Assembly (NCBI RefSeq): GCF_000377945.1 | Contig: NZ_KB898949.1 | Coordinates: forward strand, 1-37,085 | Direction of reading: 5' to 3' | Length of the DNA: 37,085 nt | DNA from: Thioalkalivibrio sulfidiphilus | GTDB lineage: Bacteria > Pseudomonadota > Gammaproteobacteria > Ectothiorhodospirales > Ectothiorhodospiraceae | Part shown: positions 1 to 37,085 of the stretch, piece after piece | Position numbering within the stretch: the stretch's first letter is position 1 | Layout of the letters: every line of letters begins with the position of its first letter | Program-made: the position numbers and the translations under genes | The notes under the pieces: model-generated | What the model was told of the DNA's origin: nothing | The model's database searches: none | What the model saw: the letters and a program-made list of their open reading frames with translations, nothing else

Positions 1-72
1 GAGCTCTCGCCCCTGTGGGAGATGTACCAGGAAGGGGTGGACCTGAAGAGTGTGCAGTGGGTGGCGCATTAG
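1..72 (+). CDS. iscS: Cysteine desulfurase IscS, C-terminal end (partial)
   Basis: The window opens inside this gene; only the last 23 codons and the TAG stop are present. The peptide ends ELSPLWEMYQEGVD...VQWVAH, which closely matches the C-terminal tail of gammaproteobacterial IscS (ELSPLWEMYKDGVDL in E. coli, from memory). IscS is the PLP enzyme that takes sulfur from cysteine and passes it to IscU. The tail seen here is the part of the family that lies near the IscU contact surface. iscU follows 145 bp downstream in the same direction, with a heptad inverted repeat between them. The catalytic loop and PLP lysine lie outside the window. Confidence 0.93.
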   Translation, partial: ELSPLWEMYQEGVDLKSVQWVAH

Positions 73-83
73 GCGCCACCCAC

Positions 84-150
84 AGTGGCAAGTGGCAAGT
101 GGCTAGTCTCAAGGAACTTCCTTGCCACTAGCCACTTGAGACTTGCCACT
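84..150. repeat. Heptad-period inverted repeat between iscS and iscU
   Basis: The left arm (84-111) reads as four consecutive 7-mers: AGTGGCA, AGTGGCA, AGTGGCT, AGTCTCA. The right arm (123-150) is the inverted form; its reverse complement reads AGTGGCA, AGTCTCA, AGTGGCT, AGTGGCA. The arms could pair over about 28 bp with a few mismatches around an 11-nt loop. The same heptads appear in a different order in the two arms, so this is not a simple palindrome. It lies inside the isc operon, so it would be transcribed and could affect the iscS to iscU ratio; that effect is inference. Confidence 0.85.
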
Positions 151-217
151 GATAACAGATGCTGATTTGTCCTCCCCTGCTGAGGGAAGGACGCGAAAAC
201 AAACCCGGAGGTGACGT

Positions 218-625
218 ATGGCCTACAGCGACAAAGTGCTGGATCACTATGAAAATCCCCGCAATGTGGGTTCCCTGGACAAGGCGGATCCGAGCGTGGG
301 CACGGGCATGGTGGGTGCGCCGGCCTGTGGCGACGTGATGAAGCTGCAGATCAAGGTCAACGCCGAGGGCGTGATCGAGGATGCCAAGTTCAAGACCTAC
401 GGTTGCGGCTCGGCGATTGCCAGTTCGAGCCTGCTGACCGAGTGGGTGAAGGGCAAGACGCTGGATGAGGCGGCTGCGATCAAGAACACGCAGATTGCCG
501 AGGAGCTGGCGCTGCCGCCGGTGAAGATTCACTGCTCGGTGCTGGCCGAGGACGCCATCAAGGCGGCCATCGCCGACTTCAAGCAGAAGTCCGGTGCCGA
601 GGAGCCCGCCAAGAAGACCGCCTGA
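218..625 (+). CDS. iscU: Fe-S cluster assembly scaffold IscU
   Basis: This 135-residue protein is the scaffold on which [2Fe-2S] clusters are built from IscS sulfur. The three cluster-ligand cysteines are present at C37 (ACGD), C63 (YGCGSA) and C106 (HCSVLAED), with D39 beside the first. The LPPVK motif at 99-103 is the site bound by the HscA chaperone. The length is a little above the E. coli protein (128) because of a Lys/Ala-rich tail (GAEEPAKKTA). An excellent GGAGGTG ribosome site lies just upstream of the ATG. Its neighbours are iscS upstream and iscA downstream, the canonical order. Confidence 0.98.
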   Translation: MAYSDKVLDHYENPRNVGSLDKADPSVGTGMVGAPACGDVMKLQIKVNAEGVIEDAKFKTYGCGSAIASSSLLTEWVKGKTLDEAAAIKNTQIAEELALPPVKIHCSVLAEDAIKAAIADFKQKSGAEEPAKKTA

Positions 626-700
626 GCGGTTTTCCTGGCGTGACCTGAGCAAAACAGCGCGTATCAACACCAGATGTAGCAAGACGAGTTAGGAGTCATC

Positions 701-1024
701 ATGGCCATCACACTGACCGACAGCGCCGCCGACCGCGTCAAGACCTTCCTTGCCAAGCGTGGCAAGGGGCTGGGCCTGCGCCTGGGCGTGCGGACCACCG
801 GTTGTTCCGGCATGGCCTATGTCATCGAGTTCGCCGATGAGCTGGACGAAGGCGATACCGTGTTCGAGGACAAGGGCGTCAAGGTGATCGTCAACCCCAA
901 GAGCCTGGTGTACCTGGAAGGCACGGAGCTCGATTTCGCCCGCGAAGGCCTCAACGAGGGCTTCAAGTTCAACAACCCCAACGAGAAGGACCGTTGTGGC
1001 TGCGGCGAGAGCTTCAACGTCTGA
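701..1024 (+). CDS. iscA: Iron-sulfur cluster assembly protein IscA
   Basis: This A-type carrier of 107 residues matches the usual family length. The conserved cysteines are C35 (TTGCSGMAY) and the C-terminal pair C99 and C101 (DRCGCGESF). A-type proteins accept clusters from the IscU machinery and deliver them to [4Fe-4S] client proteins. The gene sits 75 bp after iscU and directly before hscB in the same operon. The IscA subgroup is assigned from operon position and from the CGCGESF tail; ErpA and SufA share the same fold. Confidence 0.96.
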
Positions 1025-1049
1025 GGCGCATGGCGCGCCGGTGATCCCC

Positions 1050-1592
1050 GTGAACCTGGACTTCAGTCAGAACCATTTCGAACTGATGGGTCTGCCGGTG
1101 AGCTTTGCGCTGGACCGTGCTGCCCTGGAGGACGCCTACCGGCGACTCCAGGGGCAGCTGCACCCGGATCGCTTTGCCCAGTCCGGTGATCAGGAACGGC
1201 GCCTCGCGGTGCAGGGGGCGGCCTGGGTCAACGAGGCCTATGCCACCCTCAAGGACGACACCCGACGCGCCCGCTACCTGCTGACGCTCAAGGGCGTGGA
1301 GTTCAACGACGAGCGCGACACCGCCAGCGATCCGGCCTTCCTCATGGAGCAGATGGAACTGCGCGAGGCCCTCGAGGAGGCGCCCGAGGCCGCCGATCCC
1401 CTGGGCCGGCTGGATGCCCTGAGCGGTGACATCGCCGCCCGCCGCAGCGCGCTCTCGGCGCAGTTCGCCGAGGCCCTCGATGCGGATCGTGTGGACGAGG
1501 CGAAGACCCTGGTGCTGAAGATGCGCTTCTACGACAAGCTGCGCGACGAGGCCAGGCGCACCGCCGAGCGCCTCGAAGACGAATTGCTTTGA
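1050..1592 (+). CDS. hscB: Co-chaperone HscB (Hsc20)
   Basis: This is the J-protein partner that brings IscU to HscA and stimulates its ATPase. The N-terminal J-domain carries the HPD motif (QLHPDRFAQ), and a helical C-terminal domain for IscU binding follows. I chose the GTG at 1050, giving 180 residues starting V/M-NLDFSQNHFELMGLP, because GGTGATC just upstream (1040-1046) fits a ribosome site. It also avoids the 29-nt overlap with iscA implied by the ATG at 996. GTG at 1041 is also possible. hscA follows after a 74-bp spacer holding a heptad array. Confidence 0.93.
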   Translation: MNLDFSQNHFELMGLPVSFALDRAALEDAYRRLQGQLHPDRFAQSGDQERRLAVQGAAWVNEAYATLKDDTRRARYLLTLKGVEFNDERDTASDPAFLMEQMELREALEEAPEAADPLGRLDALSGDIAARRSALSAQFAEALDADRVDEAKTLVLKMRFYDKLRDEARRTAERLEDELL

Positions 1593-1619
1593 AACCCTAC
1601 GAGGTGCGGGTGGCGTGTA

Positions 1620-1654
1620 GGCACTTGTATCTTGCCACTTGCCTCTTGTCTCTA
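1620..1654. repeat. Heptad array between hscB and hscA
   Basis: Five consecutive 7-mers read GGCACTT, GTATCTT, GCCACTT, GCCTCTT, GTCTCTA, sharing a CTT-type ending and a G start. The array ends 12 bp before the hscA ATG, in the middle of the isc operon. No inverted partner was found within the spacer. Confidence 0.7.
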
Positions 1655-1666
1655 GAGATTTAATTC

Positions 1667-3538
<1,872 letters not shown>

Positions 3539-3555
3539 GGCCCTATTGAATCGGG

Positions 3556-3582
3556 GGCCGGGAGCGCGCAGACATCCCGGCC
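3556..3582 (+). other. Intercistronic hairpin between hscA and fdx
   Basis: GGCCGGGA (3556-3563) and TCCCGGCC (3575-3582) form a perfect 8-bp stem with an 11-nt loop in the 74-bp hscA-fdx spacer. No T-run follows, so it is more likely an mRNA-stability or processing hairpin than a terminator. Confidence 0.5.
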
Positions 3583-3612
3583 ATACAAGACACTGACTGC
3601 AACGAGATCACC

Positions 3613-3951
3613 ATGCCCCAGATCATCTTTCTGCCCCACGAGGACATCTGTCCGGAAGGCGCCGTGATCGATGTCGAGCCCGGCACCACCATCTGCGACG
3701 CCGCGCTCGCCCACGGCATCGAGATCGAACATGCCTGCGAGAAGTCCTGCGCCTGCACCACCTGCCACGTGTACGTGCGCGAAGGCGGCGAGTCCCTGGA
3801 GGACCCCACCGAGGACGAGGAGGACATGCTGGACAAGGCCTGGGGCCTGGAGCCGGACTCACGCCTCTCCTGCCAGGCGCGGGTGGACGACAAGGACCTG
3901 GTGGTGGAGCTGCCCAAGTACACCATCAACCAGGTCTCCGAACATCACTGA
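3613..3951 (+). CDS. fdx: ISC-system [2Fe-2S] ferredoxin Fdx
   Basis: This 112-residue adrenodoxin-type ferredoxin supplies electrons during cluster assembly on IscU. The four ligand cysteines fall at C42, C48, C51 (CEKSCACTTC) and C87 (LSCQARV), the same spacing as E. coli Fdx. An additional cysteine, C46, lies in the loop as it does in related ferredoxins. Length and the acidic segment SLEDPTEDEEDMLD are typical. The gene is 15 bp upstream of iscX and 74 bp downstream of hscA. Confidence 0.97.
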   Translation: MPQIIFLPHEDICPEGAVIDVEPGTTICDAALAHGIEIEHACEKSCACTTCHVYVREGGESLEDPTEDEEDMLDKAWGLEPDSRLSCQARVDDKDLVVELPKYTINQVSEHH

Positions 3952-3966
3952 TCCCGGAGTCATGCC

Positions 3967-4161
3967 ATGAAGTGGACCGACACCCTCGACATCGCCATCG
4001 CCCTGGACGAAGCACATCCCGACGTGGACCCTACCCGGGTCAATTTCGTGGACCTGCGCAACTGGATCATGGAGCTGGACGGCTTCGACGACGACCCCGC
4101 CCACTGCGGCGAGCGGATCCTGGAGGCGGTGCAGATGGCGTGGATCGAAGAAAAAGGATGA
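3967..4161 (+). CDS. iscX: Fe-S assembly protein IscX
   Basis: This 64-residue acidic protein matches IscX (YfhJ), with the landmark segments MKWTDTLDIA, FVDLRNWI and FDDDPAHCGERILEAVQ. IscX binds IscS and iron and is thought to adjust the rate of cluster assembly. It is the last gene of the isc operon here. Its TGA stop (4159-4161) falls inside the first unit of a heptad array that continues downstream. Confidence 0.97.
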   Translation: MKWTDTLDIAIALDEAHPDVDPTRVNFVDLRNWIMELDGFDDDPAHCGERILEAVQMAWIEEKG

Positions 4162-4287
4162 GGGATGAAGGATTAATGAAACCACCCTCACCCCGACCCT
4201 CTCCGTGTGGGAGAGGGGGGGAGTAGGATGGGCACGCTGCGCTTTGCCCATCCTACAGACTCCCAACCTTCATCCTTCATCCTTAAC
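4156..4287. repeat. Composite repeat: heptads, palindrome, GTAGG hairpin, inverted heptads
   Basis: The left heptads GGATGAG, GGATGAA, GGATTAA (4156-4176) begin across the iscX stop codon. Next comes GAAACCACCCTCACCC (4178) leading into a hairpin CCCTCTCC/GGAGAGGG (4197-4217). A perfect 12-bp stem GTAGGATGGGCA/TGCCCATCCTAC (4223-4256) follows. The cluster closes with CCTTCAT, CCTTCAT, CCTTAAC (4267-4287), the inverse of the left heptads. The whole could fold as one long stem with two internal hairpins. It may act as the 3' end of the isc transcript; that role is inference. Confidence 0.8.
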
Positions 4288-4295
4288 TACCCCCT

Positions 4296-4325
4296 TTGCC
4301 AAACCCCTGTCCGGACGGTTAAAAT
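4296..4325 (+). promoter_or_regulatory. Possible sigma-70 promoter upstream of ndk
   Basis: TTGCCA (4296-4301) and TAAAAT (4320-4325) are separated by 18 bp, just after the iscX repeat cluster. This would place the transcript start near 4332 and give ndk a 5' leader of about 120 nt. It was identified by eye only, and a -35 of this quality is common by chance. Confidence 0.45.
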
Positions 4326-4387
4326 GCCCTGATAGTGGTGGGTTGGGGTGCCACTGCCCGCATCCGTCGTCACCTGAGCCGATTTAC

Positions 4388-4417
4388 GACAAACCCGCGC
4401 GACCACGCGGGTTTGTC
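4388..4417 (+). terminator. Strong hairpin in the ndk leader (attenuator or sRNA end)
   Basis: GACAAACCCGCG (4388-4399) pairs perfectly with CGCGGGTTTGTC (4406-4417) around a 6-nt loop, and CATTTG follows. The stem is like an intrinsic terminator, but the T-run is weak. It lies 38 bp before the ndk ATG, with no gene between it and the predicted promoter. It could therefore end a short RNA of about 85-90 nt or attenuate ndk. Confidence 0.45.
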
Positions 4418-4454
4418 ATTTGAACTTTCAACACTTCAGTCCGGAGTCTTTACC

Positions 4455-4886
4455 ATGGCCGTTGAACGCACCCTCTCCATCATCAAACCCGATGCCGTCG
4501 CCAAGAACGTGATCGGCGAGATCTACACCCGTTTCGAGAAGGCCGGTCTGAAGATCGTCGCCGCCCGCATGATGCACCTGTCCCGCGAGCAGGCCGAAGG
4601 CTTCTACGCCGTGCACAAGGAACGTCCCTTCTTCAAGGACCTGGTGGACTTCATGATCAGCGGTCCCGTGATCGTGCAGGTGCTGGAAGGCGAGAACGCC
4701 GTGGCCCTGCACCGTGACATCATGGGCGCCACCAACCCCAAAGATGCCGCTCCCGGCACCATCCGCGCCGACTTCGCCGAGAGCATCGACGAGAACGCCG
4801 TGCACGGTTCCGACAGCCTGGAGAATGCCGGCAAAGAGATCGCGTTCTTCTTCAAGCCTGAAGAGATCTGCGCCCGCACGCGCTGA
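4455..4886 (+). CDS. ndk: Nucleoside diphosphate kinase
   Basis: This 143-residue enzyme balances the NTP and dNTP pools by moving the gamma-phosphate through a phosphohistidine. The catalytic H117 lies in NAVHGSDS, and the N-terminus [15 protein letters not shown] and the segment [16 protein letters not shown] are classic NDK motifs. The length equals the E. coli enzyme. The ATG at 4455 is chosen over the upstream ATG at 4335 because the family begins MAVERTLSI. ndk directly precedes rlmN, the common gammaproteobacterial order. Confidence 0.98.
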
Positions 4887-4972
4887 GCACCCGACACACC
4901 GGGCGGCGGCCCTGTGCAAGCCGCCGGTGTGCTCCGGTCAGGATGTTGCAGGGCGGAGGTAGCGAGTACCCG

Positions 4973-6103
4973 ATGACTGACAGCCCGAAGACCAATCTGC
5001 TGGGCATGACCCGGCAACAGCTGGAAGGCTTCTTCACCGCCATGGGGGAGAAGCCTTTTCGCGCTGTACAGGTGCTGAAATGGATACACCAGCACTGGGT
5101 GGAAGACTTCCAGGACATGACCGACCTGTCCAAGGCGCTGCGCGAGCGTCTGGCCCAGGTGGCGGAGATCCGTGCCCCAGAGGTGGTCTATGACCAGGCC
5201 TCCGCCGACGGCACCCACAAGTGGCTGCTGCGCCTGGACGACGGCAACTGCATCGAAACGGTGTTCATCCCGGAGAAGGACCGCGGCACCCTATGCGTCT
5301 CCTCCCAGGTGGGCTGCGCCCTGGACTGCACCTTCTGCTCCACCGCCCGCCAGGGTTTCAACCGCAACCTCTCGAGTGCCGAGATCGTTGGCCAGCTGTG
5401 GCTGGCCAACCGCCGCCTGGCGCCGGAGCGCAGCGTGGCCGGCAAGGCCCCGGAGCGGGTGGTGAGCAACGTGGTGCTCATGGGCATGGGCGAGCCGCTG
5501 CTCAACTTCGACAACGTGGTCGATGCCATGCGCCTGATGCTCGACGACAACGCCTACGGCCTGAGCAAGCGCCGGGTGACCCTGAGCACCTCGGGCATCG
5601 TGCCCGCCATGGACCGCCTCAAGGAGACCCTGGACGTGGCCCTGGCGGTGAGCCTGCACGCGCCCAACGACGCGCTGCGTGACAAGCTGGTGCCCATCAA
5701 CCGCAAGTACCCCATCGCCGAACTGCTGGACGCCTGCCGCCGCTACGTGCGCGAGGAGCGCCACCACCAGCGCATCACCTTCGAGTACGTGATGCTGGAA
5801 GGGGTCAACGACAGCCCTGAGCACGCCCGGCAGCTGATCGCCCTGCTGCGTGACGTGCCCTGCAAGATCAACCTGATCCCCTTCAATCCCTTCCCGGAGA
5901 CCCGCTATCGTCGTTCCGGGGATGCCGCCATCCGGCGCTTCCAGGAGATGCTGGCCAACGCCGGCTACACCACCATCACCCGCCGCACCCGAGGTGACGA
6001 CATCGACGCCGCCTGCGGCCAGCTGGTGGGTAAGGTGGCCGACCGCAGTCGTCGTGCGCTGCGTTTTGCACGTCTCGAAGGAACCGGAGGTACCGCACCA
6101 TGA
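4973..6103 (+). CDS. rlmN: Dual-specificity 23S rRNA/tRNA adenine C2-methyltransferase RlmN
   Basis: This 376-residue radical SAM enzyme methylates C2 of A2503 in 23S rRNA and A37 in a set of tRNAs. The cluster motif CxxxCxxC is seen as CALDCTFC after SSQVG. The [12 protein letters not shown] segment and the C-terminal DIDAACGQL, whose cysteine carries the methyl intermediate, are also present. I start at the ATG at 4973 ([12 protein letters not shown]); GGAGGT lies 12 nt upstream, a slightly long spacing, and an in-frame ATG at 4943 is less likely. The gene overlaps pilW by 4 nt. Confidence 0.96.
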
Positions 6104-6876
6104 TGCATGTCTCGTGGCACCGTTGGACCCTGTTGGGATTGCTGTTCGCCCTTCTGCTGGGCGGCTGCGCCTCACAGCCCACCACCGAGAGCCGCGAGCG
6201 CGACCGGCGTGCGGCCGCCATCAACGTGGACCTGGGTCTGCACTACCTGTCCAACAACAATCTGGAGCAGGCACGTATCAACCTGAACCGGGCGCTGGAG
6301 ATCGATCCGCGCTATTCCCAGGCCCACAGCGCCTTCGCGCTGCTGCAGGTCCGGCTCAACAACCCCGAGAACGCCGAGCGTCACTTCAAGCGCGCCCTGG
6401 AACTGGACGCGGAAGACTCCTTCACCTGGAACAACTACGGCAGCTTCCTGTGTGCCCAGGGGCGCAAGGCCGACGCCCAGCGCGCCTTCGACAAGGCCCT
6501 GGCCAATCCCTTCTACCGGACACCGGAGCAGGCCCTGACCAATGCCGGCGTGTGCGTGATGGAGACCGGTGATAACGCCAAGGCGGAGGAATACCTGCGC
6601 CGCGCCCTGGACAACAACCCGCGCTACACCCCGGCGCTGCTGGAGATGGCGCGCCTGACCTTCCAGGCGGAGCGCTACCTGCAGACCCGCGCCTTCCTGT
6701 CGCGCTTCACCGCCGAGCAGGAGCACACCGCCGAGACCCTGTGGCTCTGCTACCAGGCGGAAACCGCCATGCGCAACCACGAGGCGGCGGGCAACTGTTC
6801 CGTGCGCCTGAAGGAGCGTTTCCCGGATTCCCGCCAGACGGCAGCGCTGCTGGAGCTGGAACGACGTGGCCGCTGA
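6100..6876 (+). CDS. pilW: Type IV pilus biogenesis/stability lipoprotein PilW (PilF)
   Basis: This 258-residue outer-membrane lipoprotein has a signal peptide and lipobox LLGGC with the lipidated cysteine at 23. About six TPR repeats follow (for example [19 protein letters not shown] and [23 protein letters not shown]). PilW/PilF is the pilotin that helps the PilQ secretin assemble in the outer membrane. The position between rlmN and rodZ is the standard place for this gene. No other pilus gene is in the window. ATG at 6103 is an equivalent start one codon later. Confidence 0.88.
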
Positions 6877-7828
6877 GCGCGACGCAGACACCGGGCAGGA
6901 GAGCCGCCGCCAGATGCCCGGTCCTGGTGCCGAGTTGCGCCGGGCCCGTGAGGCCGCGGGCCTCAGCACCGGGGAACTGGCCAGCCGCTTGCACCTGGGC
7001 GTGGGGCTCATCGAGGACCTGGAAGGGGACCGTTACGACAGCCTGCCCGAGCCGGCCTACGTGCGTGGCTATCTGCGCGCCGCTGCCCGTGCCCTCAACA
7101 TCGACGCCGCACCCCTGATCGAGGCCTACGACGCTCAGGGTCTGTCCGAGCCCAAACTCGATGTCCCGCCCGCCGTGGCCCGGTCCGGCGTGGCGCCGGC
7201 GAACCGGGGGCACCGCCGTGCGCCCTATCTGCTGGGCCTGCTGATCCTGGTGGCGCTGGCGGGCCTGATCGCCTACGGCTGGTTCGAGGGGCAGGACGTC
7301 CTCACGGGTGCCCGTGACGCGGAACCGACCACCCGCGCGCCCCTGGCCCTGCAGACGCCTGCGCCGCCGGAGCCGATCCTGCGCGCGGAACCAGATGCCG
7401 CGATGCCCGAAACACGGCCGCCCCTGGCAGGAGACGCCGAGCCCTTGCTGCCAGAGACCCACATGCCCGTGGAAGAGCCGCCCGTGGAGCTGGCACCGGC
7501 ACCGACGCCCGCGCCACCCCCGCCAGCACCGAGGGCTCAGCCTGCACCCGCTGCGGCGCCGGCTACCCCGCCAGCCGCGAACGGCAGCGTGCTGGTGCTG
7601 CGTTTCGCCGAGGACTCCTGGGTGGAGATCAACGACGCCCGTGGCGAAAGCCTGCTGGTGGGGCTGATGCGCGAAGGCACCGAGCGGCGCCTGGAAGGGG
7701 TGCCTCCGTACCGGGTGTTCCTGGGCAACGCCCCGGGCGTGCGCATCGAGCACGATGGCAGCAGCTACGATGCCGCGCGCCATGCCCGCGCCGACAACAC
7801 CGCCCGATTCACCCTCGAACGACCCTGA
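6866..7828 (+). CDS. rodZ: RodZ-like cytoskeletal protein (HTH-TM-DUF4115)
   Basis: This 320-residue membrane protein has the RodZ layout. A cytoplasmic helix-turn-helix domain covers roughly residues 20-90 ([20 protein letters not shown]). One membrane helix lies at about 119-140, followed by a Pro/Ala-rich periplasmic linker at about 150-235. The C-terminal beta domain (DUF4115) begins near 240 ([17 protein letters not shown]). RodZ links MreB to the cell-wall elongation complex. The GTG at 6866 overlaps pilW by 11 nt; the ATG at 6914 is a plausible alternative start. hisS follows directly, without ispG. Confidence 0.85.
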
Positions 7829-7868
7829 GCCTCAGGGTACGCATTCCCGGATCACGAACCCGAACACC

Positions 7869-9143
<1,275 letters not shown>

Positions 9144-9155
9144 AAGGATTGTTTA

Positions 9156-9304
9156 GCCACAGAGGTCACAGAGACAAGATCCTGTAGGTCGGGCTTCAGC
9201 CCGACTATCGCAGTCTGATCAGGACACCGTTGTGTCGGGCTGAAGCCCGACACCCACGAGGAAAGAACTGTTGAGTTCTCTGTGTCCTCTGTGCCCTCTG
9301 TGGC
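9156..9304. repeat. Inverted 9-nt-period arrays enclosing two GTCGGGC palindromes
   Basis: The 233-bp hisS-yfgM gap holds GCCACAGAG and GTCACAGAG (9156-9173) and, inverted, CTCTGTGTC, CTCTGTGCC, CTCTGTGGC (9278-9304), all with a 9-nt period. Between them are two palindromes, GTCGGGCTTCAGCCCGAC (9188-9205, preceded by GTAG) and GTCGGGCTGAAGCCCGAC (9234-9251). The second palindrome recurs exactly at 13841. I see no gene here. Confidence 0.85.
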
Positions 9305-9376
9305 AAAAAACGCATTTGATCTTCCTGACGCCAATAGTGTCAGTGACAAACAACAGCAGCAAGTGGAGAAGGCTCA

Positions 9377-10006
9377 GTGAGCGAGTACACGACAGACGAG
9401 GAAAAGGTCGAGGCCATCAAAAAATGGTGGCAGGAAAACGGCAAGGCAGTGATCGCCGGCATCGTGCTGGGCGTGGGCGGCCTGTTCGGCTGGCGCTACT
9501 GGGTGGACCTGAACGAGACCCGCGCCGAGCGCGCCTCGGACCTGTTCCTGGCGGTGGATCGCGCCTCCCGTGCCGGTGATCTGGAACAGGCCCGGCAGCA
9601 GGCGGACCTGTTGCGCGCCGACTATGCCAGGACCCCTTACGCGCCGCTCGCGGCACTGGAACTGGCCCGCCTGCAGGCCAGTCGCGGCGAACTGGATTCC
9701 GCCGAGGAGAACATGCGCTGGGCCATCGGCCAGGGGCGCAGCGAGGAAGTGACCTGGACCGCGCGGGTGCGCCTGGCCCGGGTGCTGGTCGCCCTGGAGC
9801 GTGCCGACGAAGCACTCGAAACGGTGGCCGGCAGCCATCCCCAGGGCTTCGAGGCACTGGTGGAAGAGGTGCGCGGCGATGCCTGGCGCGCCAAGGGCGA
9901 TCGGGATCAGGCCCGCGCCGCCTATGACCGCGCCATCGCCGCCTCCATGGGCGGCACCGAGTTCCTGCAGATGAAACGCGACGACGTGGCGGTACCCGGC
10001 GCATGA
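9377..10006 (+). CDS. yfgM: YfgM-family ancillary SecYEG/periplasmic chaperone TPR protein
   Basis: This 209-residue single-pass inner-membrane protein starts with a GTG (SEYTTDEEKVEAIKKWWQENGK). A membrane helix covers about residues 23-41. A periplasmic TPR-like domain follows (AALELARLQASRGELDSAEENMRWAI). YfgM associates with SecYEG and the chaperone PpiD in E. coli. The place between hisS and bamB is fixed in gammaproteobacteria. GAGAAGG lies about 6-12 nt upstream of the GTG. The reading frame overlaps bamB by 4 nt. Confidence 0.9.
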   Translation: MSEYTTDEEKVEAIKKWWQENGKAVIAGIVLGVGGLFGWRYWVDLNETRAERASDLFLAVDRASRAGDLEQARQQADLLRADYARTPYAPLAALELARLQASRGELDSAEENMRWAIGQGRSEEVTWTARVRLARVLVALERADEALETVAGSHPQGFEALVEEVRGDAWRAKGDRDQARAAYDRAIAASMGGTEFLQMKRDDVAVPGA

Positions 10007-11205
10007 GTTTCATGAGCACAATCGCATCCCGGTCCTCCCTGTGGGTGGTGCTGCTGGTGGCGGCGCTACTGCTGGGCGGCTGCGGCACATTCTCCCGGGA
10101 CAACACCGAGCCGCCCGCGCCGCTGCCCGATTACACCCGGACCGTGTTGCCCTCGACCGTGTGGAATCGCGATACCGGGGCCGGTATGGGCCGGTTCTAC
10201 GTCTACCTGGTGCCGATGCGCTTCGGGGACGCCGTGTACGTGACCGATGCCGAGGGTCGTGTCACGGCGGTCAACGCCGAGGACGGCCGGCAGCGCTGGT
10301 CCGTGAACCTGTCGGTGCCGGTCACCGGCGGCGTGGGCGGCGGCGACGGCCTGGTGATGGTCGGCACGGCCAAGGGCGAGATCATTGCGCTCGACATGGA
10401 GACCGGCGAGACCCTGTGGAGCCGGCGCCTGTCCAGCGAGGTGATGGCCATCTCCAGCGTGAGCCAGGACCGGGTCGTGGCGCGCACCAACGACGGGCGC
10501 GTGCACGCACTGCACGCCCGCACCGGCGAGCCGGACTGGCTGGCGGGACGCACCACCCCGGCGCTGAGCCTGCGCGGCGTGGGCCAGCCGGTGATGGTGC
10601 CGGGGCGCGTGATCGTCGGCTTCGACAACGGACGCGTGCTGAGCCTCGGCCTGGGCCGCGGCAACGTGCTCTGGGAGACGGCCCTGGCCGTGCCCAGTGG
10701 CCGCTCCGAACTGGAACGCATGGTGGACGTGGACGGGCACATCGTGGTGGCCGATGGCCGCGTCTACGCCGTCGCCTACCAGGGGCGCGTGGCGGCCCTG
10801 AGCCTGGCCGACGGCCGTACCCTGTGGGAGCGCACCTTCTCCTCCTACCGGGGCCTGGCCGTGGGCGACAACCAGGTGTTCATCACCGATGCCGAGGGCC
10901 ACGTCTGGGCCCTGGACCGCAACAGCGGCGGCACCCTGTGGCAGCAGGAACTGCTGCGCCTGCGCGGCGTGACCGCGCCGGTGGTGCTGGGTGATCACGT
11001 GGTGGTGGGTGACTACGAGGGCTACCTGCACTGGCTGTCCCGGGAGGACGGCAGTCTGGTGGGCCGTCTGCGCACCGATTCCTCCGGCCTCATGTCACGG
11101 CCCATCGTGCACGAGGGACGACTGTACGTGCTGGGTAACGGCGGCAGGCTTTCCGCCGTGGTGCCTGAAGGTGGCCGACGCGCCCGCTGGTCGGACAGCG
11201 AATGA
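10003..11205 (+). CDS. bamB: Outer membrane assembly lipoprotein BamB
   Basis: This 400-residue lipoprotein (lipobox LLGGC, Cys27) is the beta-propeller scaffold of the BAM complex that inserts outer-membrane proteins. Repeats of the PQQ type are easy to see, such as GRVTAVNAEDGRQRWSVNL, GEIIALDMETGETLWSRRL and GHVWALDRNSGGTLWQQ, consistent with an eight-bladed propeller. The ATG overlaps the yfgM stop. der follows after 59 bp, as in E. coli. Confidence 0.95.
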   Translation: MSFMSTIASRSSLWVVLLVAALLLGGCGTFSRDNTEPPAPLPDYTRTVLPSTVWNRDTGAGMGRFYVYLVPMRFGDAVYVTDAEGRVTAVNAEDGRQRWSVNLSVPVTGGVGGGDGLVMVGTAKGEIIALDMETGETLWSRRLSSEVMAISSVSQDRVVARTNDGRVHALHARTGEPDWLAGRTTPALSLRGVGQPVMVPGRVIVGFDNGRVLSLGLGRGNVLWETALAVPSGRSELERMVDVDGHIVVADGRVYAVAYQGRVAALSLADGRTLWERTFSSYRGLAVGDNQVFITDAEGHVWALDRNSGGTLWQQELLRLRGVTAPVVLGDHVVVGDYEGYLHWLSREDGSLVGRLRTDSSGLMSRPIVHEGRLYVLGNGGRLSAVVPEGGRRARWSDSE

Positions 11206-11211
11206 TTTTCT

Positions 11212-11264
11212 CCCCGTGGATCCGTTTCCACGGGGATCACTGACAACGGACCACTGACAACGCC
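11212..11264 (+). repeat. Hairpin plus heptads between bamB and der
   Basis: CCCCGTGGA (11212-11220) and TCCACGGGG (11227-11235) form a perfect 9-bp stem with a 6-nt loop. Four 7-mers follow, TCACTGA, CAACGGA, CCACTGA, CAACGCC (11237-11264), and they end exactly at the der ATG. No T-run follows the hairpin, so it is not a typical terminator. The array occupies the place where the der ribosome site should be. Confidence 0.65.
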
Positions 11265-12659
11265 ATGCTTCCGGTCATCGCCTTGGTGGGCCGCCCCAAT
11301 GTGGGCAAGTCCACCCTCTTCAACCAGCTGACCCGTTCCCGGGATGCCCTCGTGGCAGACTTCCCGGGCCTGACCCGTGACCGTCAGTACGGCCCGGGCC
11401 GGGTGGGGGGTTTCCCCTACATGGTGGTGGACACCGGCGGCCTGTCCGGCGAGGCGGAGACCCTGGACAACCTCATGGCCCGCCAGACCCAGCAGGCCAT
11501 CGACGAGTCCGACGTGGTGCTGTTCCTGGTGGACGGCCGCGAGGGACTCACGGCGGCGGACCAGGCCATCGCCCGGTCCCTGCGCACCCAGGGCAAGAAG
11601 GTGCTGCTGGTGGTCAACAAGACCGACGGCGTGGACGCCGAGCAGGCCATGGCCGAGTTCCATGCCCTGGGCTTCGGTGCCCCGATCCCCATTGCGGCGA
11701 CCCATGGACGCGGCGTGCTGGGCCTGATCAACGCCGTGCACGCGCTGCTGCCGGAGGTGGAGGAGACCCTGGCCGAGGCGGAGCGCTGGCCGGGCATCCG
11801 CATCGCCTTCGTGGGCCGACCCAACGCCGGCAAGTCCACGCTGATCAACCGCATCCTGGGCGAGGAGCGGGTGGTGGCCACCGAGATCCCCGGCACCACC
11901 CGGGACAGTATCTTCATCCCCTTCGAGCGCGACGGCCAGCAGTACACCCTGATCGACACCGCCGGCGTGCGGCGCCGTTCCCGGGTGCACGAGGCCATCG
12001 AGAAGTTCAGCGTGGTGAAGACCCTGCAGGCCATCGACGCCGCCCACGTGGTGGTGATGGTGCTGGACGCCCGGGAGGGCATCTCCGAGCAGGACGCGCA
12101 CCTGCTGGGCGTGGTGCTGGATGCCGGCCGCGCCCTGGTGGTGGCCATCAACAAGTGGGATGGCCTGGATCCTGACCAGCGTGACCGCATCCGCCACGAG
12201 CTGGACCTCAAGCTGCCGTTCCTGGATTTCGCCGAGAAGCGTTTTATCTCGGCGCTGCACGGCACCGGCGTGGGCGACCTGTTCGCCCACGTGAAGCGGG
12301 CCTACGACTCCGCGTTCATCAAGGTCTCCACCAACCATCTCACCAAGCTGCTGGAAAGCGCCATGGTGGCCCACCAGCCGCCGCTGGTGTCCGGTCGTCG
12401 CGTGAAGCTGCGCTACGCCCACCAGGGTGGCCAGAACCCGCCGATCATCGTCATCCACGGCAACATGACCGAGCGGTTGCCCGGCAGCTACAAGCGCTAC
12501 CTCACCAACCATTTCCGCCAGCACCTCAAGCTGGTGGGCACCCCCATCCGTCTCGAGTTCAAGACCGGCGAAAACCCCTACGCCGGCAAACGCAACGTGC
12601 TCACCCCGCGCCAGCAGTACAAGCGCAAACGCATGATGCGACACGCGAAGAAGAAGTGA
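11265..12659 (+). CDS. der: Ribosome-assembly GTPase Der (EngA)
   Basis: This 464-residue protein has two tandem G domains and a C-terminal KH-like domain, the architecture unique to Der. The first P-loop is GRPNVGKST (residues 8-16) and the second GRPNAGKST (about 184-192). NKTD and NKWD give the guanine-specificity motifs of the two domains. Der is needed for 50S subunit maturation. The tail is basic ([12 protein letters not shown]). The ATG is immediately preceded by a heptad array, and no clear Shine-Dalgarno sequence is visible. The TGA stop falls in the first unit of another heptad array. Confidence 0.97.
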
Positions 12660-12690
12660 GGCGTGAGGGGGTAGGCGTAAGGTGCGGGAG
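12656..12690. repeat. Heptad array starting at the der stop codon
   Basis: Five 7-mers run GTGAGGC, GTGAGGG, GGTAGGC, GTAAGGT, GCGGGAG. The first contains the der TGA stop (12657-12659). The array leads straight into a GTAGG-type palindrome at 12692. Confidence 0.65.
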
Positions 12691-12691
12691 A

Positions 12692-12810
12692 GTAGGCCGG
12701 ATAAGCGCAGCGCATCCGGCGACTGGATCTTCCCTGTAGGAGCGGCGACCCCGCCGCGAACAGCGGAGCATTCCCGTGCACCCATCGGCCCGTGGTCGGG
12801 CCTCCTACAG
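12692..12810. repeat. REP-like GTAGG palindromes downstream of der
   Basis: GTAGGCCGGATAAGCGCAGC begins at 12692 and folds with CATCCGGC ending at 12720, closely like an E. coli REP unit. A second element runs from CTGTAGGA (12734-12741) to TCCTACAG (12803-12810), with GC-rich hairpins between. They fill the gap between the convergent der and M23 peptidase genes and may serve as transcript 3' ends. Confidence 0.75.
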
Positions 12811-12829
12811 GATCTGCAAATTCAGCTCA

Positions 12830-12853
12830 CTCCGCGCCTCCGCGTCTCTGCGG
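12830..12853. repeat. Short array with 8-nt period
   Basis: Three 8-mers run CTCCGCGC, CTCCGCGT, CTCTGCGG just after the 3' end of the M23 peptidase gene, in the direction of that gene's transcript end. They belong to the same sequence style as the CTCTGTGNC arrays elsewhere in the window. Confidence 0.6.
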
Positions 12854-12864
12854 CAATCCCTTCC

Positions 12865-13680
12865 TCAGCGAGTAAAGAACAACTCCGGATCCACCGGCGT
12901 CCGATTGAGATACACCCCCCAATGCAGGTGCGGACCCGTGACCCGGCCGGTCATGCCCATGGTGCCGAGCCGCGCACCGCGTTCCAGCCGTTGCCCTTCC
13001 TCAACGCCGATGCTGTCCAGGTGCGCGTAGAAGCTCAGCAGACCGTGGCCGTGGTCCAGCATCACCGCCTTGCCGGCATAGAAGAAATCCCCCGTGAGGA
13101 TCACCCGCCCCGGTGCGGGCGCGTGGACGGGCGTGCCCACGGGCGCGGCGATGTCCAGACCGCTGTGGGGATTGCGTGGCTGATCGTTGATGAAGCGGCG
13201 CAGGCCGAAGCCGCTGGAGAAGCGACCCTCGGAAGGCACGGTGAAACCGAAATCGGGCGTTGCATCCGACCAGGTGGCCAGGGCTGCACGGATGCGCACG
13301 CGGTCCGCCTCGATGCGCTTGAGATCATCGGGTCCCGGGCTCACCATGCGCTCCTCGCGGATGGTGATGCGGCTCTCGGCATAGTCCCGATGCTGCACCG
13401 TGAAGCCGTGCCGCGAGCGACGCCCGTCGGGCCAGGTCACTTCGATGCGCTGCTCTCCTGGCTCAAGGGACAGGGGCAGACCGACCACCGCGCGCCAGCC
13501 GTTCTCTGTGCGCACCACCGCGACCCGTTCACCGTCGAATTCTGCCCGGGGCGCATCTTGCGATGGGCCCAGGTCCAGGATCGCCACGCCGCCCGGTGCG
13601 GGCAGGGCGGTGGGCAAGGCCAGCAGCAGGGAGGGGGAGAGGCAAAGCAGCAGGAACAGGAGCGAGCGCATGGCGTTCAT
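12865..13680 (-). CDS. Secreted M23-family metallopeptidase (LytM domain)
   Basis: This 271-residue protein has an N-terminal signal peptide (MRSLLFLLLCLSPSLLLALP). A middle beta domain follows, then a C-terminal peptidase M23 domain. The zinc ligands are visible in NPHSGLDIAAP (HxxxD) and in GPHLHWGVYLN (HxH). With all ligands present it is probably an active endopeptidase acting on peptidoglycan cross-links in the periplasm, rather than a degenerate activator. The ATG at 13680 or the one at 13671 gives a good signal peptide; the upstream open frame runs into repeats. It converges with der. Confidence 0.88.
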   Translation of the reverse strand: MNAMRSLLFLLLCLSPSLLLALPTALPAPGGVAILDLGPSQDAPRAEFDGERVAVVRTENGWRAVVGLPLSLEPGEQRIEVTWPDGRRSRHGFTVQHRDYAESRITIREERMVSPGPDDLKRIEADRVRIRAALATWSDATPDFGFTVPSEGRFSSGFGLRRFINDQPRNPHSGLDIAAPVGTPVHAPAPGRVILTGDFFYAGKAVMLDHGHGLLSFYAHLDSIGVEEGQRLERGARLGTMGMTGRVTGPHLHWGVYLNRTPVDPELFFTR

Positions 13681-13734
13681 GCTATCACGGTGCGGTGTCC
13701 GACCCTGTGTAGCGGTAGGAGGAAGCATTGATTT

Positions 13735-13858
13735 GTCACAGAGAGGCCACAGAGAGGTCACAGATATCAAAGAGCGTTAAAGGCGCTTTTGGTGTAGATC
13801 CGGCCTCAGCCCGACGCCGGAGGTTGCAGAAGTCGCGCATGTCGGGCTGAAGCCCGAC
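13735..13858. repeat. 11-nt-period array and GTCGGGC palindromes upstream of the M23 gene
   Basis: GTCACAGAGAG and GCCACAGAGAG (13735-13756) followed by GTCACAGAT give an 11-nt period with the same core as the CTCTGTG arrays on the other strand. A degenerate half of a palindrome lies near 13795-13816. An exact GTCGGGCTGAAGCCCGAC (13841-13858) is identical to the one at 9234. No gene is supported in 13681-13891. Confidence 0.7.
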
Positions 13859-13891
13859 CTTGTATGTTGAGCAGGTCTGGTTTGATTGGGC

Positions 13892-14019
13892 GGCAGTTTG
13901 GGACATCCATAATCCATGATTCTCTGTGACCTCTGTGCCCTCTGTGGCAAGACCCTCTCGATTTGAACGGGTGAAAAGACCTCACCAAACCCGTGCTAGC
14001 ATTGCGCCATGAAACGCCC
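13892..14019 (+). repeat. First copy of a 128-bp perfect direct repeat (aminotransferase leader)
   Basis: This segment is identical over 128 bp to 14173-14300. It contains the element start GGCAGTTTGGGACATCC, a CTCTGTGNC array, the leader, and the ATG with the first codons of the aminotransferase gene (ATGAAACGCCC). Here the frame is broken at once by another element copy, so it is a non-functional duplicate of the gene's 5' end. Confidence 0.97.
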
Positions 14020-14172
14020 GGCGGCAGTTTGGGACATCCATCAACGGCAGTTTGGCAGTTTGGGACATCCATAACCCATGATTCTCTGTGGCCTCTGTGC
14101 GGCAGTTTGGCAACGGCAGTTTGGGGGCAGTTTGGGACATCCATAATCCAGGGGGGGCAGTTTGGGAGGGGG
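14020..14172 (+). mobile_element. Cluster of GGCAGTTTGG-type element copies
   Basis: Between the two 128-bp repeats lie seven more copies of GGCAGTTT, starting at 14023, 14046, 14054, 14101, 14115, 14126 and 14156. Together with 13892 and 14173 this makes nine. Five of the nine extend to GGGACATCC; the other four stop after TTTGG or TTTGGG and run into the next copy, twice with G-runs of seven. The copy at 14054 keeps about 46 nt of similarity, including a CTCTGTGGC unit. There is no coding capacity. I infer remnants of a small non-autonomous element, but no transposase is present. Confidence 0.6.
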
Positions 14173-14300
14173 GGCAGTTTGGGACATCCATAATCCATGA
14201 TTCTCTGTGACCTCTGTGCCCTCTGTGGCAAGACCCTCTCGATTTGAACGGGTGAAAAGACCTCACCAAACCCGTGCTAGCATTGCGCCATGAAACGCCC
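14173..14300 (+). repeat. Second copy of the 128-bp direct repeat (functional leader)
   Basis: This copy is identical to 13892-14019 and runs into the intact aminotransferase gene, so its last 11 bp are coding. It includes a hairpin-capable segment (ACGGGTGA near 14249 with TCACC and ACCCGT near 14262-14276) and no good Shine-Dalgarno sequence. The gene's present leader is therefore made of element and array sequence. Confidence 0.97.
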
Positions 14301-15456
14301 CGCTCACATCGCCCGCCGCATGGCGGACATCGAACCCTTCCACGTCATGGACCTGCTGGCCCGGGCACGCAGGCTCGAGGCCGCCGGGCGAAGCATCGTG
14401 CACCTGGAGATCGGCGAGCCGGACTTCCCAACCCCCGAGCCCATCATGGAGGCGGGGCGACGGGCCCTTGCCGACGGCCACACCCACTACACACCCGCCG
14501 TGGGTCTGCCGGCCCTGCGCGAGGCCATTTCCGGGTTCTACCAGGATCGTTACGGGGTGGAGGTCTCGCCGGAGCGCATCATCATCACCCCCGGTGCCTC
14601 CGGCGCCCTGCTGCTGGTCATGGCCGTGCTGCTGGACCCGGGTGACCAGGTGCTCATGGCCGATCCCGGTTATCCCTGCAACCGTCATTTCGTGCGTACC
14701 TTCGAGGGCGAGCCGGTGTCCGTGCCGGTGGGTCCGGAGACCGCCTACCAGCTCAATGCCGGACACCTGGAAGCACATTGGGGCGAGCGCACTGTGGCGG
14801 CCCTGGTGGCCTCGCCCGCCAACCCCACCGGGACCCTGGTGCCCCGCGCGGAGCTTGAGCACATGGCCGATGCGGTCGCCAAGCGCGACGGGCGCCTGAT
14901 CGTGGACGAGATCTACCACGGCCTGGTCTACGGCGAGCCCGCCGCCACGGCCCTGTCCATCTCCGACGACGTGTTCGTCATCAACAGCTTCTCCAAGTAC
15001 TTCGGCATGACCGGTTGGCGCCTGGGCTGGATCGTCGCCCCCGAGGATTACGTGCGCCCCATCGACAAGCTGGCCCAGAACCTGTTCCTGGCCGCGCCCA
15101 CGCCGGCCCAGCACGCCGCGCTCGCCGCCTTCCGCCCCGAGACCCTGGAGATCCTGGAGGCCCGGCGCGAGGCCTTCCAGGAACGCCGCGATTTCCTGCT
15201 GCCCGCGCTGCGGGAACTGGGTTTCGGCATCCCGGTGACGCCCGAGGGCGCCTTCTACATCTACGCCGACAGTCGCGCCTTCGACACCGACAGCCAGCGC
15301 CTGGCGGAGCGCCTGCTGGATCAGGCGGGCGTGGCCATCACCCCGGGGCTGGACTTTGGCCACCATCGGCCACAGGACCATGTGCGCTTTGCCTACACGC
15401 GGGAGATTGCCGTGCTGGAGGAGGCGGTGGCGCGCCTGCGACGTGCCCTGGGGTGA
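14290..15456 (+). CDS. PLP-dependent class I/II aminotransferase
   Basis: This 388-residue fold-type I aminotransferase shows LHLEIGEPDFPTP-like (here VHLEIGEPDFPTPEP) near residue 38. N178 lies in SPANPTG, D206 and Y209 in VDEIYHGL, and the Schiff-base lysine K236 in SFSKYFGMTGWRLGW. A substrate-carboxylate arginine is likely in VRFAYTRE. The type is close to aspartate/alanine/aromatic aminotransferases, but the substrate cannot be read from sequence. The ATG and first codons are duplicated upstream together with the leader. mscL follows in the same direction, 145 bp on. Confidence 0.93.
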   Translation: MKRPAHIARRMADIEPFHVMDLLARARRLEAAGRSIVHLEIGEPDFPTPEPIMEAGRRALADGHTHYTPAVGLPALREAISGFYQDRYGVEVSPERIIITPGASGALLLVMAVLLDPGDQVLMADPGYPCNRHFVRTFEGEPVSVPVGPETAYQLNAGHLEAHWGERTVAALVASPANPTGTLVPRAELEHMADAVAKRDGRLIVDEIYHGLVYGEPAATALSISDDVFVINSFSKYFGMTGWRLGWIVAPEDYVRPIDKLAQNLFLAAPTPAQHAALAAFRPETLEILEARREAFQERRDFLLPALRELGFGIPVTPEGAFYIYADSRAFDTDSQRLAERLLDQAGVAITPGLDFGHHRPQDHVRFAYTREIAVLEEAVARLRRALG

Positions 15457-15601
15457 AGTGACATCGGCATCGTCCCCTGCTGTTCCTTGAGTACCTCCCT
15501 GTCCCTGATTCTTGAACTACGCTTCTAGTTGTTCCACGGCAATGGCGTCCTGTCAGTCAGCAGGGCAAATGGATGTTCAATCTCTCAAGGGGAGTGTGTT
15601 C

Positions 15602-16006
15602 ATGGGCATGTTGAATGACTTCAAGGAATTTGCCGTCAAGGGCAATGTGGTGGACATGGCGGTGGGTATCATCATCGGCGTGGCGTTCGGCAAGATCGTG
15701 TCTTCGTTCGTGTCCGACGTGATCATGCCGCCGCTGGGCCTGCTGATCGGCGGGGTGGATTTCAGTGACCTGGCCATCACGCTCCAGCATGCCGGGGAGG
15801 GGGTGGCGGAAGTGACGCTCCGCTACGGCGTGTTCCTGCAGGCCATCTTCGACTTCATCATCATCGCCTTCGCCATCTTCATCGCGGTCAAGGCCATCAA
15901 TACCCTGAAGAAGAAGCATGAGGCGGCCCCGCCGGCGGCCCCGCCCGAGCCTTCCAACCAGGAGAAACTGCTCGCCGAGATCCGCGACCTGCTCAAGCAG
16001 AAGTGA
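15602..16006 (+). CDS. mscL: Large-conductance mechanosensitive channel MscL
   Basis: This 134-residue channel opens under membrane tension to release solutes during osmotic downshock. The first helix [29 protein letters not shown] and the following [11 protein letters not shown] are diagnostic. The second membrane helix lies near residues 78-100 ([18 protein letters not shown]). A C-terminal bundle helix ends [14 protein letters not shown]. The ATG at 15602 has AAGGGGAG upstream and fits the family start; the open frame continues to 15512 but adds non-family residues. An intrinsic terminator follows. Confidence 0.97.
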
Positions 16007-16018
16007 TCCTGATCCGAG

Positions 16019-16043
16019 GCCCGGAGGTCCCTCCGGGCTTTTT
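16019..16043 (+). terminator. Intrinsic terminator of mscL
   Basis: GCCCGGAGG (16019-16027) pairs with CCTCCGGGC (16030-16038), and TTTTT (16039-16043) follows, 13 bp after the mscL stop. This is the clearest forward terminator in the window. The nominal 2-nt loop means the top pairs are likely open. Confidence 0.9.
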
Positions 16044-16083
16044 ATCCTTGGGTTCGACAACGACATCCCTGACTCCCGCCAGG

Positions 16084-16225
16084 TGCTGGCGACGCTGATC
16101 GGCTTCTGGCGGGTTCGTTCGCTGGCGGGCCTGCTGCTGGTGCCTTGCCTTGCCTGGCCTGGGTCAGCTTTGCTGCCGTGCTCAGTTTCACGATCTGGCG
16201 GCTCAATCCTGCGTTGCTGGGATAA
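16084..16225 (+). pseudogene. Decayed 3' fragment of a TspO/MBR-family gene
   Basis: Reading VLATLIGFWRVRSLAGLLLVP in one frame and then WVSFAAVLSFTIWRLNPALLG-stop in another reproduces the last helix and C-terminus of TspO/MBR proteins (typically ..LLVPYLAWVSFAAxLNxxIWRLN). The frame breaks at TGCCTTGCCT (near 16142-16151). Removing one TGCCT restores VPCLAWVSF, so a 5-bp tandem duplication explains the shift. Only about 47 of roughly 155 residues remain, and the N-terminal part is gone. TspO is a tryptophan-rich membrane protein that binds porphyrins. The identification is from memory of the family pattern. Confidence 0.65.
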
Positions 16226-16336
16226 GGACCGGGCGTCCGGTCAGGAGCACCCGCCCGGATGTTGCATGAAGGGATTGCGATTGATGGTGGTCGCTTGGTC
16301 TGCATCGCGCCGACGTCATCCAGTAGAAGTCTATCC

Positions 16337-16400
16337 GTAGGGCGGGCCATGCCCGCCGGAGGGCGCACCCGCCGTCGAGAGGCGGCCACGGGCCGCCCTA
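16337..16400. repeat. REP-like element GTAGGGCGG to CCGCCCTA
   Basis: GTAGGGCGGGCC at 16337 and its inverse GGCCGCCCTA ending at 16400 enclose further GC-rich hairpins (GGCGGGCCATGCCCGCC is one). The gap between the tspO fragment and the AEC gene (16226-16490) holds only this element and the REP that follows it; the bases between them show nothing I recognise. Confidence 0.75.
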
Positions 16401-16462
16401 TGCAGGCTGGTGGCCTCGCGGGGCGGGCGAGGAAAGCGCATGCGTCGCTGCTTCCGGTGGGG

Positions 16463-16494
16463 TGCCGGATGCGGCTGCGCCTTATCCGGCCTAC
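16463..16494. repeat. E. coli-like REP unit overlapping the AEC gene stop
   Basis: TGCCGGATGCGG (16463 on) pairs with CCTTATCCGGC and ends in CCTAC at 16494. The sequence closely resembles the enterobacterial REP consensus, which also ends CTTATCCGGCCTAC. The CTA at 16491-16493 is the TAG stop of the AEC transporter on the other strand, so the REP supplies the stop codon. Confidence 0.85.
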
Positions 16495-17366
16495 AGCACC
16501 CAGGCGAGCACGGCGGACAGGCTGAAGATGCTCAGCAGGTTGGCGATGAACACGATGGAGGCCACGCGCTTGGGCTCCTGCTGGAACTTCTCGGCCACCA
16601 TGTAGTTGAGCACCGCCGGCGGCAGGGCGGCGAAGATGAACAGGTAGGCCAGCTGCTCCGGGCTCAGGGTGAGCCAGGGGTAGAGCAGCCCGGCGATCAC
16701 CAGGCCACTGACCGGCGCCAGCACCGCGCCCCACAGGCCCAGGCGCCAGTCGCTGAAATCCGCATCCACCATGCGCACCCCCAGGGTGAACAACATCAGC
16801 GGGATGGCGATCTGCCCCACCATCTCGATGGGCACCGCCGCCACCGATGGCACCACGAAACCCGACAGGCTCACCGCGATGCCGGCGATGCTGGCCAGGA
16901 TCATGGGCGTGCGCAGCACGTTCCAGAGGTTTGCCCTGTGGTTGACCATGTACATGCCCGCCGTGAAGTGCAGGGTGTTCTCCACCAGGAACAGCACGAT
17001 GGCGGCGGGCAGGGCGGCCTCGCCGAAGGCCAGCAGCAGGATGGGGATGCCCATGTTGCCGCTGTTGGTGAACATCATGGGCGGCACGAAGGTCTTCCAG
17101 TCCACCCTGAGCAGGCGCACGAAGGGCAACACCACCAGGCCGGACCCCAGCACCACCAGGGTGGCCGCCAGGGCCAGCTGGGAGTAGTCGGCGATCTGGA
17201 AGCCCTGGGCCGACAGGGCGCTGAAGATCAGCGCGGGGGTGAAGATCTCCATGTTGAGCCGGTTGGCGGTGTCGATGTCGGTGGGGAATCGACGGCCGTA
17301 GAGGAAACCCAGGGCGACGATCAGGAAGACCGGCAGGACGGTGTTGAGGACGGGGATCAGGTTCAT
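16491..17366 (-). CDS. AEC-family (auxin efflux carrier type) transporter
   Basis: This 291-residue protein is almost wholly hydrophobic, with about ten membrane helices. It has the AEC/BART pattern of two five-helix halves and shows FTNSGNMGIPILLLAFGEAAL in the first and FAALPPAVLNYMVAEKF in the second. Bacterial members move malate, malonate or other small organic acids. Lying 48 bp behind glcF in the same direction, it may carry glycolate, lactate or a related acid, which is inference. Its TAG stop is made by the GTAG end of a REP unit, so the last residues may be truncated or altered relative to the ancestor. Confidence 0.85.
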   Translation of the reverse strand: MNLIPVLNTVLPVFLIVALGFLYGRRFPTDIDTANRLNMEIFTPALIFSALSAQGFQIADYSQLALAATLVVLGSGLVVLPFVRLLRVDWKTFVPPMMFTNSGNMGIPILLLAFGEAALPAAIVLFLVENTLHFTAGMYMVNHRANLWNVLRTPMILASIAGIAVSLSGFVVPSVAAVPIEMVGQIAIPLMLFTLGVRMVDADFSDWRLGLWGAVLAPVSGLVIAGLLYPWLTLSPEQLAYLFIFAALPPAVLNYMVAEKFQQEPKRVASIVFIANLLSIFSLSAVLAWVL

Positions 17367-17414
17367 GTTCGGCGTGCCAGGGAGAGCGGCGCGGCATGGT
17401 CGCCCGCGTGCGGA

Positions 17415-18623
17415 TCAGTTCGCCGGCTGGTCGAGCAGCGTGATCCAGTGCACCACGGGGACGTCGCTCCCCGAGGCCAGATGGGTCTGACAGCCGATGT
17501 TGGCGGTGGCGATCAGTTCGGGGCCGTTGGCCTGCAGTTTGTTGAGTTTGTCCTCGCGCAGGCGCCCGGCGATGTCGCCCTGCAGGATCGAGTAGGTGCC
17601 GGCAGAGCCGCAGCACAGGTGGCTGTCCGCCACCGGCACCAGTTCGAATCCGAGGCGTGTCAGGATGCCCTCCACCACGCCGCGCAGCTTCTGGCCATGT
17701 TGTAGGGTGCAGGGCGGATGGAAGGCGATGCGCTTCCGTGTGACCCGGAAACCGGACAGATCGGCCTCGGCCAGCACCTGGCTCAGATCCCGGGTCAGGG
17801 CCGCGATGTGCGCCGCCTTTTCCGCATAGGCGGGATCGTCGGCCAGCAGGGCGCCATAGTCCTTGACCTGCGCGCCGCAGCCACTGGCGGTCATCACGAT
17901 GGCCTCGGCGCCGGCCTGCACCTGGGGCCACCAGGCGTCGATGTTGCGTCGGATCTGTGCGCGCGCTGCCTCGAAGGCCCCCAGGTGCTGGTCGATGGCA
18001 CCGCAGCAGCCGGCGGCCGGGACACTCACCAGTTCGATACCCAGGCGGTCCAGCACCCGGGCTGCCGAGGCGTTGATGTCCGGGGACAGGGCAGGCTGCA
18101 CGCAGCCCTCCAGCAACAGCATGCGCCGGGCATGCTGCCGGCCCGGGCGCCGGGGCGCGGGCCGGGATTCGGGGACCCGGCGGCGCAGGGAGGCGGGCAG
18201 CACCGGCCGCGCCAGGCGGCCCAGGGCGAGGCTCATGCCGAACAGCGGCGAGCGCAGGAAACGCCGCAGGGCGCCGCGCAGCAGGCGCTCGCTCAGGGAG
18301 CGCTGCACCTGCTGTTCGATCACCTCGCGGCCGATCTCCACCAGGCGGCCATAGCGCACACCCGAGGGGCAGGTGGTCTCGCAGCTGCGACAGGTGAGGC
18401 AGCGGTCCAGGTGGCTCAGGGTCTTGCCGGTGGGCGTGTGGCCTTCCAGCATCTGCTTCATCAGGTAGATGCGGCCGCGCGGACCGTCCAGTTCGTCGCC
18501 CAGCAGCTGGTAGGTGGGGCAGGTGGCATTGCAGAAGCCGCAGTGCACGCAGGCGCGCAGGATCTGCTCGGCCTCGCGGCCCTGGTGGGTGTCCTTGATG
18601 AAATCGGCTAGCTGAGTCTGCAT
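17415..18623 (-). CDS. glcF: Glycolate oxidase iron-sulfur subunit GlcF
   Basis: This 402-residue subunit carries two [4Fe-4S] motifs near the N-terminus, C25-C28-C31-C35 (CVHCGFCNATC) and C75-C78-C81-C85 (CLTCRSCETTC). Two CCG-type cysteine-rich domains follow (PAAGCCGAIDQHLG and SHLCCGSAGTYS). With GlcD and GlcE it passes electrons from glycolate to the respiratory chain at the inner membrane. The gap to glcE is only 6 bp, consistent with translational coupling; no strong ribosome site is seen. Confidence 0.96.
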   Translation of the reverse strand: MQTQLADFIKDTHQGREAEQILRACVHCGFCNATCPTYQLLGDELDGPRGRIYLMKQMLEGHTPTGKTLSHLDRCLTCRSCETTCPSGVRYGRLVEIGREVIEQQVQRSLSERLLRGALRRFLRSPLFGMSLALGRLARPVLPASLRRRVPESRPAPRRPGRQHARRMLLLEGCVQPALSPDINASAARVLDRLGIELVSVPAAGCCGAIDQHLGAFEAARAQIRRNIDAWWPQVQAGAEAIVMTASGCGAQVKDYGALLADDPAYAEKAAHIAALTRDLSQVLAEADLSGFRVTRKRIAFHPPCTLQHGQKLRGVVEGILTRLGFELVPVADSHLCCGSAGTYSILQGDIAGRLREDKLNKLQANGPELIATANIGCQTHLASGSDVPVVHWITLLDQPAN

Positions 18624-18629
18624 GGAGGG

Positions 18630-19691
18630 TCAGAAGTCGGAGTACATGCGATGGCGGTTGAAGATGCCGGCGGGGTCCATCGCCTGCTTGAGATTGCGGT
18701 GCAGGCGCAGCAGCGCGGGCGTCAGGGGATGGAAGACCTCGCCGGTGTCGCCGTGGCCACGGAACAGGGTGGCATGGCCGCCCAGGGCGGCGGCCCTGTC
18801 GCGCAGGACCTCGGCGGGTGCGTCGCTGCGTAGCCAGCGCTGCGCGCCGCCCCATTCGATGAAGGTCTCCCCCAGTCCCAGGGACGGGGCCGCGGGCGGC
18901 AGCGACAGCCGCCACAGGGGGCCGGGCCGATCGAAGAACGGGTGGCTGTGCTCGCGTACCGAGTGCCAGAAGTCCCGGGACTCCGGCAGCGTCTGTCCGT
19001 CCAGGACCTGCTCGGCGGCCTCCAGTGAGCGTTCGCCGCCGCATACGCGCACGTACAGGCGCTCGCCGTCGTGGGCGGTGGCGGTGATGGACAGGGAGGT
19101 GCGTCCCAGGGCGGTGAGCCGGGCGAGGGCGGTGGCCTCGTCCATCTCGAACACCGCCGTGCGTTCGAAGGCGGGCCTGGGCAGGACCTTGAGGGACACC
19201 TCCAGCAGCACGCCCAGGGTGCCCAGGGCGCCGGCGTTGATGCGGCTGAGATCGTAGCCGGCCACGTTTTTCATCACCTGGCCGCCGAACGACAGGATCT
19301 GGCCGCGGCCGTTGATCAGCTTCACCCCCAGCAGGTTGTCGCGCACGGCACCGGCGAAGGCGCGGCGCGGCCCGGACAGACCGCTGGCCACGGCCCCGCC
19401 GATGGTGGCGCCCGCGCCGAAGGCGGGGGGCTCGAAGGGCAGTTGCTGGCCATGGTCGCGCAGGCACTGTTCCACTTCCGCCAGGGGCGTGCCCGCGCGT
19501 GCCGTGATCACCAGTTCGGTGGGTTCGTAGCTGACGATGCCGCGGTGCCCGACCATGGACAGGGGCTCGCCCTCGCCGCGCAGGCCATAGAAGTCCTTGG
19601 TGCCGCCGCCGCGGATCAGCAGCGGCGTGCCGGATTCGGCGGCGGCCCGCACCTGTTCGGCCAGGGCCTGGCTCAGATCGGCGTCGTGCAT
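18630..19691 (-). CDS. glcE: Glycolate oxidase FAD-binding subunit GlcE
   Basis: This 353-residue protein has a PCMH-type FAD domain in its N-terminal half: LLIRGGGTKDFYG, FGAGATIGGAVASGLSGPRR, DNLLGVKLINGRGQILSFGG and VAGYDLSRINAGALGTLGVL. It is shorter than GlcD and lacks part of the FAD-oxidase C-terminal domain, as expected of GlcE. The ATG at 19691 overlaps the glcD stop as TGATG, which fixes the start; a long upstream open frame is a glcD shadow. Confidence 0.95.
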   Translation of the reverse strand: MHDADLSQALAEQVRAAAESGTPLLIRGGGTKDFYGLRGEGEPLSMVGHRGIVSYEPTELVITARAGTPLAEVEQCLRDHGQQLPFEPPAFGAGATIGGAVASGLSGPRRAFAGAVRDNLLGVKLINGRGQILSFGGQVMKNVAGYDLSRINAGALGTLGVLLEVSLKVLPRPAFERTAVFEMDEATALARLTALGRTSLSITATAHDGERLYVRVCGGERSLEAAEQVLDGQTLPESRDFWHSVREHSHPFFDRPGPLWRLSLPPAAPSLGLGETFIEWGGAQRWLRSDAPAEVLRDRAAALGGHATLFRGHGDTGEVFHPLTPALLRLHRNLKQAMDPAGIFNRHRMYSDF

Positions 19692-21202
19692 CAGAACCTC
19701 GGGATGTCCGGGTGGGGCAGCTGCCCGTGGTGCACATGCATGGCGCCGAATTCCGCGCAGCGGTGCAGGGTCGGCACGGCCTTGCCCGGGTTGAGCAGCC
19801 CCCGGGGATCGAAGGCGGCCTTCACCGCGTGGAACTGGGTCAGTTCGTCCGGCGTGAACTGGGTGCACATCTGGTTGAGCTTTTCGATGCCCACGCCATG
19901 TTCGCCGGTGACCGTGCCGCCGTACTCCACGCACAGCTCCAGGATCCTGCCGCCGAAGTCCTCGGCCCGTTCCAGCTGCCCGGGGGTGTCGGCATCGTAG
20001 AGGATCAGAGGGTGCAGGTTGCCGTCGCCGGCGTGGAACACGTTGGCCACCCGCAGTCCGAATTCACCGGACATCTCGCCGATGCGTCGCAGGATCTGTC
20101 CCAGGTTCTTGCGCGGGATGGTGCCGTCCATGCAGTAGTAGTCCGGCGACAGCCGGCCCACGGCGGGGAAGGCGGCCTTGCGTCCGGCCCAGAAGCGCAA
20201 CCGTTCCTGGTCGTCGCCCGCCGTGCGCACCTCGGTGGCGCCCTGGGCGATGAGCAGATTGCGCACCTTCATGATGTCTTCCGAGACCTCGGCGTTGGTG
20301 CCGTCCAGCTCGCACAACAGGATGGCCTCGGCCTCCACCGGGTAGCCGGCGTGCACGAAGTCCTCGGCGGCACGGATGGCGTTGTTGTCCATCATCTCGA
20401 GGCCCGCGGGGATGATGCCCGAGCCGATGATGGCGGCCACGGCCTCGCCGGCCCGCTCCACGCTGTCGAAGGCGGCCAGCAGCACCTGGGCCCGTTCGGG
20501 CCTGGGCAGCAGCTTGACGGTAATCTCCACGATCACCCCGAGCATGCCCTCGGAACCGGTCATCAACGCCAGCAGGTCGTAGCCGGGCGAGTCCAGGGAC
20601 TGGCCGCCGAGGGTGATCAGTTCGCCATCGATGGTGACCACCTTCAGTTCCAGGATGTTGTGCACCGTGAGACCGTACTTCAGGCAGTGCACGCCGCCGG
20701 CATTCTCCGCCACGTTGCCGCCGATAGAGCAGGCGATCTGGGAGGAGGGGTCGGGGGCGTAATAGAGACCGTGAGCGGCGGCGGCCTCGGAGATGGCCAG
20801 GTTGCGCACGCCGGGCTGCACGCGGGCAGAGCGGTTGTCCGGGTCGATGGCCAGGATGCGGTTGAACTTCGCCAGGCCGAGCAGCACGCCGTTGGCCAGG
20901 GGGAAGGCCCCGCCGGAGAGCCCGGTGCCGGCACCGCGTGCCACCACGGGCACCTGGTGTGCCTGGCACAGGCGCAGCACCTGCTGCACCTGTTCGATGG
21001 TCTCGGGCAGCACCACCAGCATGGGTTTGCGACGGTAGGCGGACAGGCCGTCGCATTCGTAGGGGCGCAGGTCCTCGTCGTCGTGGAGCACGCCGTGGGA
21101 CGGCACCACGTCAAGCAGTTCACGGATCAGGGCGTCACGCTCCCGGGCGCTGACCGCGCGGGGCTCTTCCAGGTTGGCCGGCCTCAGGGCATCGGCGGAC
21201 AT
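19691..21202 (-). CDS. glcD: Glycolate oxidase catalytic FAD subunit GlcD
   Basis: This 503-residue FAD-linked oxidase oxidises glycolate (often also D-lactate) to glyoxylate (or pyruvate). The FAD domain shows VPVVARGAGTGLSGGAFP and SIGGNVAENAGGVHCLKYG. The C-terminal domain shows VFHAGDGNLHP and GTVTGEHGVGIEKL. The start has GGAGGAG four nt upstream. It is the first gene of glcD-glcE-glcF-AEC. In an autotroph, the pathway would recover phosphoglycolate made by RuBisCO oxygenation, which is inference. No glcC-type regulator is adjacent. Confidence 0.97.
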   Translation of the reverse strand: MSADALRPANLEEPRAVSARERDALIRELLDVVPSHGVLHDDEDLRPYECDGLSAYRRKPMLVVLPETIEQVQQVLRLCQAHQVPVVARGAGTGLSGGAFPLANGVLLGLAKFNRILAIDPDNRSARVQPGVRNLAISEAAAAHGLYYAPDPSSQIACSIGGNVAENAGGVHCLKYGLTVHNILELKVVTIDGELITLGGQSLDSPGYDLLALMTGSEGMLGVIVEITVKLLPRPERAQVLLAAFDSVERAGEAVAAIIGSGIIPAGLEMMDNNAIRAAEDFVHAGYPVEAEAILLCELDGTNAEVSEDIMKVRNLLIAQGATEVRTAGDDQERLRFWAGRKAAFPAVGRLSPDYYCMDGTIPRKNLGQILRRIGEMSGEFGLRVANVFHAGDGNLHPLILYDADTPGQLERAEDFGGRILELCVEYGGTVTGEHGVGIEKLNQMCTQFTPDELTQFHAVKAAFDPRGLLNPGKAVPTLHRCAEFGAMHVHHGQLPHPDIPRF

Positions 21203-21217
21203 GGGACTCCTCCGGTC

Positions 21218-21235
21218 GGCGTCTCCCGGGACGCC
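21218..21235 (-). other. Hairpin in the glcD leader
   Basis: GGCGTC (21218-21223) and GACGCC (21230-21235) form a 6-bp GC-rich stem, 15 bp upstream of the glcD start and just beyond its Shine-Dalgarno sequence. It might affect translation of the operon; the stem is short and may be chance. Confidence 0.3.
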
Positions 21236-21372
21236 GTTGTTATCGGTTTATCGGCCCGTTGGCATTGGTGACCCGCGGGCTCAAGGCGGTGAGGCTGTAT
21301 GGCGCTGCATGACCGAACAGCGCGATCTGATCGCCAATGGTAGCGCACCCGGCATCGGCAGGCGCGTCTTCG

Positions 21373-21468
21373 AAGCGGGATGATCACCAGGGAACGGATG
21401 TCCCGGCGCCGGATCAGGGACAGACCGCGGAAGGGATAACGCAGGCCTGCGAGGTAGTCGTTGAGCAT
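21373..21468 (-). pseudogene. Decayed 5' fragment of a CysZ/EI24-family gene
   Basis: From the ATG at 21468 the minus strand reads MLNDYLAGLRYPFRGLSLI then RRRDIRSLVIIPL. This matches the N-terminus of CysZ-like proteins (a Gly-x-x-y-hydrophobic stretch, then R-x-hydrophobic-V-x-x-P-L before the first membrane helix). After about 32 codons the similarity stops and the frame continues as Arg/Cys-rich nonsense. The rest of the gene is missing; the remaining 21236-21372 shows nothing I recognise. CysZ is a sulfate-uptake membrane protein. The call rests on a short match. Confidence 0.5.
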
Positions 21469-21507
21469 CCCGTTAGCATACCCTGAGCCCATGGGAGACG
21501 TGCGGCC

Positions 21508-22338
21508 ATGATCAAAGCCCTGATCCATCTCTGCCTGGTGGCTGCGGGCGCCTACGGGGTGCTCGTGGGCCTGGTCTATGTCAAGCAGGACGGTCTCATC
21601 TACCTGCCCATGTCCACTCTCGTCACCACGCCGGCCGAGCACGGCATGGACTACGAGGACGTCTATCTCACCACCGATGACGGGGTGCGCCTGCACGGAT
21701 GGTTCGTGCCGGCCCCCGAGCCGCGGGGCGTGCTGCTGTTCTTCCACGGCAACGCGGGCAACATCTCCCACCGCATGGCCTCCATCCGTATCTTCCGCGA
21801 ACTGGGCCTGTCGGTGTTCATCATCGATTACCGGGGTTACGGGCGAAGCGAGGGACGGCCCAGCGAGATCGGGCTGCGTCGGGATGCCCGTGCGGCCTGG
21901 GCGTGGCTGCGAGAGACGCGGGAGATACCGGCCCGGGAGATCGTGGTGTTCGGCCGCTCCCTGGGTGCCGCCGTGGCCGTCGATCTGGCCAGAGAACATC
22001 CTCCCGGCGCACTGATCCTGGAGTCGGCCTTCACCAGCGCCGCGGATCTGGGCGCCGAGGTCTACCCCTGGTTGCCGGTGGGCCGGCTGCTGCGTCACCG
22101 CCACGAGGTGATCGAGTCGCTGCCCCAGGTACGTGTGCCGACCCTGATCGCCCACAGCCGACACGACGAGATCGTCTCCTTCGACCATGCCCTACGGCTC
22201 ATGGCCGTGGCCCACGACGGTGCCGTGCTGCTGGAGATGGAGGGCGGGCACAACGACGGCTTCCTGCGCACCGGGCAGCGCTACGTGCGCGGCCTGGGCG
22301 ACTTCCTCGAAGAGCACGTGTTCGGAGAACTGCCGTGA
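21508..22338 (+). CDS. Alpha/beta hydrolase, Bem46/ABHD13-like, membrane-anchored
   Basis: This 276-residue protein starts with a hydrophobic helix (residues 3-25), which anchors it or directs export. A serine hydrolase domain follows: oxyanion-hole FFHGNAGN, nucleophile elbow VVFGRSLGAA, acid in HSRHDEIVSF and base in GGHNDGF. The order and spacing match the Bem46/ABHD12-13 group; the substrate is unknown. GGGAGA lies 9 nt upstream of the ATG. The stop overlaps the next gene (TGATG), so the two are probably co-translated. Confidence 0.88.
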   Translation: MIKALIHLCLVAAGAYGVLVGLVYVKQDGLIYLPMSTLVTTPAEHGMDYEDVYLTTDDGVRLHGWFVPAPEPRGVLLFFHGNAGNISHRMASIRIFRELGLSVFIIDYRGYGRSEGRPSEIGLRRDARAAWAWLRETREIPAREIVVFGRSLGAAVAVDLAREHPPGALILESAFTSAADLGAEVYPWLPVGRLLRHRHEVIESLPQVRVPTLIAHSRHDEIVSFDHALRLMAVAHDGAVLLEMEGGHNDGFLRTGQRYVRGLGDFLEEHVFGELP

Positions 22339-23144
22339 TGCGACGACTCGCGTCCGTGGTGTGTGCCATGTCCCTCCTGCTCAGCGCCGCCGTGGGATCC
22401 GCCGCCGAGACCCTCATCGAACTGCCCACCCGGGCGGGTGTGATCCAGCCCTTCCTGCTGCGGGAGGCGCCGAATCCGGTGGGTGTGGTGGTGCTGTTTG
22501 CCGGTGGCCATGGACGCTTGGGGCTGCACCGGGAGGACGATGCCGTGAAGCTCGACTGGGGGCGCAACAACTTTCTGGTGCGTAGCCGGGTCCATTTCAC
22601 GGACCAGGGATTTCACGTGCTGCTGGTGGATGCACCTTCCGACCGCCGGGGCGAGGCGGGCATGCTGGACGGATTCAGGCACAGCGCCGAGCACATGGCG
22701 GACCTCGCGGCGGTTCTGCAATGGGTCAATGATCGCTTCGGGCTGCCGGTCTGGCTGGTGGGCACCAGCCGGGGCACGGAATCGGCCACGGCCTTGGCTT
22801 TGCACGCGGGCACGGGGATCCAGGGCCTGGTGCTCAGTGCACCCATGACCCGGGAAAACCGTCGTGGCCTGTCCCTGCTGGAGATGACGCTGGATGCGAT
22901 CCATGTGCCGGTGCTGCTGGTGGCCCATCGCCAGGACGCCTGCCGCAGCACGCCGCCGGAAGGGGTGGAGGAACTGGAGGTGGCCCTGGTGCACGCGCCC
23001 CGGGTGCAGGTGCAGTGGTGGGAGGGGGGTGAGGCGCCCCGGGGAGAGCCCTGCCAGGGGCTCACGCCCCACGGATTCCTGGGCATTGAGCGGGAGGTCG
23101 TGCAGGGCATGAGCGGATTCATGTCTGCGAACCAGACGCGCTGA
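22338..23144 (+). CDS. Secreted alpha/beta hydrolase-like protein
   Basis: This 268-residue protein has a cleavable signal peptide (about residues 1-23, ending VGSAAE). A hydrolase-like fold follows, with a strand-turn GVVVLFAGGHGR, a nucleophile-type elbow LVGTSRGTESA and a C-terminal histidine in LTPHGFLG. Two cysteines (DACRST and GEPCQG) could form a disulfide after export. The family is not certain; the substrate is unknown. The last 35 codons and the following terminator are repeated 272 bp downstream next to a small element. Confidence 0.75.
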   Translation: MRRLASVVCAMSLLLSAAVGSAAETLIELPTRAGVIQPFLLREAPNPVGVVVLFAGGHGRLGLHREDDAVKLDWGRNNFLVRSRVHFTDQGFHVLLVDAPSDRRGEAGMLDGFRHSAEHMADLAAVLQWVNDRFGLPVWLVGTSRGTESATALALHAGTGIQGLVLSAPMTRENRRGLSLLEMTLDAIHVPVLLVAHRQDACRSTPPEGVEELEVALVHAPRVQVQWWEGGEAPRGEPCQGLTPHGFLGIEREVVQGMSGFMSANQTR

Positions 23145-23250
23145 CTTGGGTGCTGCCCGCCAATGCAAAAAGCCCCCGGCGATGCTACCGCGAGGGGCTC
23201 TTGGGCTGGGTGTCAGCAGATCCGGTTGTGGCGTCGCCTTGAACGGTTTG
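23038..23250 (+). repeat. First copy of a 213-bp perfect direct repeat (3' end of hydrolase gene)
   Basis: This segment is identical to 23310-23522. It covers the last 35 codons of the hydrolase, its stop, the leftward terminator hairpin and the first 10 bp of the TTTGGGACATCC element. The repeat period is 272 bp. Confidence 0.97.
23167..23199 (-). terminator. Leftward intrinsic terminator, copy 1
   Basis: On the minus strand AGCCCC (from 23199) and GGGGCT (to 23171) form a stem and TTTTT (23171-23167) follows. It faces the leftward kinase/queF transcript. The hairpin would also be made by the rightward hydrolase transcript, but without a T-run. Copy 2 lies at 23439-23471. Confidence 0.75.
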
Positions 23251-23310
23251 GGACATCCAAAATCCATGTCCCCTTAATCAATGTGAAGAGTTATGGATGT
23301 CCCCAACTTC
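23241..23310 (+). mobile_element. 70-bp element with imperfect terminal inverted repeats, copy 1
   Basis: The left end reads GAACGGTTTGGGACATCCAA, and the right end read inverted is GAAGTTGGGGACATCCATAA. After a 2-nt gap these agree closely, so the element has imperfect inverted ends of about 20 bp. It has no coding capacity. It lies exactly between the two 213-bp host repeats; the junction to the second host copy is at the element's right end (CAACTTC then CCGGGG). The core matches the units at 13892-14190. I infer a miniature, non-autonomous mobile element. Confidence 0.6.
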
Positions 23311-23311
23311 C

Positions 23312-23416
23312 CGGGGAGAGCCCTGCCAGGGGCTCACGCCCCACGGATTCCTGGGCATTGAGCGGGAGGTCGTGCAGGGCATGAGCGGATTCATGTCTGC
23401 GAACCAGACGCGCTGA
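23312..23416 (+). pseudogene. Duplicated orphan 3' fragment of the hydrolase gene
   Basis: This is the second copy of the last codons (RGEPCQGLTPHGFLGIE and on to SANQTR-stop), identical in sequence to the intact gene's end but with no start or upstream gene. It arose by the 272-bp tandem duplication and encodes nothing on its own. Confidence 0.9.
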
Positions 23417-23438
23417 CTTGGGTGCTGCCCGCCAATGC

Positions 23439-23471
23439 AAAAAGCCCCCGGCGATGCTACCGCGAGGGGCT
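23439..23471 (-). terminator. Leftward intrinsic terminator, copy 2
   Basis: This is an exact copy of the terminator at 23167-23199. It is the first terminator met by the leftward kinase transcript, so it is probably the one in use. Confidence 0.75.
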
Positions 23472-23523
23472 CTTGGGCTGGGTGTCAGCAGATCCGGTTG
23501 TGGCGTCGCCTTGAACGGTTTGC

Positions 23524-23593
23524 GAACGGTTTGGGACATCCAAAATCCATGTCCCCTTAATCAATGTGAAGAGTTATGGATGTCCCCAACTTC
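23524..23593 (+). mobile_element. 70-bp element, copy 2
   Basis: This copy is identical to 23241-23310 and has the same ends. It is followed by ACTCCCC and then the TCACACC heptad array. A partial extra left end (GAACGGTTTG at 23513-23522) sits directly in front of it. Confidence 0.6.
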
Positions 23594-23603
23594 ACTCCCC
23601 GCC

Positions 23604-23687
23604 TCACACCTCACACCTCACACCTCACACCTCACACCTCACACCTCACACCTCACACCTCACACCTCACACCTCACACCTCACGCC
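23604..23687. repeat. (TCACACC) x 11 heptad array
   Basis: Eleven perfect TCACACC units (23604-23680) are followed by TCACGCC. The TGA stop of the kinase gene (23681-23683, read on the minus strand) is formed by the last unit. This is the most homogeneous heptad array in the window and is probably young or still slipping. Confidence 0.97.
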
Positions 23688-24964
23688 CCCCCGACACCCT
23701 TTCGCGCGATCAGCGCCGCGCCATAGGCGGCCTCGGTATGGGTGGCCTGCACCAGGGGCACGCCCAGCAGCCGCTCGCGGATGCGCGTCCAGGCGGGATT
23801 GATGCTGCCGCCGCCCACGGTGCGTACGCTGGCGGGGGTGGGGGCGCCCAGTTCCGCCAGACGCCGGTAGCCCTGAGTCTCGATGGCAGCGATGCCCTCC
23901 AGCAGCCCCTGGAAGAAGCGGGCGTCATTGTCGGGGCGGGGCGTCAGGCGCGGTGCAAGCCCGGGGTCGCAGACCGGAAAGCGTTCGCCGGGGGCGGGCA
24001 GCGGATAGTAGTCGAGCCCGGTGGCGCGGTCGGGTTCGAGCCGCGAGCTCAGGGCTGCCATGGCCTCGGGGCTGAAGAACTGCTTGAGCACCGCGCCGCC
24101 GCTGTTGGAGGCCCCGCCCGCCAGCCAGCGATCCCAGAGCCGGTGGCTGTAGACCCCGAATTCGGGGGCGAACACCGGCCGGGGCGAGACGATCTTGAGC
24201 ACCAGGGTACTGCCCAGGGAGGTGACCGCCTCGCCGGGCTGCGCGGCGCCGGTGGCAAGAAAGGCCGCCACGCTGTCGGTGGTCCCGGCCAGCACGGGCA
24301 GACCCTCGGGCAGGCCCGAGTCCGCGGCGGCTCTGGGCGTGACCGTACCCAGCCGATCCCCCGGCGGCACCACCCGGGGCAGCAGCCCCGCGGGCAGGTC
24401 CAGTCCGTCCAGCCACGCCGGCCAGTCCCGGGCCACCGGGTCGTAGCCGAGCTTGAGGGCGTTGTTCTCGTCGCTGACGCCGTAGCGGCTGGTGAGTTGA
24501 GCCGCCAGCCAGTCCGCCTGGTGCAGGGCATGACGGGCTGCCCGGGGGGCGTGGTGATCCAGCCACCAGCCGAGCTTGGCCAGGCTGGAGCTGGCGCCGT
24601 GAGCGCCGCTCTCCCGGGGGGCGATGGCCGCAATGCGCGCGGCCGCGTCCACCGCCCGTGCATCGTTGTACAGAAGCCCCGGGCCCAGGGGCGTGCCGTG
24701 AGCGTCGGTGACCACCAGGGTGCCGGAGGTGCCGTCGATGGCCAGGGCCGTGGGCGGGCAGGGCAGGTCCGCCATGATCGCGCGGGTGACCTGGCACAGG
24801 GCCGTCCACCACAGCCCCGGGTCCTGTTCCACCCGGGGGCCATCGCGGCAGGGTTCGGCCAGGGCGATGCTGCGCCGCGCGATCTCCCCGCCCTCGGCGT
24901 CGATGGCGATGGCCCGGCACCCGGAGGTGCCCATGTCGATACCGATGAAAAGCGAATTCAACAT
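23681..24964 (-). CDS. FGGY-family D-ribulose kinase (cyanobacterial/plant XK1 type)
   Basis: This 427-residue sugar kinase has the two-domain FGGY layout: phosphate loop GIDMGTSGCRAIAID near residue 8 and catalytic aspartate in AGTTDSVAAFLATGA. Segments SSLAKL, ALHQADWLAAQL, NALKLGYDP, GEAVTSLGSTLVLK, GGASNSGGAVLKQFF and GLDYYPLPAPGERFP match, from memory, the Synechococcus SePSK and plant XK-1 proteins. Those phosphorylate D-ribulose. The product would be ribulose-5-phosphate, one step from RuBisCO substrate. No ribosome site is visible, and the ATG lies inside a heptad array. Enzyme specificity is inferred. Confidence 0.85.
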   Translation of the reverse strand: MLNSLFIGIDMGTSGCRAIAIDAEGGEIARRSIALAEPCRDGPRVEQDPGLWWTALCQVTRAIMADLPCPPTALAIDGTSGTLVVTDAHGTPLGPGLLYNDARAVDAAARIAAIAPRESGAHGASSSLAKLGWWLDHHAPRAARHALHQADWLAAQLTSRYGVSDENNALKLGYDPVARDWPAWLDGLDLPAGLLPRVVPPGDRLGTVTPRAAADSGLPEGLPVLAGTTDSVAAFLATGAAQPGEAVTSLGSTLVLKIVSPRPVFAPEFGVYSHRLWDRWLAGGASNSGGAVLKQFFSPEAMAALSSRLEPDRATGLDYYPLPAPGERFPVCDPGLAPRLTPRPDNDARFFQGLLEGIAAIETQGYRRLAELGAPTPASVRTVGGGSINPAWTRIRERLLGVPLVQATHTEAAYGAALIARKGVGGA

Positions 24965-25058
24965 TCAAAATTCAAAATTCAAAGGGGAGTCCGTGGCCAG
25001 CGCATTCTCGCAGCTGCAGGACACGCCCCCTTTGAATTTTGAATCTTGAATTTTGAAT
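24956..25058. repeat. Inverted ATTCAAA heptad arrays between queF and the kinase gene
   Basis: The left array reads ATTCAAC, ATTCAAA, ATTCAAA, ATTCAAA (24956-24983). The right array is its inverse: TTTGAAT, TTTGAAT, CTTGAAT, TTTGAAT (25031-25058). Extended by GGGG and CCCC, the arms make a stem of about 32 bp around a loop of some 40 nt. The left array includes the kinase ATG (24962-24964, minus strand); the right one begins 7 bp after the queF stop. Confidence 0.92.
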
Positions 25059-25064
25059 TGCCTC

Positions 25065-25454
25065 TCAAGGCAGCGTCACCGGCACCGGCGGCTGCCAGTC
25101 CGGGTGGCGGTGCTCGGCCACCACGGTGGTGTACACGCCGCCGCGCACGTTGAACTCGGCTGTCAGGCGCATGAAGTTGGGGTCGGTGGCGGCCACCAGG
25201 TCGTTGAGGATCTCGTTGGTCACCTTCTCGTGGAAGGCGCCCTGGTCGCGGAAGGCCCAGACGTAGAGCTTGAGGGATTTCAGCTCCACGCAGCGCTCCC
25301 GGGGCACGTAGTCCAGGTACAGGGTGGCGAAGTCCGGCTGGCCCGTCTTGGGGCACAGGCAGGTGAACTCCGGGACCCGGATGCGGATGGTATAATCCCG
25401 CCCCGGCTGGGGGTTATCGAAGGTCTCGAGGTCTTTGCTGGGCTGGCTCGGCAT
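25065..25454 (-). CDS. queF: NADPH-dependent preQ0 reductase QueF (short type)
   Basis: This 129-residue enzyme reduces the nitrile 7-cyano-7-deazaguanine to preQ1 in queuosine synthesis. The catalytic Cys34 (thioimide former) and Asp41 are in [16 protein letters not shown]. The family motif [22 protein letters not shown] follows. It is the single-domain YkvM-like class, not the long E. coli type. It diverges from smc, and I see no preQ1 riboswitch in its leader, only a small GGGCT/AGCCC hairpin at 25481-25493. Confidence 0.95.
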
Positions 25455-25541
25455 GGTGGGCTCGTTTGTCGTTTAGAGAGGGGCTTTGAGCCCTGAAATG
25501 GCGACGGGTTCCACAGGGGGCTTGATCGGTTCCCCCCATTG

Positions 25542-25568
25542 GGCGGCATTATTGTAATAATGACCGCC
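25542..25568. promoter_or_regulatory. Palindrome in the queF-smc divergent region
   Basis: GGCGG-CATTATT (25542-25553) is mirrored by AATAATG-A-CCGCC (25556-25568) with a 2-bp centre and one unpaired A. This dyad lies 71 bp upstream of the smc start and 87 bp from queF. Its size and AT-rich core suit a dimeric regulator site, or a divergent promoter core. Function is inferred from position only. Confidence 0.45.
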
Positions 25569-25639
25569 ATCCAAGGCCACGGAAGAACCGCTCCACGGCC
25601 GACATATCCATCATTATCCTCTGACATCCGCAGGTCCCG

Positions 25640-28600
25640 ATGCGACTGAGCAAGATCAAACTGGCCGGATTCAAGTCCTTCGTGGACCCCACCACCATCG
25701 ACCTGCCCAGCAATCTGGTGGGCATCGTCGGCCCCAACGGCTGCGGCAAGTCCAACACCATCGACGCGGTGCGCTGGGTGATGGGCGAGTCCTCCGCCAA
25801 GCACCTGCGCGGCGACTCCATGGAGGACGTGATCTTCAACGGCTCCTCCTCCAGGAAGCCCGTGGGCCAGGCCTCCATCGAGCTGGTGTTCGACAACAGC
25901 GACGGCACCCTGGGCGGCCAGTACGCCGAGTACAGCGAGATCTCCGTCAAGCGCCAGGTGACCCGCGACGGTCAGTCCAATTACTACCTGAACGGCTCCA
26001 AGTGCCGGCGCAAGGACATCACCGACATCTTCCTGGGCACCGGCCTGGGCCCGCGCAGCTACGCCATCATCGAGCAGGGCATGATCTCCCGGCTCATCGA
26101 GGCCAAGCCCGAGGAACTGCGCGTCTACCTGGAGGAGGCCGCCGGCATCTCCAAGTACAAGGAGCGCCGCCGGGAGACCGAGACACGCATCCGCCACACC
26201 CGGGAGAACATCGACCGCCTCAACGACCTGCGTGACGAGATCGAGAAGCAGATCAACCACCTGCAGCGCCAGGCCAACACCGCCGAGCGCTACAAGGCCC
26301 TCAAGGAAGAGGAGCGCCGCACCCGGGCGGAACTGCTGGCCCTGCGCCTGCGGGACATGGACGGCGACGCCGGGCAGCGGGAAAAGGGCCTGCGCGAGGA
26401 GGAGACCCGCCTGGAGGGGGTGATCTCCGAGCTGCGCCACCTGGAAACGACCCTGGAGAAGAACCGCGAACGCCACGTGGAGGCCAACGAGGCCTTCAGC
26501 GAGGTGCAGGGGCGTTTCTACGGCCTGGGCAGCGACATCTCCCGAGTGGAGCAGTCCATCCAGCACGCCCGGGAACTGCGCGAGCGTCAGGGCCAGGAAC
26601 TGCGCCAGGCCGAGGCCGGCCTGCGCGAGACCCGTGAGCACATCGAACTGGACCAGGCCCGCCTGCGGGAACTGGACCGGGAGCTGGAATCCCTCACCCC
26701 CCAGCACCAGGCCGGCATCCAGGCCCGGGAACAGGCCAACGAGGGCCTGAGCGCCGCCGAGCAGGCCATGAGCGAATGGCAGGGCCGCTGGGAGGACTTC
26801 AACCAGCGCGCCGTGGAGCCGGCCCAGACCGCCCAGGTGGAGCGCACCCGCATGGAGGGCCTGGAGCGCCAGATCCAGCAGCACCAGTCCCGCCTGGAAC
26901 GCCTGCAGCAGGAGCGTGGCCAGCTCTCCGGCGACGCCCTGCGTGCCGAGATGGAACAGCTGGGCAGCCAGGCCGCCGAGGCCGCCCAGGCCGCCGAGAA
27001 GCTCCAGGGCAACCTCACCGAGACCCTGGACGCCATCCAGGCCGCCCGGGAATCCAGCCGGGAACGCACCGCGCAGCTGGACGAGCTGCGCCGGCGCATC
27101 CAGACCCAGGCGGGCCGGCTCTCGTCCCTCGAGGCCCTGCAGCAGGCGGCGCTCGGCAAGGGCGAGCAGTCCGTGGTGCAGTGGCTGGCCGGTCAGGGCC
27201 TGGCCGATGCGCCCCGTCTGGCCGAACAGCTCAGCGTGGAGGCCGGCTGGGAGCGGGCCGTGGAGGCGGTGCTGGGCCAGTACCTGGAGGCGGTGTGCGT
27301 CGAGGACCTGGACGGCGTCGCCGGGGTGCTGGACAGCCTCAGCCACGGCGACCTGCTGGTGCTGGACACCGGCGCGGGCGAGGCTGCTGGCGGTGGCGAC
27401 GCGGCCTGGCTGCTGGACCGGGTCCAGGGTCCGAAACCGCTCAATGACCTGCTGCGCGGCGTGCGCACGGCGGGCAGCCTGCCCGAGGCCCTGGCCCTGC
27501 GCGGCCGCCTGGCGGCTGGCGAATCGGTCATCACCCCCGAGGGCATCTGGCTGGGCCGTTCCTGGCTGCGGGTGGCCCGGGATGCCGACGAGCATGCCGG
27601 CGTGCTGGCCCGGGAGCAGGAGATCAAGGCCCTGCAGGCGGAACTGGCCGGGCTGAACACCGAACAGGAGCGCTTGCAGCAGGCCCTGGAGGCCGAGCGG
27701 GAGCGCGTGCGTGAACTGGAGGCCCGGCGCGAGGACCTGCAGGTGCAGGTCAACCGCGCCCACCGGGGTGCCGCCGATCTCAATGCCCAGCTGAGCAACC
27801 GCCGCACCCGCCTGGAACAGGTGGAAGGCCGCTTCGCGCGCATCAACGAGGAGATCGCCGAGATCGAGGCGGCCCACCAGCGCGACGCGGAGGCCCTGCA
27901 GCAGGCCACCAACCGGCGCAACGAGGCGGTGTCCCGCATGGAGACCCTGGCCCAGGAGCGCGAGCGCCTGATCGCCGAGCGGGACGGCCTGCGGGAGAAG
28001 CTGGATGCCGCCCGCCGCGAGGCCCAGGCCCGGCGCGATGCCCTGCATCAGATCGACCTGCGCATGCAGTCCCTCAAGTCCACCCGCGAGTCCACCGCCC
28101 AGGGCCTGTCGCGCATGGAGAGCCAGGCCGGGCAGTTCGATGAGCGCCTGGAGGCCCTGCGCGCCGCCATGCAGGACGGCGACGCGCCCATCAAGGAACT
28201 GACCACGGAACTGGACGGCCTGCTGGCGAAACGGGTGGAAGTGGAGCGCGCCCTGGGCGAGGCCCGCACCCGGGTGCAGTCCATCGAGGCGGAGATGCGC
28301 GAGCACGACCAGCGCCGCATCGCCGTGGAGCGCCAGGCCGAGGAGATCCGCGGCAAGCTGGACAATCTGCGCATGGCCTGGCAGGAGATCCAGGTGCGCC
28401 GCCAGACCCTGCGCGAGCAGCTGGCGGAGACGCCGTTCTCCGCCGAGGAACTGCTGCAGGCCCTGGAAGAGGGCGCCAGCGTGTCCGCCTGGCAGGAGAA
28501 GGTGGAACAGCTGGCCCAGCGCATCCAGCGCCTGGGCCTCATCAACCTGGCGGCCATCGACGAGTTCAAGGAACAGAGCCAGCGCAAGGAATACCTGGAC

Positions 28601-29146
28601 GCCCAGCACGCCGACCTGATGGAGGCCCTGGAGACCCTGGAGAACGCCATCCAGAAGATCGACCGGGAGACCCGGAGCCGTTTCCGCGACACCTTCGAGC
28701 GGGTCAACGCACGCCTGCAGGAGATGTTCCCGCGCCTGTTCGGCGGCGGCCAGGCGCACCTGGAGATGACCGGCGACGACCTGCTGTCCACCGGCGTGGC
28801 GGTCATGGCCCGTCCGCCCGGCAAGCGCCTGTCCACCATCCACCTCATGTCCGGCGGCGAGAAGGCGCTCACCGCCGTGGCCCTGGTGTTCGCCATCTTC
28901 GAGCTGAACCCGGCGCCCTTCTGCATGCTGGATGAGGTGGACGCACCGCTGGATGAGGCCAACGTGGGCCGCTTCTGCAGCCTGGTGAAGGAGATGTCCG
29001 AGCGGGTGCAGTTCATCTTCATCACCCACAACAAGACCACCATGGAGCTGGCCGACCAGCTGGTGGGCGTGACCATGCGCGAGCCTGGCGTGTCCCGCCT
29101 GGTGGCCGTGGACGTGGACGAAGCCGCCCAGATGGCCACCGCATGA
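25640..29146 (+). CDS. smc: Chromosome segregation/condensin ATPase SMC
   Basis: This 1168-residue SMC protein begins RLSKIKLAGFKSFVDPTTI with Walker A GPNGCGKSN at 31-39. Long coiled-coil arms run from about 165 to 500 and 660 to 1000 around a hinge domain near 510-630. The C-terminal head carries the ABC signature LMSGGEKAL (about 1069) and Walker B PFCMLDEVDAPLDEAN (about 1093). SMC with ScpA and ScpB organises the chromosome; scpA and scpB are not in the window, and this lineage uses SMC rather than MukB. zipA follows 13 bp later. Confidence 0.97.
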   Translation: MRLSKIKLAGFKSFVDPTTIDLPSNLVGIVGPNGCGKSNTIDAVRWVMGESSAKHLRGDSMEDVIFNGSSSRKPVGQASIELVFDNSDGTLGGQYAEYSEISVKRQVTRDGQSNYYLNGSKCRRKDITDIFLGTGLGPRSYAIIEQGMISRLIEAKPEELRVYLEEAAGISKYKERRRETETRIRHTRENIDRLNDLRDEIEKQINHLQRQANTAERYKALKEEERRTRAELLALRLRDMDGDAGQREKGLREEETRLEGVISELRHLETTLEKNRERHVEANEAFSEVQGRFYGLGSDISRVEQSIQHARELRERQGQELRQAEAGLRETREHIELDQARLRELDRELESLTPQHQAGIQAREQANEGLSAAEQAMSEWQGRWEDFNQRAVEPAQTAQVERTRMEGLERQIQQHQSRLERLQQERGQLSGDALRAEMEQLGSQAAEAAQAAEKLQGNLTETLDAIQAARESSRERTAQLDELRRRIQTQAGRLSSLEALQQAALGKGEQSVVQWLAGQGLADAPRLAEQLSVEAGWERAVEAVLGQYLEAVCVEDLDGVAGVLDSLSHGDLLVLDTGAGEAAGGGDAAWLLDRVQGPKPLNDLLRGVRTAGSLPEALALRGRLAAGESVITPEGIWLGRSWLRVARDADEHAGVLAREQEIKALQAELAGLNTEQERLQQALEAERERVRELEARREDLQVQVNRAHRGAADLNAQLSNRRTRLEQVEGRFARINEEIAEIEAAHQRDAEALQQATNRRNEAVSRMETLAQERERLIAERDGLREKLDAARREAQARRDALHQIDLRMQSLKSTRESTAQGLSRMESQAGQFDERLEALRAAMQDGDAPIKELTTELDGLLAKRVEVERALGEARTRVQSIEAEMREHDQRRIAVERQAEEIRGKLDNLRMAWQEIQVRRQTLREQLAETPFSAEELLQALEEGASVSAWQEKVEQLAQRIQRLGLINLAAIDEFKEQSQRKEYLDAQHADLMEALETLENAIQKIDRETRSRFRDTFERVNARLQEMFPRLFGGGQAHLEMTGDDLLSTGVAVMARPPGKRLSTIHLMSGGEKALTAVALVFAIFELNPAPFCMLDEVDAPLDEANVGRFCSLVKEMSERVQFIFITHNKTTMELADQLVGVTMREPGVSRLVAVDVDEAAQMATA

Positions 29147-29159
29147 CGGAGAACAGGAG

Positions 29160-29963
29160 ATGGATGCGTTGCGCTGGATCCTGCTGATACTTGCCCTGGT
29201 GGTGCTCGCCGGCATCTATCTGGCCGGGCGCATGCGCGCCGGCCGGCGCCGTCCCCGCGACCTGATGGACGAGGCGGTGGAGCGGGAGAGCCTGGAGCAG
29301 ATCCACATCCGCGCCGACAGCGAGCGCAAGGCGCCTTCCATCCACGCGGCGCACGACGATCTGGACGCGCTCAACGACCTGGAGAACCTCAAGGCCCGGG
29401 TCGTGGAAGAGGCCCGGGAGCGGCCCGTGGCCCCCGCCGCGCCGATGCCCGTCTCCGAGCCGCGTCCGGCCGTGGCGCCTCGTGCGGCGAAGGCGCCCGC
29501 ACCCGTCGCGGAGCCGGCACCGACCCTTCCGGACAAGCTCATCGTGCTGCACGTGGCAGCCGGCCCCTCGGGGCACATCCTGGGCGTGCAGCTCAAGGCC
29601 GCCCTGGAGGCCGACGGCCTGGAGTTCGGCTTCATGGAGATCTATCACCGCATGGTGAATACCGAGCAGGGCCGCACGCCCCTGTTCAGCGTCGCCAACA
29701 TGCTCAATCCCGGCACCTTCGATCCGGCCGCCATGGATGATTTCTCCACCCCCGGCGTGTCCCTGTTCCTGCAGCTGCCGGGCCCCCGGGAGGGCATGGA
29801 ATCCTTCGAGTCCATGCTCGCCTGCGCCGAGTCGCTGGCCGCACGCCTGGGCGGCCAGGTGCTGGACGCCTCCCGCAGCACCCTCACACCCCAGGGCATC
29901 GAACACATCCGCGAGGGCATCCGCGCCTGGTCGCTGAAGGCCCGGATGGCGGGACGGCGCTGA
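29160..29963 (+). CDS. zipA: Cell division protein ZipA
   Basis: This 267-residue bitopic protein has a membrane helix at about 5-22 (RWILLILALVVLAGIYLAG). A charged and then Pro/Ala-rich linker follows, and a C-terminal FtsZ-binding domain runs from about 125 to 265 (KLIVLHVAAGPSGHILGVQL, EIYHRMVNTEQGRTPLFSVANMLNPGTFD). ZipA ties FtsZ to the membrane. CGGAG 8 nt upstream is the likely ribosome site, since AGGAG directly abuts the ATG. The order smc-zipA-ligA is typical of gammaproteobacteria such as Pseudomonas. Confidence 0.94.
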   Translation: MDALRWILLILALVVLAGIYLAGRMRAGRRRPRDLMDEAVERESLEQIHIRADSERKAPSIHAAHDDLDALNDLENLKARVVEEARERPVAPAAPMPVSEPRPAVAPRAAKAPAPVAEPAPTLPDKLIVLHVAAGPSGHILGVQLKAALEADGLEFGFMEIYHRMVNTEQGRTPLFSVANMLNPGTFDPAAMDDFSTPGVSLFLQLPGPREGMESFESMLACAESLAARLGGQVLDASRSTLTPQGIEHIREGIRAWSLKARMAGRR

Positions 29964-29964
29964 A

Positions 29965-32189
<2,225 letters not shown>

Positions 32190-32191
32190 CA

Positions 32192-32272
32192 GAAGTTGGA
32201 AGTGTGAATTGGGAAGTGCGAAGTAAAGGCTTTCCACTCCCTACTTCCCAATTCACACTTCGTACTTTCCAG
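32192..32272. repeat. Heptad inverted repeat between ligA and motA
   Basis: Left units GAAGTTG, GAAGTGT, GAATTGG, GAAGTGC, GAAGTAA (32192-32226) begin 2 bp after the ligA stop. The right side reads TTTCCAC, TCCCTAC, TTCCCAA, TTCACAC, TTCGTAC, TTTCCAG (32231-32272). An 18-bp stretch is perfectly inverted (32200-32217 with 32243-32260). The turn between the arms contains AAAGGCTTT. Confidence 0.9.
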
Positions 32273-32288
32273 GCGTTACACTGCCCCC

Positions 32289-33122
32289 ATGAACCCCTCC
32301 ACCGCGCTCGGCATGATCGGCGGCGTGCTCATCCTGGTGAGCGTGATCGCCTTCACCTCCCAGGACCTGGGGGTGTTCATCAATCTGCCGGGGCTCGGCA
32401 TCGTGCTGGGCGGTACCCTGGCGGCCACGCTGCTCAGCTATCCGCTGCACGAGGTGCTGCACGTGTGGCGGGTGTTCATCGTGGTGCTGCGCAACGAGCG
32501 CTACTACTTCCGCGAGGACATGGACGAGATCGTGGAGGTCTCCAAGCTGTGGTTCAACGGCAACCTGGCCGCGGTGCAGCGGCGTCTTGAGACCATCCGC
32601 AATCCCTACCTGCGCACCGGCGTGCAGCTGGTCATCGACGACACCCCCATGGAGGACATCAGCGACCTGCTGCAATGGCGCCTGGCGCGGCTGCGGGCGC
32701 GTGAGCATGCCGAGGCGCAGGTGTTTCGCACCATGGCCACCTACGCGCCGGCCTTCGGCATGCTGGGCACCCTGATCGGCCTGATCAACATGCTGTTCGC
32801 CACCCAGACCAACGACTTCGCGGTGATCGCCGTGAACCTGGGCGTGGCCCTGATCACCACCTTCTACGGCATCGTGCTGGCCAACCTGGTGTTCCGTCCC
32901 ATTGCCACCAAGCTGGAGCGGCGCACCGAGGAGCGGGTGATGCTCATGAACATGGTGCTGGAAGGGGTGACCCTCATGCGCAAGGGCCGCTCGCCCGCCT
33001 ACATCCGCGAGACGCTCAAATCCTTCATGGAGCACCACCGGGACGAGATCCGCCAGGAGATGCCCAATGGCAACGGACCCGAAAAGCCCGCCGCCGGCAG
33101 CAAGCGCACCGGCCGGCGCTGA
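32289..33122 (+). CDS. motA: MotA-family stator protein
   Basis: This 277-residue inner-membrane protein has four helices, at about 5-22, 31-51, 152-171 and 178-202. A large cytoplasmic loop lies between helices 2 and 3. The MotA/TolQ/ExbB signature YAPAFGMLGTLIGLINML, then VALITTFYGIVLANLVFRPIA, is clear. The stator conducts H+ or Na+ to drive rotation; the length (277) fits MotA/PomA. No flagellar gene is nearby, so the rotor partner is elsewhere or another machine. It overlaps motB. Confidence 0.85.
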   Translation: MNPSTALGMIGGVLILVSVIAFTSQDLGVFINLPGLGIVLGGTLAATLLSYPLHEVLHVWRVFIVVLRNERYYFREDMDEIVEVSKLWFNGNLAAVQRRLETIRNPYLRTGVQLVIDDTPMEDISDLLQWRLARLRAREHAEAQVFRTMATYAPAFGMLGTLIGLINMLFATQTNDFAVIAVNLGVALITTFYGIVLANLVFRPIATKLERRTEERVMLMNMVLEGVTLMRKGRSPAYIRETLKSFMEHHRDEIRQEMPNGNGPEKPAAGSKRTGRR

Positions 33123-33930
33123 GTCCGCCGCCGATCCGGGCAACGGCCAGGCGGAGGCCCTGCGCGCCGAACTGGCCGCCGCGCCCCATTACCCGCCGCC
33201 CTGGGCCGCGCCGCCGCCGGAGCCAAGCGGCGACGCCATGCGCGAGGACGAGCATGCCTGGATCCTCACCTACCTGGACATGCTGACCCTGGTGCTGGTC
33301 CTGTTCGTGGTGCTGCTGGCCTATACACGGCCGGAGGAGGACCAGGCCCTGCGCTGGGTGGAGGGCTTCGGTATCGAGCTGGGCCATCCCCACCGCCAGT
33401 CCGTCGTGCCGCCCCTGTTCGACGAGGCACCCGCCACCTATCCCGGCGAACAGCCCATGGCCGAACCCCTGGCGCGGGAGGAGGCCCCGGCCGCCGAGTC
33501 GGCCCTGGAGCAGGCCCTGGCCCGCCAGGGCGGACTGGAAGGCGTGGAGGTGTTTACCACGCCGGGGCAGGTGGAGCTGCGCATCAAGGAGGGCATCCTG
33601 TTCGCCAGCGGCAGCGCGGAACTGCGCAGTGACGGTCGCGCGCTGCTCTCCAGCCTGATGCCCGTTCTCGAGGCCGCCGAGGGACAGATCACCGTGGAGG
33701 GACACACGGACAACGTGCCCATCTCCACGCCCATCTTCCCCTCCAACTGGGAACTGTCCGCCGCACGGGCCAGCGGCGTTGTGCGCCAGCTCATCGCCCT
33801 GGGACTTGCCCCCGAACGCCTCCAGGCGGTGGGCTTCGCCGACACCCGTCCCGTGGCCGACAACGACACCGCCGAGGGCCGCGCCGAGAACCGGCGCGTG
33901 TCGCTGGTGATCCAGACGGGTTTGCGTTGA
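33067..33930 (+). CDS. motB: MotB-family stator protein with OmpA-like domain
   Basis: This 287-residue partner of MotA has an unusually long Pro/Ala-rich N-terminus. One membrane helix at about 65-86 (WILTYLDMLTLVLVLFVVLLAY) carries the ion-binding Asp71. A periplasmic OmpA/MotB peptidoglycan-binding domain follows (TVEGHTDNVPI, NWELSAARASGVV, NRRVSLVI). The ATG at 33067 has AGGAG upstream and lies 56 bp inside motA; an ATG at 33238 would remove the N-terminal extension without losing the helix. Confidence 0.87.
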   Translation: MATDPKSPPPAASAPAGAESAADPGNGQAEALRAELAAAPHYPPPWAAPPPEPSGDAMREDEHAWILTYLDMLTLVLVLFVVLLAYTRPEEDQALRWVEGFGIELGHPHRQSVVPPLFDEAPATYPGEQPMAEPLAREEAPAAESALEQALARQGGLEGVEVFTTPGQVELRIKEGILFASGSAELRSDGRALLSSLMPVLEAAEGQITVEGHTDNVPISTPIFPSNWELSAARASGVVRQLIALGLAPERLQAVGFADTRPVADNDTAEGRAENRRVSLVIQTGLR

Positions 33931-33960
33931 GGGTGGTGACTTTGCGGGATTTCATGATTC

Positions 33961-34152
33961 ACGCGGAGGGCGCAAAGCCGCAGAGGGCGCGGAGTTTTCA
34001 ACGTAAACCCAATCATTGCATTAATTTGACGCAGCCAAGTTTCAGGCTGCTTGCTTCAAGTATTCAGGAATGCAACAGAATCGTAGGCCGGACAAAGCGC
34101 AGCGATGTCCGGCGCCCTATCGCCCGATACCGCTTCGCTTTATCGGGCCTAC
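33961..34152. repeat. 9-nt-period array and double GTAGG REP element after motB
   Basis: ACGCGGAGG, GCGCAAAGC, CGCAGAGGG (33961-33987) form a 9-nt-period array. A BIME-like pair of hairpins (34083-34152) starts GTAGGCCGGACA, pairs with TGTCCGGC, then GCCCGATA pairs with TATCGGGC and ends CCTAC. Between them (34031-34050) GCAGCC/GGCTGC forms a small hairpin followed by TTGCTTC. No gene is supported. Confidence 0.75.
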
Positions 34153-34305
34153 GCTGGGCTGGACCTCACATTTGGTGAGATCCAGAGACAGCCGTGCAAC
34201 AGGCAGTTCGTACCGTATACAAGCCGTTTTCTTGTAAAACCGTGCCGAATTTATGCAACTGTCGGGTTAAATGACCTAACTCCAATCAAGACAACACAAC
34301 ACAAC
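34153..34305 (+). promoter_or_regulatory. AT-richer leader of the DUF938 gene
   Basis: This 153-bp stretch is visibly richer in A and T than its surroundings, with TTTTCTTGTAAAA, GAATTTATG and CAACACAACACAAC just before the ATG. It is probably the promoter region, but I could not assign a well-spaced -35/-10 pair. No Shine-Dalgarno sequence is visible. Confidence 0.35.
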
Positions 34306-34911
34306 ATGCAAGCCTACTACGCCAAGCCCTTTTCCGAGGCCTGCGAGCAGAACAAGGATCCGATCCTCGCAGTGCTGAAACGCTATTTCACCGAGCCGGG
34401 CACGATCCTAGAGATCGGCAGCGGCACGGGGCAGCACGCGGTGTACTTCGGTGCCGCGCTGCCGCACCTGCACTGGCAACCCTCGGACGTGGCCGAGCAT
34501 CTGCCGGGCATTCGTCTGTGGTTGGAGGAGGCGGCGCTCGCCAACGTGGCCGAGCCCCTGGTGCTGGATGTGCGGGACGAGCCCTGGCCGGTGAGTCATG
34601 TGGACGGGGTGTATTCCGCCAACACCACGCACATCATGCACTGGCCCATGGTGCAGGCCATGTTCGCGGGTGTCGGTCGGGTGCTGCGTCCGGGCGGGTA
34701 TTTCTGTCTCTATGGACCGTTCAACGAAAACGGCAGGTTCACCAGCGAGAGCAACGCCCGCTTCGACATGAGCCTGCGGATGCGCGACCCGGGCATGGGC
34801 ATCCGCGACAAGGCAGACCTGGAAGACCTGGCGCGGGCCGCGGGACTAGAACGGGTGGATGACGTGGTGATGCCGGTGAACAACTATACGCTGGTGTGGC
34901 GGAAGGCGTGA
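34306..34911 (+). CDS. DUF938 (UPF0585) SAM-dependent methyltransferase-like protein
   Basis: This 201-residue class I methyltransferase fold shows the SAM motif ILEIGSGTGQHAVYF near residue 34, then LHWQPSDVAEHL, VYSANTTHIMHW and GVGRVLRPGGYFCLYGPF. DUF938 members often start with the same A(Y)-x-K-P-F-S-x-A-x-x-x-N-x-x-P-I pattern, which is seen here. The substrate is unknown. The ATG at 34306 removes a repeat-derived extension. The TGA stop is within the first unit of a heptad array. Confidence 0.9.
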   Translation: MQAYYAKPFSEACEQNKDPILAVLKRYFTEPGTILEIGSGTGQHAVYFGAALPHLHWQPSDVAEHLPGIRLWLEEAALANVAEPLVLDVRDEPWPVSHVDGVYSANTTHIMHWPMVQAMFAGVGRVLRPGGYFCLYGPFNENGRFTSESNARFDMSLRMRDPGMGIRDKADLEDLARAAGLERVDDVVMPVNNYTLVWRKA

Positions 34912-35050
34912 GGAGATAAGCGATAGGCGAGAGAGGGTGATGCGAAAGGCGCGAAACCACCCTCACCCTGGCCCTCCCCCTGAGGGGGAGGGGATTTATA
35001 CTCTGGACGCCTCACGCCTCACGCCTCACGCCTCACGCCTCACGCCTCAC
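34905..35050. repeat. Composite repeat: heptads, palindrome, (GCCTCAC) x 6
   Basis: The left heptads GGCGTGA, GGAGATA, AGCGATA, GGCGAGA (34905-34932) begin at the DUF938 stop. Next comes GAAACCACCCTCACCC (34953 on), the same 16 bases as at 4178, leading into a hairpin CCCTCCCCC/GGGGGAGGG (34972-34992). Six perfect GCCTCAC units (35009-35050) then run up to the stop of the convergent parvulin gene. The layout matches 4156-4287 without the GTAGG hairpin. Confidence 0.88.
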
Positions 35051-35052
35051 GC

Positions 35053-35865
35053 TCACTTCACCTCGATCTTCGCCGCGGCGCGCAGGTCGCCGATGTAATC
35101 CTGCAGGGCGCGGTTGTCGAGGATCTGCGCGACCCGGTCACGCACCGCCTCGAAGGGCGGCGGTTCGGAGCTGCGGGTATCTTCCAGCAGGATCACGTGC
35201 CAGCCGAACTCGGTCTGCACCGGCTCGCTGCTGTAACTGCCTTTCTCCATGGCCTGCACGGCTTGGGAGAAGGCCGGCACCATGGCATCTAGGGTGAACC
35301 AGCCCAGATCCCCGCCCATGGGGCCTGAAGGGCCGGTGGAATGCTCACGGGCCAGTGCCTGGAAATCACCGCCGGCCTCCAGGGCGACGATCACCTCGCG
35401 GGCATCGGCCTCGCTGTCCAGCAGGATGTGGCGGGCCTTGTACTCGGTGCGTTCGATGGCCTGGATCTGGCGATCGTATTCCGCGCGCAGCTGCTCCTCG
35501 GTGTACTCCTGGTCCAGTCGCCGGTCGATGAGCGCGCCGACCATCAGGTTGGTGCGTGCCCGCTCCACCTGGCGCTGGATGTCAGGATCCTTGTCCAGTC
35601 CCTGCTGCAGCGCGGCCTGACGCAGCAGTTCCATGTTGATCATCTCGTCCAGCACCTCGTCCGGCAGCAGGCTCTCGCCGGGTCGGGTCATGCGCTGCAG
35701 GTTGAGGAAGTCCTGGAAGTCCGCCTCGCTGATGGCCACGCCGTTGACCACGGCGATCGCCTCGCCATTGATCTGGGCCTGCGGCGCCTCGCCGCGGCCA
35801 CAGCCGGTGATGAGGGCGGCGGCCAGCAGGCCGGTGCCCAGGATGTGATGAATGCGCAGTTTCAT
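35053..35865 (-). CDS. Parvulin-type peptidyl-prolyl isomerase lipoprotein (PpiC/PrsA-like)
   Basis: This 270-residue protein has a lipobox (ALITGC, Cys22). A SurA_N-like helical region covers about 40-120 (NGVAISEADFQDFLNLQRM). A rotamase domain runs from about 135 to 225 (YKARHILLDSEADAREVI, GGDLGWFTLDAMVPAFSQAV, TEFGWHVILLEDTR). It probably folds exported proteins at the membrane. AAGGAA sits 7 nt upstream of the ATG at 35865. It is the third gene after yciB and yciI, a common order; the SurA/PrsA/PpiC subgroup cannot be settled by eye. Confidence 0.88.
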   Translation of the reverse strand: MKLRIHHILGTGLLAAALITGCGRGEAPQAQINGEAIAVVNGVAISEADFQDFLNLQRMTRPGESLLPDEVLDEMINMELLRQAALQQGLDKDPDIQRQVERARTNLMVGALIDRRLDQEYTEEQLRAEYDRQIQAIERTEYKARHILLDSEADAREVIVALEAGGDFQALAREHSTGPSGPMGGDLGWFTLDAMVPAFSQAVQAMEKGSYSSEPVQTEFGWHVILLEDTRSSEPPPFEAVRDRVAQILDNRALQDYIGDLRAAAKIEVK

Positions 35866-35907
35866 AGGGATTTCCTTGAGATTAAGACGACTGCCCAGCA
35901 CGACTGA

Positions 35908-36207
35908 TCAAGGCAGCACCTTGCGAAAGGGTTTGACGACGACGTTTTCATAGACGCCGGCCGCCCGGTAGGGATCGGCATCCGCCCAGGCCTTGGCCGC
36001 CTCCAGGGAATCGAACTCCGCCACCACCAGGCTGCCGGTGAAGCCCGCCGGACCCGGGTCCGGGCTGTCGATGGCGGGCAGGGGGCCTGCCAGTACCAGT
36101 CGCCCTTCGTCGCGCAGGGCTTCCAGCCGCGCCAGGTGCGCGGGCCGTGTCTGCAGGCGTTTCTCCAGGCTGTTGTCGGTGTCCTGGGCCATGATGGCGT
36201 AGAGCAT
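35908..36207 (-). CDS. yciI: YciI-family protein
   Basis: This 99-residue dimeric ferredoxin-like (DABB/YCII) protein begins [25 protein letters not shown] and includes [13 protein letters not shown] and [14 protein letters not shown]. It keeps the His of RPAHLARL and the Asp of [12 protein letters not shown], the residues usually proposed as active-site pair. Biochemical role is unknown. The start overlaps the yciB stop as TGATG, which fixes the ATG at 36207 against a longer shadow frame. Confidence 0.93.
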
Positions 36208-36845
36208 CAGGATGGGTCTCCCTTGGTGGTGTGCGGGTCGTCCTCGCTGTGGTGCAGTCCCAGATAGACCGCCTGACCGATCACGAAGACGAGGGTCATG
36301 CCAAGCATACCGAAGAGTTTGAAATCCACCCACACCGCCTCGCTGAAGGTGTAGGCCACGAACAGGTTGGCAAGCCCTGAAACGACAAAGAATACCACCC
36401 AGGCGAGATTGACCCGACGCCAGATGGCCTTGGGCACGTTGAGGGCGTGTCCCATGAGCGTCTCCACCAGGCTGCGTCGTCCGAGCAGCGGCGGGGCCAG
36501 GAACACCAGTGCAAACAGCCAGTTCACCAGGGTGGGTTTCCACAGGATGAACACCGGGTCGTGCAGCCACAGGGTGGCCCCGCCCAGCACCATGATCACC
36601 GCCGCCGTGAGCAGCGGCATGGCCTCAAGCCGTCGCTTGATGGCCAGCCCCAGGCTCAGTTGCACCGCCATGACTGCCATGGCCACGGCGGTGGCCAGGT
36701 AGATGGCATGACTCGGGTTGCCCGGTTCCAGGGCCACCGGCAGCCAGGCGCCTACGGCCAGGATCCATTCCGGGGGGAGGGCGCCGTAGAACTTGTAGGC
36801 GAGGAAGAAGAGGATGACCGGGAGGAGGTCATAGAGCAGTTTCAT
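36207..36845 (-). CDS. yciB: Septation/inner-membrane-spanning protein YciB (IspZ)
   Basis: This polytopic protein of 212 residues has five or six helices and the family start [21 protein letters not shown]. It shows [18 protein letters not shown] and [26 protein letters not shown] further on. YciB affects envelope integrity and septation with DcrB in E. coli. The ATG at 36845 fits the family; the bases before it are CCCCCC with no ribosome site visible. It is the first gene of yciB-yciI-parvulin. Confidence 0.94.
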
Positions 36846-36912
36846 GGGGGGTAGTTTGGCGGGTTTTGTGGGGTGGGTGCAAAGCCTCGTTTTGAGGTTT
36901 GGGGTTGAGTCG

Positions 36913-36936
36913 GTCAACGTTAAAGTCAAAGTCAAA
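36913..36936. repeat. Short hexad array upstream of yciB
   Basis: Four 6-mers read GTCAAC, GTTAAA, GTCAAA, GTCAAA and run into GGCTTCC. The junction AAAGTCAAAGGCTT resembles the zipA-ligA gap at 29965. The rest of 36846-36912 shows nothing I recognise. Confidence 0.55.
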
Positions 36937-36946
36937 GGCTTCCGAT

Positions 36947-37085
36947 CCCCGTTGCACGGGGCTCGGGTTACTTTTCTTGCTTGTCCAAGAAAAGTAACCA
37001 AAAGAAGGACACCCCGATGCCGCACCCGCTGTTCGCGGGTGCCCTGCGTTGCTCGGCTTCGAGGGGGTCGCCTGACAGGCCGTCC
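36947..37085. repeat. Structured repeat with three hairpins, cut by the window end
   Basis: CCCCGT/ACGGGG (36947-36961) is followed by a 14-bp perfect stem, GGTTACTTTTCTTG with CAAGAAAAGTAACC (36966-36999). GCACCCGC/GCGGGTGC (37022-37042) forms the third hairpin. The GTTACTTTTCTT...AAGAAAAGTAAC block followed by AAAAGAAG is familiar as an intergenic repeat of several proteobacteria and gives rise to spurious short ORFs. Whether it is an RNA gene or a repeat cannot be settled, since it runs off the window. Confidence 0.6.

Follow-up and report, generated by a model that had tools for sequence, protein, structure and literature searches.

Anchored series of truncated copies upstream of an aminotransferase gene in Thioalkalivibrio sulfidiphilus and their candidate link to a REP-associated tyrosine transposase

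A duplicated leader belongs to a series of copies with one start

How does the leader of a gene, together with its start codon and first codons, come to stand twice in front of the same coding sequence? The question was raised by a locus in the window (the whole stretch of DNA analysed, 37,085 nucleotides from Thioalkalivibrio sulfidiphilus), where a 128-bp segment upstream of an aminotransferase gene was confirmed to be present twice and exactly (13892-14019 and 14173-14300, offset 281), with the identity ending sharply on both sides. The 153 bp between the two copies were likewise confirmed to consist of G-runs and partial copies, among them GGCAGTTT, GGCAGTTTGG, GGCAGTTTGGG and one of 47 nt that shows two differences. 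An initial reading made from the letters of this DNA, here called the sequence-only reading, had taken the 128-bp copies as the flanks of one inserted element. They are instead the two longest members of a series that shares one 5′ start. All of the partial copies lie in one orientation and begin at (C)GGCAGTTTG, running on to varied lengths (GGCAGTTTGG, GGCAGTTTGGG, GGCAGTTTGGGACATCCAT, the 47-nt copy and others), and because of this common start the cluster, termed site 1, was treated as a single series of nine copies, of which the first and the last are the longest and extend past the aminotransferase promoter and ATG (Table 1). The copies of site 1 stand head to tail; each starts from the same place, which is about 10 nt 5′ of a GGACA(C/T)CC core, and their ends vary.

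It had also been proposed that the element replaced the promoter region of the gene. This was not borne out, because a promoter-like segment (TTGAACGGGTGAAAAG..ACCCGTGCTAGCAT..ATG) is intact in the gene-proximal copy and is conserved in the ortholog of a related single-contig genome of 3,464,554 bp (G004; the genome of the window, a 69-contig draft, is denoted G000). G004 also supplied the comparison with a genome lacking the element at this locus, its ortholog having one leader and no element. The 17-mer GGCAGTTTGGGACATCC, by which the sequence-only reading had defined the element, was found at five exact positions in the window and at none elsewhere in the 3.05-Mb genome; with up to three mismatches allowed, nine occurrences were found in the window against 0.11 expected by chance. 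The exact 17-mer was absent from 57 relatives, because its first bases are locus-specific: the first five belong to site 1, and the defining part of the element proved to be the core GGACA(C/T)CC(A). A plasmid search using the site 1 locus and an Rfam search each returned zero matches.

Two further features of this region were recorded. A dispersed repeat, made of CTCTGTG(A/C/G)CCTCTGTG units in inverted pairs with an internal GTCGGGCTGAAGCCCGAC palindrome, lies at 13734-13950 and 14201-14231, and all five genomes of the genus were represented among dozens of copies. An extended -10-like box, CCGTG(C/A)TAGCAT, stands a few bases 5′ of the ATG in both divergent genes (13660-13690 and 14272-14292), which suggests nearly leaderless transcripts for both.

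Table 1. Features of the two duplicated sites in the window
Feature	Position	Strand	Remarks
Copy 1 of the long unit	13888..14022	+	prefix (GG)CGGCAGTTTG, core GGACATCC, CTCTGTG repeat, promoter and ATGAAACGCCC of the aminotransferase; exact part 13892-14019
21-codon ORF (MKRPAAVWDIHQRQFGSLGHP, then stop)	14009..14074	+	opened by the displaced duplicate start codon; reaches into the truncated copies
Truncated unit GGCGGCAGTTTGGGACATCCAT, then CAAC	14020..14045	+	
Truncated unit GGCAGTTTGG	14046..14055	+	GG overlap with the next unit
Truncated unit, 47 nt	14054..14100	+	two differences from the long unit
Truncated unit GGCAGTTTGG and CAAC	14101..14114	+	
Truncated unit GGCAGTTTGGG	14115..14125	+	
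Truncated unit GGCAGTTTGGGACATCCATAATCCA and G-run	14126..14155	+	
Truncated unit GGCAGTTTGGGA and G-run	14156..14172	+	
Gene-proximal long unit	14173..14300	+	continuous with the gene; intact promoter, true start codon ATG 14290
Aminotransferase gene, 388 aa	14290..15456	+	orthologous leader in G004 single-copy, without element
Site 2, host segment beside the element	23038..23240	-	two copies; read on the - strand, it continues the duplicated unit on its 3′ side
Site 2, 70-nt paired-arm element GAACGGTTTGGGACATCC...GGATGTCCCCAACTTC	23241..23310	.	hairpin-forming
Site 2, second copy of the host segment, then truncated end	23310..23523	-	truncated end GAACGGTTTGC on the + strand
Site 2, second copy of the 70-nt element	23524..23593	.	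100% identical

A second site and a family of loci share the core

A second duplication of the same kind (23038-23593), as well as slightly differing sibling copies elsewhere in the genome, had been overlooked. At this site 2, the 70-nt paired-arm element and 203 bp of adjacent host DNA are exactly duplicated, with offsets of 272/283. On the minus strand the unit begins at GAAGTTGGGGACATCC and continues through the element and the 203 bp of host DNA, and on the plus strand a truncated GAACGGTTTGC stands before GAACGGTTTGGGACATCC; both arms of site 2 follow the anchoring rule found at site 1. Beside the element, about 12 perfect copies of the 7-mer CCTCACA occupy 23602-23684, and a comparable array, of the 7-mer ACGCCTC, spans 35007-35056.

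Genome-wide counts were obtained by pattern searches, in which diverged copies can be missed. With one mismatch allowed, GTTTGGGACAYCCATAA was found 25 times in G000 and 10 times in G004, and the same pattern search gave zero occurrences in 45 other genomes of the family. Most of the loci in the two genomes consist of clustered truncated copies whose prefix is locus-specific, and three arrays of 15-36 units were found (contigs C60 and C65 of G000, and 2.92 Mb in G004). Paired inverted arms forming a hairpin, as in a REPIN with its two inverted REPs, were seen at site 2, on contig C3 and at loci of G004; site 1 has one arm only. Duplications of host DNA around the genome, which the sequence-only reading had proposed to look for at copies of the 17-mer, were observed at other loci of the family (window 23038-23593, C3:21.5k and several clusters); the exact 17-mer itself is confined to the window. 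That reading was upheld in taking the locus for a small-element phenomenon, different from ordinary insertion of an IS with the short target repeat that it leaves: the classical IS or MITE signature, a short target-site duplication at both ends, was not seen, and the duplications are one-sided in register and measure about 10 to 283 nt. Nor do these arms have GTAG directly 5′ of a short palindrome as a GTAG-tagged REP has; the prefix is locus-specific, with GTAG present at the C3 elements only.

An assembly error would be conceivable in a 69-contig draft in which two of the arrays sit on short contigs (C60, C65). The identical architecture was found in single-contig G004 and in other genera, however, and we regard this explanation as very improbable.

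A putative HUH transposase gene lies near two of the arrays

The 2.92 Mb array of G004 adjoins a gene whose 336-aa product carries a Y1 transposase domain. A 98% identical transposase gene is located at C65:628-1635 in G000, where the array lies upstream of it and a small two-gene pair stands in between. The two genomes that carry the GTTTGGGACAYCCATAA family thus share this gene, which counts in favour of a link with the enzyme; furthermore, one unit of the C60 array includes the leader of the C65 transposase gene up to ATGACCAG. The two small ORFs between array and transposase leader on C65 (L254) resemble an antitoxin/PIN-domain toxin pair and are absent from the G004 locus.

Relatives of the transposase were detected in 54 of 369 gammaproteobacterial genomes. 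H71 and H73 (HUH) and Tyr183 are invariant in 33 relatives, an invariance from which Y183 would be expected to have the catalytic role. PF01797 (Y1_Tnp) matched the G004 copy at 23.6 bits against a cut-off of 23 and the G000 copy at 20.6 bits, the NCBIfam RAYT model gave 45 bits, under its cut-off of 80, and a PDB search by sequence profile returned no significant match. The enzyme is therefore classed as a probable REP-associated tyrosine transposase (RAYT/TnpA_REP) of the HUH Y1 type, the profile matches being marginal and the invariant candidate catalytic residues supportive. It has a long C-terminal part, the region in which the TIRYT/subclass 2.1 group carries a helix-turn-helix extension, with zero matches to Pfam HTH profiles; its gene is flanked by terminal inverted repeats in place of GTAG REPs, which is the arrangement of that group.

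The surroundings of related genes were surveyed at 33 transposase loci from about 30 gammaproteobacterial genomes, with 40 further loci as a hold-out. RGACAYCCA was present upstream of the transposase gene in 26 of the 33 (0.2 expected), mostly 75-150 bp before the start codon, and in inverted form downstream of it in 17. Among the hold-out loci it was present upstream in 20 of 40 (0.35 expected); a recognisable core was absent from half of them, which counts against the explanation preferred below. Truncated series flank these transposase genes on both sides in many genera, and their prefixes are unrelated: TGGCCTGGGA (L209), AAATAAATA (L212), ATAGCCAAATA (L215), AGAACAACCA (L218), GGGCTTTACCC (L220), CACACAAAA (L223) and GCCAAACGC (L227). 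In the transposase leaders L234-L238, a TTGACA-like -35 box follows a few bases after the core, so that the promoter of the transposase gene overlaps the end that the enzyme is presumed to recognise; autoregulation of the gene is possible.

Parts of transposase genes are themselves copied in this manner. At 1.805 Mb of G004, the leader, ATG and N-terminal codons of a related transposase stand in consecutive nested copies ending at different codons, and dispersed 5′-anchored transposase fragments in genomes G001 and G003 all have an identical start point. These copies are the transposase-gene counterpart of the aminotransferase event in the window. At about 1804-1806 kb of G004 (L256), inverted GTCGGTGACAAATGATTTTCATTAGTCACCGACCCC repeats were also seen to break up truncated transposase copies.

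The 5′ start is fixed and the 3′ end varies

In 36 clusters comprising 100 adjacent core pairs, the 5′ identity ends no more than 13 nt from the core in 96 pairs, and the 3′ identity spans 8 to 97 nt. At 76 cores in terminal position at RAYT loci, repeated 7-mers become suddenly frequent at offset -10 and thin out gradually 3′ of the core. Prefix 7-mers (-10 to -7) were repeated in 27 of 75 termini, compared with 9 of 75 for positions -16 to -13, and in the paired test the discordant termini were split 20:2 (p=1e-4) and the discordant genomes 11:1 (p=0.006), p-values to be read with the knowledge that this junction-adjacent control was picked after the profile had been seen. With a more distant control (-24 to -21) the enrichment was not significant per genome (p=0.07); in arrays this control is uninformative, since its positions there belong to the unit before. 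Prefixes differ from locus to locus (GGCAG, GAACGG, GGGCTCGG, AATGG, GGACGG, GTAC, AACAAGA, AGAACAACCA and ATAGCCAAATA among them), and the breakpoint therefore tracks the distance from the core and not its own sequence.

The anchored pattern was observed at both arms, in opposite orientation, at C3:16.8k, at window site 2 and on the downstream sides of RAYT genes. An RNA or cDNA origin, in which units would run from a transcription start and arise by template jumping of a reverse transcriptase, had been considered because the units copy gene leaders; it was rejected, as the anchored pattern points inward from both element ends.

Proposed mechanism and its rivals

The explanation that we prefer, with a rough probability of 0.6, is that the transposase nicks at a fixed distance from the core and that imprecise copying and rejoining adds 3′-truncated copies of the downstream DNA. 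What the sequences show is the common 5′ start, the varied 3′ ends, the inward orientation at both arms, the association with the transposase clade across many genera and the local host DNA within the copies; the part played by the enzyme is inferred. The GGACA(C/T)CC arms would be the cognate ends (terminal inverted repeats, standing singly or paired as miniature elements) of the RAYT/TIRYT-type HUH transposase encoded at C65:628-1635, acting in trans. The enzyme would recognise the arm as single-stranded DNA and cut about 10 nt 5′ of the core, within locus-specific DNA, after which either the free 3′ end would be lengthened or part of the downstream strand would be transferred, over a variable length, with rejoining at the same cut. 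Such an event would be one-ended and rolling-circle-like, at the enzyme's own site, and each would place a new copy, starting at the cut and truncated at its 3′ end, before the intact copy. The longest product made beside the aminotransferase gene would have passed the promoter and the first codons, leaving both duplicated. HUH enzymes leave a free 3′-OH able to prime synthesis or to attack a phosphotyrosine, as described in PMC8266576, so the chemistry needed by this mechanism exists. The breakpoint is sharp on average and varies by a few nucleotides within loci; this small spread of starts, like the extra bases at junctions (CAAC, G-runs), is beyond what the simple model accounts for. The lone arm at site 1, which does not fold into a hairpin, and the Pfam Y1_Tnp scores close to the cut-off also weigh against it.

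Truncated tandem copies could also arise by replication slippage or template switching at a hairpin, with no transposase, if a polymerase stalled at the arm, left at a constant place and restarted downstream. Paired arms do fold well (z -1.9 to -3.4), some junctions at site 1 show 2-nt GG overlaps, and the G-runs at junctions look slippage-like. The boundary, however, lies about 10 nt outside the core regardless of the prefix sequence, the lone arm at site 1 forms no hairpin (z +0.9) although its cluster is among the richest, and the pattern tracks this transposase clade across genera. Slippage was therefore judged unlikely. Somewhat less likely again is that a TIRYT miniature element transposed in the ordinary way, one-ended or in tandem, with its own left end as the target, so that fixed-left, variable-right pieces were inserted beside existing copies instead of being copied in place. 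That anchored pieces do move is apparent from the dispersed 5′-anchored transposase-gene fragments at other loci and in other species, and clusters are often located at existing ends; sites 1 and 2, however, duplicate immediate local host DNA and have a locus-specific prefix, and copying in place is therefore favoured over insertion.

Nicking by the transposase followed by local copying might extend beyond these genomes. At a little under even odds, the whole TIRYT/subclass 2.1 clade would be a local DNA-reiteration engine, cutting about 10 nt 5′ of a GGACACCC end and producing 3′-truncated series from the DNA alongside, in which promoters and start codons would be copied too, whether they belong to host genes or to the gene of the enzyme itself.

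Relation to known systems

TIRYTs are already known, as are REP/REPIN tandem clusters that take in flanking DNA. Literature searches of open-licence PMC papers turned up no account of the anchored truncated architecture, and a description may exist elsewhere. TIRYTs or TIRtrons (Di Nocera et al. 2013, PMC3733652) correspond to TnpA_REP subclass 2.1 (Quentin et al. 2018, PMC6006769). They resemble the present system in that an HUH protein of the long Y1 type, about 330 aa, is bordered by terminal inverted repeats, in the occurrence of these repeats as dimers and clusters too, and in a published repeat motif, GGGGWSAS, compatible with GGGGACAC of the core; unlike here, no truncated 5′-anchored series or fixed breakpoint is reported in the sections consulted (PMC3733652, PMC6006769). 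For subclass 2.1, Quentin et al. state that no REP-like sequences were found near the genes (PMC6006769); cognate REP-like DNA had gone unrecognised there.

The REPIN tandem clusters of Pseudomonas fluorescens SBW25 (Bertels and Rainey 2011, PMC3116915) likewise consist of tandem units with flanking host DNA, some adjoining RAYT genes, but there whole units are near-identical and include both flanks, whereas here only the 5′ start is shared and the 3′ cut-offs are many, down to about 10 nt. REP/BIME sequences and the E. coli TnpA_REP (Corneloup et al. 2021, PMC8266576) offer a likeness in an HUH enzyme that cuts single-stranded DNA beside a palindrome at a chosen site; the arms here differ in being mostly without a GTAG tag and in their core. 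The same paper describes the mechanism by which REP-associated transposases disseminate their elements as unknown (PMC8266576).

The same fingerprint, found in many bacteria beside genes for transposases that cut single-stranded DNA, hints at how these poorly understood enzymes spread DNA. The mechanism can be tested directly, since the core is conserved, the cut is predicted to fall about 10 nt 5′ of it and the product, anchored truncated copies, is readable. If true, these enzymes would also make new promoter and leader copies before host genes, a regulatory variation invisible to searches for ordinary insertions. In the one-ended transposition of other HUH elements, the Helitrons and IS91, one end is fixed, the other varies and adjacent host DNA is captured. 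These features, the capture included, are in common with the present series; the transposase belongs to another family, and the products here are reiterated at one site.

Follow-up and report, generated by a model that had tools for sequence, protein, structure and literature searches.

Tandem copies with a fixed start and a variable end at the termini of a Y1/HUH transposase family, including a duplicated host gene end in Thioalkalivibrio

A duplicated hydrolase gene end and its 70-bp elements

The window analysed here is a 37,085-nt stretch of contig NZ_KB898949.1 from the draft genome of Thioalkalivibrio sulfidiphilus (G000; 3.05 Mb, 69 contigs). Between 23.0 and 23.6 kb it holds the following features.

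22338..23144, plus strand: intact alpha/beta hydrolase gene, 268 aa (PF12146, 6.8e-8); the host DNA that is duplicated is its 3' end
23038..23250, plus strand: original copy of the duplicated stretch, with about the last 35 codons, the stop, a terminator-like hairpin and the first 4 nt of the element core
23241..23310, no strand assigned: MITE copy 1; the duplicated unit starts at its right end
23247-23258: left core of MITE copy 1, TTTGGGACATCC
23295-23306: right core of MITE copy 1 (complement), GGATGTCCCCAA
23310..23522, plus strand: copy 2 of the host stretch, truncated, identical over all 213 bp (100%)
23513..23523, plus strand: left-end stutter GAACGGTTTGC, 11 nt, in the second copy only, preceding the repeated GAACGGTTTGGG
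23524..23593, no strand assigned: MITE copy 2, identical to copy 1

As first predicted from the sequence, the hydrolase 3' end and its terminator are repeated perfectly (23038-23250 and 23310-23522, 213 bp, then one mismatch), with an identical 70-bp element after each copy; as an ungapped direct repeat, 23038-23253 and 23310-23525 agree over 216 nt with one mismatch. The upstream breakpoint (23037/23038) lies within the hydrolase gene, and the duplication junction falls at the element's right end, where the prediction had placed it (23310/23311, with a 1-nt overlap, C). The duplication starts 7 nt outside the core, with a spacing of 283. The imperfect inverted ends that had been noticed on the element span 17 nt (88%), its fold is -11 kcal/mol (z -2.4), and the stutter at 23513-23523 is made up of GAACGGTTTG, a truncated unit, and a single C as filler. 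The GGGACATCC core occurs 10 times in the window versus 0.68 expected, a count reached in no shuffle. When the genus was searched for an empty site in the hydrolase region, no relative with alignable DNA and no empty site were found. A perfect 7-bp tandem repeat (CCTCACA, 11.9 copies, 23602-23684) separates the second element from an FGGY-type kinase gene.

The same element family forms another array in the window.

13889..14303, plus strand: second array, nine fixed-start TTTGG units
13897, 14028, 14051, 14059, 14106, 14120, 14131, 14161 and 14178: TTTGG starts of the second array

A GGCAG-type flank stands ahead of all nine units, the longest of which extends to the start of an aminotransferase gene; short fillers and G-runs are present at 14150-14170. 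Around this array (13734-14230), motifs of the CACAGAGG and CCTCTGTG type, e.g. TCTCTGTGACCTCTGTGCCCTCTGTGGC, recur in both orientations.

The cognate transposase

In the host genome TTTGGGACATCC is found 14 times, mostly in locally repeated arrays. The end motif GTTTGGGACAYCCAYAATC is restricted to 2 of 47 family genomes, the host and Thioalkalivibrio sulfidophilus HL-EbGr7 (G003; 3,464,554 bp, closed chromosome), and both of these carry a gene for a 336-aa Y1/HUH transposase (contig C65 in the host), 98% identical between them. The MITE ends, TTTGGGACAYCC, match the ends of this gene in the same genome. The original prediction had suggested looking for a Y1 REP-type transposase with TTTGGGACATCC-like flanks, and such a gene does exist in both genomes, adjoining arrays of TTTGGGACACCCATCATCC that lie upstream of tnpA in each and, in HL-EbGr7, also downstream in inverted form. 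Terminal inverted repeats surround the Y1 gene at four further loci (L090, L091, L094 and L110). In the two Thioalkalivibrio genomes the MITEs are dispersed, but not as the truncated copies of one locus.

Both transposases (P0001 and P0002) contain NHYH, FWEGRF and YVDLNP, and H71, H73, Y183, N187 and P188 are invariant among 15 sequences. Pfam finds the Y1 domain only, with no helicase domain; the PF01797 scores are 23.6 bits for P0001 and 20.6 bits for P0002 (cut-off 23), and NCBIfam NF047646 scores 45 bits, under its cut-off of 80. No credible relatives were found in the PDB by sequence. The protein resembles TnpAY1 subclass 2.3 (Quentin et al. 2018, PMC6006769) in length (336 versus a median of 325 aa), in its NHYH, WE and YVDLNP motifs, and in its gammaproteobacterial hosts, Alteromonadales included; this assignment is by motifs and length (Table 1 of PMC6006769). 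Inserted and C-terminal domains and a Y1_Tnp core are further marks of that subclass. Because the ends are cognate and the motifs and length fit subclass 2.3, the 70-bp element is best read, from its sequence, as a putative non-autonomous MITE of a subclass 2.3-like transposase encoded elsewhere in the genome.

Three PF01797 genes that were found first in the host genome lack TTTGGGACAYCC ends and were rejected. The sole end-motif match in a scan of genome contigs, in Chryseobacterium, was judged to be due to chance; a scan of viral contigs gave no match, and a search of phages found none. Between the end array and tnpA of the host (L077, contig C65, 1672-2489, minus strand) there is a small gene pair that by eye resembles a PIN-domain toxin-antitoxin module, and which is absent from that position in HL-EbGr7.

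A fixed start and a variable end across the family

Homologues of the transposase occur in 75 of 369 genomes of the class and 28 of 47 of the order. Across the family a core, GGACACCC, lies ~80 nt upstream of tnpA, and at many loci it is mirrored downstream; of the 55 genes whose start is intact, 43 are preceded by a GGACAYCC-type core, which usually lies 75-92 nt ahead of the start codon. These GGACAYCC ends are non-hairpin; the left end of one member has no hairpin fold (z 0.62), and because that core end folds so poorly, end recognition is probably unlike that of REP hairpins.

Family-wide, tandem copies start ~5-15 nt outside the core, with inward ends scattered between a few nt and 1.3 kb. 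The extra copies upstream have a median start of -8 nt relative to the core (IQR -11 to -7), and their ends range between +9 and +1296. In the two Thioalkalivibrio genomes units as a rule start 5-11 nt before TTTGG and extend inward for a variable length, up to where the next one begins. Many short units end at TTTGG(G) and restart at a GG-rich flank. In one genome (G028), copies of 23, 277, 26, 93, 170, 28, 110 and 1306 bp, which share one start to within a few nt, are followed by the full element; in another (G044), a 464-bp copy holding aa 1-123 of the gene immediately precedes the full gene. When the first 377 nt of the G028 element were used as the query in five genomes (G028, G044, G027, G025 and G020), nearly all copies started at query nt 1-3 and ended at 35-377. 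Close copies were confined to one region per genome, and none of these five held a close donor copy elsewhere; the only match that departs from this, at 70% and within another copy of the gene, is a distant homologue. At the downstream end of the gene, the closed Pseudoalteromonas plasmids pPBSW1 and pNC201 carry tandem units of 131 and 205 bp that start 18 and 16 nt outside the core; no orthologous unduplicated loci were found for them.

The flank ahead of the core matches over a mean of 7.7 nt within a locus versus 1.55 nt between loci (size-matched). Because this flank repeats within and not between loci, the copying is local and takes in a few nt of host flank; for the same reason, independent nested insertion of full elements was rejected. 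A mechanical test found the core plus flank repeated at 23 of 123 transposase-gene ends, and at none with either decoy motif. The 62 clean junctions divide into 29 that overlap by 1-4 nt and 33 without overlap.

The window duplication follows this rule when taken from the right end of the element, and here the copy runs on into host DNA: on the lower strand, the unit runs from the right end (GAAG/TTGGGGACATCC, the slash marking the start) through the MITE to its left end, continues for 213 nt of the hydrolase gene and then starts again. The truncated copy is on the outer side of the original, which is also its position in the other arrays. The earlier suggestion that neighbouring host DNA is duplicated as the element multiplies is therefore supported, breakpoints coinciding with element ends at many independent loci; the same coincidence contradicts the idea, set against that suggestion at the outset, of a general tandem duplication with breakpoints unrelated to the element.

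Proposed mechanism and alternatives

We give an even chance to the proposal that the copies were made by the subclass 2.3-like transposase through a nick, limited 3'-OH extension and re-joining. The transposase would recognise the GGACAYCC core and nick one strand ~5-15 nt outside it, the 3'-OH of the flank would be extended for a variable distance into and through the element, and joining of the new 3' end to the 5'-phosphotyrosine end would then place, just outside the original, a tandem copy whose start is fixed and whose end varies. For the 23.0-23.6 kb event, extension would have begun at the right end on the lower strand, crossed the entire MITE, continued for 213 nt in the hydrolase gene, and been re-joined at the start site. 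Such steps would account for the fixed start, the variable end, the location outside the original, the direct orientation and the activity of both ends. While the transposase, its cognate ends and the local copies are there to be read in the genomes, the nick, the extension and the re-joining are steps that we infer from these patterns. The re-joining seems plausible by analogy with TnpAREP: in vitro its Tyr-5'P linkage is open to attack and joining by a separate 3'-OH, and an added 3'-OH strand resolves the TnpAREP-DNA covalent complex (PMC8266576). Counted against the proposal are start points that vary by several nt, 1-8 nt of unexplained filler at some junctions, the 29 clean junctions with overlap (a feature expected from slippage too), the failure of the genus search to find an empty site, the poor fold of the core end in one member, and the 100 of 123 transposase-gene ends with no detectable core-plus-flank repeat. 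More tentatively, this Y1/HUH family may amplify DNA in situ at its own ends, host gene fragments included, without a mobile intermediate, a mode for which we found no description among prokaryotic transposases in the searchable literature.

The main rival, which we regard as possible but rather unlikely, is replication slippage or microhomology-mediated template switching at a transposase-induced block. The transposase would then set the place without joining ends: bound transposase, a nick or a hairpin would stall the fork at the element end, and the nascent 3' end would drop back to an upstream G-rich spot and recopy from there. The 29 overlapping junctions are what this would predict, as are the many short units that stop at TTTGG(G) and resume at a GG-rich flank, and the fillers and G-runs of the window's second array; yet the other 33 clean junctions lack overlap, and slippage is not easy to reconcile with copies ranging from 23 bp to 1.3 kb whose starts agree to within a few nt. 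The second rival, one-ended rolling-circle-like transposition, in which a strand peeled from the fixed start, with a random end, re-inserts beside an existing end as a preferred target, we consider unlikely. It shares HUH chemistry with Helitrons, which show a constant initiating end and variable or read-through termination, and it has a parallel in IS91 (PMC4778049). However, close copies remain in one region in each of the five genomes searched, the start includes locus-specific host nucleotides of the flank, and Pfam finds no helicase domain beside the Y1 domain of the transposase.

An ordinary tandem duplication, or a draft-assembly error, that merely happened to contain the element is highly improbable as an explanation. 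The window does come from a 69-contig draft and no relative supplies an empty site, but the same breakpoints are found in closed sequences, both the HL-EbGr7 chromosome and plasmids, the window copies differ by the specific 11-nt stutter, and the decoy motifs gave zero cases.

Relation to known systems

These arrays bear on the spread of REP-type repeats and their Y1 transposases, for which the dissemination mechanisms have been called poorly understood (PMC8266576), and the fixed-start pattern hints at how this class of transposases multiplies DNA. The arrays form a fossil record with a sharp rule, and they give cis-acting ends (GGACAYCC, ~80 nt before tnpA) to subclass 2.3, which previously had no known ends. 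That subclass was reported without REP-like sequences (Quentin et al. 2018, PMC6006769), in contrast to the core, inverted ends, MITEs and fixed-start arrays found here. The open-licence literature searched gave no account of subclass 2.3 ends or of a fixed-start, variable-end rule. Host gene ends duplicated in this way could also give rise to new intergenic and regulatory sequence.

Tandem clusters of a REPIN plus its flank are already known for canonical REPs, without a mechanism. The RAYT-associated REPIN clusters of Pseudomonas fluorescens (Bertels and Rainey 2011, PMC3116915) pair a tandem element with one long and one short flank, and their f1-REPIN-f2 unit is arranged like the 213 bp, MITE and short flank of the window; unlike the present case, they involve canonical REPs with palindromes. 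In the sections of that paper covered here, a 'second mechanism' is invoked and not specified, and we found neither a fixed-start, variable-end rule nor copies reaching into the transposase gene. A canonical RAYT or REPtron was itself rejected, the ends TTTGGGACACCCATCATCC lacking a GTAG hairpin where GT[AG]G-tagged REPs are expected and NF047646 falling below its cut-off; IS200/IS605 was rejected on its tyrosine motif (YVDLNP here, not Y---Q) and on the lack of a hairpin fold at the left end.

Helitrons and IS91 (PMC4778049) share with the present family a constant start, an end that varies or is bypassed, the capture of host DNA from the flank, and HUH chemistry, but here the copies are in tandem at the same locus, the protein is a small Y1 transposase, and both ends act as starts; of their hallmarks, a fixed start with variable termination was found, whereas copies at unlinked sites were not, in five genomes. 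TIRYTs, or TIRtrons (PMC3733652), likewise have inverted repeats flanking a Y1 gene and repeats in dimers or clusters, REP clusters with flanking DNA being noted there. Compared with their GGGGWSAS motif, TGGGACAC and GGGGACAT each match at 7 of 8 positions; however, TIRYTs belong mostly to subclass 2.1 (PMC6006769), the core here is GGACAYCC, and we found no truncated-copy pattern described for them in PMC3733652.

Other repeats and genes near Y1 transposases

Short inverted elements of a second family, with ends GGGGACAGTATACC and GGTTACACTGTCCCC, lie near another Y1_Tnp gene in both Thioalkalivibrio genomes (L083, at ~348.5 kb in G003, and L041, on contig C21 of G000). In G003 the short repeat GGGGTCGGTGACAAATGATTTTCATTAGTCACCGACCCC lies within or at the end of truncated transposase copies (L155, 1428-1516 and 1751-1804), and it also adjoins a Y1 gene in G000 (L041, ~1760-1850). 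Five genomes of one related genus (G005, G007, G008, G012 and G014) contain many subclass 2.3-like transposase matches with a single in-frame TGA.
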